From Pararhizobium qamdonense (GTDB taxonomy: Bacteria > Pseudomonadota > Alphaproteobacteria > Rhizobiales > Rhizobiaceae), in contig NZ_CP119567.1 of assembly GCF_029277445.1 (NCBI RefSeq), forward strand, positions 124,001 to 188,000: a stretch of 64,000 nucleotides of DNA, given 5' to 3'. Below the pieces are notes generated by a model that had not been told where the DNA came from, did no database searches, and saw only the letters and a program-made list of their open reading frames with translations. The position numbers and the translations under genes are program-made. Below, piece by piece: positions 1-64,000 of the stretch (the stretch's first letter is position 1; the number at the start of each line of letters is the position of its first letter).

Positions 1-66
1 GCGATCGACGCAGATCGGTGAGAAAGTATTGGTCTCGGTCGCCAGGACGGCGGTGAAAATGCGCAA
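1..66 (-). CDS. M81-family metallopeptidase (MlrC-like), N-terminal fragment cut by window edge
   Basis: Reading the minus strand from a TTG at 66 gives 22 codons that run off the left edge. They include ATETNTFSP, closely matching the N-terminal pattern of M81 (microcystinase C/MlrC) peptidases; the complete paralogue at 4834-6270 starts with the related GGIHTECSTYSP. A GAGGCAGAGG purine stretch lies just upstream of the TTG. The gene follows the NTF2-like gene on the same strand with about 23 bp between them, so the two may be co-transcribed. Only the N-terminus is visible, so catalytic residues cannot be checked. The start codon could be another nearby codon. Confidence 0.7.
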   Translation of the reverse strand, partial: MRIFTAVLATETNTFSPICVDR

Positions 67-89
67 TGCCTCTGCCTCGTTCTTGCCGC

Positions 90-611
90 TTAAGCCCCAC
101 CCATCGGATTGGGCAGATATCCCGTGAAGCCGGAGATTTGCCACTGTCCCTGCTGCAGACGGCAGTAATATAAAGTCTGCCACTGGAGGCGATCGACGCT
201 GCCATCCGCTTTCGTCAGGCTGCCGTCAAATTTCTTGCGGACAAGGGCCGTTTCGCCTTCGATCTCGATATCCTCGAGCGTCGTGGTGGTAAAAATGGCA
301 TTGCGGGTATCTTCGGCAAACGACTGCCCGGCAAAATCCTCCGCTTGGCGCAGCCATTCGTCGCGATAGGCCGCCAAGTTGGGAAAGGCCAGGCGCCATT
401 TGTCGGGGCTTATCTCCCGTTTGGCGTCGATCCCGATAAAGCCCTCCTCGATAAAATCATCAGCGACCTTGGACCAGTCGGCGGCAAGAAAAGCATCGAT
501 GTCGCGCTCGACCAGCATCTGCCAGATCGCGTGACGGGCGGTGTCGGTGGATGGAAAGGGATTGCGGAAGGGATCGCGCACGATTGCTCCGTTTATTGAA
601 ATTCTTTTCAT
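90..611 (-). CDS. SnoaL/NTF2-like hypothetical protein
   Basis: A 173-residue soluble protein with no signal peptide or membrane segment. The order of an N-terminal helix (about 26-50, with DAFLAADWSKVADDF), a middle helical stretch, and then alternating strands ending in WQTLYYCRL and WQISGFTGYLP resembles the cone-shaped alpha+beta fold of SnoaL/NTF2-like proteins. Members bind or isomerise small molecules, but no catalytic residue can be named here. It is divergent from the RidA gene, sharing an 83-bp promoter gap, and lies upstream of an M81 peptidase gene on the same strand. The ribosome site before the ATG is weak (GAGAAA), so a downstream start is possible. Function is unknown. Confidence 0.6.
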   Translation of the reverse strand: MKRISINGAIVRDPFRNPFPSTDTARHAIWQMLVERDIDAFLAADWSKVADDFIEEGFIGIDAKREISPDKWRLAFPNLAAYRDEWLRQAEDFAGQSFAEDTRNAIFTTTTLEDIEIEGETALVRKKFDGSLTKADGSVDRLQWQTLYYCRLQQGQWQISGFTGYLPNPMGGA

Positions 612-694
612 AAATAGTGTTTTTCTCTGGTCAAATTCCGCTTTATATGGTCATTTGTCAACGGATTAAGAAAATAATTTGCAAGGACGGGCGA

Positions 695-1084
695 ATGTCC
701 ATTACACGTTATGGCACCGTGCAGGCCGGGGCAGGCGGCAAGCCGCTGCCGTTTGCGCGCGCGGTAGAGGCCAATGGCTGGCTTTATGTCTCAGGCCAGG
801 TTGCCATGGAAAATGGCGAGATCATCGAAGGCGGGATCATCCCGCAGACGCACAGGACGATCGCCAATCTGCTGGGCATCCTGGTCGAAGCTGGTTACAG
901 GCCGGAACACATCGTCCGCGTCGGCGTCTGGCTGGACGATCCGCGCGACTTCTGGACGTTCAACACGATTTATCAGGACTATTTCGGTGAACATCCACCG
1001 GCACGGGCCTGCGTTCAGGCATCGATGATGGTCGATTGCAAGGTCGAGATCGACTGCGTCGCCTATAAGGAAAAGACGCGCTGA
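695..1084 (+). CDS. RidA (YjgF/YER057c/UK114) family protein
   Basis: A 129-residue protein of the small trimeric RidA family, which hydrolyses reactive enamine/imine intermediates released by PLP enzymes. Visible family features are PFARAVEANGWLYVSGQV near the start and the PPARACVQ segment, which places the conserved substrate-binding arginine at about residue 104. The ATG at 695 is preferred over upstream in-frame codons from 617 because it has AAGGACGG at the right distance and gives the usual family length. It lies divergent to an NTF2-like gene and upstream of an RpiR regulator, SDR and hexosaminidase, so it may detoxify imines formed in an amino-compound pathway. The exact substrate is unknown. 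Confidence 0.9.
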   Translation: MSITRYGTVQAGAGGKPLPFARAVEANGWLYVSGQVAMENGEIIEGGIIPQTHRTIANLLGILVEAGYRPEHIVRVGVWLDDPRDFWTFNTIYQDYFGEHPPARACVQASMMVDCKVEIDCVAYKEKTR

Positions 1085-1206
1085 GCGTCAGGCAATTTTG
1101 GAACGGGTGGACATCAGGTGAGAATCGTGTGCCGGATCGCAGCATTGCCGCGGTTTCAGGAAGCCTCTATCGGGCAGCCTGGCGATTTCATTGAAGGTGC
1201 TCACTG

Positions 1207-2070
1207 ATGGATATTTTCTCCACGCTCCAGGACGAAAAAGGCAAGCTTTCGCAGGCCGAAAGCCGTATTGCCGAGATATTGCTGACGGATTTCGAATTTG
1301 CGGTGAATGCCTCGATCATCGAGCTGGCCGGCAAGGCCGATGTTTCTCCGCCGACCGTCACCCGCTTCTGCCGAAGGCTCGGCTGCGACAGTTTTTCCGA
1401 TTTCAAGGTCCAGCTGGCGCGCACGGCCTATGTCGGCATGCGCTACCTCAAGCCTGAGCCGAAGAGCCAGGAGCCGGCCGACGTGGCGCAGGATATCGTG
1501 TCAAAGGCGCAGAATGCGCTGTTCATGCTGCACCGGAGCCTTGATCTTGTGGCGATCGAGCAGGCGACGGAAAAGCTGGCCGGTGCGGACATGATCTACG
1601 CGTTCGGTTCCGGCGGCAACTCCTCGATGATCGCCAGCGAATTGCAAAACCGTCTGTTCCGCCTAGGGCTGCGCATCACGGCAAGCTCCGATCACAGCAT
1701 GCAGATGATGATGGCGGCGGCGGCACGGCCGGGCGACGTCGTCATCGGATCGTCGTTCTCCGGCCGCAATGCCGAACTTGTCCGGTCCTTCATGCTTGCC
1801 CGCGACCAGAAGATAACGACGATCGCACTGACGCAGAGCGGCAGCCCGGTTGCGCGTGCTGCGGATATCACCGTGCCTGTCGATCTGCCCGAGGGGACCA
1901 ATATCTATCGACCAACCTCGACCCGCATCGCTTATCTCGCGCTCCTCGATATCCTCGCCAGTCTCGTTGCCTACCATATCCAGCCCCAGGCAATCGTGAC
2001 GCTGCGACGCATCAAGCAGCAGCTTGTCGCCCATCGCGACGGCGACGACCGCCAGCTTTTGGGGGATTGA
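1207..2070 (+). CDS. MurR/RpiR-family transcriptional regulator
   Basis: A 287-residue regulator with the typical two-domain layout. The N-terminal RpiR helix-turn-helix (about 1-77) includes ELAGKADVSPPTVTRFCRRLG, and a C-terminal SIS sugar-isomerase-like sensor domain (about 115-255) includes FGSGGNSSMIASELQNRL and a GSSFSGRN phosphosugar loop. Such proteins sense phosphorylated sugars and control sugar or amino-sugar catabolic genes. The ATG follows GAAGGTG. The gene is 27 bp upstream of an SDR and directly upstream of a GH20 hexosaminidase, which suggests it controls this cluster and responds to a phosphorylated amino sugar or related metabolite. The ligand is inferred only from context. 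Confidence 0.92.
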   Translation: MDIFSTLQDEKGKLSQAESRIAEILLTDFEFAVNASIIELAGKADVSPPTVTRFCRRLGCDSFSDFKVQLARTAYVGMRYLKPEPKSQEPADVAQDIVSKAQNALFMLHRSLDLVAIEQATEKLAGADMIYAFGSGGNSSMIASELQNRLFRLGLRITASSDHSMQMMMAAAARPGDVVIGSSFSGRNAELVRSFMLARDQKITTIALTQSGSPVARAADITVPVDLPEGTNIYRPTSTRIAYLALLDILASLVAYHIQPQAIVTLRRIKQQLVAHRDGDDRQLLGD

Positions 2071-2097
2071 TTTCACCATGCTTACAAGGGACCCGTC

Positions 2098-2874
2098 ATG
2101 ACTTCATCTGTTGCAATCGTCACGGGGGCCGCAGGGGATATCGGCCGGGCGATTGCCCGTCGTCTTGGCGAAGATCATGATGTCGTATTGATGCCGGATC
2201 TGGATGGTGACGCCGTTGAACGTGCCGCAGCCAGCCTCGGCAATCCCGAAAAGTTCATTGCGATCACGTGTAATGTCACCGATGTGGCGAGCGTCGCGCA
2301 GATGGCGGCGCGCGCGGCGGAGCTTGGCGTGGTGCGCACATTGGTCAACAACGCGGGTGCGGCGCGTGCTGTCAGCCTGCACGATACGACGCCGGAAATC
2401 TGGCGCATGGACAGTATTCTCAATCTGGAGGCTGCTTTCCTCTGCTTTCGCGCCGTCGAGGATGCATTGAAAGAAAGCCAGGGCTCGGTGGTCAACATCG
2501 CCTCGGTCAACGGCACCAACGTTTTCGGCCATCCCGCCTATAGCGCCGCCAAGGCCGGGCTGCTGCACCTGACGAAGCTGATTGCGGTGGAGTACGGCAA
2601 ATACGGCATTCGCGCCAATGCGGTGTCGCCGGGCACGGTGCGCACGCAGGCATGGGAAGAGCGTGCGGCGGCCAATCCGAATGTGTTCGAGGACGCCCGC
2701 CGCTGGTATCCGTTGCAGCGCATCGCCAGCCCGGATGACGTGGCCAACGCCGTTGGCTTCCTGGCAAGCCCGCTGGCGCTGGCCATCACCGGCGTCTGCC
2801 TGCCGGTCGATTGTGGCCTGACCGCGGGGCAGGCGGAACTGGCCCGCACCTTTTCCCAATCCGAAAACTATTAA
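2098..2874 (+). CDS. SDR-family NAD(P)-dependent oxidoreductase
   Basis: A 258-residue classical short-chain dehydrogenase/reductase. The cofactor loop TGAAGDIG is near residue 9, NNAGA is in the middle, and the catalytic Ser136-Tyr148-Lys152 pattern is visible (ASVNG, then AYSAAKAG). The acidic residue after strand 2 (MPDLDGD) suggests a preference for NAD over NADP. The protein ends with PVDCGLTAG, close to the usual VDGG terminal motif. It is embedded in a run of plus-strand genes (RpiR regulator, SDR, GH20, M81), with 17 bp to the next gene. It probably oxidises a sugar or polyol alcohol in the same pathway, but the substrate cannot be read from sequence. Confidence 0.9.
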   Translation: MTSSVAIVTGAAGDIGRAIARRLGEDHDVVLMPDLDGDAVERAAASLGNPEKFIAITCNVTDVASVAQMAARAAELGVVRTLVNNAGAARAVSLHDTTPEIWRMDSILNLEAAFLCFRAVEDALKESQGSVVNIASVNGTNVFGHPAYSAAKAGLLHLTKLIAVEYGKYGIRANAVSPGTVRTQAWEERAAANPNVFEDARRWYPLQRIASPDDVANAVGFLASPLALAITGVCLPVDCGLTAGQAELARTFSQSENY

Positions 2875-2891
2875 GCATTGAAGGAACGGAC

Positions 2892-4808
2892 ATGAAACCG
2901 GCGTCCTATCGTCTCGAAAGCGCGTGGCATCCTGAGGGTGGTCCAAATGGCCGCTTCACATTCAGTTTGTTCAATCTCTCGGATGCGCCGATCGATGGAT
3001 TTACCCTCGTCTACACCTCGCTGACCCGGGTGATCGACAAGGCCGCCTGCGAGAATGCCGTCTTCGTCAAGCGCGATGCCAACTATCATGAATTTGCGCC
3101 GCCGGCTGGCTTTGTGCTCGCACCCGGCGCTTCCTGGACGTTTACGGTCAGCGGCCTACACCGCAAGGCCGTGCATTGCACCGATGGGGCAAAATCGGCC
3201 TATGTGACCCTTGCCGATGGGCGCCATCTTGCGGTTTCCGTGTCCGATCTGCTGCTGGAGGGCCGCGTCAGTGAGCCGCCGCCGGTGCTGTTGCCGGAGG
3301 GCAGGCTCGATCTGCCATTTGCACTGCAGCCATGGCCGCGCCAGATCGATGCGATCCCGGGCGATGCCATCCCCGTTTGTCTTTACCCGGTTGGCGCGTC
3401 GCTGGAAGACTTACAGGCGATAGATACTGTGATCGCCCTGTGCCGCCGTCTGTTCGAAGCCGGCCATGCGCCGATCAGCCTGGCGCCGAACAGCCAGGGC
3501 AGGGCATTGCACTTGAAGCAGGACGCGGCGATGGCGTCGGAAGCCTATGCACTGTCCTTCTCGCTGGAGGCTGTCACGCTCAGCTATGGCGGTGCGGCGG
3601 GACGGCAATATGGATTGACGTCGCTTGCACAGCTCCTGAACGGCGCCCGCAGCGATCCGGGCAAATTCCGGTTTCCGGTCTCCGGCACGATTTCGGATGA
3701 ACCGCGCTACAGCTGGCGCGGTTGCCATCTCGATGTCTCCCGGCAGTTCTACCCGGTGGCAGATGTCGCGCGGCTCATTGATATTCTCGCCTGGTTCAAG
3801 CTCAACATCTTCCACTGGCATTTGACCGACGACGAAGCCTGGCGGCTTGAGATCAAGGCCTATCCGGAACTCACCACCACCGGCGTTGTCCGCAGTCCGG
3901 ACGGTCCATTGCTGCCGCAGCTCGGCAATGGCGCAGAGCCGGTCGGTGGTTTCTACAGTCAGGACGATGTCCGCGTGCTCGTCGCGCATGCGCTGGCGCT
4001 GAATGTGGATGTCGTTCCCGAAATCGATATTCCCGGTCACAACGCAGCAACGCTGGTGGCGCTGCCGGATCTAACCGATGGCCAGGAGGCGCCGGACAGC
4101 TATCATTCGGTGCAGGGCTATCCCAACAATGCGCTCAATCCGGCCTTAGCCTTCACCTATGAATTCCTGGGCAAGGTCCTCGATGAAATGGTCGGGCTTT
4201 TCCCGTCCGCCTATATCCATATCGGCGGCGACGAGGTTGCAAACGGGGCCTGGCTTGCCTCGCCGCTCGCCCGCAAGCTGATGGAGAAAGAAGGCATTGA
4301 AGGCATTTTCGCGCTGCAATCCTATTTCCTGAAGCTCGTCAAGGCGATGTTGACCGAGCGCGGCAAGAAGCTTGCCGGCTGGAACGAGGTCGCCCATGGC
4401 GGCGGCGTCGATACGGCCGAAACGCTGCTGATGGCCTGGGAGACGCCCGACGTCGGCATCGAGCTTGCAAGACGAGGCTATGATGTGGTGATGACGCCGG
4501 GACAGGCCTATTATCTGGATATGGTGCAGGGTGAAGAATGGCAGGAGCCGGGCGCCAGCTGGGCAGGCACGGTGCCACCGGCCAATACCTATGCTTACGA
4601 GGCGGAAGGCACGTTTCCCGATGAGCTGAAACATCGGCTGAAGGGCGTTCAGGCCTGCATCTGGAGCGAACATTACCTGTCCCGTGGCTACTTCAACCGG
4701 CTGGTCTTCCCGCGCCTTCCGGCCATCGCCGAGGCGGCGTGGACGCCGAAAGATCAGAAGGACTGGCTGCGGTTTGCAGCCATCGTCCCGCTCAGTCCGA
4801 AGCTCTAG
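2892..4808 (+). CDS. Beta-N-acetylhexosaminidase, glycoside hydrolase family 20
   Basis: A 638-residue enzyme removing terminal N-acetylhexosamine residues. A GH20 (beta/alpha)8 domain runs from about 272 (YSWRGCHLDVSRQFYPV) to the C-terminus, and HIGGDE places the catalytic Asp-Glu pair at 447-448. A GH20b-like alpha/beta domain lies at about 150-265. The first 130 residues form a beta-rich module (NLSDAPIDGFTLVYTSLT) that looks like a carbohydrate-binding or Ig-like sandwich. There is no signal peptide, so the enzyme should be cytoplasmic and act on imported oligosaccharides. The ATG at 2892 follows AAGGAACGG. It sits in the RpiR-SDR-GH20-M81 run. Substrate could be chitobiose-like or muropeptide-derived sugar. 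Confidence 0.95.
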   Translation: MKPASYRLESAWHPEGGPNGRFTFSLFNLSDAPIDGFTLVYTSLTRVIDKAACENAVFVKRDANYHEFAPPAGFVLAPGASWTFTVSGLHRKAVHCTDGAKSAYVTLADGRHLAVSVSDLLLEGRVSEPPPVLLPEGRLDLPFALQPWPRQIDAIPGDAIPVCLYPVGASLEDLQAIDTVIALCRRLFEAGHAPISLAPNSQGRALHLKQDAAMASEAYALSFSLEAVTLSYGGAAGRQYGLTSLAQLLNGARSDPGKFRFPVSGTISDEPRYSWRGCHLDVSRQFYPVADVARLIDILAWFKLNIFHWHLTDDEAWRLEIKAYPELTTTGVVRSPDGPLLPQLGNGAEPVGGFYSQDDVRVLVAHALALNVDVVPEIDIPGHNAATLVALPDLTDGQEAPDSYHSVQGYPNNALNPALAFTYEFLGKVLDEMVGLFPSAYIHIGGDEVANGAWLASPLARKLMEKEGIEGIFALQSYFLKLVKAMLTERGKKLAGWNEVAHGGGVDTAETLLMAWETPDVGIELARRGYDVVMTPGQAYYLDMVQGEEWQEPGASWAGTVPPANTYAYEAEGTFPDELKHRLKGVQACIWSEHYLSRGYFNRLVFPRLPAIAEAAWTPKDQKDWLRFAAIVPLSPKL

Positions 4809-4833
4809 AAAAACCGGGATCATGGGGAAAACA

Positions 4834-6270
4834 ATGCGCATCGCCGTTGGTGGGATTCATACCGAATGCAGCACCTATTCGCCGGTCCTGATGACGGTCG
4901 AGGATTTTCGCGTGCTGCGCGGTACCGGCCTGCTGAACGCCGAATATTTCAATTTCCTCGATGCTGACGGGATCGCGCATGTGCCGTTGCTGCACGCCCG
5001 CGCCGTGCCGGGCGGACCGGTATCGCGCTTTGCCTATGAGGCGTTCAAGGCAGAATTTCTCGAAAAACTGCAGGCGGCGCTGCCGATTGACGGGCTTTAT
5101 CTCGCCATGCATGGCGCCATCAATGTCGAGGGCATGGACGATGCGGAGGGTGACTGGATTTCGGCTGCCCGCGCAGCCGTTGGGCCGGATTGCCCGATCG
5201 CGGCAAGCTATGATCTCCATGGCAATGTCAGCCAGCAGATCATCGATCAGCTCGATATTTTCGCAGCCTACCGCACCGCGCCGCATATCGATGTGCGGGA
5301 AACCATGGTGCGCGCCTGGTCGATGCTGGTCGAGACGCTGAAGACAGGCAGCCGACCGGGCATCGCTTTTGCCAAGGTGCCGCTGCTGCTTCCGGGCGAA
5401 TGCACCTCCACGGAACATGAGCCGGCCAGGTCGATCTATCTGCGCCTTCCGGCATTCGATGCGAAGCCGGGCATTCTCGATGCCAATCTGATGATCGGTT
5501 ATGTCTGGGCCGATGAACCACGGGCAACGGCCTGTGCCGTCGTGACCGGAACCGACAGGCAGGCCGCATTGCAAGCCGCCGAAGCGATTGCACAGCAGTA
5601 TTGGAACGCCCGTGACAATTTTAAATTCGGCCCCGTCACGGGACCGCTGGACGAGATGCTCGATCGTGCCGCAGCTGCCGGAACATCCCCGGTCATCCTT
5701 GCCGATTCCGCCGATAATCCGACCGGTGGCGGGGTTGGCGACCGCGCCGATGTGCTGCGTGCGCTGATTGCCCGCAATTGGCGGGGCGCGCTTGTCGCCG
5801 GTATTACCGATCGCCCGGCTGTCGAGGCCTGTTTTGTAGCGGGGGAGGGCGCCACGATTGCGCTTCGGATCGGCGGCAGTCTCGATCCGTCAAGCCGTCC
5901 GGCGCAGGTGACGGCGGTGGTGCTGCGGCTTGACGGCGGCGATGCGGCAGCGGATCGGCAGGCCGTTATTGGCATCGACGGCATCGAGGTCGTGATTTCT
6001 GCGCGCCGGCGTCCCTACCACAATCTTGAGGACTTCCGGCGGCTGGGGCTCGATCCCAAGACCGTCCGGCTGCTGGTGGTTAAGTCCGGCTATCTCTCTC
6101 CCGAACTGGCCCCGATCGCCAATCCCAACCTGATGGCGTTGACCGATGGTGTCGTCAATCAGGATATCGCCAATCTCACAAGCCATCGCAGGACGTGGCC
6201 GGTCTTTCCCTTCGACCGCGATTTCGCCTTTGCGCCTGAAGCGGCACTCTCCGCGCGCTGGCGGGAGTGA
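4834..6270 (+). CDS. M81-family metallopeptidase (MlrC-like)
   Basis: A 478-residue protein of the microcystinase-C type metallopeptidase family, with a DUF1485 N-terminal domain and an MlrC C-terminal domain. Conserved features are GGIHTECSTYSP at the start, AMHGA near 95, a putative metal-binding Asp127-x-His129 pair (YDLHGN) and His151 (APHID), plus a glycine-rich DNPTGGG stretch mid-protein. The ATG at 4834 is favoured because GGGGAAA precedes it and the family starts with MRI; ATG 4822 adds four residues. The natural substrates of most family members are unknown; microcystin cleavage describes the founding enzyme only. A second M81 gene begins at the left edge, so this cluster carries two. 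Confidence 0.9.
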   Translation: MRIAVGGIHTECSTYSPVLMTVEDFRVLRGTGLLNAEYFNFLDADGIAHVPLLHARAVPGGPVSRFAYEAFKAEFLEKLQAALPIDGLYLAMHGAINVEGMDDAEGDWISAARAAVGPDCPIAASYDLHGNVSQQIIDQLDIFAAYRTAPHIDVRETMVRAWSMLVETLKTGSRPGIAFAKVPLLLPGECTSTEHEPARSIYLRLPAFDAKPGILDANLMIGYVWADEPRATACAVVTGTDRQAALQAAEAIAQQYWNARDNFKFGPVTGPLDEMLDRAAAAGTSPVILADSADNPTGGGVGDRADVLRALIARNWRGALVAGITDRPAVEACFVAGEGATIALRIGGSLDPSSRPAQVTAVVLRLDGGDAAADRQAVIGIDGIEVVISARRRPYHNLEDFRRLGLDPKTVRLLVVKSGYLSPELAPIANPNLMALTDGVVNQDIANLTSHRRTWPVFPFDRDFAFAPEAALSARWRE

Positions 6271-6309
6271 CGCTGGTCTAGCCAATCCGGTGCCCGTATT
6301 CCCGTCCGG

Positions 6310-7563
6310 ATGTCAGGGTCGCCTTTCCTCTCTTTTCCGGTGCTCGCAATGACATCCACGCTGTTGATCGCCTTGCGCCACCCAGTGGTCCGGCTCAGCA
6401 TGATCACGATCTTCCTGTTCGGGTTTACCGGGGCTGCGACGGCGCCCTATCAGTCGGTGATCGGCATCACCGAACTCGGCTTGAGCAATGGTTTCTATTC
6501 CATCCTGATTTTTGCCGCCGCCGCCGTCAACGTCATCGTCAGCCTCTGGGTCGGCGTTCTCGCCGATCGAATCGGCAATTACCGCATCCTGCTGATGACG
6601 GTCATGTTGTTCGGTATTCTCGGTTACGGCCTTGTCTATGCGGTCCCGGTTCCCGCCAGCTTTGTCTTCTGCACGCTGGTCATGCTGCCGGTCTATAACG
6701 CGATGACCTCGCTGCTCTTTGCCAATGTCCGCGCCATTGCCAATTTGGAAGGTGGCCGCGACGCGGCGGCGATCAATTCCGGTGTGCGCGCCGCAATCTC
6801 GGTCGCCTGGGTACTGGTACCGGGGCTCGTCGCCCTGGTTCTGGCCGGACGGGGCAGCATGCTGCCGGCCTATCTGCTTGCCTGTCTCGGCTGTATCGCC
6901 AATCTGGCTCTGGTCTTCTTCAAGTTGCCTGCAACGGATGGCCCGCCACCGGCAAAAAACCACCGCCATTCCTTCGTTGCATCCTTTGGCGAAGTACTCG
7001 CGCCAAACGTCTTTGCCCGGCTGACGGCTGTCTCGCTGATCACCTCGACGCTGCATGTCAACGCGGCGGTCCAGCCGCTGATCATTACCGGGGCTGCCGG
7101 CGGCACGGTGACGGATATCGGCGTGATCGTCGGGATCGTCGCATTTCTTGAGGTCGTGTTCATCTTTGTCTGGGCCCGCCTCCAGGTTCACCTGCGCGCG
7201 GTGACGGCGCTCGCTATCAGCGCCGGGCTCTATGCTGTCTATCTCACTCTGCTGGGTCTCGCTTCGGCTCCCTGGCATGTCTATGCCCTGACGCTGCTCA
7301 GCGCATTCGCCGCTGCCGCCCTGATCAGCATTCCCATCACCTATATCCAGGACCTCATTTCCGACCGTCCGGGCCTTGGCAGTTCGCTGATTTCGGTGAA
7401 CCTGTTCTTAAGCGGCGGGATAAGCGCCATACTGTTTGCGATCGGCACCCGCTTTTCTGATTATTCCGGCACGTCCATGCTTGGAGCGCTCGCCGGCGTG
7501 ACCGGCCTTGGCCTGATGCTCTTTCTCGACGGCCGCGGCGGAGGTGCGCATCAACATCGATGA
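6310..7563 (+). CDS. MFS transporter
   Basis: A 417-residue hydrophobic protein with about 12 predicted membrane helices in two halves separated by a polar loop (about 210-232, KLPATDGPPPAKNHRHS). The first cytoplasmic loop has GVLADRIGNYR, the hallmark MFS loop 2-3 signature. The general layout recalls the sugar-efflux (SET-like) branch, but that placement is tentative. Residues before about 20 look poorly conserved, and ATG 6349 (MTSTLLIALRHP) is a plausible alternative start because neither codon has a good ribosome site. It is 39 bp after the M81 gene and probably in the same operon, so it may move the substrate or product of that peptidase/glycosidase pathway. It ends convergently with the XRE regulator. 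Confidence 0.85.
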   Translation: MSGSPFLSFPVLAMTSTLLIALRHPVVRLSMITIFLFGFTGAATAPYQSVIGITELGLSNGFYSILIFAAAAVNVIVSLWVGVLADRIGNYRILLMTVMLFGILGYGLVYAVPVPASFVFCTLVMLPVYNAMTSLLFANVRAIANLEGGRDAAAINSGVRAAISVAWVLVPGLVALVLAGRGSMLPAYLLACLGCIANLALVFFKLPATDGPPPAKNHRHSFVASFGEVLAPNVFARLTAVSLITSTLHVNAAVQPLIITGAAGGTVTDIGVIVGIVAFLEVVFIFVWARLQVHLRAVTALAISAGLYAVYLTLLGLASAPWHVYALTLLSAFAAAALISIPITYIQDLISDRPGLGSSLISVNLFLSGGISAILFAIGTRFSDYSGTSMLGALAGVTGLGLMLFLDGRGGGAHQHR

Positions 7564-7597
7564 TGAAATGAGAAGGGAGGATCGGCTACCTGTCTGG

Positions 7598-8146
7598 TCA
7601 GAATGTCGGCGGCGTACAGGCGCTGATGATGTCGCATGGCACCGGGCCGACGCAACGAAACCGGTGGGGGCGGCGGCTTTCGAAATAATAGGCATCCCCC
7701 GGTCCAAGGATCCGGCGTTCGTCATCGACGGTGACCTCCAGCCGCCCGGACAGGACAATCCCGCCTTCCTCGCCGTCATGCACCAGCGGCACTTTCCCAG
7801 TGTCTGCGCCCGGCTGATAGCATTCCTTCAGGATCTGCAGGCTGCGGCCGAAAAGATTATCGCCAATCTGCCGGTAGGAAATCGGCCCCTTGCCGATCTC
7901 GACCAGTTCGTCGGACCGGTAAAACGCTTTCTTCGGCCGATCGGGCTCGAAGGCAAAAAACTCCGCAAGTCCGATCGGGATACCGTCGAGAATGCGCTTC
8001 AGCGCGCCGACGGATGGGTTGGACGAATTGGACTCGATCAACGAAATCGTCGAGTTGGTCACGCCGGCCCGCTTGGCCAATTCCCGCTGTGAAAGATTGT
8101 TGAGAATGCGCACATGGCGCAACCGGTTTCCGATATCCACCGACAT
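7598..8146 (-). CDS. XRE-family regulator with C-terminal cupin domain
   Basis: A 182-residue regulator with an XRE-type helix-turn-helix at about 5-60 (LRHVRILNNLSQRELAKRAG, then TNSTISLIESN) joined to a cupin beta-barrel at about 105-180 (GIVLSGRLEVTVDDE, GDAYYFESRRPHRFR). Proteins of this layout (PuuR-like) often repress genes for amine or amino-acid catabolism, with the cupin binding the effector. It is divergent from the class III aminotransferase at 8292, with a 145-bp shared gap, so that aminotransferase is its most likely target. The ribosome site is weak. Confidence 0.92.
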   Translation of the reverse strand: MSVDIGNRLRHVRILNNLSQRELAKRAGVTNSTISLIESNSSNPSVGALKRILDGIPIGLAEFFAFEPDRPKKAFYRSDELVEIGKGPISYRQIGDNLFGRSLQILKECYQPGADTGKVPLVHDGEEGGIVLSGRLEVTVDDERRILGPGDAYYFESRRPHRFRCVGPVPCDIISACTPPTF

Positions 8147-8170
8147 GAGGCGATCCCGTGTTTTGCATGT

Positions 8171-8184
8171 TCGAAATATCGAAA
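8171..8184. promoter_or_regulatory. Candidate operator, direct repeat of TCGAAA
   Basis: In the divergent gap between the XRE-cupin gene and the aminotransferase, TCGAAA occurs at 8171-8176 and again at 8179-8184, an 8-bp period, flanked by TGT and ACA. The position suits autoregulation by the adjacent XRE protein. This is a small motif in an AT-rich gap, and no binding consensus for this regulator is known to me. Confidence 0.3.
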
Positions 8185-8291
8185 CATTTACAATTCAGGT
8201 CATGCGTTTTCAATAGCTTATATCCTAGCAGAAAAGGACTTGTTTCGGCATTTGAAATCGTGGCGTCATCGCGACTTCACAGGAGGTCGCC

Positions 8292-9629
8292 ATGAACCAG
8301 CACAGCAAACCAAACACCCCGGTACTCGATAGCTACTGGATGCCGTTTACCGCCAACCGGCAATTCAAGGCGGCGCCGCGCCTTCTCGCCTCGGCGGAGG
8401 GCATGTACTATACCAGCGTCGATGGGCGCAGGATCCTCGATGGAACCGCAGGTCTCTGGTGCGTCAATGCCGGCCATGGCCGCCGCCAGATCGCGTCCGC
8501 CGTCGAGCGCCAGTTGCTGACCCTGGATTTTGCGCCGTCTTTCCAGATGGGCCATCCGATCGCCTTCGATTTTGCCGAGCGGCTGGCGGAGATCGCGCCC
8601 GGTGGTCCCGATGAAAAACTCGACCGCGTCTTCTTTACCGGCTCCGGCTCGGAATCGGTCGATACCGCGCTGAAGATTGCCGTCGCGTATCAGCGGTCGA
8701 TCGGCCAGGGCACCCGCACGCGCCTCATCGGCCGCGAGCGCGGCTATCACGGCGTCGGCTTCGGCGGTATTTCCGTTGGCGGCCTTGTCAATAACCGCCG
8801 GGTTTTCCCGCTGATCCCCGGCACGGACCATCTGCGCCACACCCATGATCCTGCGAGGAACGCCTTCGTCAAAGGACAGCCGGAGCATGGCGCGGAGCTG
8901 GCCGACGATCTCGAAAGGCTTGTCGCGCTGCATGGTGCCGAAACCATCGCGGCCTGCATTGTCGAGCCGGTGGCCGGATCGACCGGCGTGCTGGTTCCGC
9001 CGAAAGGTTATCTCGAGCGGCTGCGCAAGATCTGCACCACCCATGGCATCCTGCTGATTTTCGACGAAGTGATTACCGGTTTCGGCCGTCTCGGCGCGCC
9101 ATTTGCCACCGACTATTTTGGCGTGACGCCCGATCTCGTCACCACCGCGAAGGGACTGACCAATGGCGCGATCCCGATGGGTGCCGTCTTTGCCAGCCGC
9201 AAGGTGCACGATGCGCTGATGCACGGGCCGGAGGGACAGATCGAGCTGTTCCACGGCTACACCTATTCCGGCCATCCGGCAGCCTGCGCCGCCGGTATCG
9301 CGACGCTCGACATCTACCGCGACGAAGGCCTTTTGACGCGGGCAGCCGATCTTGAGCACGATTGGCATGAGGCGATGCATTCGCTGAAGGGCCTGCCGCA
9401 TATCACCGACATCCGCACGATCGGCCTGATCGCCGGCATCGAGCTTGCCTCCCGCGACGGGGCTCCCGGCGCGCGCGCCTATGATGTGTTCGTCGATTGC
9501 TTCGAACGGGGCCTGCTCATCCGCGTGACCGGCGATATCATCGCCTTCTCGCCGCCGCTGATTGCCGAGACATCCCATATCGAGGATATCATCTCGATTC
9601 TCGGCGATGCCCTGAAGCGGGTGAAATAA
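8292..9629 (+). CDS. Class III PLP-dependent aminotransferase (omega-amino acid:pyruvate type)
   Basis: A 445-residue fold-type I transaminase. LIFDEVITGFGR holds the PLP-ring Asp258, and TTAKGLTNGAIPMG holds the Schiff-base Lys287, 29 residues apart as expected. The N-terminal YWMPFTANRQFKAAPRLL with WCVNAGHGR matches the omega-amino-acid:pyruvate (beta-alanine:pyruvate) aminotransferase group. It would transfer an amino group from a terminal amine or beta-amino acid to pyruvate in the cytoplasm. Start ATG 8292 has GGAGGTCGCC. It is divergent from a cupin-XRE regulator that probably controls it and is followed by the tandem hairpin repeat rather than by another operon gene. The actual amino donor is not determinable. 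Confidence 0.93.
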   Translation: MNQHSKPNTPVLDSYWMPFTANRQFKAAPRLLASAEGMYYTSVDGRRILDGTAGLWCVNAGHGRRQIASAVERQLLTLDFAPSFQMGHPIAFDFAERLAEIAPGGPDEKLDRVFFTGSGSESVDTALKIAVAYQRSIGQGTRTRLIGRERGYHGVGFGGISVGGLVNNRRVFPLIPGTDHLRHTHDPARNAFVKGQPEHGAELADDLERLVALHGAETIAACIVEPVAGSTGVLVPPKGYLERLRKICTTHGILLIFDEVITGFGRLGAPFATDYFGVTPDLVTTAKGLTNGAIPMGAVFASRKVHDALMHGPEGQIELFHGYTYSGHPAACAAGIATLDIYRDEGLLTRAADLEHDWHEAMHSLKGLPHITDIRTIGLIAGIELASRDGAPGARAYDVFVDCFERGLLIRVTGDIIAFSPPLIAETSHIEDIISILGDALKRVK

Positions 9630-9643
9630 CCTTACGTTCGATA

Positions 9644-9742
9644 CACCGGGCGCCTTCATCTTGAGGCGCCCGGTGCCTCCACTTGAGGCGCCCGGTGACC
9701 TTCATCTTGAGGTGCCCGGTGCCTTCATCTTGAGGCGCCCGG
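9644..9742. repeat. Tandem 22-24 bp GC-rich repeat with hairpin potential
   Basis: The core GGCGCCCGGTG (or a one-base variant) starts at 9665, 9687, 9711 and 9734, separated by variants of CCTTCATCTTGA. A complementary CACCGGGCGCC at 9644-9654 pairs perfectly for 11 bp with 9665-9675 around a 10-nt loop. The array lies between two plus-strand genes, directly after the aminotransferase stop, and lacks a T run. It may act as a transcript-stabilising or attenuating structure, or be a slipped REP-like element. A reading frame passes through it on the minus strand, but codes for low-complexity sequence. Confidence 0.85.
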
Positions 9743-9791
9743 CTGTTCGTCGTAAACATGCCGGGCGTTTGATTTTCGAAAGGAGACGCAC

Positions 9792-10184
9792 ATGGATCGA
9801 TTGACCGGCGGTTGTGTGTGCGGCGATGTCCGCATCGTGGCGTCCGGCGCGCCCTATCGGGTCGGGTTGTGTCATTGTCTCGATTGCCGCAAGCATCACG
9901 GCGCTCTTTTTCATGCGTCCGCCATTTACCCCGAAGATGCGGTGACGATTGAGGGCGAAACGCGCGACTATGCCGGGCGGTTTTTCTGTCCCCGCTGCGG
10001 CTCTCCTGTTTTTGGACGCAGCGGCGACGAAATCGAAGTGAACCTCGGATCGCTCGATGCCCCAAACCAGCTGGTGCCGACCTACGAACTTTGGACCGTG
10101 CGCCGCGAAGCCTGGTTGCCGCCGTTTCCGGTTTTGAACCAATATGACCACGACCGGGATGCCACAAGCCGTTTTGAGACATAG
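9792..10184 (+). CDS. GFA-family (CENP-V/GFA domain) zinc protein
   Basis: A 130-residue member of the GFA/CENP-V domain family. The zinc cysteines are visible in order: GGCVCGDVR near residue 7, CHCLDC near 35 and FFCPRCGSPVF near 75. The founding member was described as a glutathione-dependent formaldehyde-activating enzyme, but most relatives have no proven activity, so the name should be read as a family label. AAGGAGACGCAC precedes the ATG. The gene stands alone between the hairpin repeat and the convergent OmpA lipoprotein gene. Confidence 0.92.
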   Translation: MDRLTGGCVCGDVRIVASGAPYRVGLCHCLDCRKHHGALFHASAIYPEDAVTIEGETRDYAGRFFCPRCGSPVFGRSGDEIEVNLGSLDAPNQLVPTYELWTVRREAWLPPFPVLNQYDHDRDATSRFET

Positions 10185-10258
10185 GCCGGGCGGCCGATGC
10201 GAAAGCACCGCCATACGGTGACAGAGATGGTTTCAGGCGTCACGCGGGCAATGTGCGA

Positions 10259-10795
10259 TCAGAGAGAGTCGCGCTCGGTGCGAAGATTGGAGACGACGCG
10301 GCGGTTTTGTACCTTGCAGGACCGGTCCGTGCAGTCGCGGACTTCGCGGTCATTGCCATAACCCTTGGCCCACATGCGCTTGGTGTCCACACCCTTGGAG
10401 GCGAGATAGGCCATCGCCGCATCGGCACGCTTCTGTGACAGCGCTTCCATCGCGGATGCCGATCCGGAATCATCGGCAAAACCCTGCAGCTTGACCAGCC
10501 AGCGCGGATTGCTGTTGAGCCAGGCTGCCTGGCTGTCCAGCGTTGCCTTGGCAACGGAATCCAGTGCTGCCGAATCTTGGGTAAAATAGACCCGCCGGCC
10601 GACATTGAGGATGAAATCCTGCTCGCTGCCGACAGACACGGTTTCGAAACCGGGGGCCGGGTCGTTGGTCTGCCCGGTCATCGGCACGGCGGCATGCTCC
10701 TCGACGGAGGCGATCTCGGTGGTGTTGCACGCGGTAAGCGTCAGAAGCATCGCTGCCGCGAAAAAGTGCCGCATATATCCGGTCTGAGCAGGCAT
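10259..10795 (-). CDS. OmpA-family peptidoglycan-associated lipoprotein
   Basis: A 178-residue lipoprotein. The signal peptide ends in a lipobox LTLTAC with Cys23, and an OmpA C-terminal peptidoglycan-binding domain covers about 70-178 (RVYFTQDSAALD, then LQGFADDSG, then SQKRADAAMAYL and NRRVVSNL). It should be anchored in the outer membrane and hold diaminopimelate of the cell wall through the conserved Asp and Arg positions. The start at 10795 has GAGGAA nine bases upstream; an internal ATG at 10774 (MRHFF) is an alternative. It is 13 bp downstream of an L,D-transpeptidase gene, so the two wall-linked proteins are probably one operon. Confidence 0.92.
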   Translation of the reverse strand: MPAQTGYMRHFFAAAMLLTLTACNTTEIASVEEHAAVPMTGQTNDPAPGFETVSVGSEQDFILNVGRRVYFTQDSAALDSVAKATLDSQAAWLNSNPRWLVKLQGFADDSGSASAMEALSQKRADAAMAYLASKGVDTKRMWAKGYGNDREVRDCTDRSCKVQNRRVVSNLRTERDSL

Positions 10796-10808
10796 CAAGG
10801 CATATTCC

Positions 10809-11474
10809 TCATTCGACCGGAGTTGCGTCGCTGACCTCGGGGGCCTGATCGGCAATATGCGGCAGGACCTGCACGGCTGTTCCGATCGGGCAACGCTGGT
10901 AGAGGTCGATGGCGTCCTCGTTGAACATACGGATGCAGCCGCTGGAAGCGTCTTTGCCGATACTGCCCGGTTCCAGCGTGCCATGAAAACGATAGCCGGT
11001 ATCGACACCATCGCGATGCAGATACATAGCGCGGGGCCCGAGCGGGTTTTTCGGCGAGCCGCCAGCGACGAATTCCGGCAGTTCGGGATGACGCTTGCGC
11101 ATGTCGGCTGGCGGCGTCCAGCGCGGCCAGAGCGATTTCTGATCGACCGTAGCACGGCCAAACCACTTGAAGCCATCGCGGCCGACGCCGACGCCATAGC
11201 GAATGGCTGTCTTGTTCTCCATGATCAGATAGAGAAAATGGTTTCTCGTATCGACGACAACGGTGCCGATCGGCTCGCTGCTGAAATATTTGACGACCTG
11301 ACGGCGCCATCTCTTGTCGATCATGGCAAAATTGGTGGCGCGGAACGTAACGCCATTATCAATGGCCGTGCCGGCAAAATAGGACGCCGCTGCGGCGAAT
11401 ACCGGATTGGACACCGTCCCGGCGCCGAGCAACGCCAGTCCACCAAGCAACACATCTCTGCGCTTCGACACCAT
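10809..11474 (-). CDS. L,D-transpeptidase (YkuD domain)
   Basis: A 221-residue exported enzyme. The N-terminus has a twin-arginine-like signal (KRRDVLLGGLALLG) with a likely cleavage after FAAAA. A YkuD domain runs from about 68 (GTVVVDTRNHFLYLI) to 205, and the catalytic motif is complete: His164 in FHGTLEPGS and Cys180 in SSGCIRM. Such enzymes make 3-3 cross-links in peptidoglycan or attach lipoproteins or outer-membrane proteins to it. The ATG at 11474 is chosen because GGGGGAT lies 7 bases upstream; the TTG at 11480 would be too close. The pairing with an OmpA-type lipoprotein suggests work at the envelope-wall interface. Confidence 0.95.
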   Translation of the reverse strand: MVSKRRDVLLGGLALLGAGTVSNPVFAAAASYFAGTAIDNGVTFRATNFAMIDKRWRRQVVKYFSSEPIGTVVVDTRNHFLYLIMENKTAIRYGVGVGRDGFKWFGRATVDQKSLWPRWTPPADMRKRHPELPEFVAGGSPKNPLGPRAMYLHRDGVDTGYRFHGTLEPGSIGKDASSGCIRMFNEDAIDLYQRCPIGTAVQVLPHIADQAPEVSDATPVE

Positions 11475-11586
11475 CGGCAATATCCCCCAAAGCCAATCTG
11501 CGAAATATTAGTAGATCATATTTTTAGATTGCCACAACAGGAAAAAAACGGTGGCCCGGCGCTACGCCATACGGTTTCTTGCTGGC

Positions 11587-11850
11587 TTACAGTCTGGAGC
11601 CGATCGAAAAGCGGATCCGTGCCCGGCGATAGGCGTCCGGAATCGAGAGCGCCCAGATGAACAACCCGCCCGCATGCCGTCCGATAAAGGATTGTTCCGG
11701 TGTGGTGGTCATATAGGTGAGGAATGAAAACAAAAGCACGAACAGTGCGAATGCAAGCCCACGGCGGGCTTCACCGATGGCGACGTGACCGGCTCCCGGC
11801 AGGAGGATCGCCAGAAGCAGAACGACATAAGGATTTACCGGCTTCGACAT
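11587..11850 (-). CDS. Small membrane protein, unknown function
   Basis: An 87-residue protein with two or three hydrophobic segments: YVVLLLAILLPGAGHVAIG (about 8-26), LAFALFVLLFSFLTYM (about 32-47) and a weaker GGLFIWALSI (about 61-70). It ends in a basic tail (DAYRRARIRFSIGSRL). The PGAGH-IGE pattern after the first helix recalls TM2-type small membrane proteins, but I cannot assign a family with confidence. GAGGA precedes the ATG and the gap from the upstream gene is 9 bp, so it is the last gene of the permease-associated run. Confidence 0.65.
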   Translation of the reverse strand: MSKPVNPYVVLLLAILLPGAGHVAIGEARRGLAFALFVLLFSFLTYMTTTPEQSFIGRHAGGLFIWALSIPDAYRRARIRFSIGSRL

Positions 11851-11859
11851 ATTCGGTCC

Positions 11860-12570
11860 TCAAGCAACTTTTGCGACAGGTTGCATCTCTGCTTCGCAAA
11901 AGACCGTACTCAGGCCTGCGGCCAGCGCAATGGCCTGCACGATGGTTGCGGCCGGAACCGTCTCAACGGAAAACCGTGCCTGCCGCAGAAACATATGCGC
12001 CGCCCGCTCACCTTGCGAGGCCTGGTAGATCAGCCGGGTTGCCTTTGCTGTGATCACGGCTTCCTTGACCTTTGGATCGGCAAACAGTCTTTGAAAATGC
12101 CGGCCGGCATCGGCTTCCTGTCGAGCGGTGGCGTGCCCGTCGCCGCGCATCAGCAAAGACATGCTGATTTCGGGCGGTTTCATCCATTCCGGAAAACTGT
12201 GAACGATCGAATAATATTCGGAGCCGGTCGGCCGGGCGAGCGCGCCGAGCGACGGGCAGTCGCGCCTCTCGCCTTCGAACAACGTCACCTTCAGCCAGAG
12301 TTGCGGCAGGCGGCGTGTCACCATCGTATCGGCGATCAGTTCAAGCCTCACATGCCGGCCGTCGCTGGTCTGCCCGGTGACGACCGGAAACTGATCCGGC
12401 GCCAGGCTTATGCCGGGATCAATCAGCAGCCCATGTGCCTCGTCCAGCAACCGGCCGCGCTGTTGCATGGCGTCCCGGTGTCCGTGTATGGCAGCACGTA
12501 TGAACCAGATGACGGCAAGGGCTGCAAAGGCGCTGAGCAGATAGGTGATCGTCAACCCGGATCCCTCCAT
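11860..12570 (-). CDS. Single-pass membrane protein, unknown function
   Basis: A 236-residue protein with one N-terminal hydrophobic helix (ITYLLSAFAALAVIWFIRAA, about 8-27) and a mixed alpha/beta soluble domain that is probably cytoplasmic because of the RAAIHGHRD positive patch after the helix. The soluble part has a beta-rich stretch (VTGQTSDGRHVRLELIAD) and a C-terminal helical part. No catalytic motif is recognised. It lies 42 bp downstream of the APC permease gene and 9 bp upstream of another small membrane protein gene, so it may belong to the permease operon, though the weaker ribosome site leaves its own promoter possible. Confidence 0.6.
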   Translation of the reverse strand: MEGSGLTITYLLSAFAALAVIWFIRAAIHGHRDAMQQRGRLLDEAHGLLIDPGISLAPDQFPVVTGQTSDGRHVRLELIADTMVTRRLPQLWLKVTLFEGERRDCPSLGALARPTGSEYYSIVHSFPEWMKPPEISMSLLMRGDGHATARQEADAGRHFQRLFADPKVKEAVITAKATRLIYQASQGERAAHMFLRQARFSVETVPAATIVQAIALAAGLSTVFCEAEMQPVAKVA

Positions 12571-12612
12571 AATGTGGACCTGCAGCCGTTTACCGGCTGC
12601 AGGCTGCGTTCC

Positions 12613-14010
12613 TCAATACCCTTCCGGCCGGGGCCAGGGCATGGTGAACTGATCGCCACGGCGCACGAACCGGTAGCGCCGGAAGTGGAACCATAAGGAG
12701 GCGATGATGTAGAAACTGACCATGGCGATCAGCTGTGTGCCATATCCGAGAAACACGGCGACATAGGCTGTGGCGCAGAGGATCAACAGCACGATGGTCG
12801 GCAGGGGATGCATCGGATGGACATAGCCGCGCTTGATCGTATCGAGCGGCCATTTCCTGCGGAACATCACCATGTTGAACGTCATGAACGTGTAGCCCAA
12901 CAGTCCCGACAGGATCGAGAAGGTAACGACCTGATCGAGCGGCGCGCCGAGTGCGAAGATCAGGGCGATCGGCACGAGGAAGATGATCGAGCGGTAGGGT
13001 GTGCGATAGACCGGATGCACCGCGCCGAACCAGATCGGCAGATAGCGGTCGCGGCCCATGGAAAACCAGGCGCGCGAGGCATCGTTGATGCAGCCATTTG
13101 CCGAGGCAAGCGTCGAAAACATTGTGCCGATGAACAGGAGAACCATTAGCCCGCGATTGCCGGTGACGCGGGCCGCGTCAAACAGCGGTGTTCCGGCCTG
13201 GCCGAGATATTCCCACGGAATGAGCCCCGAGCAGACATACCAGGTCATGGTTGCCGCGATCAGCAGCGTCATGATGCCGGCCATGGTTCCGTAGGGCAGA
13301 GAGCGGGCGGGTGAACGCACTTCCTCAGCCGCCTGGCAGGTGCCTTCGATGCCGAGATAGTACCAGAGGCCGAAATGCAGCGAGGCGAGGATGCCGATCC
13401 ATCCATAGGGCATGGGGTCGGTGGTGACAGCCGAGAAATCGAGCGGCACGCTCGACACGCCGAACTGGACAGAAAGAAAGAGCGTGATGATGGCCATGAA
13501 GGCGATGGCGGTGATGACGAGATTGAATGTCAGCGTTGCCAGCACGCCGCGATAGTTCAGCCAGGCGAGGAACATCACGCAGAGCACGATGAACGGTTGC
13601 TGGTGCAGGCCGGTATGGCCTTGCATTGCGGCCACCGTATCGAGCAGGAAGCCGATGGTGATGGCGTTGGCAGCCTCCAGCATCGTATAGGCCATGACCA
13701 GGAACAGACCGACATTGAAGGCCATCAGCGGGCCGACGATATGCTTGGCCTGCGCATACTGGCCGCCGGCTGCGGCGACCGTCGATGTCACCTCCGAATC
13801 GATCATCGCCACGCAGGTATAAAGCAGGCCGGCCACCCAGCAGGCGATCAGGCCGGCAATCATACCGCCTTTGCCGACGGCGAAATTCCAGCCCATATAT
13901 TCGCCGACGAGAACGATGCCGACGCCGAGCGCCCAGATATGGGCGGGTCCAAGCACGCGCAGCAATTGCAGCCGTTCCGGCTGGGCGGTGGTGGTTTTCG
14001 TGTCTACCAT
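12613..14010 (-). CDS. APC-family amino acid/amine permease
   Basis: A 465-residue integral membrane protein with about 12 hydrophobic segments and the APC-superfamily pattern. The first helix region LGPAHIWALGVGIVLVGEYMGWNFAVGKGG has the substrate-backbone-binding Gly-rich break, and EGTCQAAEEVRSPARSLPYG is the conserved loop before helix 7. This arrangement resembles ethanolamine and amino-acid permeases (EutP/EAT type). It is the fourth gene of a minus-strand run in which three short membrane proteins come first, all spaced 9-11 bp apart, implying translation in fixed proportion. A glutamine-synthetase-like gene upstream points to an amine or amino-acid substrate. Confidence 0.93.
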   Translation of the reverse strand: MVDTKTTTAQPERLQLLRVLGPAHIWALGVGIVLVGEYMGWNFAVGKGGMIAGLIACWVAGLLYTCVAMIDSEVTSTVAAAGGQYAQAKHIVGPLMAFNVGLFLVMAYTMLEAANAITIGFLLDTVAAMQGHTGLHQQPFIVLCVMFLAWLNYRGVLATLTFNLVITAIAFMAIITLFLSVQFGVSSVPLDFSAVTTDPMPYGWIGILASLHFGLWYYLGIEGTCQAAEEVRSPARSLPYGTMAGIMTLLIAATMTWYVCSGLIPWEYLGQAGTPLFDAARVTGNRGLMVLLFIGTMFSTLASANGCINDASRAWFSMGRDRYLPIWFGAVHPVYRTPYRSIIFLVPIALIFALGAPLDQVVTFSILSGLLGYTFMTFNMVMFRRKWPLDTIKRGYVHPMHPLPTIVLLILCATAYVAVFLGYGTQLIAMVSFYIIASLWFHFRRYRFVRRGDQFTMPWPRPEGY

Positions 14011-14020
14011 GTCCGGCCCC

Positions 14021-14188
14021 TCATAGCGTGTGGCGTTCGGCTGCCGCCTCGATCTCGCCTTCGCGGGATGAGGTCAGCAGGTCGTTGTCATAGGTCGTAT
14101 CGATACGCACCATGTCGGAGAGCATCAGAACGGCAAACAGCGCCGAAAGGGCCCAGGCCGCGTATTCCAGAACAGTCCACATATCCAT
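14021..14188 (-). CDS. 55-residue membrane microprotein of the permease operon
   Basis: A short gene easily missed at common length cut-offs. ATG 14188 follows a GGGGG ribosome site, 11 bp after the preceding stop, and the reading ends at TGA 14021, 10 bp before the permease ATG. The product has one hydrophobic helix (VLEYAAWALSALFAVLMLSDMV, about residues 6-27) and a polar acidic tail (DTTYDNDLLTSSREGEIEA). Its tight placement and good translation signal indicate a real gene and a possible subunit or assembly factor of the permease. No family is recognised. Confidence 0.75.
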   Translation of the reverse strand: MDMWTVLEYAAWALSALFAVLMLSDMVRIDTTYDNDLLTSSREGEIEAAAERHTL

Positions 14189-14199
14189 TAGTGCCCCCA

Positions 14200-14583
14200 C
14201 TATTTCTTCTTGACGCCGAAGCGTTCAGCGATGACGTCGCGATATTCCCGGTCAGACAGGCGCACCACCAGCACGAAATATCCGATGACCAGGAGGGCCA
14301 TGACCACAAGCGCCATCCAGCTGAACGAATAGTCGAAACGGGCCGTGATGATGTCGTTTGCCGCCGCCGGATCGGTAATGCCAAGGGCAGCCCATTGCTG
14401 CTGCTCGGTGGCGTTCTGGCCGAGCGCTTCCCATGTCGGGTTGTCGATGGGCGCAGGCGTCTTGGCCGCCCCCGCAAGGCCGAGATAGAGGGGCAGATAG
14501 AGCGCACCGACGGTCAGGACCAAAAGGGTGATGACGTCGAAAATCTGTCCGGCAAAGCTTTGTTTCGGTGGCTTGTAAGCCAT
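14200..14583 (-). CDS. Two-helix membrane protein of the permease operon, unknown function
   Basis: A 127-residue protein with an N-terminal helix (VITLLVLTVGALYLPLYLGLA, about 17-37), a polar loop of about 50 residues (about 38-86) and a second helix (WMALVVMALLVIGYFVLVV, about 89-107), followed by RLSDREYRDVIAERFGVKKK. Both termini are probably cytoplasmic, with the loop outside. AGGAGGGG precedes the ATG. It is 9 bp after one small membrane gene and 11 bp before another. It is not a known transporter subunit to me; co-localisation argues for a partner of the APC permease. Confidence 0.75.
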   Translation of the reverse strand: MAYKPPKQSFAGQIFDVITLLVLTVGALYLPLYLGLAGAAKTPAPIDNPTWEALGQNATEQQQWAALGITDPAAANDIITARFDYSFSWMALVVMALLVIGYFVLVVRLSDREYRDVIAERFGVKKK

Positions 14584-14592
14584 GATCCCCTC

Positions 14593-14904
14593 CTAGCGCC
14601 GGCGCCGGCGCATCTCGTCGAGATGCTTGAGGTCGAGCCCGTAAATGAAATGCTTGTCTTCGCTATAGTGCCGCAGCATCGCGATGATGGCCGCAGTGTT
14701 GAAGACCAGAACCAGGGCGCAGGCAGTGGTCAGGATGATCCGGATGGCCGGCACGGAAATATAGGGCCAGATCGTCACCAGCGCGAAAACCATCGTGCAC
14801 CATAGCACCGTGATGAAGATGATCAGGCCTGCCCTGTCGCGGGAATGCATCTTGTCGATGCGCGTCGCAAGGTGCGCGTCGGCACCTGCCTCGTGGATTA
14901 TCAT
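14593..14904 (-). CDS. Two-helix membrane protein, first gene of the permease operon, unknown function
   Basis: A 103-residue protein with two hydrophobic helices (AGLIIFITVLWCTMVFALVTIW, about 25-46, and AIRIILTTACALVLVFNTAAIIAML, about 53-77) and a strongly basic C-terminus (LDEMRRRRR). GGGAGGAACGC gives a strong ribosome site before the ATG. It opens the run of three small membrane proteins and the permease, with a 248-bp promoter-containing gap upstream. I do not recognise its family. Confidence 0.75.
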   Translation of the reverse strand: MIIHEAGADAHLATRIDKMHSRDRAGLIIFITVLWCTMVFALVTIWPYISVPAIRIILTTACALVLVFNTAAIIAMLRHYSEDKHFIYGLDLKHLDEMRRRRR

Positions 14905-15004
14905 GCGTTCCTCCCAGAATACGCTTTCAAGTCCGATATTGCCTTAAAGGCAAATTATTTTCCTCCAACGAATATTCCCACCGAGTGCTTTGGTCAAGCA
15001 GCCA

Positions 15005-15029
15005 TGTGCCAAAATGCCGCATTTGCACA
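15005..15029. promoter_or_regulatory. Candidate operator dyad upstream of the permease operon
   Basis: TGTGCCAAAATGC (15005-15017) and GCATTTGCACA (15019-15029) form an imperfect inverted repeat around a single central C, about 100 bp upstream of the first small-membrane-protein gene at 14904. The position and symmetry fit a dimeric regulator. A nearby TGGCAC on the minus strand looks like half of a sigma-54 promoter, but the second element is one base too close. Confidence 0.35.
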
Positions 15030-15152
15030 AAAAGAAGTCAACAAGAGAGGGTTCGCACGATTATGCGAAATGCAGATGATTTCTTCTTCGGCAGTTTAAG
15101 CAAGCGATCTCAAACGGGCGGCGTTTGCGTAAAGGCCGTACTTGCCGTCGCG

Positions 15153-16505
15153 TCAGACGCTGTGCAGGTAGCTTGCATATTCCAGATCTGAAATGTCGCG
15201 GTTGAACACGGCGAGTTCCTGGCGTTTGCAGGTCGAGAACATCTCGAGGAGCTTCGGCTGAAAAATCCGTTTGACGATGTCGCTCTGCTCGAAAAGATCA
15301 AGCGCCGTCGGCCATGTGGCGGGCAGTGATTTGGCGTCGCTGGCATAGGTGTTGCCGGCAGTCGGCAATGGCGGTTCTGCGCGCCTGTTGATGCCGTCAA
15401 TGGCTGCGCCAAGGATGGCTGCAATCACGAGATAGGGATTGGCATCGATGCCTGCTACGCGGTGTTCGATGCGGCGGGCGGCAGTGGGACCGCCGGGAAT
15501 GCGAATGGCGGCGGTGCGGTTTTCATAGCCCCAGGCCGCTGTGGTGGGCGCCAGGCTCTCCGGGCAAAGCCTGCGAAACGAATTCAGATGCGGCGCAAAC
15601 AAAGCGGTGCAGCCGGGCATGGCTTCGATCAGTCCGGCTACGGCCTGGCGCATCAAGACAGTGCCTTCCGGACCGCCATTGTCGAATACATTGCGGCCTT
15701 GCGCATCGACGATGCTGAAATGCACGTGCAACCCGCTGCCGGAATGTGCCGGATAGGGCTTGGCCATGAAGGTTGCGGCAAACCCGTGTTTGCGGGCCAT
15801 ATTGCGGACGATCTGCTTGAAGAAGACGGTGTTGTCGGCCACCTCAAGCGCATCGGGACCGTGCACGAGATTGAACTCGAATTGGCTCGGGCCGCTCTCC
15901 GAGGTCGCGGCATCGACGGCGACACCGCAAGCGGCGGCCATGGCATAGACATCGTCGAGGAAAGGACCGACTTCGGCCAATTCCTCCAGAGAGTAGATCG
16001 TATCCTTTGCATCCGCATGGCCGGTCGGCATTCTGGTCAAGGGCTTTGCCCGTGGCGAATTGGGATCGATCAGATAGAACTCCACTTCGGTCGCGACGAC
16101 GGGGGTGAGTTGCACGGCGCGGAACCGGTCGAGGATATCGGCGAGCGTGCGGCGCGGATCGCCAAAAAACGGTTCGCCGGTCTCGGCGCGCATCCACATC
16201 GGCACGAATTGCGCCTGCGTCGCCGACCAGGCCAACGGGATCGGTCCGCGCTCCGTCGGCTCGCAGATGCCATCCAGATCGCCCTGATCGAGCGTCAGGG
16301 AATTTGCGAACACATCGGTGCCCCAGATATCGACGCCAATGGAGGACATCGGCATGCGGATGCCGTTCTTCAGGATCTTGTCGAGCGATGCGGCCTCAAC
16401 CCGTTTGCCGCGAAAGCAGCCGTTGAGGTCGCAGGTGGCCGCCAGAACATAGGCGCCACGTCCCTCGTTCTGTCCAGCCAAGAGACCCTTTGTATCGTTC
16501 GTCAT
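15153..16505 (-). CDS. Glutamine-synthetase-family ligase (gamma-glutamylamine synthetase-like)
   Basis: A 450-residue protein with a GS N-terminal beta-grasp domain (about 10-110, including VDIWGTDVF) and a GS catalytic domain (about 115-450) with KPYPAHSGSGLHVHFS, ENRTAAIRIPGG and NPYLVIAAILGAAIDGI. Family members join ammonia or an amine to glutamate with ATP. The length and divergence from GlnA place it with PuuA/GlnA3-like gamma-glutamylpolyamine or -ethanolamine synthetases rather than housekeeping GlnA. ACGGAGTAG precedes the ATG at 16505. Downstream on the same strand, after 248 bp, begins the permease operon, consistent with import of an amine followed by gamma-glutamylation. The specific amine is not determinable. 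Confidence 0.92.
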   Translation of the reverse strand: MTNDTKGLLAGQNEGRGAYVLAATCDLNGCFRGKRVEAASLDKILKNGIRMPMSSIGVDIWGTDVFANSLTLDQGDLDGICEPTERGPIPLAWSATQAQFVPMWMRAETGEPFFGDPRRTLADILDRFRAVQLTPVVATEVEFYLIDPNSPRAKPLTRMPTGHADAKDTIYSLEELAEVGPFLDDVYAMAAACGVAVDAATSESGPSQFEFNLVHGPDALEVADNTVFFKQIVRNMARKHGFAATFMAKPYPAHSGSGLHVHFSIVDAQGRNVFDNGGPEGTVLMRQAVAGLIEAMPGCTALFAPHLNSFRRLCPESLAPTTAAWGYENRTAAIRIPGGPTAARRIEHRVAGIDANPYLVIAAILGAAIDGINRRAEPPLPTAGNTYASDAKSLPATWPTALDLFEQSDIVKRIFQPKLLEMFSTCKRQELAVFNRDISDLEYASYLHSV

Positions 16506-16941
16506 GATCTACTCCGTAAGGGTTTGGCATCGTATGGTTGGGTTTCATATCCGGTGGCCATCAAGCAGTTAAGTGTTGCAGGCGTCAACAAAAATACCGG
16601 CGCGACCTCTCCAGAGCCGATCAGGTTGGCGTTAAACGGCTTGACTCGGGGCAGGGTTTCGCCCAATCGAACGGCATGATGTCGCATATCGTGATCCACC
16701 TTCGGCGAGAGTCTAAACTCTCGAAAACCGGCACCTAGCCCGAACGTTGAAGAAGCCCTGGCTTGACGTTCGGGACGGCCAGGTTTCCGACATGATCCAC
16801 TCCACCGCTTTGCGCCTGTTACAGGTTTTTGGGATTTCGATAGCCACCGGCATTTGATCGCGCTGCGCAGCTGACAGGCTGCACGGCAGCAGTCGATGCG
16901 GTGTGTTTCAGCGCAGCGGCAAACGTCCGGTATAATTCATC
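16506..16941. other. Intergenic region between divergent glutamine-synthetase-like and pseudouridine synthase genes
   Basis: This 436-bp gap must hold the promoters of both flanking genes. I see no convincing gene in it: short reading frames on both strands lack ribosome sites and recognisable products. No strong hairpin or clear operator was recognised. Confidence 0.5.
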
Positions 16942-17697
16942 TTGGCTCGACAGGCATCTGACACCGGTGCGCGCGCAACCATTTGCCGTGCCCTTTCCAA
17001 ACTTGGCTATTGTTCCCGCACACAGGCCGAAAAGCTGGTCGCTGAGCGGCGCGTCACGCTTGGCGGACGGGTGGTGAGCGACATCCTGACCTGGGCGGAT
17101 ATTCGCACCGATATCATTGCGGTCGATGGCATCCGGCTTGTTGCCCAGTCCAGCGTCTATCTCATGCTCAACAAACCACGCGGCATGGTGACGACGAGGG
17201 TCGATCCGGAGGGGCGGCCAACGGTCTTTGATTGTCTTGCGCAGATGGACAATCCCTTCCTCTCTCCCGTTGGCCGGCTGGACAAGGCAAGCGAGGGATT
17301 GCTGTTGTTTACCAACGATACGGTGCTGGCCCAGCGCCTGCTCGATCCCGTGACCAATGTCGGCAAAATCTATCATGTCCAGGTCAAAGGCATCGCGGTT
17401 GACAGCGTGATCGCCCAGATGCGGCGCGGCGTCTGCGAGGGCGGCGAGATGCTCAAAGCATCATCTGTTCGGATGTTACGCTCAGGTGACAGAAACACGT
17501 GGATTGAAGTGGAACTGCGGGAGGGCCGCTACCGGCAGATTCGGCGAATGCTCAAAGGGCTGGACATGGAATGCCTTCGCCTTATCCGGGTTGCGATCGA
17601 CGATATCAAACTGGGTGACCTGGCAAAAGGATCGGCCCGTCCGCTGGACCGGCATGAGATCGAGATATTGCGGCGGCGGACGCAGATCACGGCTTGA
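16942..17697 (+). CDS. RsuA/RluB/RluE-family rRNA pseudouridine synthase
   Basis: A 251-residue enzyme with an N-terminal S4 RNA-binding domain (about 12-60, CRALSKLGYCSRTQAEKLV) and a pseudouridine-synthase domain. The catalytic aspartate lies in VGRLDKASEGLLLFTND, and the C-terminal EGRYRQIRRML is the conserved RNA-contact motif. It isomerises a specific uridine in ribosomal RNA; RsuA (16S) and RluB/E/F (23S) cannot be separated by eye. The start is a TTG at 16942, and no in-frame ATG upstream was found. An sRNA candidate on the opposite strand terminates about 28 bp after its stop, so the two transcripts converge. Confidence 0.9.
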   Translation: MARQASDTGARATICRALSKLGYCSRTQAEKLVAERRVTLGGRVVSDILTWADIRTDIIAVDGIRLVAQSSVYLMLNKPRGMVTTRVDPEGRPTVFDCLAQMDNPFLSPVGRLDKASEGLLLFTNDTVLAQRLLDPVTNVGKIYHVQVKGIAVDSVIAQMRRGVCEGGEMLKASSVRMLRSGDRNTWIEVELREGRYRQIRRMLKGLDMECLRLIRVAIDDIKLGDLAKGSARPLDRHEIEILRRRTQITA

Positions 17698-17724
17698 ACA
17701 GGCGTCGCGGCGATTGAAATGACC

Positions 17725-17757
17725 AAAAAAAAGGGCCTCCGGTAAAGGGAGACCCCG
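17725..17757 (-). terminator. Rho-independent terminator of the sRNA candidate
   Basis: On the minus strand GGGTCTCC (17749-17756) pairs with GGAGGCCC (17733-17740) with one internal mismatch and a short loop, followed directly by eight T (plus-strand A run 17725-17732). There is no plus-strand T run, so it serves minus-strand transcription and not the pseudouridine synthase mRNA. Confidence 0.7.
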
Positions 17758-17834
17758 AGTCTTGAAGGATCAACCTCCAGAGGGAACGGTTGAAGGCGAT
17801 GGCCCGGGAGGAGAGGGATCGGAAACTTCAACCG
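17725..17834 (-). ncRNA. Candidate trans-acting sRNA with anti-Shine-Dalgarno loop
   Basis: On the minus strand a well-spaced promoter (17840-17868) is followed by a structured segment of about 110 nt. A 10-bp perfect stem (17826-17835 with 17787-17796, CTTCAACCGT/ACGGTTGAAG on the plus strand) encloses a 29-nt loop carrying CTCCTCCC (minus strand, 17807-17814), complementary to ribosome-binding sites. A terminator hairpin (17733-17756, 8 bp with one mismatch) is followed by eight T. No reading frame of note is present. The layout is like the alphaproteobacterial alpha-r14/cuckoo-type sRNAs that expose anti-SD motifs in loops; the family link is inference. It would act on mRNAs post-transcriptionally. 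Confidence 0.65.
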
Positions 17835-17839
17835 TCGCC

Positions 17840-17868
17840 ATTATGCTGACCGCGACGGCGAAAAACAA
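17840..17868 (-). promoter_or_regulatory. Candidate sigma-70 promoter for the sRNA
   Basis: On the minus strand TTGTTT (17863-17868) and CATAAT (17840-17845) are separated by exactly 17 bases, close to the housekeeping consensus. The predicted transcription start at about 17833-17834 falls right at the beginning of the stem of the sRNA candidate. Confidence 0.6.
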
Positions 17869-18222
17869 CGAACGGCATCCTGCCGCTGCCTGAAAATTAA
17901 ACAAATTGCCCAAAGTCCGATCCCAGGCCGCATTTTTTTACCCGTGGTGAAACAATCTTTCTAACGTTTACCCGTGCGGCGACCGGGAGATGCCTGCCGT
18001 GTGACGGTCTCGGTGCCACGCCGCGGCTCATACCGGGCGGAAGGTTGACCCCTTAAGTTGCCCGACGCGTTTTTCCCTTTGCTCCACGACTGGCAGCCTC
18101 GAATTTCCGCAACAGCGGTCACGGATAGTTTGCAGTTTCTTTTGTCTACTCGTTTTATAGACAATAATGCTTCCTCGGCCCTGACCGACTGTTCAAGGGA
18201 TTTCGCACTGCGATGTGAGGAC

Positions 18223-18411
18223 ATGATGAGCCTGCTGAGACATTTCGACCGCCTTCAAAACATGAGGGATCAACTGGAAGCAAAATTGGATCTGAATGAT
18301 GCAGGTTTATGCGGAATGGGCTACCGGGAGCGGCGTGATCTGCGCGAGCGCATCTCCGAAATTTCGGACGAAATCTCCGCGTTAGAGCGGTCACGCTCGT
18401 TCCAGAGCTGA
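18223..18411 (+). CDS. Small helical protein, unknown function
   Basis: A 62-residue basic and acidic, strongly helical protein (FDRLQNMRDQLEAKL, then YRERRDLRERISEISDEISALERS), probably forming a short coiled-coil hairpin. ATG 18223 is chosen because GTGAGGAC lies just upstream; the longer in-frame reading from 18058 has unlike composition and no ribosome site. It is 27 bp before the alpha/beta hydrolase gene and likely co-transcribed with it. No family is recognised. The 525-bp stretch before it holds only the sRNA unit and promoter sequence. Confidence 0.6.
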   Translation: MMSLLRHFDRLQNMRDQLEAKLDLNDAGLCGMGYRERRDLRERISEISDEISALERSRSFQS

Positions 18412-18438
18412 CGGTGGTGCGCGGTGAGGAGCAATGAC

Positions 18439-19059
18439 ATGATGCCTACCCTGATCTTGCCCGGATTGAACGGCTCCGATGACGGACATTGGCAGCGATA
18501 TTGGCTGAAGGACGATGCGCAAAGCCGTTTGGTCGAGCAGGACGATTGGAAAGCCCCAAGGGTTGAAGCCTGGACGCAGCGCCTAGAAGAGGTGCTTGTT
18601 CAGGAAGGGCCGGCCTATATCGTTGCCCATAGCCTTGGCTGTCTGCTGGCCGCCAAATGCGCCGACCGGCCGGCGGCAAAGCTGATCAAGGGCGCCTTGC
18701 TGGTTGCACCCTGCGATCTCTCCACCACTGAAAATCTCCATCCCGGCGCCATCCACTTCGGCCGGATGCCGACCCGCGTTCTACCCTTTCCAACAATTAC
18801 GGTCGGAAGCCTGAACGATATCTACATGCCGCTCGAAAGCCTGTCGCTTTACGGCCGTCTGTGGAAGACGCAGGTCAGAAACCTTGGCCCAGCCGGACAT
18901 ATCAACATCGAAAGCGGGTTTGGCCGGTGGACCGGAGGCTATGAATTGCTTTCGCTGTTGAAAATGAAAACCAAGGCACGCAGACAGTATGATGTCCCAC
19001 AGTCGCAAGGCGGCGAGGCGCTTGCGGTCGAGGCGATCAAATCCGGCATGACGCACTGA
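18439..19059 (+). CDS. RBBP9/YdeN-family alpha/beta hydrolase
   Basis: A 206-residue serine hydrolase-like protein. The N-terminal LILPGLNGSDDGHWQRYW is the hallmark of the RBBP9/YdeN family, the nucleophile elbow AHSLGC places Ser65, and GSLNDIYMPLE and AGHIN supply the likely Asp and His. It should be cytoplasmic; family substrates are mostly unknown. ATG 18439 (or 18442) follows GTGAGGAGC; the GTG at 18424 overlaps that ribosome site and is unlikely. Confidence 0.9.
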   Translation: MMPTLILPGLNGSDDGHWQRYWLKDDAQSRLVEQDDWKAPRVEAWTQRLEEVLVQEGPAYIVAHSLGCLLAAKCADRPAAKLIKGALLVAPCDLSTTENLHPGAIHFGRMPTRVLPFPTITVGSLNDIYMPLESLSLYGRLWKTQVRNLGPAGHINIESGFGRWTGGYELLSLLKMKTKARRQYDVPQSQGGEALAVEAIKSGMTH

Positions 19060-19118
19060 GGCATGTTGTTATATCTCCAGCCACGCTTGGTGCTGCAATC
19101 TTCCATCTTAGTTTCGAC

Positions 19119-19346
19119 TCAACGCTCGCAATTTACCCGGCCCTGGCAGATCTTTGGACGGTAGAGCCGTTTGTAGTTCCCCTCCTCAAACCGGATTTTT
19201 TGCTTGCGTTGATGTTCGAGCAGTTGGGCGGATGGTGCATGGGACTTTCCGGACACGGCCGGCTTGTCTGTCGAGCAACCCGTGGCGACAAATCCCATCG
19301 CGGCAATGATCGCAAAGGCCCGGCAGATCATCATCGTTTTTTGCAT
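19119..19346 (-). CDS. Small lipoprotein, unknown function
   Basis: A 75-residue precursor with a hydrophobic signal (ICRAFAIIAAMGFVATGC), lipobox Cys24, and a short polar mature part rich in Lys/Arg (EHQRKQKIRFEEGNYKRLYRP) holding two further cysteines. GGGAGGATAAGC is a strong ribosome site. It is convergent with the hydrolase gene. The mature peptide is only about 50 residues and has no recognised domain. Confidence 0.7.
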   Translation of the reverse strand: MQKTMMICRAFAIIAAMGFVATGCSTDKPAVSGKSHAPSAQLLEHQRKQKIRFEEGNYKRLYRPKICQGRVNCER

Positions 19347-19611
19347 GCTTATCCTCCCGCATTCCTCATGGTTGTGAAAAAGTGACGCCGCGTTTCATGA
19401 GCGCGATTTGAAGAAAATGCGTGCCATAGTTTTGCCTTCGAACGGCACGCTTTCGGTCGTGTTTGCTTAAAAGTTTATTAATCAGGCCTTCTTAGACATA
19501 GACCTTTGCTAAATGACTTCTAGATGAACGCAGTGCTCATCAAAGGTTCAGATCAGCACCCCTATTTCTAGGCGAAGCAGTCGCTTCGTTTTTCAACACC
19601 GAGGAAATCAC

Positions 19612-20202
19612 ATGAAGGCTATCGGTATCTTATTCGCATCCCTGTTCGTTGCCTCCACGGCTTATGCAGACGACATCTCCCTTGGCGTTCCAGGCTATGG
19701 CGGTAGCGGCTGCCCCTCAGACAGCGTGTCGGCGACAATCAGCCCGGATGGAAAAGCGCTCAGCCTGCTGTTTGACAACTATGTCGTTGAAGCCGGTGGC
19801 GAGACAGGCAAATCGTTCGATCGCAAGACCTGCAATGTCGCTATTCCCGTGCATGTTCCGCAAGGCCGCAGCGTCTCGGTCCTGGCGATCGACTATCGCG
19901 GATTCAACCAGTTGCCGCGCGGCGCCCGCTCGCAGTTCAACGTCGAATATTTCTTTGCCGGCACCCGTGGCCCGTCCTTTGCCCAGACATTCACAGGCCC
20001 GAAGGAAAAGGATTACCTGATCTCCAACAAGCTAGTGGCCGATTCCCTGATCTGGTCGGCTTGCGGCGAGGACGTGAACCTCCGGACGAATTCCAGCATT
20101 CGCGTCAACACCTCGAAAAACCAGGAGGCCATGGCAACGGTCGATACGCAGGACGTGAAAGCTGCCATCGTCTATCAGCTGCAGTGGCGCACCTGCCGCT
20201 AA
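19612..20202 (+). CDS. Secreted DUF4360 protein
   Basis: A 196-residue exported protein. A cleavable signal ends in STAYA (about 20), and the mature domain shows the DUF4360 pattern: CPSDSVSATISPDGKALSLLFDNY, then CNVAIPVHVPQG, IDYRGF and AEYFF-like NVEYFFAG. Four cysteines (CP, CN, ACGE, TCR) could form two disulfides. DUF4360 proteins are secreted beta-rich proteins of unknown function found in fungi and some bacteria. The next gene shares the same motifs in its N-terminus, so the two form a pair. A strong terminator lies between them, implying that this gene is expressed more highly. An adhesion or surface-defence role is only a guess. Confidence 0.88.
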   Translation: MKAIGILFASLFVASTAYADDISLGVPGYGGSGCPSDSVSATISPDGKALSLLFDNYVVEAGGETGKSFDRKTCNVAIPVHVPQGRSVSVLAIDYRGFNQLPRGARSQFNVEYFFAGTRGPSFAQTFTGPKEKDYLISNKLVADSLIWSACGEDVNLRTNSSIRVNTSKNQEAMATVDTQDVKAAIVYQLQWRTCR

Positions 20203-20215
20203 TACGAGGCGGATC

Positions 20216-20248
20216 GGGGCAGCAGCTTGATGCTGCCCCCCTGTTTTT
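20216..20248 (+). terminator. Rho-independent terminator/attenuator between the DUF4360 genes
   Basis: GGGGCAGCA (20216-20224) pairs perfectly with TGCTGCCCC (20231-20239) around a 6-nt loop, followed by a T run at 20244-20248. It ends only 16 bp before the ATG of the next gene, so it should reduce transcription of the beta-barrel gene relative to the secreted DUF4360 gene. Confidence 0.85.
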
Positions 20249-20264
20249 ATGAGGGTTAATTGTC

Positions 20265-21668
20265 ATGCGTCCCCCCGTTTATCTGACTGTAAACTTGTTT
20301 GCCCTTGCACTTTTGAACGCTGCTGGCAGTCAGGCGCATGCGGCGAATGGCTGCGCTGATGGCACGTTTTCGAGTGTGACGTCGCCGGATGGCAATGCGA
20401 CCAGTTTCCTGTTTGATGATTTCTCCGCAACAGCGGGCGGCTCGTCGGGAACAACGCGTGTAACGAGCACCTGCAATCTGAGCGTTCCCGTCACCAAACC
20501 TGGCGGCTATTCCGTCTATCAGGTCGATTATCGCGGCTTCGTCACCACGCAGGATGGGCAGACAGCCACCATCGTCGCGCAACAGGATGGCAAGACGGTC
20601 CTGAACCATCAGATCACCGGTCCGCTGGAGGATGACGTTTCCGTGGGCAATCGCGTCGGCGTGTCGGGCTCGGATACGCTTGAATTATCGGTTGTTGTCG
20701 GTGCGACCGGACCGCTGAATGCGGCAGATCTTGAGGCCGGTCTCTTTCTCGATACGATCGATTTCGCCCGGCTCGGTTTCACCACCGCGCAGTCGGTGAC
20801 AAATTCGGTCGATCAGCTGGCGCGCCAGAGGCAGTCGATCATGCTGGATCTGATGGACACTGCGCAAAACCTGCTCGGCCAGTCGCAGCGGTTTGACAGC
20901 GACAGCTACCTTAGCGCCTTTGGCAGCTCGGATGCAGCGGCCGGCTTCAACGGACGCTGGAACGCCGGAAATGGCGTAAGCCTTCTCGGTGGCGCCGCGA
21001 TCGTGAACCCGAACAGGACAGATGTTTCCATCGATACGCTCGCCCTTCTGGCTGGCGCGGCACGTTATACCACCCCGGAAGCACAATGGCGCGCATTTGG
21101 CGAGGTCGGCGCCTGGGGCTCGCCAAAAGTCTCGGCCAACCTGTCGCGCAGTTACCTCAACAACGATGACATGGTGTTTGCCGGAAGTGCGGTGTCCGGA
21201 TCGCTGTTCAACGCCTACGGGCGTGTCGGCGCGATCTATGCGCCCGACGATGCCAACGAAATCGCCTTTTCTGCCCGGGTGACCCGGTCCTGGCTTGATC
21301 TCGACGGCTACCGCGAAACGGCGACTGGCGATAATCTGTTTGCAGCCACGGTGAAGGGCGGCCGTTCCAAGGCCGACACCGTCAGCGCCGAAATTGCCTG
21401 GAGCCACGATACCGGAGGGCAACTGGACTATACAGTCTCAGGCGCGATCGGCAGGACGTTTGCAAGTAAGAACGGAGCCAAGGCCTCGGTCGATTGGGTC
21501 GGCGATGTCTCGGGCAGCGCTGACGATCAGAACTTCGCAACGATCGGCGGCCGTGTCGGCTGGAAGCTCGACGGTGTCTGGAAGGTCGAAACGTCGCTGT
21601 CGGCAACATTTCGCGAGCAGGACAAGCCCGATTGGAATGTCGGCGGCCAGTTGAAGGCGTCGTTCTGA
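20265..21668 (+). CDS. DUF4360-like domain fused to an outer-membrane beta-barrel
   Basis: A 467-residue precursor. The signal peptide ends near AHA (26). Residues 28-150 repeat the DUF4360 signature of the upstream gene (SPDGNATSFLFDDF, CNLSVPVTKPGGYSVYQVDYRGF). A helical linker (about 165-205, DQLARQRQSIMLDLMDTAQNLLG) leads into alternating amphipathic strands to the end (NGRWNAGNG, RAFGEVGAWG, WKVETSLSATFRE) finishing in KASF; the terminal Phe is typical of BAM-inserted barrels. The layout of passenger, helix and barrel resembles a small autotransporter. It probably displays the DUF4360 domain on the cell surface. The barrel family and strand count cannot be fixed by eye. Confidence 0.78.
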   Translation: MRPPVYLTVNLFALALLNAAGSQAHAANGCADGTFSSVTSPDGNATSFLFDDFSATAGGSSGTTRVTSTCNLSVPVTKPGGYSVYQVDYRGFVTTQDGQTATIVAQQDGKTVLNHQITGPLEDDVSVGNRVGVSGSDTLELSVVVGATGPLNAADLEAGLFLDTIDFARLGFTTAQSVTNSVDQLARQRQSIMLDLMDTAQNLLGQSQRFDSDSYLSAFGSSDAAAGFNGRWNAGNGVSLLGGAAIVNPNRTDVSIDTLALLAGAARYTTPEAQWRAFGEVGAWGSPKVSANLSRSYLNNDDMVFAGSAVSGSLFNAYGRVGAIYAPDDANEIAFSARVTRSWLDLDGYRETATGDNLFAATVKGGRSKADTVSAEIAWSHDTGGQLDYTVSGAIGRTFASKNGAKASVDWVGDVSGSADDQNFATIGGRVGWKLDGVWKVETSLSATFREQDKPDWNVGGQLKASF

Positions 21669-21737
21669 CGATCAACGGAATACCGGCGTCCGCACGCGGC
21701 GGTATGACCTGCCGCGTACGTTGCCAGCGATCGTGGA

Positions 21738-22022
21738 TTATTTGACGTCCGTGACCGTGAGTTTGCCGTCGATCCGCTCGGCGACAAATTCCACGTTTGT
21801 GCCTTCCTTGAGCTTGCCGAAAAGCGCGACGTCCTTGACGCGGAACACCATGGTCATCGCCGGCATGGCGAGCACCTTCAGCTCCTCATGAATAAGCGTC
21901 ACCTTCTTTGCCGTGACGTCAAGTTTCTTGACCGTGCCCCTGGTGAATTCCGCAGCGAATGCGCCGGATGTCATGGTTGCGGCGAGCATGGCGGCTGCCG
22001 TGATTTTGAGAATGGTTTTCAT
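21738..22022 (-). CDS. CusF-like periplasmic copper-binding protein
   Basis: A 94-residue precursor with a signal peptide ending in GAFA and a small OB-like barrel. The metal segment H-x-E...MPAMTMVFRV matches the CusF/CopK-style CusF-Ec domain, with His and three Met as soft copper ligands. ATG 22022 is chosen because GGAGG lies 7 bases upstream; ATG 22028 and the 22049 start are too close to or upstream of it. It is the last gene of the copper operon and may ferry Cu(I) to a periplasmic or efflux partner. No RND pump (CusA/B) is present in this window. Confidence 0.9.
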   Translation of the reverse strand: MKTILKITAAAMLAATMTSGAFAAEFTRGTVKKLDVTAKKVTLIHEELKVLAMPAMTMVFRVKDVALFGKLKEGTNVEFVAERIDGKLTVTDVK

Positions 22023-22045
22023 CGTCATTCCTCCTTGAACGCAGG

Positions 22046-22525
22046 TCATTTCCTGGAAACGGTGACATCGCCATGCATGCCGGCATCGTAATGACCCGGA
22101 ACGAGGCAGGCGATCTTGAACGTGCCGTCATTGGTGAACTTCCAGATGATCTCGCCGGATGTTCCGGCGGAAAGCCGGATTGCGTTGGGGTCGTCATGTT
22201 CCATGTCCGGGAATTTTTCCATCACGGCCTTGTGCTCCATGACCTTGTCTTCCTGATCGAGCACGAATTCGTGGTCGAGTTTACCGGCGTTTCTGATGGA
22301 AAAGACGATGGTCTGACCTTGCCGGACATTAAAATGGTCCGGCGTGAAGATCATTCGGCCGTCGTCCGTCTCCTTCATGGCGACACGGATCGTCTGGGTG
22401 GCCTGTGCTTTCGCACCGGGCTCGCCAACAGCCATGGTGTCGCTGTGTCCACCGGTATGGGAACCGGAGCCGAGGGCCGGAGAAGCAAGCGCTGCGAGAA
22501 ACAGCGCGATGATTGCGGTTTTCAT
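22046..22525 (-). CDS. Cupredoxin-like copper protein
   Basis: A 159-residue exported protein with a signal to about 18 (ALASPALG), a His-rich start (GSHTGGHSD) and a single cupredoxin fold. A complete type-1 site is visible: His85 (LDHEF), Cys140, His145 and Met150 (ACLVPGHYDAGM), so it should be a blue copper electron carrier or copper-binding protein. AAAGGACG precedes ATG 22525. It lies 34 bp after the multicopper oxidase gene, and may accept electrons from it or store copper. Confidence 0.92.
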   Translation of the reverse strand: MKTAIIALFLAALASPALGSGSHTGGHSDTMAVGEPGAKAQATQTIRVAMKETDDGRMIFTPDHFNVRQGQTIVFSIRNAGKLDHEFVLDQEDKVMEHKAVMEKFPDMEHDDPNAIRLSAGTSGEIIWKFTNDGTFKIACLVPGHYDAGMHGDVTVSRK

Positions 22526-22559
22526 GATGTCGTCCTTTGATCGGTTGCAGACATGCGTT

Positions 22560-23909
22560 TCAGCCATGCTTCATGGGTTTAGGGGTGACCTTTGTTTTGG
22601 CATCCCTCGCTTTGGGCGCGCCGGGAAGTTCGCCGGTCCACTCGAAGGCCTGCGTCCCCGGCGGATTTTCGTACCAGCCGGGATCGCTGTAATCATCGGC
22701 AGCAACGCCCTCGCGGACCTTGACGACGGAGAACATGCCGCCCATCTCGATCGGGCCATGCGGACCCCATCCGGTCATCATCGCAATGGTGTTTTCCGGG
22801 ATTTCCATGTCCATCTGCCCCATATCGGCCATGCCTGCGGTTCCCATCGGCATGTATTCCGGGCGGATTTTCCTGATCTTTTCCGCCACCTGTTTCTTAT
22901 CGACGCCGATGAAGGTCGGAATATCGTGGCCCATCGCATTCATCGTGTGATGCGATTTGTGGCAATGGATCGCCCAGTCACCCGGATATTTGGCGTCGAA
23001 CTCGAAGGCACGCATCGCACCCACGGGGATGTCGATGCTGACCTCGGGCCAGCGGGCCTCGGGCCGGACCCAGCCACCGTCCGTTCCGGTCACCTCGACG
23101 TCATATCCGTGCATATGGATGGGATGGTTCGTCATGGTGAGGTTACCGGCACGCACGCGAACCCGGTCGTCCTTGGTAACCACGAGCGGATCGATCCCCG
23201 GGAAGATGCGGCTGTTCCAGGCCCACAGGTTAAAGTCGGTCATTTCCATGACGCGCGGAACGTAGCTGCCGGGATCGATGTCGTAGGCGCTGAGCAGGAA
23301 CACGAAATCCCGATCGACGCGCATGAATGTTTCGTCCCTGGGATGGATGACGAACATCCCCATCATGCCCATCGCCAGCTGGACCATTTCATCCGAATGC
23401 GGGTGGTACATGAAGGTGCCGGATTTGACGAGGTCGAACTCGTAGACATAGGTCTTGCCGGATGGAATATGCGGTTGCGACAAACCACCGACCCCGTCCA
23501 TGCCGGATGGCAGGATCATGCCATGCCAGTGCACTGTCGTGTGTTCGGGCAGCTTGTTTGTCACGAAGATGCGGACGCGGTCTCCCTCGACCGCTTCGAT
23601 CGTCGGGCCGGGGGACTGGCCGTTATAGCCCCAGAGGCGCGCCGTCATGCCCTCAGCCATTTCACGCTCGACGGGTTCGGCAACCAGGTGGAATTCCTTG
23701 ACACCGTTATTCATCCGATGGGGAAGCGTCCAGCCATTCAGCGTCACGACCGGGGTGTAATCCGGTCCTGAGGCGGGACGCACCGGTGTCTGTGTTTGCG
23801 CGGTTTCCATCATGGCAGCGTCCGGCAGCCCAATGTTGGCGGTTTTCGCCCATGCGGCACTCGATATCAGGGCAGCCCCGGCGCCCAGCATTTGTCGTCT
23901 GTTGAACAT
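22560..23909 (-). CDS. Multicopper oxidase, CopA/CueO-like
   Basis: A 449-residue oxidase exported by a twin-arginine signal (NRRQMLGAG). All four copper-ligand segments are intact: HWHG (127-130), HPH (169-171), HPIHMH (262-267) and HCHKSHH (315-321). It probably oxidises Cu(I) to the less toxic Cu(II) in the periplasm. A Met-rich segment (MPMGTAGMADMGQMDMEIPE, about 347-366) comes after the last copper ligands, in the manner of Met-rich regions of copper-tolerance oxidases. AAAGGACGAC precedes the ATG, 14 bp after the TolC-family gene. The copper operon context supports this substrate, though laccase-like activity on phenols is possible. Confidence 0.95.
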   Translation of the reverse strand: MFNRRQMLGAGAALISSAAWAKTANIGLPDAAMMETAQTQTPVRPASGPDYTPVVTLNGWTLPHRMNNGVKEFHLVAEPVEREMAEGMTARLWGYNGQSPGPTIEAVEGDRVRIFVTNKLPEHTTVHWHGMILPSGMDGVGGLSQPHIPSGKTYVYEFDLVKSGTFMYHPHSDEMVQLAMGMMGMFVIHPRDETFMRVDRDFVFLLSAYDIDPGSYVPRVMEMTDFNLWAWNSRIFPGIDPLVVTKDDRVRVRAGNLTMTNHPIHMHGYDVEVTGTDGGWVRPEARWPEVSIDIPVGAMRAFEFDAKYPGDWAIHCHKSHHTMNAMGHDIPTFIGVDKKQVAEKIRKIRPEYMPMGTAGMADMGQMDMEIPENTIAMMTGWGPHGPIEMGGMFSVVKVREGVAADDYSDPGWYENPPGTQAFEWTGELPGAPKARDAKTKVTPKPMKHG

Positions 23910-23923
23910 ATCGTCGTCCTTTC

Positions 23924-25378
23924 TCAGTGACCGCCGCTGCCTTCAGCGGCAGCTGCCAAATCCGCTCCGCCGTCCGCTGCCCCCACACCGCCGCCATAAA
24001 TGGCAGGCGCGAGGTTGGCTTCGGCTAACCAGAAATCACGTTTCGCGTTGACAGCGAGCAGGGTCGAATTGATCGTCTCGCGGCTGTCGGTGAGCAGTTC
24101 GAATGTGTTGGTGATCATGCCGTTATAGGTCAGCAGAGATTCCTCCTCGATATCAGCGCGGAGCGGTAAGACGCTGTTGCGAAAGTGCCGGGCGATATCG
24201 TAGTTCGCGCGGTAAGCCTGGTAGGCGGACCTTGCTTCGGAGCGGACGTTCACGGCCTTTTCCGCAAGCAGATTGGCGGCGCGCATATAGGCCAGTTCCG
24301 CCTTGCGCATGCGCGCCTTGCCAGTGTCGAAGATCGGAATTGCGAATTCCAGCTCGATATTTCCCGTCGTATCGGCTTTCTTCACGCCGTCCTCCAGTTC
24401 GCGCTCTGTCTCGAAACCGGTTAAAATTTCCAGGTCTGTGACATACCGCGTTGCTCCGGTCAGCTTGTACGACTGCGCCGTGGCATCGAGATCGAGCCTG
24501 GCCATCTGCAGATCGACCCGGCTTTGTAAGGCTTCCGCCTCGATCTGATCCTGCGTCAGCAGCCCCTTGGGAAGCTGCGCAAGCCGGTTGGGAAGCTGGT
24601 AATCGATGTCCGGTCCCCAGAGCCCCATGAGCCGTGTCAGTTCCTCCTTGGCCAGGCGGGCGTCAAGGCGGGCTTTGGCGGTCTGTCCGGCCAGTTCGGC
24701 GTAGAAGACATGATGCCGCGCCTGAGCGCTCTTCGTCAGCGCACCCGTTTCGCCGAGCTTCTTGGCAAGTTCCGATGCAGCATCGGCTGTAGCCTGCGCC
24801 TTTGAAAGTTGGGCGGCCGTTTCGCGGGTCGCCACCGCCGTAATCCACGCCCGCCTCGTATCGGCTGCAAGCTGCAGCGTTTGCAGAGCCGCGCCAAGCT
24901 GAGCTCTCCTAAATCCGTTGCCGGCAATATCAATCGCTTTCTTCCGGGTTGCGAGCGCGACGATATTGGTGGCGAGCACGCCTTCCACGGACTTGAACAC
25001 CGCCAATCCCGGCGTGCCGATGCCGGTCAGTCCTACACCTACGGCCGGGTTGGCAAACATGGTCGATTGCCATGCATCTGCAGCCGCGTCGCCAAGACTG
25101 GCATAGGCAGCCTGAAGACCCTTGTTGTTGAGTAGAGCGATCTGCACAGCCGTCTCGGCGTCGATGCTTTTCTTGACCAGCAGCACCTTGACCAGTTTTG
25201 CGGCTGCCTGAGCGTCGTGCCGGTTCTGAATCCAGACGGTATGTTTGCCCGTCGCGTCAGCCGTTGTCGTGGACACCGACGAAAATCCGGCATCGCCGTG
25301 CGAATATTGTGCCGCCTGGACGCATCCACTCAGAATGAGCGGCAAGAGAAGAACTGCCGTTATTTTCTGCTTGGTCAT
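23924..25378 (-). CDS. TolC-family outer-membrane lipoprotein
   Basis: A 484-residue outer-membrane efflux protein with a lipoprotein signal (LILSGC, Cys19) and the repeated helical/strand halves of the TolC/CusC/OprM family (AALQTLQLAADTRRAWITA, AYQAYRANYDIARHF). CusC-type channels export Cu(I) with an RND pump. Here no CusA or CusB gene follows, so the inner-membrane pump must be elsewhere or the channel serves another purpose. The start overlaps the end of the upstream lipoprotein gene by 4 bp. TolC-like factors of this copper-operon type recur beside CopA-type oxidases in Proteobacteria; that is recalled family knowledge. Confidence 0.92.
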   Translation of the reverse strand: MTKQKITAVLLLPLILSGCVQAAQYSHGDAGFSSVSTTTADATGKHTVWIQNRHDAQAAAKLVKVLLVKKSIDAETAVQIALLNNKGLQAAYASLGDAAADAWQSTMFANPAVGVGLTGIGTPGLAVFKSVEGVLATNIVALATRKKAIDIAGNGFRRAQLGAALQTLQLAADTRRAWITAVATRETAAQLSKAQATADAASELAKKLGETGALTKSAQARHHVFYAELAGQTAKARLDARLAKEELTRLMGLWGPDIDYQLPNRLAQLPKGLLTQDQIEAEALQSRVDLQMARLDLDATAQSYKLTGATRYVTDLEILTGFETERELEDGVKKADTTGNIELEFAIPIFDTGKARMRKAELAYMRAANLLAEKAVNVRSEARSAYQAYRANYDIARHFRNSVLPLRADIEEESLLTYNGMITNTFELLTDSRETINSTLLAVNAKRDFWLAEANLAPAIYGGGVGAADGGADLAAAAEGSGGH

Positions 25379-25602
25379 GGCGCGTCTCCCTGCGGAGCCT
25401 GTGCGTCATTCTGGTCGCGCCATGGCTTGGGATCGGAGGGGCCACGGTGTGTATAGCCGGAGACGGGGTTGGTGTAGGTCAGCGGACGAATATGCGCCGG
25501 CGAGCTGGCGGGATCGTCCGCAGCACCGACATCGGGAGGGGACGTGGCAGCGCAACCGCTCGCAAGGAGCGGCACGGCGACCACCAGAAATTTTCGTTTC
25601 AT
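25375..25602 (-). CDS. Small lipoprotein of the copper operon
   Basis: A 75-residue precursor with signal VAVPLLASGC (Cys17) and a Pro-rich, polar mature part (SGYTHRGPSDPKPWRDQND) with no fold recognised. The stop overlaps the ATG of the TolC-family gene by 4 bp (ATGA), so the two are translationally coupled. Short lipoproteins of this type often accompany TolC/oxidase copper operons; function is unknown. Confidence 0.82.
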   Translation of the reverse strand: MKRKFLVVAVPLLASGCAATSPPDVGAADDPASSPAHIRPLTYTNPVSGYTHRGPSDPKPWRDQNDAQAPQGDAP

Positions 25603-25689
25603 GGTGTAATCCGAACAGGAGATATCTGCTGCGCTGCCGGCAGTGAAGCACGCCAGCGCGTTCAGGCCCGTGAGGACGGGCGGTCCAGT

Positions 25690-26073
25690 TCAGAGACTTG
25701 GAGGGCGGTACAGGGAATGGATTTCACCGAACCATGGCTGGTCATCGGTGAATTCACGGATCGGCGATAATACCGGCGCACCTAAGGTGTTGGTTGAGGC
25801 TATGATGGCAAGACCGATGCAAAAGCCCTTGCAGCATTCCTGTTCGGCCGATTTCGAGGCGCCATCGTCGGCAGAGGCTGTTTCACCATGATCGTGCGCG
25901 CTCATTTGAGCGCCGTCACCATGCTGCATGACGTGTGGCATCTGCGTCGATGCGCCAGCAGATGAGGGGCCATGCATCGCCGCCGTTGCTGTCGATAGCG
26001 AATATCCGGCAAGCGACAGGACGATCGCCAGTCTGATCAGAATCAGCAATGTCCTGCATAGGATCCGATACAT
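25690..26073 (-). CDS. His/Met-rich small membrane/exported protein, first gene of the copper operon
   Basis: A 127-residue protein with an N-terminal hydrophobic signal-like helix (LLILIRLAIVLSLAGY), then a His/Met-rich stretch (about 45-65: MPHVMQHGDGAQMSAHDHGE), and a CC-x3-C motif (QECCKGFCIGLAIIAS) that opens a second hydrophobic segment. The soft-metal residues suggest copper binding. The ATG at 26073 is preferred to the in-frame TTG at 26082. It resembles the DUF2946-type proteins of copper operons, but I hold that loosely. It sits about 95 bp downstream of a MerR-type promoter and is the likely first cistron. Confidence 0.7.
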   Translation of the reverse strand: MYRILCRTLLILIRLAIVLSLAGYSLSTATAAMHGPSSAGASTQMPHVMQHGDGAQMSAHDHGETASADDGASKSAEQECCKGFCIGLAIIASTNTLGAPVLSPIREFTDDQPWFGEIHSLYRPPSL

Positions 26074-26178
26074 CGCGTCCAAGCTTCACGGCTGCTTGCC
26101 GCAGCTGTCTCGACCAAAAGTTTTCTCCGGAAAAACATTGCCCAAATAAGCGCGGCAGGCGTTTTTCGATTCGTCCCA

Positions 26179-26209
26179 TTGGTAAAGGTTCCAACACTGG
26201 CAAGGTCAA
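26179..26209 (-). promoter_or_regulatory. Candidate MerR/CueR-type copper-responsive promoter
   Basis: Minus-strand TTGACC (26204-26209) and TACCAA (26179-26184) are 19 bp apart, the elongated spacing that MerR-family activators (CueR, HmrR) need. Inside lies CCTTGCCAGTGTTGGAACC, which resembles the CueR box of E. coli copA (CCTTCC-type arms), although the dyad is imperfect. The predicted start is about 100 bp before the first copper-operon gene. No MerR gene is in the window. Confidence 0.6.
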
Positions 26210-26377
26210 GAGCCGTCGCCGATCAAAGTTGAAAACGGGCCCACGACTGGGCGTATGGCGATAGCAACTTCAATTATAGTGCGCATCGATTTCTGCCTTT
26301 TCCAAACGCGATGTCGCCGTCCGTGAACTGAACTCCGTCACATACCCCTAAAATTTCACTGAAAAGATGCTTGACAA

Positions 26378-26437
26378 TCATCCGGTATAAAGATCAATTC
26401 CTATTTACCGGATACATAATACGATATACCGGACAAA
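26378..26437. promoter_or_regulatory. Candidate three-site operator upstream of the ABC transporter
   Basis: Three copies of a TWTACCGGA-like motif occur upstream of the substrate-binding-protein gene, with CCGG cores at 26382-26385 (minus orientation), 26408-26411 and 26429-26432 (plus). The second and third are 21 bp apart, two helical turns. A TTGACA (26371-26376) just upstream of the first copy could be a -35 element. The cupin-XRE regulator at 33416 is the most likely ligand because it sits within the same gene cluster. The remainder of the gap (26074-26573, apart from the copper promoter) shows no gene. Confidence 0.5.
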
Positions 26438-26573
26438 GGCTGGGAGGCCTGTCTTAACAGATTTATGAATGACCGGGCACGGATGTGGCCGATGCGAAGC
26501 CGTGTTCAAAAGCACGCAAGCCATTCCGGATTGAAGGCTCGATACAAGTTCAAATCAAAAAAGGGGAACTTAA

Positions 26574-27683
26574 ATGAGTGACAAGTTGACGACGACCCGC
26601 AGAAATGCGTTGAAATTGTTTGGTGCCGGCGCAGCTGTTCTTGCAGCGCCTTATATTATCCGTCCGCGCGCTGCCTGGGCTGAAAACGGCATCTTGAACG
26701 TAACCACTTACGACAAGTTCCTGCCGCAGGAATTTCTGGAGAAGTTTCAAAAGGACACCGGTATCGAAGTCAGAATCCGCCTGACCGATGACCAGGGAAA
26801 ACAGTACAATCTGCTGACGGCTGAAGGTGCCAATCCCTCAACCGACATCGTGACGGTTGCCGGCCACCGCTATTCGCAGTTCATCAATTCAAAGCTGCTG
26901 CAGCCGCTCGACACCGGCAAGATTTCAAACTGGAAAAACCTCAACACCGCCTATCAGGACGCCCCTTGGGCGCGCATCGACGGCAACCTTTGGGGCCTGC
27001 CGATCCTGGCCGGGTATGAGGGCCTTGCCCGCAATGTCGATTATGTCAAGGAAGCGCCGAGCTGGGAGATCATGTTCGACCCGGAATATAAGGGCCAGAC
27101 ATCCTACATCGTCAGCGATTTCATGACGATTGCCATGCAGTATCTCGGACATGACGGCGACTTCGTCACCTATGCAGACAAGCCGGACATCGCCCAGAAA
27201 GCCACCAACGAAGCCCGCGACTTGCTGATCAAGCACAAGGACATGGTTCGCAAATATTACGATGCCGGCTCCGAAGTGCAGCAGATGTTCATCAACGAGG
27301 ATATCTATCTTGCGCATTCGTGGTCCGGTCCGGCTGCCAAGCTCATCATGGACGGCCACCCGATTCAATTGTCGGTTCCGAAGGAAGGCACGTTCGGCTT
27401 CTGCTACACGCTGAACGTCGTCAACAACGCACCGAATGCCGAGAATGCCTATAAGCTTCTCGATGCAATCCTGGCGAGCCCGGATGTCGGCGCGGCGATG
27501 ACCCGCCAGTCGGGCTACAGCTCGACAATGAATGGCGTTGGCGACCTGCTCAACGACCGTGAAAAGCTCGCGTCCACGCTGCCGCAGGAAGAGGTCGATC
27601 GCATCATCTTCTTCTCGTCGGTCAACCGCGACATGAAGAACGAGATGATTGACCGCGCGACTGCAGAGGTCAAGGCGGCCTGA
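26574..27683 (+). CDS. Spermidine/putrescine-type ABC transporter substrate-binding protein
   Basis: A 369-residue periplasmic protein with a twin-arginine signal (TTRRNALKLFGAGAAVLAAP) cleaved near AWA, followed by a two-lobed type II binding-protein fold (LNVTTYDKFLPQEFLEKFQ, then the acidic and aromatic pocket segments). It matches the PotD/PotF-like group that binds polyamines or other cationic compounds. AAGGGGAACTTA precedes the ATG. A stem-loop region separates it from the permease genes, which would keep the binding protein in excess. The ligand cannot be read from sequence; the opine-dehydrogenase gene at the end of the cluster suggests an opine or amino-acid conjugate as an alternative. 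Confidence 0.9.
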   Translation: MSDKLTTTRRNALKLFGAGAAVLAAPYIIRPRAAWAENGILNVTTYDKFLPQEFLEKFQKDTGIEVRIRLTDDQGKQYNLLTAEGANPSTDIVTVAGHRYSQFINSKLLQPLDTGKISNWKNLNTAYQDAPWARIDGNLWGLPILAGYEGLARNVDYVKEAPSWEIMFDPEYKGQTSYIVSDFMTIAMQYLGHDGDFVTYADKPDIAQKATNEARDLLIKHKDMVRKYYDAGSEVQQMFINEDIYLAHSWSGPAAKLIMDGHPIQLSVPKEGTFGFCYTLNVVNNAPNAENAYKLLDAILASPDVGAAMTRQSGYSSTMNGVGDLLNDREKLASTLPQEEVDRIIFFSSVNRDMKNEMIDRATAEVKAA

Positions 27684-27708
27684 TCGGGCAAAGCCTCTAT
27701 CGGCCCCA

Positions 27709-27745
27709 CCCTGTTCCGGAGCACTCGCGTGATCTCCGGACAGGG
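27709..27745 (+). other. Intercistronic stem-loop between binding-protein and permease genes
   Basis: CCCTGTTCCGGAG (27709-27721) pairs with CTCCGGACAGGG (27734-27745), 12 bp with one bulged T, without a following T run. A second perfect 7-bp hairpin (ACCGCCG 27780-27786 with CGGCGGT 27793-27799) follows. Such structures between binding-protein and permease cistrons usually protect the upstream mRNA and set unequal expression. Confidence 0.7.
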
Positions 27746-27831
27746 CGGGCCACCGGCCTCCAACAACGCGCAATGACTGACCGCCGGCAAGACGGCGGTA
27801 CAGGCCGATCTGCGCCAACCGAGATTGTTTG

Positions 27832-28818
27832 ATGGTGAATAGCAACACGATAGCCGGGGATGCGGCAGGGCGCGGTGCGTCCATACCCAAATATTCGACC
27901 CGCATAGCGCAGATCGTCAATTCCGCACTGTACCGGCATACGCTGGGCGCTGCGGTCGAGTCGCGGATCGGCCGCGTCATCCTTCTGGCCGGCGTGCCGC
28001 TGATCTGGTTGATCATGCTGCATATCGGTCCGATCTATCAGATGCTGAAGATCAGTCTTCTCTCCCATTACCCGATCCAGCCGGGCGTGGGATCGCATTT
28101 TACCCTGGCCAACTATGCGATCTTCTTCCGGGAATCTCTTTATTTCACGCCCCTGATCAAGAGCTTCGTCTTTGCAACGGCTGCAACGGCCATCACATTG
28201 GTCGTCGTCTACCCGGTCGCCTATTACGTTGCCAAGATCGTCAAGCCGGAAGGCCGGTCAAAAGCGCTGTTGCTGCTTCTGGTACCGTTTTGGGCTGGCG
28301 AACTGATCCGCACGTTTTCGGTGATCATGCTTTTGGCCAATCGCGGCGCCGTCAACGTGCTCTTGCGCGAGATCGGCCTGATCGACCGGCCCATTCCGAT
28401 GCTCTACACATCGTTCTCGCTCGGCTTCGGTTTGGTCTATCTGATCTGCCTTTATATGCTTTTGCCGCTGTACTCGGCGATCGAAAAAATCCCAACCCAG
28501 TATCTGGACGCAGCTTCCGACCTCGGGGCCGGACCGTTCACGCGCTTTCGCAGGATCATCCTGCCTCTGTCCAAGGACGGTATCGTATCAGGCTGTTCGC
28601 TGGTGTTCCTGACCTGCATCGGCGTCTTTGCAACCCCGATGCTGCTCGGCGGTCCGAACACCGTATTGTTTCCCGAAACGATCAGCGGCTTCTTCCATGG
28701 CGCCAGTGACAAATGGCCTGTTGGTGCGGCCTTCGCGCTGATCATGCTGGTGACGGCACTGATTGCGGCGGGGATATTCATGCGCCTTGTCGGCGGCAAG
28801 AAAAGGAGTGCGTTTTGA
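27832..28818 (+). CDS. ABC transporter permease, PotB-like
   Basis: A 328-residue inner-membrane protein with about six hydrophobic helices. The ABC permease (EAA) loop is visible as IPTQYLDAASDLGAGPFTRFRRIILPLS, matching the EAA---G motif that docks on the ATPase. The first about 60 residues are a polar N-terminal extension before ILLAGVPLIWLIM. The ATG at 27832 has no strong ribosome site and follows a TTG, so the start is uncertain. It ends in TGATG overlap with the second permease gene, so the two are translationally coupled. Confidence 0.92.
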   Translation: MVNSNTIAGDAAGRGASIPKYSTRIAQIVNSALYRHTLGAAVESRIGRVILLAGVPLIWLIMLHIGPIYQMLKISLLSHYPIQPGVGSHFTLANYAIFFRESLYFTPLIKSFVFATAATAITLVVVYPVAYYVAKIVKPEGRSKALLLLLVPFWAGELIRTFSVIMLLANRGAVNVLLREIGLIDRPIPMLYTSFSLGFGLVYLICLYMLLPLYSAIEKIPTQYLDAASDLGAGPFTRFRRIILPLSKDGIVSGCSLVFLTCIGVFATPMLLGGPNTVLFPETISGFFHGASDKWPVGAAFALIMLVTALIAAGIFMRLVGGKKRSAF

Positions 28819-29612
28819 TGCGCAACATGGTTTCCGACGCGCCGCGCACGACGCTGACGGCGTTCTACTGGGCCTTCATTCTTTACCTGCTCCTGCCGCT
28901 CACTTTAATGATGGCGATGAGCTTCAAGGATGCCAATTTCGTCGCATTCCCGATCGGCGATTGGACATTCGATTGGTATGTGAAGGTCATGCAGGACAAG
29001 CAGTTCCTGGAGGCATGCCTTTACTCGATCATGATCGCAGCCGCCGCAACGCTTGCCGCAACCACGCTCGGGACATGGATTGCCATGCTGATCGTTGCCG
29101 ACGGCATCCGTGGCCGGACGATCATCTTTGCTCTCGCCTGCCTGCCTGCCGTCGTGCCGGGGATGATTTCGGCAATTTCGTTGCGCATCTTCATCTCGAC
29201 GATCGATATGCCGACGGGAACGGCGGCCATCATCCTTGGCCATACCGTCCATGCGGTGCCGTTCGTCGTGGTGATGGCTCTCACACGCCTTCGCTCCATG
29301 CCCAGCAATCTGGTCGATGCGGCGCGGGATCTGGGAGCCGACAATATCGTTGCCTTCTTCCGCGTCACGCTTCCCTATCTGGGGCCGGCGCTGTTTGGCG
29401 GCATGATCTTCTGCGTCCTCCTGTCGATCGACGATTTCGTCCGCACGTTCTTCCTTGGCGGTTATCGTCCCACGCTGCCCATGCTGATCTTTGCCAAGGT
29501 GCAGGGCGGCATGTCTCCTGAAATCAACGCAATGGCGACGATTGTCCTGGTGGTTACGGCCGCCGTCGGATTGTACGCCGAATTTATCACCCGCCGCGCG
29601 AGGACCCGCTGA
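28818..29612 (+). CDS. ABC transporter permease, PotC-like
   Basis: A 264-residue membrane protein with about six helices and the EAA loop MPSNLVDAARDLGADNIVAFFRVTLP. It is the second subunit of the importer's membrane pore and pairs with the gene before it. ATG 28818 overlaps the stop of the first permease (TGATG) and its own stop overlaps the ATG of the ATPase gene at 29612 in the same way. AAGGAGTG is suitably placed upstream. Confidence 0.92.
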   Translation: MRNMVSDAPRTTLTAFYWAFILYLLLPLTLMMAMSFKDANFVAFPIGDWTFDWYVKVMQDKQFLEACLYSIMIAAAATLAATTLGTWIAMLIVADGIRGRTIIFALACLPAVVPGMISAISLRIFISTIDMPTGTAAIILGHTVHAVPFVVVMALTRLRSMPSNLVDAARDLGADNIVAFFRVTLPYLGPALFGGMIFCVLLSIDDFVRTFFLGGYRPTLPMLIFAKVQGGMSPEINAMATIVLVVTAAVGLYAEFITRRARTR

Positions 29613-30697
29613 TGGAACCCGTCGTCCAATTCGACAATGTCAACAAGAGCTACGGCAAGCATGTCGCCGTCGATAACCTGAACCTCAGCATCGAGGCCGG
29701 CAAGTTCGTCACGCTGCTCGGACCCTCCGGCTGCGGAAAATCCACCTCGCTGCGCATGCTCGGCGGCTTCGAGACGCCGACATCCGGCCGCATCATGCTG
29801 AGCGGCAAGGATGTGACCCGCGTTCCGCCCAACAAGCGCAACGTGAATATCGTGTTCCAGGATTACGCGCTGTTTCCGCATATGAGCGTCGCCAAGAACA
29901 TCGCCTTCGGCCTCGAACTGAAAGGCTTCGACAACCAGCGTATCCACCGGCGGGTGTCGGAATTGCTCGAACTCGTGCAGCTGCAGGATTATGCCCATCG
30001 CCTGCCGGCGGAACTGTCCGGCGGCCAGCGCCAGCGTGTTGCGCTCATGCGCGCGCTGGCACCGGATCCAGACGTTCTCCTTCTCGACGAGCCACTGTCT
30101 GCACTCGATGCCAAGCTGCGCCAACAGATGCAGATCGAGCTCAAGGCGATCCAGGAACAGACCGGCAAGACCTTCATGTTCGTGACGCACGATCAGGAAG
30201 AAGCGCTGACGATGTCCGACACGATCGTGGTCATGAACAAGGGCCGCATCGAGCAGATGGGTGATCCCAACACGCTCTACGGCAGGCCGGGCTCCGTCTT
30301 CGTGGCCAATTTCATCGGCGAGACCAACCTGTTGCGCAGCACGGTGATCAGCTCCGAGGGTGATGTCGCCGCTCTCGATTGGAACGGCGTCACCATTACG
30401 GCCAATCCCGGCGGTCTTGCGCCCCGGCATGGCGAACATCTCTACGTGGTTCTGCGGCCGGAGGCGATCCACTGCTCGGCGGGCGAGCCCACAAGCGGCA
30501 ACCGCATCAAGGGCAAGATCCGCCAGCGCGTGTTCAAGGGCAATCACACCTCGATGATGGTCGAGGTTGCCGGTGGCGCCTTGCTCAATACGCTGGTTCA
30601 TCCCAGCGATGTCGCCCAACTGAGCGGTGAAGACATCTGGCTGGGCTGGAAGCCCGAAACCACGACGGTCATTCCGGACCGGCACGCTCAGAATTGA
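29612..30697 (+). CDS. ABC transporter ATP-binding protein, PotA-like
   Basis: A 361-residue ATPase with Walker A GPSGCGKST, signature LSGGQRQRVALMRAL, Walker B VLLLDEPLSALD and a switch His in FVTHDQEEAL, all in order, and a C-terminal TOBE domain (about 280-350). It powers the importer of the two preceding permease genes and the solute-binding protein. The Q-loop region (QDYALFPHMSVAKNIAFGLE) is standard for the polyamine/iron/sulfate class. The gene is complete and in a coupled operon. Confidence 0.95.
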   Translation: MEPVVQFDNVNKSYGKHVAVDNLNLSIEAGKFVTLLGPSGCGKSTSLRMLGGFETPTSGRIMLSGKDVTRVPPNKRNVNIVFQDYALFPHMSVAKNIAFGLELKGFDNQRIHRRVSELLELVQLQDYAHRLPAELSGGQRQRVALMRALAPDPDVLLLDEPLSALDAKLRQQMQIELKAIQEQTGKTFMFVTHDQEEALTMSDTIVVMNKGRIEQMGDPNTLYGRPGSVFVANFIGETNLLRSTVISSEGDVAALDWNGVTITANPGGLAPRHGEHLYVVLRPEAIHCSAGEPTSGNRIKGKIRQRVFKGNHTSMMVEVAGGALLNTLVHPSDVAQLSGEDIWLGWKPETTTVIPDRHAQN

Positions 30698-30791
30698 GCA
30701 ATGGCGGCCCGCATCGCTTCCGGTGCGGGTCTCAAGGCAGGAAGGCGGCCGCTGCGAACCATGGGTTCCATCGGCAGCGGAGGTGAGACCC

Positions 30792-32291
30792 ATGTCCGAT
30801 AATGTACAGACACCGCTCCAGTCTGCGGCAACGAGCCTGCAGGAACTGGAACAGCGTGTGCGCGATGATCTTGCCTGCCTGTGCTATCCGCCGGCAAACT
30901 GGGTTGTGCCGACGGCCGCTGATGGCGGGGAGACGGTTCACGATGTCGTCGTCATCGGCGGCGGCATGTGCGGTCTGGTCGCCAGTTTCGCGCTGATCGG
31001 TGCCGGCATCCAGAACATCCGCATCTTCGACCGCAATCAGCCGGGCCTTGAGGGTCCATGGCTTACCTATGCCCGCATGGAAACCCTGCGCTCGCCCAAG
31101 CAACTGACCGGGCCCGCCTATGGCATGGCGTCGCTGACTTTTCGCGCCTGGTACATTGCCCAGTTCGGCAACGACGCCTGGGCTAGCCTTGATAAGATTC
31201 CGCGCCCGATGTGGATGGATTATCTCCGCTGGTACCGCAAGGTGCTCGCCCTTCCGGTTGAAAATAGCGTCGAGGTCAAGACGATCCTGCCGGAGGGTGA
31301 GCTGATGCGCCTGACACTGACGGGCGAAGGCACCACGGAAACATCGGTGCTTGCCCGCAAGGTCGTCATGGCGACCGGCCGTGACGGAATGGGCCATCCG
31401 AGCATCCCGGACTTCGTCAAAGACCTGCCGCAAAAATACTGGGCACATTCCGCGCATGATATCGATTTTGCGGCCCTGCGCGGCAAGCGGGTCGTGGTTG
31501 TCGGCGTCGGCGCCTCTGCCGTCGACAATGCCGCCGAGGCGCTTGAGGCGGGAGCGGCGGAAGTGCGCCATCTCATCCGGCGCAAGGAAATGCCCCGCGT
31601 CAACAAACTGATGGGTATCGGCTCGTTCGGCTTTACCGCTGCCTTTCCGCAACTGGGTGACGCCAGGCGCTGGCAGATCATGAACTATTCGCTGCGCACC
31701 CAGACACCGGCCCCCAGGGGATCGACGATGCGCGTCAGCCGGCATCCGAACGCCTCATTCCATTTTGACGCGGCCGTCGAAACGACGGAACTCGATGGCG
31801 ACGAAATTGTCATCACCACATCGCAGGGCAATGCGGTCCGCGCCGACTTCCTCATTCTCGGGACGGGCTTCGGCGTCGATCCGCTGGCGCGCAAGGAGCT
31901 TGACGGTTATGCCGGCAAGATCCTGTTATGGCAGGACCGTTACGCCCCGCCGGTGGGCGAAGAGAACGCGTATCTCGGCAAATTCCCCTATCTCGCCGAT
32001 GATTTCACCTTTCTTGAGCGCGAGCCCGGACAGGCGCCCTGGCTTGCCAATATCCACAGCTTCAATTCCGGTGCAGCTGCAAGCCTCGGCAAGGTCAGCG
32101 GCGATATTCCCGGCATCAGCGAAGGCGCGGCGTGGCTGGCGCGTGAGATTGCAGCCAAGCTCTATACCGAGAATTTCGACCAATATTGGCAGCGGCTGCT
32201 CGATTACGACACGCCCGAATTGCGCGGCGATGAATGGACAGCCTCGCCTCTGCCGGACAGCGCTGACCTCGCTGCCCGCAAGCAGGCTTAG
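30792..32291 (+). CDS. FAD/NAD(P)-dependent oxidoreductase (flavin monooxygenase-like)
   Basis: A 499-residue flavoprotein with an FAD-binding GGGMCG at 56-61 (DVVVIGGGMCGLVASFAL) and a second Rossmann motif VVVVGVGASAVDNAAEAL near residue 235, the two-dinucleotide layout of flavin monooxygenases and Baeyer-Villiger enzymes. The FxGxxxHxxxW-like site is present as KYWAHSAHDIDF in modified form. ATG 30792 has GGAGGTGAG. It is 95 bp after the transporter ATPase and co-directional, so it may hydroxylate or oxidise the imported compound. The substrate is unknown. Confidence 0.85.
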   Translation: MSDNVQTPLQSAATSLQELEQRVRDDLACLCYPPANWVVPTAADGGETVHDVVVIGGGMCGLVASFALIGAGIQNIRIFDRNQPGLEGPWLTYARMETLRSPKQLTGPAYGMASLTFRAWYIAQFGNDAWASLDKIPRPMWMDYLRWYRKVLALPVENSVEVKTILPEGELMRLTLTGEGTTETSVLARKVVMATGRDGMGHPSIPDFVKDLPQKYWAHSAHDIDFAALRGKRVVVVGVGASAVDNAAEALEAGAAEVRHLIRRKEMPRVNKLMGIGSFGFTAAFPQLGDARRWQIMNYSLRTQTPAPRGSTMRVSRHPNASFHFDAAVETTELDGDEIVITTSQGNAVRADFLILGTGFGVDPLARKELDGYAGKILLWQDRYAPPVGEENAYLGKFPYLADDFTFLEREPGQAPWLANIHSFNSGAAASLGKVSGDIPGISEGAAWLAREIAAKLYTENFDQYWQRLLDYDTPELRGDEWTASPLPDSADLAARKQA

Positions 32292-32302
32292 GAGACCATG
32301 AA

Positions 32303-32803
32303 ATGGTAGAAAATGAGGACGTGGTTGCCGTGATCGCCGGCATCGAGCCCGGCAGCGCCTTGGCAAAGGTGGTGGCGGGCAGGGCCGATATCATGGGCTT
32401 GACGCAGCAGACGCATGACGGCGCCCTGACACCGGAACATCCCGGCGGGTTGTCGCATGCCGAGCGCGCAGCGCTGGCCTTGCGCATCGCAAAGATCAAT
32501 GACCACAAGGCCTTTGAAGACCATTTTGAAGCGATGCTCGACAAGGCGGGCGCGCCTGATGCCGCCGCCCGTCTGGCTGACATCTGGTTTGACGGCGGCA
32601 GCGATGTGCGGGCGAAAGCGCTCATCCGGCATGTCGATCTGGTTGCGCATGCACCCAAAGATGCAACGCGCCGGGATATCGAAGTGCTGCAGGAGGCGGG
32701 CATTGCCGATGCCGATATCGTACGGCTGTCGGAACTTGTCGCTTTCGTCAGCTATCAGATCAGGGTCGCCGTTGGCCTGCAATTGATGCGGGGGCTGGTA
32801 TGA
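32303..32803 (+). CDS. CMD/AhpD-like protein, lacks CxxC
   Basis: A 166-residue all-helical protein of the carboxymuconolactone decarboxylase/AhpD-like superfamily, as judged by LSHAERAALALRIAKIN and the spacing of helices, and by its partnership with the next gene. It has no CxxC pair, so it cannot be a conventional alkyl-hydroperoxidase and could be the structural or regulatory partner of the following protein. It begins after AGGAGACC and overlaps the next gene by 4 bp (ATGA), which implies equal, coupled synthesis. Function within the pathway is unknown. Confidence 0.7.
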   Translation: MVENEDVVAVIAGIEPGSALAKVVAGRADIMGLTQQTHDGALTPEHPGGLSHAERAALALRIAKINDHKAFEDHFEAMLDKAGAPDAAARLADIWFDGGSDVRAKALIRHVDLVAHAPKDATRRDIEVLQEAGIADADIVRLSELVAFVSYQIRVAVGLQLMRGLV

Positions 32804-33375
32804 GCAACATCGTGCACGACTTCACCACCGAGATCCCGGTCTGGAAGCCCTATGTGGCCCCGCTCGATCTTGCTGAGGCGAGCGCCGAGCAGCTGGATGC
32901 GCTGAAGATCACACCGTCCAACACCAAGGTTTCGGATTACGTTCTGGTTCTTGCCCATGACGTCGAAACGCTGAAACACAGATCGCCGCTGTTCAACGCG
33001 GTCATGTACAATCGTGGTGGCCTGTCGCGCGCCGAGCGTGAAATCGGCGCGGTCGGCGCGTCCATCGTCAATCGCTGCATCTATTGCGCGGCAGTTCACG
33101 CCAGCCGCTACAATCAGCTGACCAAGGATGAGGATGTCATCGCTGCCATCTTTTCAGACGGTGTGGATGCCGAGATCGATCCGCGCCTGAAGGCGATCCT
33201 GTCCTTCGCGGTCAAGCTTTCCAAATGCCCTCCCGAGGCAAATGCAGCCGATATGGCAGCGCTCGTGGAGGCCGGGCTGGGAGAGGACGAAATCCTCGAT
33301 CTCATCCTGTCCACATCTCTGTTCGGATGGGCCAACCGGCTCATGCACACACTTGGCGAGCCGGTCAAAGACTGA
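32800..33375 (+). CDS. AhpD/CMD-family peroxidase-related protein
   Basis: A 191-residue helical protein with the AhpD-type active-site motif CIYCAAVH: Cys93, Cys96 and His100, preceded by ERE (residues 79-81) as in peroxidase-related CMD proteins. It could reduce peroxides formed by the flavin oxidoreductase encoded before it, or decompose an unstable intermediate. Its start overlaps the previous gene by 4 bp. It is 40 bp before the cupin-XRE gene. Family labels of this group are broad; redox activity is probable from the CxxC, the substrate is not. Confidence 0.88.
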   Translation: MSNIVHDFTTEIPVWKPYVAPLDLAEASAEQLDALKITPSNTKVSDYVLVLAHDVETLKHRSPLFNAVMYNRGGLSRAEREIGAVGASIVNRCIYCAAVHASRYNQLTKDEDVIAAIFSDGVDAEIDPRLKAILSFAVKLSKCPPEANAADMAALVEAGLGEDEILDLILSTSLFGWANRLMHTLGEPVKD

Positions 33376-33415
33376 TTGGCACGGCGCGTACTGGTTCGGC
33401 AAAGGGGGAAGAAGC

Positions 33416-34030
33416 ATGCTGTCCATCAATCCGCCCGAAATCGGGCCACGCCTGCAGGCCTATCGGAAGGACTTGAATCTGACGCTTGCGGAGCTTGCGG
33501 CAATGTCGGGTGTCTCCCGCTCGATGCTGTCGGAAATTGAACGCGGCAATGCCAATCCGACCTATGGAACGCTCTGGCATCTGACCCGGGCGCTCAAGAT
33601 CGACCTGAACAGCCTGATCGGCGGCGCCAGCGAGGAGCGCGGCGGTGGATCGATCATCGATCTGCAGCCCGGCAATCTGACGCCGACTATCCGCAGCGCC
33701 GATGGAACCTGCACGCTGCAGATCCTGTCTCCGGCCAACATGGTTTCGCTGATCGAATGGTATCTCCTGAGTTTCGAAGCCGAAGGCGAGTTGGCAAGCG
33801 ACCCTCATGGGGCAGGAACCATCGAGCATTTGCACTGCACCAAGGGCGAGATCGTCGTGCGCAGTGCAGGCAGCACGATGATCGTGCGGGCAGGCGAGAC
33901 GGCACGCTACGCCGCCGACGTGCCCCATTCGCTGAAAAGCGTTGGGCCGATCGGGGCCGGGGCATTTCTGGTAGTGGCATCCGGAGATGTCGCGCCCAAT
34001 ACACAGCGGACATCGATACGTCCAAAATAA
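33416..34030 (+). CDS. XRE-family regulator with cupin domain
   Basis: A 204-residue regulator with an N-terminal XRE helix-turn-helix (about 10-65: LTLAELAAMSGVSRSMLSEIERG) and a C-terminal cupin barrel (about 105-190: EHLHCTKGEIVVRSAG, GETARYAADVPHSLK). Cupin-XRE regulators commonly sense small metabolites and control neighbouring catabolic and transport genes. ATG 33416 is preferred: GGGGGAAGAAGC gives its ribosome site, and upstream in-frame residues overlap the previous gene. It is probably the local regulator for the transporter and oxidation genes, with the triple CCGG motif at 26378-26437 as a candidate operator. Confidence 0.92.
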   Translation: MLSINPPEIGPRLQAYRKDLNLTLAELAAMSGVSRSMLSEIERGNANPTYGTLWHLTRALKIDLNSLIGGASEERGGGSIIDLQPGNLTPTIRSADGTCTLQILSPANMVSLIEWYLLSFEAEGELASDPHGAGTIEHLHCTKGEIVVRSAGSTMIVRAGETARYAADVPHSLKSVGPIGAGAFLVVASGDVAPNTQRTSIRPK

Positions 34031-34076
34031 TGACCGGGTTTTGGCCGGTTCGACAGAGTGAGCAGAAAAGGAAGTT

Positions 34077-35162
34077 ATGATGCGGGTAGGTATTGTTGGT
34101 GCGGGTTCGATCGCCTTTGGAACGGCCGTCCTGGTCGAGCAGCAGGGACACAAGGTCACCTTGTGGTCGCCATCGGGCGAGCGCACAAAAGCCCTTGCCA
34201 CCGGCGAGCCACTGATTGCCGAGGGCGCAATCCAGGGCAGGTTCCACCCCGCCGTCGCGGCCACGGCCGCCGAACTCGTTGCCGGCGCCGACGCGCTGGT
34301 CATCGCGCTGCCGGCCTATGGCCACAAGACCGTGCTTGACGCCATCGCGCCCTACGTGACGCAGGAGCAGACGGTCATCTTCAGTTCGCATGCCTCCTTT
34401 GGCGCGCTCTATCTGTCACGTCTTCTCACCGAGCGCGGCATCGTTGCCACGATCGTTGCCTGGGGCACGACCGCAGTGTCCGGACGGCAGCGCAGTCCGA
34501 CATCGGTCAATGTGAACACGGTGCGCAAACAGGTCGATATCGCAACCGTGCCGGCCTCGCGCAGCGCGGCGGGCATTGCCGTTTGCAAAGATCTGTTCGG
34601 CGACCGTTTTCTCGATCGCGGCAGCCTGATGGCGATCGCGCTGTCCAACCTCAATCCGCAAAATCACATGGGCATCGCGCTTGGCAATATGACGCGCATG
34701 GAGCGGGGCGAAAGCTGGAGCCAGGGGCAGAATGTCACGCCGAATGTCGGGCGTCTGCTGGAGGAGCTCGACCAGGAACGGATCGCGATTGCCAGCAAGC
34801 TCGGCCTTGACGTGCGCAACATCTTCCAGCATTTCCATCTGTCATTCCATGTGCCGGTCAGCTCCATTTCGCAGATGAACCAGGAGATGCACGACGCCGG
34901 CAATGGCGGCAGCGGGCCGACAACGGCCGACAGCCGCTACGTGACGGAGGATGTCCCCTTCGGCCTGGTAATGACGGCAAAGATCGGACGCCTGGCTGGC
35001 CATCCGGCAGAGCTGCACGAAGCAGGCGTGCGGATCTTCTCGGCCATGTATGGTCGCGATTTTACCGCCGAGAACGATCTTCTGAACGCCCTCGATCTGG
35101 ATGCGATGTCGTTGGAAGAATTGAAGGACCTCTGCCAGAACGGCTTTGCCGCCGCTGCCTGA
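34077..35162 (+). CDS. NAD/NADP octopine/nopaline dehydrogenase-family protein
   Basis: A 361-residue enzyme with a Rossmann domain at the N-terminus (VGIVGAGSIAFGTAVLV; GAGSIAFG at residues 8-15) and a C-terminal helical octopine-dehydrogenase domain with the catalytic-type His in FQHFHLSFHVPVSS and the NPQNHMG segment. Opine dehydrogenases reductively join a keto acid and an amino acid, or run in reverse to split an opine. AAGGAAGTT precedes the ATG. It follows the cupin-XRE gene and ends the transport/oxidation cluster. Many family members are not true opine dehydrogenases, so the substrate is inferred from the cluster only. Confidence 0.85.
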   Translation: MMRVGIVGAGSIAFGTAVLVEQQGHKVTLWSPSGERTKALATGEPLIAEGAIQGRFHPAVAATAAELVAGADALVIALPAYGHKTVLDAIAPYVTQEQTVIFSSHASFGALYLSRLLTERGIVATIVAWGTTAVSGRQRSPTSVNVNTVRKQVDIATVPASRSAAGIAVCKDLFGDRFLDRGSLMAIALSNLNPQNHMGIALGNMTRMERGESWSQGQNVTPNVGRLLEELDQERIAIASKLGLDVRNIFQHFHLSFHVPVSSISQMNQEMHDAGNGGSGPTTADSRYVTEDVPFGLVMTAKIGRLAGHPAELHEAGVRIFSAMYGRDFTAENDLLNALDLDAMSLEELKDLCQNGFAAAA

Positions 35163-35294
35163 TTGTCTTTTCGGCAGCACAGGACCGAAGACTGGTGATG
35201 ATGGGGAAGAGTATCCCTCCATCATCGCACATGATCACATTCCCAAAGCTGGTGCGTGACAAGCGTTACCGGCGCAAACAAGGCTGCATCTGTA

Positions 35295-36482
35295 ATGAGC
35301 AACGCATTTTTGTCCCATCTCTCCACCGAGCTTTCCGGGTTGAAATCCTCCGGTCTTTACAAGACCGAGCGGGTGATCGTGTCGATGCAGGCGGGGGAGA
35401 TCGAGGTTGCGTCGGGGGCGAAGGTTTTGAACTTTTGCGCCAACAATTATCTCGGTCTTGCCGACAGTGCCGAGCTGATCGATGCCGGCAAACGGGCGCT
35501 GGACCGTTACGGCTACGGCATGGCCTCGGTGCGCTTCATCTGCGGCACGCAGGAGGAGCACAAGCAGCTGGAGGCGCGCATCTCGTCGTTTCTGGGGATG
35601 GAAGACACGATCCTCTATTCCTCCTGTTTCGATGCCAATGGCGGCCTGTTTGAGACGTTGCTGGGGGAGGAGGATGCGATCATTTCCGATGCGCTCAACC
35701 ATGCCTCGATCATCGATGGCGTGCGGCTCTCCAAGGCCAAACGCTTCCGCTATGCCAATAATGACATGGGCGCGCTGGAGGAGGAACTGAAGAAGGCGGA
35801 AGGCGCGCGCTTCAAGCTGATCGCCACCGACGGCGTGTTTTCGATGGACGGCATCATCGCCAATCTGCAGGGCGTCTGCGATCTCGCCGACCAATATGGC
35901 GCCATGGTCATGGTCGATGACAGCCATGCGGTCGGATTTGTCGGCAAGCATGGGCGCGGCTCGGCCGAATATTGCGGCGTCGAGGGCCGGGTGGATATCA
36001 TCACCGGCACACTCGGCAAGGCGCTGGGCGGCGCCTCCGGTGGTTATACGTCGGCGAAAACCGAGGTGGTGGACTGGCTGCGGCAGCGCTCGCGTCCCTA
36101 TCTGTTTTCCAACACGCTGGCGCCGGTGATTGCGGCGGCATCGCTGAAAGTGTTCGACCTGATCGACCATGGCGATGCACTGCGTGATCGCCTGCAAGCC
36201 AATGCAACACTGTTTCGCACTGAGATGAGGAGGCTCGGCTTTACGCTGGCCGGCGAGGGCCATCCGATCATTCCGGTGATGCTGGGCGATGCGTCGCTGG
36301 CGCAGGCCTTTGCGGCGAGAATGCTGGAAAAGGGCGTCTACGTCGTCGGCTTCGCCTTCCCGGTCGTGCCCAAGGACCAGGCCCGCATCCGCACCCAGAT
36401 GTCGGCATCCCATAGCGAGGCCGATGTGCGCCGCGCGATTGCCGTATTCGAAGAGGTCGGGCGGGAGCTGGGTGTGATCTGA
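35295..36482 (+). CDS. kbl: Glycine C-acetyltransferase (2-amino-3-ketobutyrate CoA ligase)
   Basis: A 395-residue PLP enzyme, close to the usual length of about 398. It cleaves 2-amino-3-oxobutyrate with CoA to glycine and acetyl-CoA, the second step of threonine catabolism. [14 protein letters not shown] holds the Schiff-base Lys242; VDDSHAVGF provides the Asp/His pair of the cofactor site. The ATG at 35295 (MSNAFL) gives the usual start; the upstream GTG at 35256 adds 13 residues. It is followed after 190 bp by tdh, with a long palindromic repeat between them. Confidence 0.96.
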
Positions 36483-36487
36483 ACCTT

Positions 36488-36627
36488 GACCTCCCCCTTG
36501 AGGGGGGAGGTCGCAGCGCAGCTGCGGGTGGGGGTGACCACCGCGAACACGAAGGTCCGTTTGCGTGGGCCGCAGATCACCCCACCCCGCCGCTGCGCGC
36601 CGACCCTCCCCCTCAAGGGGAGGGTGG
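36488..36627. repeat. Long imperfect palindromic repeat with nested hairpins
   Basis: The segment at 36488-36539 (GACCTCCCCCTTGAGGGGG...) is roughly the reverse complement of 36575-36627, so the whole is a near-palindrome of about 140 bp around a 35-nt centre. Each arm also contains its own hairpin (CCTCCCCCTTGAGGGGGGAGG and CCCTCCCCCTCAAGGGGAGGG). Such elements are dispersed in Rhizobiaceae intergenic regions (RIME-like). It lies between kbl and tdh and may affect how the two genes share a transcript. Confidence 0.88.
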
Positions 36628-36671
36628 AAGACACCTGTCGCCGCTGACAAGAATAGTCCAAGGAACCACCG

Positions 36672-37706
<1,035 letters not shown>

Positions 37707-37815
37707 GGCAGGTCAAGGCGTGCGGACTGGGCTAACTTGAAACAACTGATTGCGGGAACGATAGAATGTCATTTCAGACCGGTGCACTGTCCTCCCGCGC
37801 GCGGCCTGGCAGACT

Positions 37816-39141
37816 ATGAATAGCTTGCAGCCTGTAGATATGAAGGAAAACTGGAACCGCCGGATGGTGATGCTGGCGCTTCCCATTATTCTGGCCAATC
37901 TGGCGCAGCCGATCCTGTCCCTGGTCGATACGATGGTGGCCGGGCATTTGCCCGGCTCCTCCTATCTCGGCGGTGTCGCGCTTGCCGGGGTGCTGTTCAA
38001 CTTCCTGTTCTGGAGTTTCAGCTTCCTGCGAATGGCAACGACCGGCCTGGTTTCCCAAGCTTGGGGTGCGCAAGACGGCGCTCTGATGCGCCTGCATCTG
38101 CTCCGGGCACTTCTAATTGCCGCAACCGGCGGAGCGATTATCATCATCCTGCAAAAGCCGATCGTCGAGCTTGGATTGGGATTCCTCGGCGGTAGTGCAG
38201 CGGTCTATGAAAGCGCTTCGGCCTACGCCTTTGCCCGCATCTGGTCCGCCCCTGCCGCGCTTGGAAATTTCGTCCTTCTCGGCTATCTCCTCGGATGCCA
38301 GCGGGTGATGATTTCGCTCGCCCTGCAGATCGCACTCAACGTCATCAATCTCGTTGCGACATTGACGCTGGTCTTTGTGTTCGACTGGGGCGTTGCCGGT
38401 ATTGGTGCCGGCACAGCGCTTGCGGAGTGGATTGCCTTGATCGCGGGGCTTGTGATCGTCAAGCCGTTTGGCGCACGCCCGGCGCTGGCGTTGAGGGATC
38501 TTCTGGACAGGCTGGCGTTCCAGCGTCTTATCGCCGTCAACCGCGACATCTTTTTACGCAGCCTGTTTCTTCTGATCTGCTTTGGCTGGTTTGCCCGCAG
38601 CGGGGCTGCTGAGGGCGACGCCATTCTGGCGGCCAACGCCATCCTTCTCAATCTCCACGGCTTCACATCCTACGGTCTGGATGGGTTTGCCCACGCCACC
38701 GAAACGCTTGTCGGCTCTGTCATCGGTGCAAAACGCAAGGACGCGCTCACCCGCGTGATCAAAGCAGCCTTTCTGTGGTCGGGATTGGTCGCACTTCTGT
38801 TTTCGCTGTGTTATGCATTTGCCGGCCCATCGATCATCGCGCTCCTCACCAATCAGGAGGATGTGCGGGCCGTTGCCACCATCTTCCTTCCGTATCTCGT
38901 CGTCCTGCCGCTCGTTTCGGTCACCAGCTATATGCTCGACGGGGTTTTTATCGGCGCAATGCGAACACGGGAATTGCGCAACAGCATGTTTGTTTCGACG
39001 GTCATCTTCCTTGTGGCGGCCTATGTGTTGCAGCAATTCTTCGGCAATCATGGACTGTGGATGGCTATGATGGTGCTGATGTTTGCAAGAGCCGCAACGT
39101 TGGGTATCAGTCTGAAACGGCGGGGCTTTATCGACGGGTAG
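37816..39141 (+). CDS. MATE-family efflux transporter (DinF-like)
   Basis: A 441-residue membrane protein with about 12 hydrophobic segments in two homologous halves. The first helix ANLAQPILSLVDTMVAGHL with PGSSYLGGVAL matches the MATE family; the later GFAHATETLVGS is the DinF-subfamily version of helix 7. Such carriers use proton or sodium gradients to export drugs or metabolites. The ATG follows an otherwise weak ribosome site. It is co-directional with, but not tightly linked to, tdh, and is convergent with the LuxR-type gene. Substrate unknown. Confidence 0.93.
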   Translation: MNSLQPVDMKENWNRRMVMLALPIILANLAQPILSLVDTMVAGHLPGSSYLGGVALAGVLFNFLFWSFSFLRMATTGLVSQAWGAQDGALMRLHLLRALLIAATGGAIIIILQKPIVELGLGFLGGSAAVYESASAYAFARIWSAPAALGNFVLLGYLLGCQRVMISLALQIALNVINLVATLTLVFVFDWGVAGIGAGTALAEWIALIAGLVIVKPFGARPALALRDLLDRLAFQRLIAVNRDIFLRSLFLLICFGWFARSGAAEGDAILAANAILLNLHGFTSYGLDGFAHATETLVGSVIGAKRKDALTRVIKAAFLWSGLVALLFSLCYAFAGPSIIALLTNQEDVRAVATIFLPYLVVLPLVSVTSYMLDGVFIGAMRTRELRNSMFVSTVIFLVAAYVLQQFFGNHGLWMAMMVLMFARAATLGISLKRRGFIDG

Positions 39142-39181
39142 CCTGCCGTTCGAGCTTTAGGGCGCCGGCAAATGGAGCGCT

Positions 39182-39937
39182 CTAATTCTCGTTCATCGCG
39201 CGGCTGCCGTCATGGAGGTTGCGAAACCGCGCTGCGGCCTCTGTCCTGTTGTGAACACCCAATTTCCGGATGATGTGGTGCAGGTGAATCTTGACGGTAT
39301 GCTCCGACAAACCGCATTCCGCAGCGATCAGCTTATTTTGCAGACCATGCGAAACCATGCCCAAGATTTGCGATTCCCGTGTGGTGAGCGACGCCATATT
39401 GACGTTAGCGGTCTTGGCCGTGCCGTTGTCTGAATATGCATGTGCTTTCTGGTCGCGGAGTTTTGCTTCGTGAATCAGTGCAGGAGGCAAATACTCAGCA
39501 CCACACAGAAGCAATCGCATGATCGACAACCAGACGTCGAGCCTGAGATCCATCGGCAAAACGCTTCGAATAAGCGGAGACCTGATGACATCGCTGATCG
39601 ATGTCACCAAAACCTTGTCATAGGGCTCGATCACCGCAGTCAATGCGTGTGGATGCATGCGCAGGAGTTCGGAGGCCTCGGCCTCGGCTTTTCTCATCAA
39701 GGCTCTATCGACCAGGATGAGTGCGACCGGATAGGAGAAGACCGCACATGCGGTGTCGATCGTATCGACCTGCTCGACCCGTATCCATGGGAATTCGCGC
39801 TCCAAAGCATCGATAAGAGATGGCGATATGCTCCCGCTGTTTGCCAGGATCAAAATGACCCGTTGTGGTCCAACGCGTCTGCTGGCCCCCGCAGCGTCAT
39901 GCTCATTCCCGTCCAACAGCATCATGTCTGTACCCAT
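39182..39937 (-). CDS. LuxR-type regulator with degenerate receiver-like domain (EPS locus, left)
   Basis: A 251-residue protein with a C-terminal LuxR helix-turn-helix (about 185-245: SLTTRESQILGMVSHGLQNKLIAAECGLSEHTVKIHLHHII) and an N-terminal region resembling a response-regulator receiver. It lacks the usual acidic pair (ILANSGS replaces it) but keeps an Asp at the phosphoacceptor position (LILVDRAL, Asp77), so phosphorylation is unlikely. The ATG at 39937 (MGTDMML) is chosen over longer starts because the upstream translation has low-complexity basic sequence. It ends facing the MATE gene and is divergent from the exoF-like gene; it probably controls the polysaccharide locus. Confidence 0.85.
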   Translation of the reverse strand: MGTDMMLLDGNEHDAAGASRRVGPQRVILILANSGSISPSLIDALEREFPWIRVEQVDTIDTACAVFSYPVALILVDRALMRKAEAEASELLRMHPHALTAVIEPYDKVLVTSISDVIRSPLIRSVLPMDLRLDVWLSIMRLLLCGAEYLPPALIHEAKLRDQKAHAYSDNGTAKTANVNMASLTTRESQILGMVSHGLQNKLIAAECGLSEHTVKIHLHHIIRKLGVHNRTEAAARFRNLHDGSRAMNEN

Positions 39938-40312
39938 CACTCTGCGCACGCCCAAGCCAGATAACGACCAAAGTCCGAACGGAATCCATGCGTTCGATCC
40001 AGACTGTAGCTGACGATGGGAACAGCCGCGACGGCGCAAAACGGCTGAGACGGGAGCATCGACGTTCGATGCGTGCGAAGATATGGCCGCATCATCCCTC
40101 ATCCAAACGGACAGGGAGGGTAGCCGGCGGGGCACCCAAGCGGTGGTAGGTTTCTGCTTTAATCTTTAAGCCTCCACCACCCCGCTCCGTCTTCGGATTG
40201 GTCTGCATCAATCGATATAGAGGCCGTCATATTCTCGGCGGACGCCGCATCGCATTCTCACCCATATTGATGAAGCAAAGCCGCCGCTCTTCCCCTTCTC
40301 AATCTCGATGCA
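39938..40312. other. Intergenic region upstream of the exoF-like gene
   Basis: About 375 bp between the LuxR-type gene and the ExoF-like gene, divergent. I see no gene in it. It should contain both promoters; no operator was distinguished. Confidence 0.5.
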
Positions 40313-41686
40313 ATGGGCACACTGAAGCTCAACCCGCGATGGGGCAGTTTGGCACTTTCAGCTTGGAGACATACGTTGCTTGTTTCATTCCGGCGTCACG
40401 AAAGCGCATTGCGTACACTGTTTGCCGCAGTCGCACTCAGTGTTTTGGGCGGCGCTTTTTCGCCCGTTCTCGCGGCTGATGATCAATTCCAGCCGCAGAC
40501 AAAAATTCGCCTGACGGTCGTCCAGTGGATGCCCTCCAAGGGCGTTTATGAGAGGTGGGACGCGCTCGGTGGCGAATTCATGATTTCACAGGCGAAAACG
40601 GTGTCGCTTCCGATTATCGGCACGGTTTCCGTTGGGGGTCTTGATGGCGCGGGTCTGGCTGCAGAAATTGCCAGGCAATTGAAGACCAAAATCGGACTGG
40701 TGCAGACACCCGAGGCGACCATCGAAATTCTGGAGCGGCCGCCGATCTACGTTATCGGTGACGTGAACAAGCCTGGCGAATACGGGTTTCATCCGGGGCT
40801 GACGGTCCTGCAATCGGTGGCGATGAGCGGCGGGGAATTCAGGCCGTCGAACGGCTCAAAGAGGAGCTTTGATAAAACGGGTTATGTCGGCCAGTTGCAG
40901 GAGATCGGCAACGCGATTCTGCGCAGCAAAATCAAAATTGCCCGTCTTCAGGCTGAAATGTCGGATGGGACGGAAATGCGCCTGGAGCCGGACATGCAAG
41001 ACGGCCACGGGATCGCTGCGGCCATATTCGAGCAGGAAAAAATTATCTACGCCGCTCGCCGCAATGACATGGATCGCCAGTCGAAATCCTATGCCGAGTT
41101 GCGCGATCTCCTCACATCCGAAATCGCCACGATCGAAAAGAAGATTTCCAGCACGGACGAGGACATTGTGTCCGTCCAAAAAGAACTGACCAATGTCAAA
41201 AGCATGGTCGAGCGCGGCATCGCGCTGCCATCGCGCCAATCCGACCTCGAGCGCACATTGCGCAGCTATCACGGCAACCGGCTCGACCTTGTGACGGCCA
41301 TCATGCGGGCGCGCCAGAATATCGCTGAGACAACGCGCAGCCTCGATGGTCTCTACGACAAGCAGCGCACGGAAGTGGCCGTCGAACTCCAATTGGAACA
41401 GGCAAGCCTCGACCAGCAAAATCTGAAGCGGGACACGACGCAGAAGCTTCTGCTGGAGGCTTTGTCGGGAGATGCCGGTTCGCCGGCCGAGGCGGGTGGA
41501 GCGACGCTGGCTTTCAGCGTGACACGGCAGGAAGGCCAATCCATCCGCGAGATACCGGCATTGGATTCCACGGTCCTGCAGCCAGGCGATGTCGTGCGGG
41601 TCAGCCGCAAAGCGCCTGTGGCCCCGGCTGACGCCATGGTTTCCCCGGTGGATGCGGAAACCCAATCGGAACAGGCAAGTCAGTGA
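40313..41686 (+). CDS. ExoF-family polysaccharide export protein
   Basis: A 457-residue exported protein with a signal peptide ending in SPVLAADD, then a polysaccharide biosynthesis/export domain (about 60-135, QTKIRLTVVQWMPSKG, ISQAKTVSLPIIGTVSVGGLDG) and SLBB-like motif (PPIYVIGDVNKPGEYGFHPG). A long coiled-coil segment (about 205-370) follows. ExoF and related proteins act in the periplasmic or outer-membrane export of exopolysaccharide in rhizobia. It starts the plus-strand run exoF-rmlA-C-B-D-wzx, with 85 bp to rmlA. Confidence 0.9.
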   Translation: MGTLKLNPRWGSLALSAWRHTLLVSFRRHESALRTLFAAVALSVLGGAFSPVLAADDQFQPQTKIRLTVVQWMPSKGVYERWDALGGEFMISQAKTVSLPIIGTVSVGGLDGAGLAAEIARQLKTKIGLVQTPEATIEILERPPIYVIGDVNKPGEYGFHPGLTVLQSVAMSGGEFRPSNGSKRSFDKTGYVGQLQEIGNAILRSKIKIARLQAEMSDGTEMRLEPDMQDGHGIAAAIFEQEKIIYAARRNDMDRQSKSYAELRDLLTSEIATIEKKISSTDEDIVSVQKELTNVKSMVERGIALPSRQSDLERTLRSYHGNRLDLVTAIMRARQNIAETTRSLDGLYDKQRTEVAVELQLEQASLDQQNLKRDTTQKLLLEALSGDAGSPAEAGGATLAFSVTRQEGQSIREIPALDSTVLQPGDVVRVSRKAPVAPADAMVSPVDAETQSEQASQ

Positions 41687-41771
41687 GGACGGACACGTTT
41701 GAGGCAGTAGCAGGTGGCGGGGCGGATCGAACCGCTCGGGGCAACGGAACAGAGAAAGCAAGGCATACGCT

Positions 41772-42650
41772 ATGAAGGGGATCATACTTGCCGGGGGTAG
41801 CGGCACGCGTCTCTACCCTCTGACGATCGCGGTATCGAAACAGATGCTGCCAATCTACGACAAACCCATGATTTTCTACCCCTTGAGCGTCTTGATGCTG
41901 GCCGGCATCCGCGAAATTCTCATCATTTCCACGCCGCGCGACCTCCCCTGTTTCCAGGAGCTGTTTGGCGATGGGTCCGATTTCGGACTGAGCCTGTCTT
42001 ATGCCGAACAGCCCCATCCGAATGGGCTCGCAGAAGCTTTCATCATTGGCCGCGACTTCATCGGCAAGGACAATGTCGCGATGATCCTCGGCGACAATAT
42101 CTTCTTCGGGCATGGACTTCCCAATATTTGCAGGCAGGCGACGGCACGGGAAAAGGGTGCTTCGGTCTTTGCCTATCATGTCGAGGATCCCGAGCGCTAC
42201 GGTGTCGTCAGCTTCGACAAATTGACCGGCAAAGCCATGACGATCGAAGAAAAGCCGGCCGAGCCGAAATCCAACTGGGCCGTGACCGGACTGTATTTTT
42301 ACGACAATGATGTCATCGACATCGCCTCTTCCATCAGGCCATCCGATCGGGGCGAGCTCGAGATCACCACCGTCAACAATATCTATCTCGAGCGGGGCGA
42401 TCTGCATGTCTGCCAGCTTGGGCGTGGCTATGCCTGGCTCGATACCGGCACCTATGACAGCCTGCAGGATGCCTCCTCGTTTGTGCGAACAGTGGAACGG
42501 CGGCAGGGGATCCAAATCGCCTGCCCGGAGGAAATTGCTCTGGATATGGGTTGGCTCCAGCCCGAAGAGGTCCTGCGGCGTGCATGCCTGCTCGGCAAGA
42601 CCGCCTATGCGGCCTATCTGCGCCGGCGCGTAGAGGAATATGCAGCATGA
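41772..42650 (+). CDS. rfbA: Glucose-1-phosphate thymidylyltransferase
   Basis: A 292-residue nucleotidyltransferase making dTDP-glucose. The signature [20 protein letters not shown] with [10 protein letters not shown] is complete, as are LGDNIFFGH and [10 protein letters not shown]. Length and motifs match RmlA. It begins the rhamnose-precursor operon, with rfbC, rfbB and rfbD following through ATGA overlaps. The stop overlaps the next start by 4 bp. Confidence 0.97.
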
Positions 42651-43225
42651 GCCTCCAGATCAAATCGCTGGGGCTGGACGGTGTCTTGGAAATCCTGCCG
42701 CCGAAGTTTCAAGATGATCGGGGATTCTTCTCCGAAACATGGAACGCGCAATTGCTGAGCGACAGCGGCGTTAAGCTCGACTTTGTCCAGGACAATCATT
42801 CCCGCTCGATTGCGCCAGGCGTGCTGCGCGGGCTGCATTACCAACTTCCGCCCTATGCGCAGGACAAACTTGTTCGGGTGGTCAAGGGCTCCATCTTTGA
42901 CGTCGTCGTCGATATCCGGCGTGGTTCTCCCAGTTTTGCGCAGTGGACAGCCCTGCGCATTTCTGCCTCCAAATGGAACCAGGTGCTCGTGCCCAAGGGG
43001 TTCGCCCATGGTTTTCTGACACTCGAGCCGGACACGGAGGTGGTCTACAAGGTCACCAGTCCCTACTCAGCCAGCCACAGCCGCTCGATACGCTACGACG
43101 ACCCAGATATCGGGATTATCTGGCCGATGAATGCTTCGGCATTTCAACTCTCCGACAACGATCGCATGGCGCAGTCCCTTGATACAGCAGAGGTTTTCGA
43201 CATGGCTGAGGAGAATGCGCTATGA
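42647..43225 (+). CDS. rfbC: dTDP-4-dehydrorhamnose 3,5-epimerase
   Basis: A 192-residue cupin-fold epimerase, the third enzyme of dTDP-L-rhamnose synthesis. Family motifs [23 protein letters not shown] (catalytic His in GLHYQ) and [13 protein letters not shown] are present, as is [12 protein letters not shown]. The start ATG at 42647 overlaps the rfbA stop, and its stop overlaps rfbB by 4 bp. Upstream in-frame residues belong to the preceding gene. Confidence 0.96.
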
Positions 43226-44286
43226 ATATCCTCGTTACGGGTGGTGCAGGTTTCATTGGTTCGGCGCTGTGCCGGCATCTCGTCGAGATCGGCGAGACCG
43301 TCATCAATGTCGATAAACTCACCTATGCCGGCAATCTGGCCTCTCTGCGATCCGTCGAAACCCGAGCGAACTATCGCTTCGTCAATGCCGATATCTGCAA
43401 TGAAGCCGCGCTCGGCGAGCTGATGAGGCGGGAGAGGATCGACCGCGTCATTCATCTGGCAGCTGAAACACATGTCGACCGGTCGATCGATGGACCGGCC
43501 CAATTTATTGAAACCAACATTGTCGGCACCTTCCGGCTTCTTCAGGCATCGTTGAAATACTGGCGCCAGCTGTCTGAAACCGCGCAGCGGCAATTCCGCT
43601 TCCATCATGTTTCCACTGACGAAGTCTTTGGCGATCTGCCGTTCGACGACAGCACCTTCAACGAGCAAACACCTTATGCGCCGTCATCGCCCTATTCCGC
43701 GTCGAAGGCGGCGTCGGATCATCTGGTTCGCGCCTGGCATCACACTTTCGGCCTGCCGATCGTCATGTCCAATTGCTCGAACAATTACGGGCCCTACCAT
43801 TTTCCGGAAAAACTCATTCCGTTGGTTCTTCTGAATGCGCTCGACGAGAAGCCCTTGCCGGTCTATGGCGCGGGAATGAACGTGCGTGACTGGCTCTATG
43901 TCGAAGATCATGCACGCGCGCTTGCGCTGATCGCAAGCCAGGGCACCATCGGCGAAAGCTACAATATCGGCGGAAGCTGCGAGCGTTCCAATCTCGCGGT
44001 CGTTCAGGCGATTTGCGATATTCTGGACAGCGCGAAGCCCCGCCGCAATCAAAAAAGCTACCGTGATCTCATCTGTTTCGTGGCCGACAGGCCCGGTCAT
44101 GATCGCCGTTACGCGATGGATACAACGAAAATCGAGAGCGAGCTGGGTTGGAAGCCGCAGGAGAGTTTCGAGACCGGACTTTCGCAGACCATTGCCTGGT
44201 ATCTCGACAATGAATGGTGGTGGAGGCCGATCCGGGATGGCGCTTATGCTGGTGCCCGGCTTGGCAGATTGGCTGCCGTGCAATGA
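43222..44286 (+). CDS. rfbB: dTDP-glucose 4,6-dehydratase
   Basis: A 354-residue extended SDR with NAD motif [14 protein letters not shown], catalytic [10 protein letters not shown] and the 4,6-dehydratase-specific STDEVFGDL. It converts dTDP-glucose to dTDP-4-keto-6-deoxyglucose. Length matches RmlB (about 350). It sits in the coupled rfbACBD run. Confidence 0.97.
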
Positions 44287-45200
44287 AAATCCTGGTGACC
44301 GGCACGAAAGGGCAGGTGGTCACCAGCCTTGTCGAGGCCGCTGCCGCCATGGACGATATCGAGCTGGTCGCCGTTGGCCGGCCGGATTTCGATCTCGCCG
44401 ACCCCTCCTCGGTCAGACAGACAATTCTTGCAGCCAAGCCTGACGTCGTCGTATCGTCCGCCGCCTATACTGCGGTTGACCGGGCCGAGGACGAACGCAA
44501 TCTGGCTTATGCCATCAACGTCATGGGGGCCGCGGCGGTCGCCGAGGCCGCCGCCGTTCTGCGTGTGCCGATCATTCATCTTTCCACCGACTACGTGTTT
44601 TCCGGAACCGATCCCTACCCTTATCTGGAGGATGACGAGGCCGAACCGAAAACCGTGTACGGATACACCAAGTTGCGCAGCGAGCGCGCTGTGGCCAGCG
44701 TCAATCCGCGCCATGTCATCCTGCGGACGAGCTGGGTCTACAGTCCGTTCGGTGCAAACTTTGTGAAAACCATGCTGCGCATTGCCACGGAGCGGGAGAG
44801 CGTCGGTGTGGTCTCCGATCAGTGGGGAAATCCGACCTCGGCTCTCGACCTCGCAACAGCGATCCTTCTGATCGCAACCTACCCCGCCAGATACAATACC
44901 GGCATTTATCACTTTACCGGAACAGGCGAGACAAACTGGTCGGGGTTTGCCCGGCATGTGTTTGACATCAGCCGGGCCCATGGCGGCCCGTATGCCGACG
45001 TCGAAGACATTCTGTCCAGCGATTACCGTACCAGGGCCAGACGCCCGGCAAATTCCTGTCTTTCGACCGACAAGTTCGAAAGGGTGTTCGGCTGGCGCGC
45101 ACCAAGCTGGCAAGCCAGCGTGGAAACGGTTGTCCGGCGCATCATCGACAGGGATTATCCCAATTTCTCTTCGCCGCTGCACGGCGCACATAAGGCTTGA
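44283..45200 (+). CDS. rfbD: dTDP-4-dehydrorhamnose reductase
   Basis: A 305-residue SDR with N-terminal [13 protein letters not shown], catalytic YGYTKLRSE and LSTDYVFSG. It reduces dTDP-4-keto-L-rhamnose to dTDP-L-rhamnose. ATG 44283 overlaps the rfbB stop by 4 bp; residues upstream of it belong to another reading of the rfbB end. With it the rhamnose set is complete: four genes in the order A-C-B-D, all coupled. Confidence 0.97.
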
Positions 45201-45205
45201 AATTC

Positions 45206-46714
45206 ATGAATGCGCGCGCGACACCGTCCGATGGACAGACCTACACGCAGATCCTCAAATCGACAGCCTTGATCGGCGGATCGTCGCTGATCACCGTTGC
45301 GTTCTCGATCATCCGCAACAAGGCGATGGCGGTCATTCTTGGACCCGAGGGCGTCGGGTTGATGGCCATCTACAGTTCGATCGCCGATATCGCCCAGGCT
45401 GTCGCAGGTCTGGGTGTCCAATCCAGCGGCGTGCGTCAGATTGCCGAGGCGGTCGGAACGGGCGATGCCGAAAAGATTGCCCGGACGGCCTTCATTTTGC
45501 AGCGCATCTCGATCGTCCTTGGTATTGCCGGCACGCTGTTGCTGGCATGTCTGGCATTTCCGGTCGCACATCTCACCTTCGGTGACCATCAGCATGCCGC
45601 CAGCGTCGCATTCCTCTCGCTGGCGATTTTCTTCCGGCTCGCTTCGGCGGGACAGACGGCGATGATTCAAGGCATGCGGGAGATCTCGGTGCTTGCCCGC
45701 ATCAATCTGCTTACGGCAGTGTTTGCGACGGTGGTCACCATCCCTCTGGTCTACTTTTTCGGCTTTGAAGGCGTGGCGCCGTCGCTCGTTGCGATCGCTG
45801 CCGTGACCTTGCTGATCTCGTGGTGGTACAGCCGCAAGATGCCGCAAAGCGCCGGCAAATTGTCCGCGCCGCAGTTCAGGCAGGAACTGGGCGGGCTGCT
45901 GAAACTCGGGCTCGTCTTTATGGCCAGTGGATTGCTCACCCTTGCAGCCGCCTATATCGTGCGCATCATCGTGCTGCAGCACGGCGGCATTGTTGCGGCA
46001 GGGCTGTATCAGTCCGCCTGGGCACTCGGCAGCCTTTATGCCGGCTTTATCCTGCAGGCGATGGGCACCGACTTCTATCCGCGCCTGACGGCGATTGCCG
46101 GCGATCACACCGCTTGTAACCGTCTGGTCAACGAACAGGCCCAGGTCAGCATTCTGCTTGCCGGTCCGGGCGTGCTGGCAACGCTAACCTTTGCGCCTCT
46201 CGTCATGCGGCTGTTCTATTCTCCGGAATTCTATGGTGCTGCAGATCTCTTGCGCTGGATCTGCCTTGGCATGCTCCTGCGCATCATTGCCTGGCCCATG
46301 GGCTTCATCGTGCTGGCAAAGGGCGAACAGGCGATCTTCTTCTGGACGGAAGTTGCCGCGACCGTGGTGCATATCGGTCTCGCCTGGTTGCTGGTGGCCG
46401 AGTTCGGACTCGCCGGTTCTGCGGCTGCATTTTTCGGGCTCTACCTCTGGCACAGCATCCTCATCTACTTCTTCGCGCGCAAACTCACAGGCTTCCGCTG
46501 GTCTCCCGCCAATCTAAAAATCGGACTGATCTTCATCGTCTCCTCAGCCCTGGTGTTCTGCGCAACGCTTTTTCTCCCCTTCTGGCAAGCGACGGCCTTT
46601 GGCTCTCTCGCCGTGCTGCTGAGTGGACTGTATTCCTTGAAAATGCTGATCGGGCTTTTGCCGCCGGAGCAGCTTCCGCGTCCGGTCAGACGATGGGTTC
46701 TGAGAGTTGCCTGA
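45206..46714 (+). CDS. Wzx-family polysaccharide flippase
   Basis: A 502-residue membrane protein with about 12-14 hydrophobic helices and the N-terminal pattern of Wzx/MOP polysaccharide translocases (SSLITVAFSIIRNKAMAVILGPEGVGLMAIYSS). It should move a lipid-linked repeat unit across the inner membrane. The start ATG at 45206 (MNARA) is preferred; a TTG at 45197 would give a 4-bp overlap with rfbD, but with a poorer ribosome site. A bidirectional terminator follows, between this gene and the convergent aminotransferase. Confidence 0.92.
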   Translation: MNARATPSDGQTYTQILKSTALIGGSSLITVAFSIIRNKAMAVILGPEGVGLMAIYSSIADIAQAVAGLGVQSSGVRQIAEAVGTGDAEKIARTAFILQRISIVLGIAGTLLLACLAFPVAHLTFGDHQHAASVAFLSLAIFFRLASAGQTAMIQGMREISVLARINLLTAVFATVVTIPLVYFFGFEGVAPSLVAIAAVTLLISWWYSRKMPQSAGKLSAPQFRQELGGLLKLGLVFMASGLLTLAAAYIVRIIVLQHGGIVAAGLYQSAWALGSLYAGFILQAMGTDFYPRLTAIAGDHTACNRLVNEQAQVSILLAGPGVLATLTFAPLVMRLFYSPEFYGAADLLRWICLGMLLRIIAWPMGFIVLAKGEQAIFFWTEVAATVVHIGLAWLLVAEFGLAGSAAAFFGLYLWHSILIYFFARKLTGFRWSPANLKIGLIFIVSSALVFCATLFLPFWQATAFGSLAVLLSGLYSLKMLIGLLPPEQLPRPVRRWVLRVA

Positions 46715-46762
46715 AGGGCAAGAATACGGCTCGCCGGAAAGAAAGCCCCCGCGATAAACGCA

Positions 46763-46795
46763 AAACAGGAGACGCAAAGTCTGCATCTCCTGTTT
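46763..46795. terminator. Bidirectional rho-independent terminator
   Basis: AAACAGGAGA (46763-46772) pairs perfectly with TCTCCTGTTT (46786-46795) around a 13-nt loop, with the A/T ends giving U-rich tails in both directions. It separates the convergent wzx-like and aminotransferase genes. Confidence 0.8.
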
Positions 46796-46823
46796 GCAGT
46801 TAGGGTATTGAACTAAGTAGAAT

Positions 46824-48011
46824 TTATGCGGTCGCTCTCTGCGGCGCAAGGCACAGATTGCGAAGCGTCTCGGTGACAAGAAGCACCTCTTCGTCGGTCA
46901 TCTGCGCAAACAGGGGGAGAATGATCGCCCCTTCCTGCGCCGCCACACTTCGCGCGAGCTGGCCTGCAGCAACCCGATGTGTTGTCTTATCGGCATAAGC
47001 GTCTTCGCGATGAATGTTCATGATGCCGCGCCGGGTCGAAATACCCTGGTCCAGCAACACCTGCATCGTCTCGCGCTGGTCAAGCCATGGCGGAAGCATG
47101 ACGCAACAGCTCTGCCAGTTGCTGCGGGCCCAGGATGGCTCAACGGGGGTCTCAAGCCAGGTGATGTTGCGAAGTTCCTGCCGGTAGAGATCGGCCAGAT
47201 GACGCCGCCGCGATATCAGTTCCGGCAGCCGGGTGAGCTGCACCCTGCCCATCGCGGCCTGAAGGTCGGTCATGCGATAATTATAGCCAAGCTCCGGATA
47301 GCCCTCATAGATGACCTGGCGCGATCCATGGCGGATCGTATCGGGCACGCTCATGCCGTGTTGCCGCCACAGCCGGAACTTGCGGTCATATTCGGCATTG
47401 GCTGTCGTCAGCATGCCGCCATCGCCAGTCGTGACGACCTTGCGGGGATGAAACGAAAAACAGGCAATATCGCCCCGCGGCCGGCCGATTTTTTCCCACT
47501 GGCCATCGATGAGGATTTCACTCCCGGTTGCGCAGGCTGCGTCCTCGATGACCGGAATGCCATTGCTTTTGCCGATCTCAACGATCGTTGCAAGGTCGCA
47601 GGGCATGCCGAGCTGATGCACGCACAGGATCGCTTTGGTCCGAGAGGTGATTTCCGCCTGGATCAGCTGAGGGTCGATATTGAAGCCATTGGCTTCGATA
47701 TCGACAAAGACCGGCATGCCGCCCAGATAGCGGATGGCATTCGCCGTTGCGATGAACGTATGGCTGACGGTGATGACCTCGTCTCCGGGGCCAACGCCAA
47801 CGGCCTTCAACGCCAGATGCAACGCCGTCGTGCAGTTTGAAACGGCGCAGGCATGATCGGCCTGGACGAAGTCTGCGAATTCGCTTTCGAACGCGGCAAC
47901 CTCCGGACCTTGCGTCACCCAGCCGGACAATACGACGCGGCGGACCGCCTCCACCTCCCTTTCATCGAGCAGGGGCTTGGCGACGGGGATCTGGGGAAGG
48001 ACCGGGCTCAT
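46824..48011 (-). CDS. DegT/DnrJ/EryC1/StrS-family sugar aminotransferase (A)
   Basis: A 395-residue PLP sugar aminotransferase. FSFHPRKVVTTGDGG places the catalytic Lys191 and the glycine-rich binding loop; VIEDAACATGS and VSHTFIATANAIRYLG are DegT hallmarks. The enzyme aminates a keto-sugar nucleotide. The ATG at 48011 (MSPVLP) is chosen since it overlaps the end of the epimerase gene by 4 bp, and upstream residues have no ribosome site. It is the last gene of the six-gene minus-strand operon. The target sugar (for instance at C-4 or C-6 of a UDP-GlcNAc derivative) is not determined. Confidence 0.93.
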   Translation of the reverse strand: MSPVLPQIPVAKPLLDEREVEAVRRVVLSGWVTQGPEVAAFESEFADFVQADHACAVSNCTTALHLALKAVGVGPGDEVITVSHTFIATANAIRYLGGMPVFVDIEANGFNIDPQLIQAEITSRTKAILCVHQLGMPCDLATIVEIGKSNGIPVIEDAACATGSEILIDGQWEKIGRPRGDIACFSFHPRKVVTTGDGGMLTTANAEYDRKFRLWRQHGMSVPDTIRHGSRQVIYEGYPELGYNYRMTDLQAAMGRVQLTRLPELISRRRHLADLYRQELRNITWLETPVEPSWARSNWQSCCVMLPPWLDQRETMQVLLDQGISTRRGIMNIHREDAYADKTTHRVAAGQLARSVAAQEGAIILPLFAQMTDEEVLLVTETLRNLCLAPQRATA

Positions 48012-48985
48012 GCGGCGCGCCCTCCCACGTCCAGCACCCGTTCCTGGCGCCACCAATCGACAAGACCGCGCAGGCCGTCTTCCAATGACACCTGGGCTTT
48101 AAATCCCAAAAGACGCTCGGCCTTGTTCGTGTCGGCGAGCCTCCGCGTCACGGCGTTCACTTTGCGCGCTTCCTGATGTTGCGGCGCCAGCGACGCGTTC
48201 ATCACGCTCGTCAAGAGCTTGGCAAGCTCAAGCAGGCTGGTCTCTTCACCGCTCGCAACGTTGAAGACCTCGTCGGTAATGCCGGACTTTGCGGCAAGCA
48301 TATTGGCCCGCGCGATATCGTGAATATGGACGAAATCCATGGTTTGGCTGCCATCACCATTGATGATAGGCGGCAAGCCCGCTGATATCCGTTCCATCCA
48401 GCGGATCAGCACCTCGGTATAGGCACCATAGACATCCATGCGGGGACCATAGACGTTGAAGTAACGCAGCGCGACATAGTCCAGGCCGTACATTTCGGCA
48501 AAGCTGCGCAACAATCCTTCGTTGAACGCCTTGGCGGCGCCGTAGATGGTCCGGTTGTTGTAGGAGTGATGTTCCTCGGTCGTCGGGAAACTTTCGGCAA
48601 GACCCAGAACGGAGGCGGATGAGGCGGCGATCACTTTTCCCACCTTGGCCTCAACGGCCGCTTCGAGAACATTGAACGTTCCCTCGGCCAAAACTTCAAA
48701 TGCAAGCCGGGGATCCTCGGCGCATTGCGTGATCCGGATCGCTGCCTGATGGAAGACGATATCGACACCTTTGAAATGCTTTGCCAGCAAAGCGCGGTCG
48801 CGGATATCTCCTTCGATGACGGTCAGCGGAAAGATCGCCTGCGCCTCCGCCAAATTTTCCCGGCGGCCACGCACGAAATTATCAAAGATCAGGATTTCGC
48901 GCGGCTGCTCGCGCGCCACGAGATCGGCAATATGCGAGCCGACGAGGCCGGCGCCGCCGGTAATAAGGATCCGCTTGTCTTTCAT
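48008..48985 (-). CDS. NAD-dependent sugar-nucleotide epimerase/dehydratase
   Basis: A 325-residue extended SDR with GGAGLVGSHIADLV, S-x-Y-x3-K elements (ASSASVLG, YGAAKAFNE) and the sugar-binding C-terminal lobe (YFNVYGPRMDVYG). It resembles UDP-glucose/GlcNAc 4-epimerases or related dehydratases. It probably supplies the keto or epimerised sugar nucleotide for aminotransferase A, whose start overlaps its stop. GGGAGCAGATT precedes ATG 48985. Confidence 0.92.
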   Translation of the reverse strand: MKDKRILITGGAGLVGSHIADLVAREQPREILIFDNFVRGRRENLAEAQAIFPLTVIEGDIRDRALLAKHFKGVDIVFHQAAIRITQCAEDPRLAFEVLAEGTFNVLEAAVEAKVGKVIAASSASVLGLAESFPTTEEHHSYNNRTIYGAAKAFNEGLLRSFAEMYGLDYVALRYFNVYGPRMDVYGAYTEVLIRWMERISAGLPPIINGDGSQTMDFVHIHDIARANMLAAKSGITDEVFNVASGEETSLLELAKLLTSVMNASLAPQHQEARKVNAVTRRLADTNKAERLLGFKAQVSLEDGLRGLVDWWRQERVLDVGGRAA

Positions 48986-49001
48986 AATCTGCTCCCAACG
49001 T

Positions 49002-49706
49002 TCAGGATATGGCTGTCGTGGTGTCGCTATCGCTACGCCAACGGAGAAACTTTGCCGGGACCCCGGCGACGATCGAGAAGGGAGCGACGTCAGAGACGAC
49101 GACTGCTCCAGCGCCTACGATTGCGCCCTTGCCGATTGTCACGCCCGGAAGGATCGTCGCATTGGTGCCGATATCGGCCCATGCGCCGATGCGCACTGGC
49201 TTGATCTCGAGATCCGTGCGAATGATCGGCACGTCGATCGGATTGGCTGTGTGGCTTGACCCAAGCAGCTTGGCGCCGGGCCCCCAGCCGACATGGTCCT
49301 CGATCACCAGGTCACGCGCGTCGAGAAAGGCCTGCGGGCCGATCCAGACATTGTCGCCGATCACGCATCTGCCGTCGTAGCGGCCCTGAATATTGGCCTG
49401 CGCGCCGATGAAAACGCCGCTGCCGATCTCGAAGGTCTCCGGATGTTTGAAGACGGCCCCAGTTCCGATCTGAAGCCCGGCGCCGCATTGGCGCGTAGCG
49501 GCCTGCCAGATCGCCTTGCGCATCAGGGCGTCGACATAGCCATCACCCGTTGAAAAGCGGCCATAGAGCTCGATGAGGCCTGCGGCGCCATAGGTTCGTT
49601 TGAGTTCAGCGGCCATATCCAGCTGAAATCCGGGATCCGGCGGGACTTCGCGGCGCCCATGCACCGATTGAACGATCCGGGCCATGGAGGTGATGTCAGC
49701 TGACAT
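49002..49706 (-). CDS. Hexapeptide-repeat acyltransferase (A)
   Basis: A 234-residue left-handed beta-helix acyltransferase. Repeats of the [LIV]-G-x4 type run along the middle and end (FEIGSGVFIGAQANIQG, VIGDNVWIGPQAFLD, RIGAWADIGTNATILPGVTIGKGAIVGAGAVV). It likely acylates an amino sugar or a lipid-linked sugar. Start choice is between 49706 and 49712; both overlap the end of aminotransferase B by 11-17 bp, so translation is probably coupled. The acyl donor is not readable. It is not the same class as the shorter WbpD-like gene at the head of the operon. Confidence 0.85.
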   Translation of the reverse strand: MSADITSMARIVQSVHGRREVPPDPGFQLDMAAELKRTYGAAGLIELYGRFSTGDGYVDALMRKAIWQAATRQCGAGLQIGTGAVFKHPETFEIGSGVFIGAQANIQGRYDGRCVIGDNVWIGPQAFLDARDLVIEDHVGWGPGAKLLGSSHTANPIDVPIIRTDLEIKPVRIGAWADIGTNATILPGVTIGKGAIVGAGAVVVSDVAPFSIVAGVPAKFLRWRSDSDTTTAIS

Positions 49707-50802
49707 AGGCATCTTGCTCCAGCGCTGCCACGACCTGTTCCACCTGTCTTCCGGTCATTTCAGGATAGATCGGCAAGGACAGAACCGTGCGGGATGCGGC
49801 CTCGGATACCGGAAAGTCACCCGGTTTGTAGCCGAGGTCTTCATGTGCCTTTTGCAGATGTACCGGGATGGGGTAATGCAGGCCGGACTGGATGCCCTCC
49901 GCTTCCAAAGCACGGTGGAGACCGTCCCGGTCCCGGCAGCGGACTGCATAAACATGATAGACATGGCGGCGATAGGCGACTTCGACGGGTGTCTCCACGG
50001 TATCCAGATTGGAAAGCAGTGACGAATAGCGGGATGCATGCGTGCGGCGTGCAGCGGTCCAGGCGTCGAGATGCCGGAGCTTGACGCGCAGGATCGCACC
50101 TTGGATGCCGTCCATGCGGTAGTTGAAGCCTTTGACCAGATGATGGTAGCGGCGCTCCTGGCCCCAGTCGCGCAGCATCCGCATGGTCTTGGCATGTGCA
50201 TCATTGTTGGTGACGACGATGCCGCCTTCGCCGCAGGCGCCGAGGTTTTTGCCGGGGTAGAAGCTGAAGCAGCCGGAAGCGCCAATGCTGCCGGCGCGGC
50301 GGCCCTTATATTCCGCACCATGCGCCTGGCAGGCATCTTCGATGACAGCAATACCATGGCGGTTTGCAATGGCCATGATTGCGTCCATATCGGCCATCTG
50401 GCCGTAGAGATGAACCGGAACGATTGCCTTCGTGCGCGGCGTGATCGCGGCTTCAAGCTTGGCGGGATCCATGGTGAGCGTCATCGGTTCGACATCGACG
50501 AACACGGGCAATGCGCCGGCATAGCAGATCGCCGATACCGTGGCGACGAAGGTGAACGGAACGGTGATGACTTCATCACCGGGGCCGACATCTGCTGCCA
50601 GCAACGCCAGATGCAGCGCACTGGTCCCGGTGTTGACGGCCACCGCGTGTTTCGCGTCGGAATAGGCCGCAAATTCCTCCTCGAACTGGGCAACTTCCGG
50701 CCCCAGAACATATTGTGCCGAGGCGAGGACACCCAGGACGGCCGCGTCGATCTCATCCTTGATCGATGCATATTGCGCTTTGAGATCAAGGAACGGGATC
50801 AT
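49696..50802 (-). CDS. DegT/DnrJ/EryC1/StrS-family aminotransferase (B), WbpE-like
   Basis: A 368-residue PLP aminotransferase with catalytic Lys185 in FSFYPGKNLGACGEGG, VIEDACQAHGA and YGQMADMDAI. The group that includes WbpE makes UDP-3-amino sugars (for example UDP-GlcNAc3NA) after oxidation by a WbpB-type dehydrogenase. Its start overlaps the oxidoreductase stop by 4 bp (ATGA), and the WbpB-like and WbpD-like genes precede it. The assignment to the 3-amino route is inference from gene order. Confidence 0.93.
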   Translation of the reverse strand: MIPFLDLKAQYASIKDEIDAAVLGVLASAQYVLGPEVAQFEEEFAAYSDAKHAVAVNTGTSALHLALLAADVGPGDEVITVPFTFVATVSAICYAGALPVFVDVEPMTLTMDPAKLEAAITPRTKAIVPVHLYGQMADMDAIMAIANRHGIAVIEDACQAHGAEYKGRRAGSIGASGCFSFYPGKNLGACGEGGIVVTNNDAHAKTMRMLRDWGQERRYHHLVKGFNYRMDGIQGAILRVKLRHLDAWTAARRTHASRYSSLLSNLDTVETPVEVAYRRHVYHVYAVRCRDRDGLHRALEAEGIQSGLHYPIPVHLQKAHEDLGYKPGDFPVSEAASRTVLSLPIYPEMTGRQVEQVVAALEQDAYVS

Positions 50803-51836
50803 GCGATCAGCCTCGCCTGTTCGAGTTCAACCACGCGGCCGCGCTGCTGCAGAGATTGCGTTGCCGCTTCAAGGATGCGGACAACGCGCAAACCGGCATG
50901 GCCATCGACGATCGGCTGCTCGTTCTTTTCCACGCAATCGACGAACTGCTTGAGTTCACGGCCAAGCGCCTCGGTCATATCGAGTTGCGGCGCGTACATG
51001 TCGCCCGTGCGGTAGCCGACCAGCATCTGGTAGACCTTCTCGCCATTGCGCTGCGGATTGCCGTTCAGTGTGATGCCCTTGTCGTAGATCTTGATCTTTT
51101 CGCTGGGCTCAAGGTCGTCGTAGACAATCATCTTGTTGCTGCCGCCGATCAATGTGCGGCGGACCTTGACGGGTGCCAGCCAATTGACGTGGATATGAGC
51201 GATCAGCTTGCTTTCGAAAAACAGATTGAGATAGGCGATGTTTTCCGGTTCGCCGGCGACATGGCTCATGCCGGTCGCGGACACGGCAACGGGTTTTTCC
51301 TGCAGCACGTAATCCATGATGGAGAGATCGTGGACGGCAAGGTCCCAGATGACGCTGACATCATGCTGGAACAGGCCGAGATTGACCCGCACGGAATCGT
51401 AGTAATACATGTCGCCGAGCCCATTTTCGACGACTTCGCGCATCTTGCGGACAGCGCCCGTATGCACGAATGTATGATCCACGGCGAGGACGAGACGCCG
51501 GCGGGCGGCCTCATCGACCATGCGGCGCGCTTCATCCACCGTAGACGCCATCGGTTTTTCGACAAAGACATGCTTGCCGGCCATCATGGCTTTCATCGCC
51601 AGTTTGAAATGGGTCGAAACCGGCGTTGCGATGGCCACCGCATGAACGCGGGGATCGCGCAGAACCTGTTCGAAGTCGCTGGTGATTTCCACGGCCGGAT
51701 AGCGCGCTTTGACGGTCGCCAACCGCTCCGGCATAAGATCGCAAACATAGAGAAGCTGTGCGTTGGGCACTTCCGCTATGTTCCTGACAAGATTTGGGCC
51801 CCAATAGCCGTAGCCAATTACCGCTATGCCGATCAT
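50799..51836 (-). CDS. Gfo/Idh/MocA-family oxidoreductase, WbpB/WlbA-like
   Basis: A 345-residue NAD-dependent sugar dehydrogenase. The Rossmann loop VIGYGYWGPNLVRN is near residue 6, EKPMAST has the catalytic-type Lys, and the C-terminal domain is beta-rich. WbpB-like members oxidise C-3 of UDP-GlcNAcA before transamination. The start at 51836 overlaps the preceding gene's stop by 1 bp (TAATG). It fits the middle of a WbpD-B-E order in transcription direction: acetyltransferase, oxidoreductase, aminotransferase. Confidence 0.92.
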   Translation of the reverse strand: MIGIAVIGYGYWGPNLVRNIAEVPNAQLLYVCDLMPERLATVKARYPAVEITSDFEQVLRDPRVHAVAIATPVSTHFKLAMKAMMAGKHVFVEKPMASTVDEARRMVDEAARRRLVLAVDHTFVHTGAVRKMREVVENGLGDMYYYDSVRVNLGLFQHDVSVIWDLAVHDLSIMDYVLQEKPVAVSATGMSHVAGEPENIAYLNLFFESKLIAHIHVNWLAPVKVRRTLIGGSNKMIVYDDLEPSEKIKIYDKGITLNGNPQRNGEKVYQMLVGYRTGDMYAPQLDMTEALGRELKQFVDCVEKNEQPIVDGHAGLRVVRILEAATQSLQQRGRVVELEQARLIA

Positions 51837-52339
51837 TATACTCTCCTGGACAAAGGAATTTCGGCCGGTGCGCCCTGCGCGCAACCGATAATTTGAGCTG
51901 GAACGCCTGCAACAATCACCCAGTCGGGGACATCTCTTGTCACCACGGCGCCAGCGCCGACGACGGCGCCGGTCCCGATCGTCACGCCGGGAAGGATCGT
52001 CGCGTTGCTGCCGATCGCGGCCTGGCGTTTGACCAATGTGGGAACGACATCCCATTCGCCGTCGGTCAGCAATTCTCCATCTGCATTGACGGCGCGCGGA
52101 TGGGGATCGTTGGTGAACATGACCCCATGGCCAATGAAAACGCCGTCTTCGATCTCCACGCCTTCGCAGATGAAGGAGTGGCTTGAAATCTTGCAGTTGC
52201 GGCCGATGACCGCGTTCTTCTGGATTTCCACGAATGTGCCGATGCGGGAACCCGCTCCCACTTTGCAGCCATAGAGATTGACCAGGTCGGGATGGTGAAT
52301 GACCACCCCATCTTCCAAAATGACACTCGATGCGATCAT
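51836..52339 (-). CDS. Hexapeptide N-acyltransferase, WbpD-like
   Basis: A 167-residue left-handed beta-helix acyltransferase with many LxG repeats (YGCKVGAGSRIGTFVEIQKNAVIGRNCKISSH, ATILPGVTIGTGAVVGAGAVV) and a motif HGVMFTNDPHPRA that carries the catalytic His of this type. WbpD N-acetylates the 3-amino group of the same sugar nucleotide. It is the first gene of the six-gene minus-strand operon and precedes the oxidoreductase with a 1-bp overlap. The ribosome site is weak. Confidence 0.88.
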   Translation of the reverse strand: MIASSVILEDGVVIHHPDLVNLYGCKVGAGSRIGTFVEIQKNAVIGRNCKISSHSFICEGVEIEDGVFIGHGVMFTNDPHPRAVNADGELLTDGEWDVVPTLVKRQAAIGSNATILPGVTIGTGAVVGAGAVVTRDVPDWVIVAGVPAQIIGCAQGAPAEIPLSRRV

Positions 52340-52727
52340 GCTGCGAAGACCCCAAATCGCGAAACAAGACTGAATTCAAATGATCTCGATGCGGCGATTT
52401 TCATCGCGATAACAATCATCAAAGGCCACGCTGTTTTGAATTCTCCGGTCTTCAGAAGAGTGGGTTTCGACCGGCGAGTAAAGAAAACAAAATGCGGTAA
52501 TCCGCACTTCGAAAGGCGTAGCCGCACAACGCGCGGTGCTGCTTCCGAATGCGGATGCTGGCGATCATCTGCACCCTGTCATGGGCGCGTCACTCAAAGG
52601 GGGAGCTTGCGGGATCATACCATCCACGCAACTCTGCCATCGTACCAGTGCGCTTATTGCGGCTCCGTACGCCGGGCTTTTGAGCGAGGACGTTCGGCTC
52701 GATGAACATTAAAGACAGAGGGAAACG
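52340..52727. other. Divergent promoter region of the sugar-nucleotide operon and a glycosyltransferase
   Basis: This 388-bp gap between divergent genes probably contains both promoters. The frame of the oxidoreductase continues partway upstream, but its translation is unlike a protein. No regulator site stands out. Confidence 0.45.
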
Positions 52728-53984
52728 ATGCGTCTTCTCGTATATCCGCATGATCTTTCGATCGGTGGCAGTCAGATCAACGCAATCGACCTTGCAGCCG
52801 GTGCCGCCGCTGCAGGTCACGATGTCTCAGTCTATGGCATTCCCGGCCCGCTGGTTGACTACATCACAGAGCGCGGACTGACATACATTCCGGCCCGAAC
52901 GCTCCACTATCGCCCCGCGCCCTCGCGGATAGCACAGCTCGCAACCATTGCCCGTCAAAACCGGATCGATCTCATTCACGCCTATGAATGGCCGAGCTGC
53001 CTGGATGCCTATTACGGCGCGTCGCTTTGCCTGAACGTGCCCTTGTTGTGCACGGTGTTGAGCATGGATGTGATGCCTTACGTTCCAGCATCCGTGCCGC
53101 TGATCATGGGCACCGCGGATCTCGGCGCGCAGGCCCGCAAGGTGCAAAAAAGCGGGGTCTGGGTGATCGAACCGCCCATCGATGTCGAGCGTGACAATCC
53201 GGATATTGACGCAACCACCTTCCGGCGCCGGCATGAGGTCTCCGACGAGGAGTTTCTGATCGTCAGCGTTTCGCGTCTCGCGCTTGATTTGAAACTCGAT
53301 GCCCTGGTGCGCGCCATCGATGCCGTCGATCTTCTTGCGGGCTCATATCCGTTAAAACTCATCCTGGTGGGGGACGGGCCCGCGCGCGCCGCATTGGAGA
53401 TGCGGGCACAAGCGGTCAATGCCCGGCATGGAAGAGACGTTATAAGCCTTCCCGGAGCGGATATGGACCCGCGGCCCGCCTATGCTGGCGCCGATCTCGT
53501 TGTTGGAATGGGAAGCTCGGCATTGCGGGCGCTGGCGATCGGCCGTCCGCTGATCGTTCAAGGCGAGGATGCTTTCTCTGAAATATTTGAACCACACACC
53601 TATGATCTGTTCTTGAAACAGGGCTTTTACGGATTGGGCGACAAAAAACCCGGCGCGCAGCTGCTTGCGCGCCAGATTGAAGAGCTGGTTATCGATGCCA
53701 CCAGGCGGACAGAGCTTGGTATCTTCGGCAGGCGCGCCGTCACGGAGCGCTTCAGCCTTCAACGCGCCATTGGCGTGCAGCTGGACATTTACCGGCAGGT
53801 TCTGGCCAATCCGCCGCACCGAAATCTGTCTGAGGCCATGCGCTCAGCGCGGCTGGCCCTCATGCTGGAATATGCCAATCACGATCCCGGCCGCAAACGC
53901 CGCAAAAGGGACCGCGAATCCGCAATTCTCTCCGCCGCACGCTCAGGCCTTTGGCCCCCGGCATCCGCCGGGAGCTGGGTGTAG
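52728..53984 (+). CDS. Glycosyltransferase, GT4-like
   Basis: A 418-residue GT-B glycosyltransferase. N-terminal LVYPHDLSIGGSQINAIDLAAGAA with glycine-rich loop and a C-terminal nucleotide-sugar site (LILVGDGPARAALEM, with GMGSSALRALAIGRPLIVQGE) support retaining GT4 membership. It would add one sugar to the lipid-linked repeat. The last about 25 residues (RKRRKRDRES) are strongly basic and may be a membrane-associating tail. Start ATG 52728 has AGAGGGAAACG. It ends convergently with a GT2 gene. Confidence 0.85.
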   Translation: MRLLVYPHDLSIGGSQINAIDLAAGAAAAGHDVSVYGIPGPLVDYITERGLTYIPARTLHYRPAPSRIAQLATIARQNRIDLIHAYEWPSCLDAYYGASLCLNVPLLCTVLSMDVMPYVPASVPLIMGTADLGAQARKVQKSGVWVIEPPIDVERDNPDIDATTFRRRHEVSDEEFLIVSVSRLALDLKLDALVRAIDAVDLLAGSYPLKLILVGDGPARAALEMRAQAVNARHGRDVISLPGADMDPRPAYAGADLVVGMGSSALRALAIGRPLIVQGEDAFSEIFEPHTYDLFLKQGFYGLGDKKPGAQLLARQIEELVIDATRRTELGIFGRRAVTERFSLQRAIGVQLDIYRQVLANPPHRNLSEAMRSARLALMLEYANHDPGRKRRKRDRESAILSAARSGLWPPASAGSWV

Positions 53985-54026
53985 CAGCATCAATTTTTTT
54001 CCGAAAACAGTTTCGCTGGATGTCTA

Positions 54027-54935
54027 TCAGGCGACGGGCCGCTGTGGGCGGCTCTTGAACAATTTCCCGACCATGATGGAGCCGATCAACTGCATATGAC
54101 GGGGATAGGTTTTCAGAGCGGCGGTGAGAAATTTCATCGCGCTTTTTCGTTTTCCCGCTGTGTAAAAATAGCGCGCGACGTCGATCAGCATCAGCGACTT
54201 TTGTTCGCTGCGATTGCAAAGCACAGCCCGGTTTTTCTTCAGGATTCGAAGCAGGCCGATGATTTCGCGGCGGCGGTTGATCGAGATGCTGTCACGCGAA
54301 ATGAAGCCGAGCACGACCGGTTCAACGTCTTCATAGATCGACGTGTGCTGGGCCAGCCGGATGGCAAAGTCCCAGTCTTCATTGGCCCGGGCGCAGACAT
54401 CAAACCATTCGGCATAGGGAAAGCAGTTCTTTCGAAACAGGGCGTTTTGCAGGCTGATCCGGTTGCGGGTGAGGAGCCGGCCAAGCTGGTCGTCCTCCAG
54501 CGACAGGCGCCCTTCCGGCGGAGGATCGTAAGCCACCCGGCCGGAGCCATAGTTCCGTTGGTTGTCGCGCCCATAGACGATCTTTGCGCCGATGACGGCG
54601 CCGACATCGCCGGGGATCGCGGAAAACAGTGCGAACTGCTTTTGCAGTTTGCCGGGCAACCACAGGTCGTCGCTGTCCTGGAACGCGATATACTCGCCTT
54701 TCGCATGGCAAAGGCCGGTGTTGCGCGCGGCAGCTGCTCCGCCGTTTCGAACACGCCTGACATAACGGATGCGGCGATCACTAAAGCCGCGCACCACGCT
54801 TTCGATGTCCTCGGTCGAGGCATCGTCGACCACGATCAACTCCAGATCCTGATGGGACTGGGTGATGACGCTGTTAATCGCTGCGACCAGGCTGCCGCTT
54901 CTATTATAGGTGGGTAGAATAACGGATATCGTCAT
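54027..54935 (-). CDS. Family 2 glycosyltransferase
   Basis: A 302-residue GT-A glycosyltransferase. The conserved N-terminal ISVILPTYNRSGSL, the LIVVDDASTED aspartates and AFQDSDDLWLPGKL (DxD-like) are clear, and the acceptor site ends with ANEDWDFAIRLA. It probably transfers an activated hexose onto the growing lipid-linked unit. ATG 54935 (MTISV) is chosen; the longer start at 54962 adds nine residues. It has no neighbour on its strand. Confidence 0.9.
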   Translation of the reverse strand: MTISVILPTYNRSGSLVAAINSVITQSHQDLELIVVDDASTEDIESVVRGFSDRRIRYVRRVRNGGAAAARNTGLCHAKGEYIAFQDSDDLWLPGKLQKQFALFSAIPGDVGAVIGAKIVYGRDNQRNYGSGRVAYDPPPEGRLSLEDDQLGRLLTRNRISLQNALFRKNCFPYAEWFDVCARANEDWDFAIRLAQHTSIYEDVEPVVLGFISRDSISINRRREIIGLLRILKKNRAVLCNRSEQKSLMLIDVARYFYTAGKRKSAMKFLTAALKTYPRHMQLIGSIMVGKLFKSRPQRPVA

Positions 54936-55468
54936 CAAATGAACATTCCACACGAGCAACAATGACAGTCAGTGCGTGCGCATGTCTGCGCAACTGCCTT
55001 GGTTTTGGGATCGACAAGCGACTGCGATCCAACTCCTCTGGCGTACGGGACCGGAGCGGCAAGCACAATTTAGCTTTATTCATAAGCCGTGCGCCAAGAG
55101 GTGAGGCGCCGCACCACGCCATCAGTCAAGCTCCATCATTTGGAGGAGCCAGTCACATCCTGCAGATGAAGAGGTCAGTGATCATCCGGCCGCATCGCGG
55201 CGTAAGAGGTATGCACTCCGGCAAAATCCACACCCACTCTCGACCAAAAACCAGGTTCATATCGCGCCCGGATTTCGGCAAGCTCTGACATGAAACGGGT
55301 TTCCCGGCTTTGTGGCGATCCGGACTGGAGAGAAAACGTGTGTAAACTCCGACCGATTGCGGCCTATGGCAGACCAGACCGTGTTTCCAATACGGACCCC
55401 GGCTATCCCAATGCTATGACGCCGGTATTTCCGCGTTGGTCAAAGCCGTCAAGCCGGGTGCACCCTTG
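54936..55468. other. Intergenic region before the ligase/polymerase gene
   Basis: About 530 bp between a minus-strand GT2 gene and the plus-strand O-antigen ligase-like gene. Short frames on both strands have neither ribosome site nor known family. It must carry both promoters. Confidence 0.45.
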
Positions 55469-56887
55469 ATGCCCATGCATGGTGCCGCAAGACGGGAGCG
55501 CGGATACCCTCAACAGCGCCGGCGTCCTGGATCCATTACCAGGCCAGCCCAAGTGCCCACGACCAACCGGGCCGTCACCACTCAGGCGATCGAGGGGCAC
55601 ACGACAACACAGACGGCAATCCGGGACAAACTGCCTTGGGTGGCGGGTCTCTTCCTGTTCAGCTTGATTATCCCCTGGATCATCGAGCTCGGCGCGCTGC
55701 GCCTTTCCGTTTCCCGCTTCATCTTGATTGCCACGATCCTCCCCTGTCTGGTCATGTGGATGAGCGGTAAGGCCGGGCGGATCAGGACGCCGGATATTCT
55801 GGTAATTTTGTTTTGCCTTTGGTGCTCGGTCAGTCTGGCTGTTGTGCACGATCTGGCAACGTCTTTTCAATCCGGCGGCATGATGGCGATCGAGACGATG
55901 GGCGCCTATTTTCTGGCGCGCGTCATGATCAGAAACGAGGGGCAATTTTATGGAATGGTCAAGGCAATCTTCCTGATCATCCTGCTGCTTCTGCCACTAT
56001 CGCTTTATGAATCGGTGACAGGATCGAACATCGCTCTCAACATGTTCCGATCGGTTTTGCCCACCCAGATCGATTATTTCATGGCACCGCGATGGGGGCT
56101 GCGTCGCGTACAGTCGGTGTTCGATCATCCCATCCTATATGGCGTATTTTGCACAAGCGTGTTTGCCCTCGTGCACAAGGTTCTTGGGCGCGATGTTTCG
56201 CCGATGCGCCGATGGGGCCGTTCCATTCTGGTCTTTCTGGCCACGCTTCTTTCGATGTCTTCAGGTCCGTTGAGCGCCTTGGTGGTGCAGGCTCTCTTGA
56301 TGTCCTGGGGATGGTTTCTGCGCGGCTTTCGCTATCGCTGGCATGTCCTTGCGGCATTCTTTGCATCGCTTTACACGGCGGTTTCGCTTGTTTCGAACCA
56401 ATCCTTTTTTGAATTCTACGTACACTACTTTGCCTTCAGCCAGGATACCGGTTGGGACCGCATCCGCATCTGGCACTACGGCTGGCTTTCCGTCTTCAAT
56501 CACCCGATCTTCGGCATCGGTCACAACGAATATCAGCGTCCAGAATGGATGGAGCCGAGCATCGATATGTTCTGGCTCATCAATTTCGTGCGTTTCGGAT
56601 ATATCGCAGGCATCCTGATGTTCCTGATCTTCGCATGGGTTTTCCTCAGCACCGCCTTGAAAAAAGGCCTGAGCGACCAGCAAAACGACTACCGGACGGC
56701 CTATCTGATTTCGATGGTCGGTGTCTTCACGGTGGGATGGACGGTTCACTTCTGGAATGCGCCCTACCTGCTGATCATGTTCTATCTGGGCAGCGTATCC
56801 TGGATGCAGGATATTGACAGCAATGCGGGTCAAAGCTCGAAGGTCATCCCGAGAAGCCCACTCAGAACAGCCGTGAAATCGTCATGA
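55469..56887 (+). CDS. O-antigen ligase/polymerase-like (WaaL/Wzy) membrane protein
   Basis: A 472-residue protein with about ten membrane helices and a large periplasmic loop holding GWDRIRIWHYGWLSVFNHPIFGIG, characteristic of O-antigen ligase and Wzy polymerase relatives (O-antigen ligase domain). It likely polymerises or transfers the polysaccharide repeat in the periplasm. The first about 60 residues are polar and variable, and the start is uncertain (ATG 55469, or 55475; a TTG at 55436 is also open). The stop overlaps the next gene by 4 bp. Confidence 0.82.
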   Translation: MPMHGAARRERGYPQQRRRPGSITRPAQVPTTNRAVTTQAIEGHTTTQTAIRDKLPWVAGLFLFSLIIPWIIELGALRLSVSRFILIATILPCLVMWMSGKAGRIRTPDILVILFCLWCSVSLAVVHDLATSFQSGGMMAIETMGAYFLARVMIRNEGQFYGMVKAIFLIILLLLPLSLYESVTGSNIALNMFRSVLPTQIDYFMAPRWGLRRVQSVFDHPILYGVFCTSVFALVHKVLGRDVSPMRRWGRSILVFLATLLSMSSGPLSALVVQALLMSWGWFLRGFRYRWHVLAAFFASLYTAVSLVSNQSFFEFYVHYFAFSQDTGWDRIRIWHYGWLSVFNHPIFGIGHNEYQRPEWMEPSIDMFWLINFVRFGYIAGILMFLIFAWVFLSTALKKGLSDQQNDYRTAYLISMVGVFTVGWTVHFWNAPYLLIMFYLGSVSWMQDIDSNAGQSSKVIPRSPLRTAVKSS

Positions 56888-57747
56888 GACTGAGGGCCAA
56901 AACCCGCTGGCTTGCGATGTCCTGGCTGCTTACGGCCGGCGTCGCGCAGCATGCGCCCCTTGCGTTGGCGCAAGTGGCAATCGCGGACGCGTCGCCAGTG
57001 GTTAAGGCGAAGATCGTGGTTTACCCGGATGATGCAAGCACCGGCGTCCCTGCCAATCTACCTCTCGTGCGCGTAACAAACTTCGTTCTGGATGTCGCTG
57101 GAGCGACCGTCAGCGGCCTGGATTTTCAAGGCGCGGTCACGATCACCGCGCCGAACGTAACGTTGCGAAACTGCAGAATTTCGGCAAAGGGCTGGGCGGC
57201 GCTGGACATCCGGTCGGATGGCGTAACCATCGAGAATTGCGATATCGACGGCCAGGCTGCACCCGGTATTCGCGGTATCAGCATTTCCGGCAACAATGTC
57301 TCAATCCGTCACTGCAACATCCATCATACGGAAGACGGTATCTACCTCACGGGTTCATCCAATATAACTATCGAAAACAACTATATCCATGACCTGCAGT
57401 CGCAGTGGGACGGTCCTCATTTTGACGGAATTGCCACGGATGGCGGGATCACCGATGTTGTCATCAAAGGCAACACCATCGTCAATCCTCACGGGCAGAC
57501 GTCGGCAATCATGCTGAGCAATTATTTCGGGCCGGTCACGCGCGTGCGTGTCGAGAAAAACCGTCTCTTGGGCGGCGGTTACACCGTCTATTCGGACGGC
57601 CAGTTCGGCGCCGGCTCAATATCCAATGTCTCATTCCTGGATAACAGGATGGGCAAAGGCCATTACGGATACGCGTCCATAAACAACAATATTCCGGATT
57701 GGTCCGGAAACATCGATGACACACTTGAAACAATGTTGAACCAATGA
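56884..57747 (+). CDS. Right-handed beta-helix protein, pectate-lyase-like fold
   Basis: A 287-residue exported protein with a signal peptide ending near LALAQ and repeated strand turns (GLDFQGAVTITAPNVTLRNCRIS, then IENCDIDG, IRHCNIHHTEDGIYLTGSSNITIENNYIHD) typical of parallel beta-helix proteins. Such proteins bind or cleave polysaccharide (pectate lyase, polysaccharide lyase or epimerase-like). No catalytic residues were identified. Its 4-bp overlap with the ligase/polymerase gene suggests it processes the same polymer in the periplasm, or outside the cell. Confidence 0.85.
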   Translation: MRLRAKTRWLAMSWLLTAGVAQHAPLALAQVAIADASPVVKAKIVVYPDDASTGVPANLPLVRVTNFVLDVAGATVSGLDFQGAVTITAPNVTLRNCRISAKGWAALDIRSDGVTIENCDIDGQAAPGIRGISISGNNVSIRHCNIHHTEDGIYLTGSSNITIENNYIHDLQSQWDGPHFDGIATDGGITDVVIKGNTIVNPHGQTSAIMLSNYFGPVTRVRVEKNRLLGGGYTVYSDGQFGAGSISNVSFLDNRMGKGHYGYASINNNIPDWSGNIDDTLETMLNQ

Positions 57748-57775
57748 AATTGGCGCGCACGGGGAGCCGGATGAC

Positions 57776-58420
57776 ATGAAGGATCTAACAATTAGCCGCT
57801 TCAGAACCGCTCGCGGGCGCATTCTCAGGCGTCAGATCGAGAAACTTGCCGACCATCTGGGACGGCCGGTATCCATTCTGGACGTTGGTGGCCGGCCGGA
57901 CTATTGGGAAAATGTCGGGCATGAGCGCATCAGTGAAATCCGGCTTCTCAATATCGATGAAAACGAGATCGATCGCCACGGCCTGTCCAATCTGTTTACC
58001 AGCGAGATCGGCGATGCGCGTGACCTGAAGGGTTATGCGGATAAGTCGGTCGATCTGGTTCATTCCAATTCGGTGATCGAGCATGTCGGCGCCTGGCCTG
58101 ATATGAGCGCGATGGCATCAGAGATGCAGCGGGTCGGTCTGTCCGGCTGGATACAAACGCCGGCGTGGGAATTTCCGATCGAGCCGCATTTCCGGCTGCC
58201 ATTCCTGCATTGGCTGGCTCCGCCCATGCGGCGTGCGGCGCTGAAATTGTCGAAGGACTACGGTGCTTTGGATGTCGCGACGCGCCGTTATCACATCGAC
58301 CGCATCAACCTTTTGTCCTACAGCGAGGTCAGGGCGTTGTTTCCGATTGGTAATATCTATGTCGAGAAGTTTGTTTTCTCGAAAAGCTATTCGGCCCGGT
58401 GGGGGCCGGGGGCTGCGTAA
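57776..58420 (+). CDS. Class I SAM-dependent methyltransferase
   Basis: A 214-residue methyltransferase with the SAM loop VSILDVGGRPDYWENVG at about 34 and the second acidic motif LLNIDENEID, followed by VHSNSVIEHVGAWPDM. It could methylate a sugar of the repeat unit or a terminal group, in line with its EPS neighbours. It follows the beta-helix gene by 28 bp. Confidence 0.85.
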   Translation: MKDLTISRFRTARGRILRRQIEKLADHLGRPVSILDVGGRPDYWENVGHERISEIRLLNIDENEIDRHGLSNLFTSEIGDARDLKGYADKSVDLVHSNSVIEHVGAWPDMSAMASEMQRVGLSGWIQTPAWEFPIEPHFRLPFLHWLAPPMRRAALKLSKDYGALDVATRRYHIDRINLLSYSEVRALFPIGNIYVEKFVFSKSYSARWGPGAA

Positions 58421-59029
58421 AAACGCCCTGAACAATCTGCTACGATATCGCGCCAAATTTCGTTGCGCATCCGCATCACGGCAACGCTGGGCCGGGTAAT
58501 GACATATTCTGCGCGCGCGACGGCTGAGCTCTCAAACGTTACAGCTTCCGGCTGAGTCCATCGTTCCGGAACGGCACAGCGTGTCCACTCGAACGTATCG
58601 CAATGCGGCATATACAAGCGCAATATTTAAAATAATTTAAAAGTTATTTGTTTTGTGGAGCGTAAAGGGAGACTTTATATCTCTTTCGTGACGAAGATTA
58701 TGGTAAATCGCCGCGATTTCCTCCGCCTGGACCATTTAGCACTCAAATTACCCCTAAAAAGGTACTGGCTATTAATCCGTAAAGGGTATCCAGTTGCGCC
58801 TTCGTAGTGCCTTCACTTCATCACGGAAAACAAATAATTTACGGCTTCATTCAAATACTATGCAATGTCATTTACATCGTGTAATATAAGTAACTGCGAA
58901 TAAATATTTTGATTTAAACAAATGTATATCACAGGTTGAGTTTCTAGTAAATCTGGGGCTGGCGCGTGCTTTTTTTACGACCTTGGCGTTGACCGGGTAT
59001 GTGCATGTGCGTTTAGGGAGTAGAGACGT
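58421..59029. other. AT-rich promoter region upstream of the right-hand LuxR-type gene
   Basis: About 600 bp without a convincing gene. From 58620 to 58940 the AT content is clearly higher than around it, with TTATTTGTTTT (58644-58654) and its reverse complement at 58827-58837. Such AT-rich islands in rhizobial EPS loci are typical targets of H-NS-like or MucR/Ros-type regulators; this link is inference. Confidence 0.5.
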
Positions 59030-59830
59030 ATGAATTCACTATTGATGACAAACGGCAAGGACATTTCGAGTAATCTTTTCCATTCCATAGCAACCGATCC
59101 TCTCAGCACACAAAATGATAAAAGGCCCGGCGAAATGCCGCGGGGGCGTTCGCTTTTGATCATTGACGACCGTGCGCTGGATCGGCAGTGCCTTGCCTAT
59201 TGCATATCCGCACACAAGATCGACATGGATGTGCTGGCCTTCGGTTCGGTGGAAGAATGGGAGCGCAAACGGCATGACTATCCGCAGCTTGCCGCCGTTC
59301 TTTTGAACATCGGCGGAAAGAAAATCGGCGAACCCAGTGTTTCCGAAGAAATCACCAGGCTCGCCGCAGCGTTTGAAGCGCCCATCATTGTTCTGGCAGA
59401 TGCTGACGATCTGCCGCAGATCATGAAGGCACTCGAATGCGGAGCGAAGGGCTATATCCCATCGTCCGTCAGCATCGACGTCTGTATCGAAGCCATTGCG
59501 CTTTCAATGGCCGGCGGTATCTTCGTTCCGGCCAGCAGCGTCTTTGCAATGCGCCAGGCGCTTGAAACGGGAAGCCCAGCTGCCCGCCCACTCGCCGGCA
59601 TGTTCACGGAGCGGCAGGCCGAAGTGGTCGAGGCGTTACGGCGTGGCAAGGCCAACAAGATCATCGCCTATGAACTCAATTTGCGCGAAAGCACCGTCAA
59701 AGTGCATATCCGCAATATCATGAAGAAGGTCAAGGCGACCAATCGGACTGAAGTTGCTTACAAGATCAAGGACCTCTTCCCGCTTTCTTCTGCTCCGGCA
59801 AGCGAAGGCATGAAGGGAAGCGAGCATTAA
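59030..59830 (+). CDS. LuxR-type regulator with degenerate receiver domain (EPS locus, right)
   Basis: A 266-residue protein with an N-terminal receiver-like domain (about 41-165) and LuxR helix-turn-helix (about 195-255: MFTERQAEVVEALRRGKANKIIAYELNLRESTVKVHIRNIM). The acidic pair is retained (LLIIDDRALDR, Asp46-Asp47), but the phosphoacceptor is Asn93 (LLNIGG), so it is a pseudo-receiver not controlled by phosphorylation. It complements the left LuxR gene, which keeps the Asp but lacks the pair. It likely regulates exoY and the EPS genes. A strong terminator follows. Confidence 0.88.
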   Translation: MNSLLMTNGKDISSNLFHSIATDPLSTQNDKRPGEMPRGRSLLIIDDRALDRQCLAYCISAHKIDMDVLAFGSVEEWERKRHDYPQLAAVLLNIGGKKIGEPSVSEEITRLAAAFEAPIIVLADADDLPQIMKALECGAKGYIPSSVSIDVCIEAIALSMAGGIFVPASSVFAMRQALETGSPAARPLAGMFTERQAEVVEALRRGKANKIIAYELNLRESTVKVHIRNIMKKVKATNRTEVAYKIKDLFPLSSAPASEGMKGSEH

Positions 59831-59902
59831 TTTTTAACGGATTCAAGTTCTGCGTACATTTTCCGAAAGGTCGTTCGGATTTGTCTCTTTCATCTCGGTC
59901 TT

Positions 59903-59939
59903 AGCAAAGCACCAAAAATATTTGGTGCTTTGCTTTTTT
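59903..59939. terminator. Strong rho-independent terminator
   Basis: AGCAAAGCACCAAA (59903-59916) and TTTGGTGCTTTGCT (59921-59934) form a perfect 14-bp stem, then five T. It lies between the convergent LuxR-type and exoY-like genes; the plus-strand T run favours the LuxR transcript, and the A-rich start gives partial use on the other strand. Confidence 0.9.
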
Positions 59940-59954
59940 GTAAGGGGCCTCCTT

Positions 59955-60635
59955 TCAGAGGCCCGTTCCTTTTAAAACAACCATCGGCGTCCGGACCAAA
60001 ATCCACAAGTCCGCACTGAAGGACATCATGCCGGAATAGCGGGTGTCATGCAGTGCGCGCTCGATGAAGGTACAGCCATTGCGCTCGCTAATCTGCCAAA
60101 GCCCAGTCAAGCCGGGACGCAGGTTGAAATAGGCTGTCCCTGGATAATATTGCCGCTGCTCAGGCAACATCGGGCGCGGGCCAACCAGGCTCATATCGCC
60201 GGCAATCACATTCAGAAGCTGCGGCAGTTCATCGATTGAATATTTGCGCAGATATTTGCCAAGCCATGTGATGCGTGGATCGTTTTCAAGTTTCTGCTTT
60301 GTCTCCCATTCGGCCTTTGCGGCAGGGTTGGAGGCCAAATACTCGGCCAGCTTCCGGTCTGCGTCCGGGGCCATCGTTCGCAGCTTCCACAGATTGAATA
60401 TTCGCCCGCCTTTTCCGACGCGCGGCTGCGAGAAGAACGCCTTTCCCCCATTCAGCCGGATCAGCATCGCGCACAGAGCAACGATCAGCAAAGCGAATGG
60501 CGCAGCCAGCAACGTGACAGCGACATCGAAAAAACGCTTCTCCACGAAATAGCGCGATCGGGATTTCGCAGCCCGCTCGTACGATGAGCTGTGTGAAGCA
60601 ACACCCAAGGGGTATTCGAGATTACTTTCCGACAT
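59955..60635 (-). CDS. exoY: Undecaprenyl-phosphate sugar phosphotransferase, ExoY-like
   Basis: A 226-residue priming transferase, the same length as ExoY of Sinorhizobium. It has one N-terminal membrane segment (VAVTLLAAPFALLIVALCAML) and a bacterial sugar-transferase domain with the KLRTM, DELPQLLNVIAGDMSLVGPRPMLPEQ and RPGLTGLWQISERN motifs. It starts assembly by placing a sugar-phosphate on undecaprenyl phosphate; galactose is typical of ExoY, but not provable here. GGAGGCGTC precedes the ATG. Confidence 0.93.
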   Translation of the reverse strand: MSESNLEYPLGVASHSSSYERAAKSRSRYFVEKRFFDVAVTLLAAPFALLIVALCAMLIRLNGGKAFFSQPRVGKGGRIFNLWKLRTMAPDADRKLAEYLASNPAAKAEWETKQKLENDPRITWLGKYLRKYSIDELPQLLNVIAGDMSLVGPRPMLPEQRQYYPGTAYFNLRPGLTGLWQISERNGCTFIERALHDTRYSGMMSFSADLWILVRTPMVVLKGTGL

Positions 60636-61166
60636 GACGCCTCCAAAATTAGCCAGTGTTTGAAAAAGCGGCGTAAGGGGCGTGAAAAATGAAAATATAA
60701 AATTGCGTTTGGAGGAATGTGTACTTCCTCGATTTTTGAATCTATTGCCCCAATGCCTTTTGTTAATTTGATATTAACCATAGGCATCAAATTCACAATA
60801 AATCTAATCTAAACAATTCGATGTAGGTCGGATTGCTGTCGCAAAATAACGCACTTTCAGAACGAAGCTTTACGCTCGTTTAAGTGGCTTTCGGACGATG
60901 GAGGCGGGGAAAGCGAGAGTGAAAGACGTGTTGATGCTGCGGCAACCGGGCAATTTAAAGCTTTGCAGCAAGACGCTGGCTGGACGATTTTGGGCGGCGT
61001 TTTTACGCACCGCCGCGCTGCTGGAGCATGGATTTTGGGAAAGTGGCACGCGTGCCGTTGAACGAGCTCTGCCGGCTCGATGCCGAAATCAGGCGCGCGG
61101 GTTTTTGAAGCACCGCAGCCGATCGGGATATGTTGATGAACGTTTGATGGCAGTCGTGTTGGTCAT
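60636..61166. other. AT-rich region upstream of exoY
   Basis: About 530 bp between exoY and a GT2 gene, both on the minus strand. The exoY-proximal half (60660-60830) is AT-rich and probably the promoter. No gene is convincing; a plus-strand frame at 60898 overlaps the GT gene end and lacks family features. Confidence 0.45.
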
Positions 61167-62090
61167 TCAAGACCTTTCACGATTCCAGTTTTCGATGAAG
61201 CGGCCTGCATCGCCATGAAACACCAGGCCGAACATGCGGCGCGCGCGATGAGCCCGAATGCGGGTCAGGCAGGCGAGCGCCAGTAACCGGTTTCGCATGC
61301 CGGAAACACGATCTGTCGTCAAAATCCTCAAAGTCTCGGCCAACGGAGACGCGGCGATGATTAGCCCTTCGATCAGCCATCGCAGCGTCGCCGAAGGGTG
61401 ACCGGAAACCTTGCGGAAGCCGTGGGCGACGTGCCGGTCCCACCGCCGGGCCAGATCAGCAAAAGACTTGCAGGAGGGGGTCAGAACTTTTGCCTCCGGC
61501 AGAAAGATGATGCGATGGCCCATTGCCGTCGCCCGTTGTCCCCATTCGGTATCTTCCATGGTCGATATTCCGCCGAAAGGACCGACGGACTGAAACACAT
61601 GCTTTCGAACCGCCATATTGCCCGTTGCGGCAAACCCATATTGTTCGACATAGGCACGCGCACGATAGCTATAGATATTTTCATAGGATTCGATCGCAGT
61701 CGGATATCGGGGGTCGGCAACCAGGACTGCGATATCGCCGCCGAGAAGCGCAACATCGGGCCTGTTTGCCATGGCATCGACGATCTCTTTCACCCAGCCA
61801 GGCTGAGCAATGCAGTCGCAATCGATAAAAGCCAGAAGGTCGGCCTGCGCGAGATCTGCGCCATGATTGCGGGCCGGCCCTGGACCGGGAACAATTTCGC
61901 GCTCCAGGCGGAGATCCGGAATATCGAGGCAGGCTGCCACCGGCATTTCGCTCGAGCCGTTGTCCACCACGATGATCTCGAACGCAATGCCATCCGCGCG
62001 TTGTGCATCGAGCGCAAGAAGACATTGCCGCAGATCATCGGGCTCGTTGAGGTGAGGCACGATCACGCTGAGCTGAAAGGGAGGCGGCAT
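61167..62090 (-). CDS. Family 2 glycosyltransferase
   Basis: A 307-residue GT-A enzyme. QLSVIVPHLNEPDDLRQCL, the IIVVDNGSSE motif, FIDCDCIAQPGW (DxD) and TMEDTEWGQRA acceptor site are all present, with two hydrophobic helices near the C-terminus. It likely extends the lipid-linked oligosaccharide. ATG 62090 is preferred (GGAAGCCCT upstream) over an extended start at 62177. It precedes exoY on the same strand, at more than 500 bp. Confidence 0.9.
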   Translation of the reverse strand: MPPPFQLSVIVPHLNEPDDLRQCLLALDAQRADGIAFEIIVVDNGSSEMPVAACLDIPDLRLEREIVPGPGPARNHGADLAQADLLAFIDCDCIAQPGWVKEIVDAMANRPDVALLGGDIAVLVADPRYPTAIESYENIYSYRARAYVEQYGFAATGNMAVRKHVFQSVGPFGGISTMEDTEWGQRATAMGHRIIFLPEAKVLTPSCKSFADLARRWDRHVAHGFRKVSGHPSATLRWLIEGLIIAASPLAETLRILTTDRVSGMRNRLLALACLTRIRAHRARRMFGLVFHGDAGRFIENWNRERS

Positions 62091-62617
62091 AGGGCTTCCT
62101 ATTGAGTTTAAGCAAAGGCTCTTTTGCAGGCGCCGGTTCAACACGGGATCAAGGCTTATCCCGCGCGTTTGGACCATGATCGCAGATCACCGTTCTCCTC
62201 GTAGAATGAATGGAATGGCGCTGTGTAGGAAGACGTTTCCAGGACCGCCTTGAGGCGCATGACGGCTGGCGCTACCCATGCACTTTGGGAGAGTTTTAAC
62301 CGGCGCTATGAGACCGGATAAGCCTTTTGGCGGACGCTTGGGCATCTGCCCGCCGTTCAGCCTACTCCATCTCACATACCGCGAAACCGCGATGGTACAG
62401 GCCTTGCTGGGACGGCGCGTTCTGCTGCCGGGAGGCTGCGTTGCAGACCGGACGGCGATCTACAGCATAGGGAGAGAGGGTCCGTCCAAAAGTACTAACT
62501 TCGCCATCGCCGCAGTCCCGCTCACCCTCCATTGACCAACTGTTCCGCTTTTCCGAACCACTGAACAATGACCTCGGCAACAGTGCCAACCGGGTTCAGA
62601 AGTTGGGTGATTGCGTA
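62091..62617. other. Divergent promoter region of the co-polymerase gene
   Basis: About 527 bp between a minus-strand GT2 gene and the plus-strand chain-length co-polymerase. Short frames exist in it but lack ribosome sites or recognisable family features; I see no gene. Confidence 0.45.
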
Positions 62618-64000
62618 ATGGGCAATATAGACTTGAAATTTTATGTTTCGATCCTTTTGCGAAGGCTGCCCTATCTCATAGCGATCATGGCCGTGGCATT
62701 GCTGTCGTCTATCGCGGCCACATTTTTCACATCGCCGGTCTATAGTTCGAGCGCAAAAATTCTATCCGAAGCGCCACAGATCCCGGCCGAACTTGCACGC
62801 TCGACCGTGCCGCTCAGCGCCGTCGAGCAGTTGCAGATTCTGCAGCAGCAGATCACGACCAGAGATGATCTGCTGGCGCTCGCAACCCGGCTGGCAGTCT
62901 ACGGCGATAGCGCCAAGCAACCCGATGAAGACGATCTCATCGCAGATATGCGCTCCCGGATAAAATTCGAGCAATTGCAGTTTGACACGCAGAGCCGGGA
63001 TCAGGGGGCGACGGTGTTCAGCGTGTCCTTCCTGGCCGGCAGGCCGGATATGGCAGCGAAAGTCGCCAACGAGCTGGCGGCGATGATCCTCGACAGAAAC
63101 CAGCGGCAACGGACGGATCGTGCCGGCAGCACGTTGCGGTTCTTCAATCAGGCCGTCGATCGGCTGTCTTCCGATCTGAACAGGCTGGAAGCCGATATTC
63201 TCAAGTTCAAGACCCAAAACAAGGACACCCTGCCGGAAAGCCTCGATTTCCGCCGCAACCAGCAGGGCAGCCTGCAGGAGAGGCTGATTTCGCTGGAGCG
63301 CGAGGAAACCGATCTTCGCACCAAACGCGGCAATTTGATCGCGACATATACCAATGCCGGACAGTTCGCCGGGGCAGCGCCGGTGACGCCGGAGCAGCAG
63401 ATGCTTGCGGATCTCAACCGGGCGCTTGCGGATCAGCTCGCGATCTTTTCGGAAACGAGCCCGAATATAAAAGCACTGCGCGCCCGGATCGCATCGTTGC
63501 AAAATTCCCTGTTGGCCAGCCCTTCCAAGGACGGCAAGAATGACGATGAACCGGCATCCAGACAAGCCGGCCCCTTCGGGCTGGATCTGCAACTGTCGGA
63601 TATCGATAATCGCCTGAAGGCCGTCGCGGTTGAGAAAACCTCGATCGCCCGCGCGATCGAAAACCTGACCCGCTCGATCGCAGGCACGGCTGCCAGCGAA
63701 ACAGTCCTGAATTCACTCGAGCGAAATCGCCAGAACATTCAGGTGCAATATAATGCGGCTATCGGCAGGCGTGCGGAGGCCTTGACCGGTGAGCAAATCG
63801 AAATGCGCTCCGATGGCGGCCGGTTTTCGCTGCTCGAACCCGCAACGCCGCCCGTCAGGGCCATCAGCCCTCAGCGCCGGCGCATCGTTGCGCTGGGCGT
63901 TATGGCAGGGCTCGGCCTCGGGCTCGGTGTCATCGTGCTGCTGGAGCTCCTCAACAAAACCATCCGCAGGCCGGCAGAGCTTGCGCAACTGCTTCAGTCG
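62618..64000 (+). CDS. GumC/Wzz/ExoP-type polysaccharide co-polymerase, C-terminus cut by window edge
   Basis: The reading is open from ATG 62618 to the last base (461 codons) and would continue. Two membrane helices frame the visible part (LPYLIAIMAVALLSSIAATFF, about 18-38, and IVALGVMAGLGLGLGVIVLLELL, about 426-448), with a long periplasmic domain of coiled-coil character (AVDRLSSDLNRLEADILKFK) between them: the Wzz/GumC layout of chain-length control proteins. NKTIRRPAELAQLLQS follows TM2; a C-terminal BY-kinase domain, as in ExoP, may lie beyond the edge. It probably sets polymer length with ExoF. Confidence 0.9.
   Translation, partial: MGNIDLKFYVSILLRRLPYLIAIMAVALLSSIAATFFTSPVYSSSAKILSEAPQIPAELARSTVPLSAVEQLQILQQQITTRDDLLALATRLAVYGDSAKQPDEDDLIADMRSRIKFEQLQFDTQSRDQGATVFSVSFLAGRPDMAAKVANELAAMILDRNQRQRTDRAGSTLRFFNQAVDRLSSDLNRLEADILKFKTQNKDTLPESLDFRRNQQGSLQERLISLEREETDLRTKRGNLIATYTNAGQFAGAAPVTPEQQMLADLNRALADQLAIFSETSPNIKALRARIASLQNSLLASPSKDGKNDDEPASRQAGPFGLDLQLSDIDNRLKAVAVEKTSIARAIENLTRSIAGTAASETVLNSLERNRQNIQVQYNAAIGRRAEALTGEQIEMRSDGGRFSLLEPATPPVRAISPQRRRIVALGVMAGLGLGLGVIVLLELLNKTIRRPAELAQLLQS

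Follow-up and report, generated by a model that had tools for sequence, protein, structure and literature searches.

Results

Two open reading frames were confirmed on the plus strand of the window, that is, the whole stretch of 64,000 nucleotides from Pararhizobium qamdonense that was analysed. P1 (19612..20202) encodes a free, apparently secreted DUF4360 protein of 196 aa with cysteines C34, C74, C151 and C195; its N-terminus, judged by eye, resembles a signal peptide ending in AYA. P2 (20265..21668) begins after a gap of 62 bp and encodes an autotransporter-like protein of 467 aa, the N-terminus of which, likewise judged by eye, resembles a Sec signal peptide ending in AHA before residue 27. 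The predicted model of P2 comprises a DUF4360 passenger (20346..20783, plus strand; residues 28-173) with nine strands and the cysteine pair C30/C70, a linker helix (20787..20873, plus strand; residues 175-203) and a beta-barrel (20907..21665, plus strand; residues 215-467). The closest named record to the window was that of Rhizobium sp. Root483D2 (P2 99%).

The domain shared by the two proteins was examined with the DUF4360 profile (PF14273), for which the curated Pfam cut-off is 27 bits. P1 scored 163 bits and P2 scored 61 bits over residues 26-134, and no other Pfam domain was found in either protein. By sequence profile, this region of P2 is therefore DUF4360. The original prediction had made its case depend on the N-terminal domain of P2 being related to DUF4360, and this relationship was confirmed. 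Each of the 36 aligned P2 relatives matched DUF4360 individually. A single BLASTP comparison of P1 with P2 gave 34% identity over 118 residues (E 4e-17), and profile-profile comparison gave a probability of 99.2% over 104 columns. The beta-sandwich fold of Bd1399, taken as a mark of DUF4360, was also found. As for the chain of three motifs described earlier, the first (SPDGKALSLLFD in P1 and SPDGNATSFLFD in P2) and the third (DYRGF in both) were present as described, but the middle one was not strictly VPV. Because P1 reads CNVAIPV where P2 reads CNLSVPV, this motif was corrected to CN-x-x-[IV]-PV. The resulting likeness of the two amino acid sequences exceeds chance.

The C-terminal barrel of P2 was modelled with a mean pLDDT of 89 and superposed on the solved autotransporters EstA, NalP and EspP. 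In the superposition on EstA, 284 of the 294 residues at positions 174-467 were aligned, including the linker helix. Two hallmarks of type Va autotransporters were found in the predicted model: a C-terminal barrel of 12 long strands (our count) and, between passenger and barrel, a helix predicted to run through the barrel (residues 175-203). The final residue was Phe in all 36 P2 relatives. PF03797, which we take to be the Pfam autotransporter beta-domain family, was absent among the 11 Pfam families matched by any of the 36 P2 members at E <= 0.1. P2 was therefore classed by architecture and not as a member of that sequence family. Given the autotransporter-like barrel and the superposing linker helix, the DUF4360 domain is predicted to lie outside the cell, with the passenger displayed on its surface.

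The cysteines of the two proteins were also compared. Four cysteines were present in all 45 P1-type proteins and in most proteins of the Thiobacillus type, referred to below as B-type (102 of 120). In each of the 36 P2 relatives, C30 and C70 were the only cysteines of the passenger. Since only the first cysteine pair is present, P2 departs from the pattern of two conserved disulfides, a possible hallmark of DUF4360. According to the available text of one source, only closely spaced cysteines are reportedly tolerated during autotransport through the barrel (PMC3546941). The absence of the second pair is compatible with passage through the barrel, but C30 and C70, with a spacing of 40 residues, are not very close.

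To survey the pairing, named genomes were scanned with the P2 alignment, which yielded 25 loci: 21 with full-length P2 (L027-L046 and L048), one with a decayed P2 (L047) and three with DUF4360 lacking a barrel (L049-L051). P1 lay directly upstream of P2 on the same strand in all 21 full-length loci, in one of which (L041) P1 was frame-broken. In this locus, from Rhizobium sp. 32-5/1, P1 was split over two ORFs at about 5929-6518 and P2 was intact. The decayed P2 extended across three frames (L047:6001-6941), and no P1 was found within 12.9 kb around it. Among whole genomes of relatives, DUF4360 occurred in 6 of 61, all 6 of which carried both genes. At the family level, it occurred in 11 of 394 genomes, and both genes were again present in every one; two profiles were used to recheck the ten genomes other than that of the window. 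The named-genome, relative, family and order sets overlap, several strains occurring in more than one of them, so these counts are not additive. The conserved pairing expected by the original prediction was thus found, and so was support for the view that one domain is maintained in two coexisting forms, one soluble and one tethered to a barrel.

DUF4360 was rare and patchy in its distribution: it was found in 3 of 397 genomes of the order (the window's own and two from another family), in 2 of 398 genomes of a phylum sample and in 4 of 369 genomes of one class. The two other-family genomes of the order sample each contained two free genes and one fusion. In the Bauldia-type genomes L048, L074 and L079, three DUF4360 genes lay in a row, namely, two free P1-type genes and then the barrel fusion. 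The pair was also present on a Mesorhizobium plasmid. The neighbourhoods of the pair varied, with copper genes in the window, methionine salvage genes and a cbb3 oxidase on a Shinella plasmid and an IS66 element in Mesorhizobium. The copper cluster of the window (Pfam matches; 21738-25378, minus strand, convergent with P2) includes a CusF-like protein, a cupredoxin, a multicopper oxidase and an outer-membrane efflux protein. Mean pairwise identity over 22 pairs was 86% for P1 (L041 P1 being partial), 57% for the passenger and 57% for the barrel; by this measure, P1 is far more tightly conserved than P2.

A G+C-rich hairpin was found 3' of the P1 stop codon (20216..20250, plus strand), consisting of a stem at 20216-20239 followed by CCTGTTTTTA. 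In the window, the 60 bases past the stop codon folded at z -3.15 relative to dinucleotide shuffles. The first 60 bases past the P1 stop codon were evaluated in 23 spacers (the window, the 21 loci and L026), and 34 other spacers that separate co-directional ORFs in these sequences served as controls. Values of z < -2 were obtained for 17 of the 23 P1/P2 spacers and 6 of the 34 controls (p about 3e-5, a value that ignores the kinship of the rows, L027 being nearly identical to the window). This level was missed by L042 (z +0.4), L029, L030, L032, L048 and L026. The position and strength of the hairpin were retained across groups, and its sequence varied. A terminator scan of 19000-22100 listed 2 terminator-like sites, including the hairpin, versus 3.4 in shuffles. 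The natural reading is that the hairpin acts as a partial terminator or decay barrier favouring P1, and its enrichment in P1/P2 spacers suggests that more P1 is made than P2. Unequal stoichiometry within operons is described as shaped by RNA structures in the available text of one report (PMC5927463).

Discussion

Among known systems, the type Va (classical) autotransporters come nearest, the closest of all being EstA from Pseudomonas aeruginosa (PDB 3KVN). P2 differs from EstA in that its passenger is a DUF4360 beta-sandwich, neither a GDSL hydrolase nor a beta-helix, and in that identity across the superposition is 13%. It differs from type Va autotransporters also in that, in the named-genome scan, it always lies behind a soluble relative of its own passenger. 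For Bdellovibrio bacteriovorus Bd1399 (PDB 8OKH) and the adjacent-numbered Bd2850/Bd2851, no barrel-anchored form such as P2 is described. In the crystal dimer of Bd1399, a continuous sheet extends across the dimer, the physiological relevance of which was left open by its authors. Like P1, the fungal proteins VdSCP27 and OmSSP2 are secreted DUF4360 proteins with four cysteines, found at plant contact; unlike the P1/P2 pair, they are eukaryotic and free only, and the available text of their reports mentions no anchored partner. In a literature search with most subscription journals outside its scope, no paper joining "autotransporter" and "DUF4360" was found, and the domain (as DUF4360, PF14273 or IPR025649) was named in seven papers.

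DUF4360, a domain without known biochemical function, recurs at contacts between organisms, namely, in Bdellovibrio predation and in plant-infecting and mycorrhizal fungi. The host of the pair is a bacterium of soil or plant-associated habit. Natural displayed and free forms of the domain, side by side in a soil bacterium, would give a direct handle on its binding partner and on the mutual need of the two forms, and P2 would widen the range of folds carried as autotransporter passengers.

It is proposed, at about even chances, that the two genes make up a surface module in which P2 displays DUF4360, free P1 is in excess and the domains act together. P2 would be a classical autotransporter whose barrel is inserted in the outer membrane and whose DUF4360 beta-sandwich is shown at the cell surface, probably uncleaved. 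P1, a free DUF4360 protein that would contain two disulfides, would be exported across the inner membrane and would then find a route out of the periplasm. It may be produced in excess over P2 because part of the transcripts would end at, or be trimmed back to, the hairpin past the P1 stop codon; if this is true, the layout of anchor plus free protein has a built-in stoichiometry. The two proteins might bind each other, with P2 retaining P1 at the surface, or both might bind one external target, possibly a glycan or a wall polymer belonging to some other organism. Joint action, resting on the conserved pairing, is the most likely relation between them. Of the roles suggested previously, ligand/receptor and adhesin may apply to the pair; an interbacterial pair, if taken to be of the toxin/immunity kind, is disfavoured by the high mean identity of P1 and by the absence of further Pfam domains in both proteins.

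The surface module was weighed against other explanations. P2 may be anchored at the surface and P1 may act independently of it, in the periplasm or after secretion, the two being adjacent merely through the tendency of DUF4360 genes to occur in tandem. Tandem free genes are indeed common: in one other family, DUF4360 was found in 36 of 63 genomes, 21 of which have at least two genes within 2 kb on one strand (our count). The conservation of P1 far above that of P2 also fits such independence. However, the invariable pairing at full-length P2 loci despite differing neighbourhoods, and its occurrence in other families too, make this explanation unlikely. P1 might instead be a periplasmic helper, a soluble look-alike that binds or shields the unfolded passenger, or guards barrel assembly, until P2 is inserted. 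Such a role would suit the first gene of the operon and a product probably in excess, but 1377 relatives were returned for P1 against 44 for P2 (figures that do not count genomes), and P1-type genes are present in genomes in which no barrel fusion was seen, e.g., G1429 and L049. Helping P2 therefore cannot be the general role of P1-type proteins, and the explanation is considered rather improbable.

Two further readings assign other parts to the proteins. Curli CsgA/CsgB and similar subunit/nucleator pairs combine a plentiful soluble subunit with a surface-bound homologue, a principle like that of P1/P2. DUF4360 is folded and disulfide-bonded and P2 includes its own barrel, unlike CsgB, which is not part of one; no sequence relation is claimed. 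P2 could be a surface nucleator and P1 the bulk subunit, a few anchored domains seeding edge-to-edge sheets or fibres of free DUF4360 in a ratio set by the hairpin. This seems a doubtful reading; if true, the product would be a coat of folded sandwiches, not amyloid, with the sheet across the Bd1399 dimer as the assembly contact. Finally, P2 might be a dedicated secretion pore like FapF, with its DUF4360 domain in the periplasm docking P1 for exit via the barrel, which is considered very unlikely.

The origin of the pair was studied with a tree and profile scores. The idea that the domain was locally duplicated did not gain support: P2 passengers grouped with another DUF4360 subfamily rather than with the P1s next to them. 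In the tree, built from 37 domains, the nine P2 passengers clustered with two free proteins, one of Thiobacillus (second gene of L049) and one from a Bauldia-type genome (L075), apart from the P1-type proteins with support of 100/98, although the program warned that long branches meet. Profile B (Thiobacillus-type) outscored profile A (P1-type) for P2 of the window (74.5 versus 58.4 bits), Mesorhizobium (56.3 versus 45.0 bits) and Bauldia (32.0 versus 19.6 bits). Descent of the P2 passenger from P1 by recent local duplication is thus not supported by these sequence comparisons. In the Thiobacillus locus L049, a B-type gene without a barrel lies immediately behind an A-type gene, at a distance of 108 bp if counted to the first possible start of the B-type gene. 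Probably the B half of an older A+B pair acquired the barrel in Hyphomicrobiales; this history is offered as a suggestion because a single barrel-free A+B pair was seen. In the family of G1429, the one in which 36 of 63 genomes carry DUF4360, up to nine matches per genome were observed, frequently in tandem arrays. A DUF4360 match at G1492:C157:4821-5300 lies within an open frame of 482 residues and could represent a further fusion.
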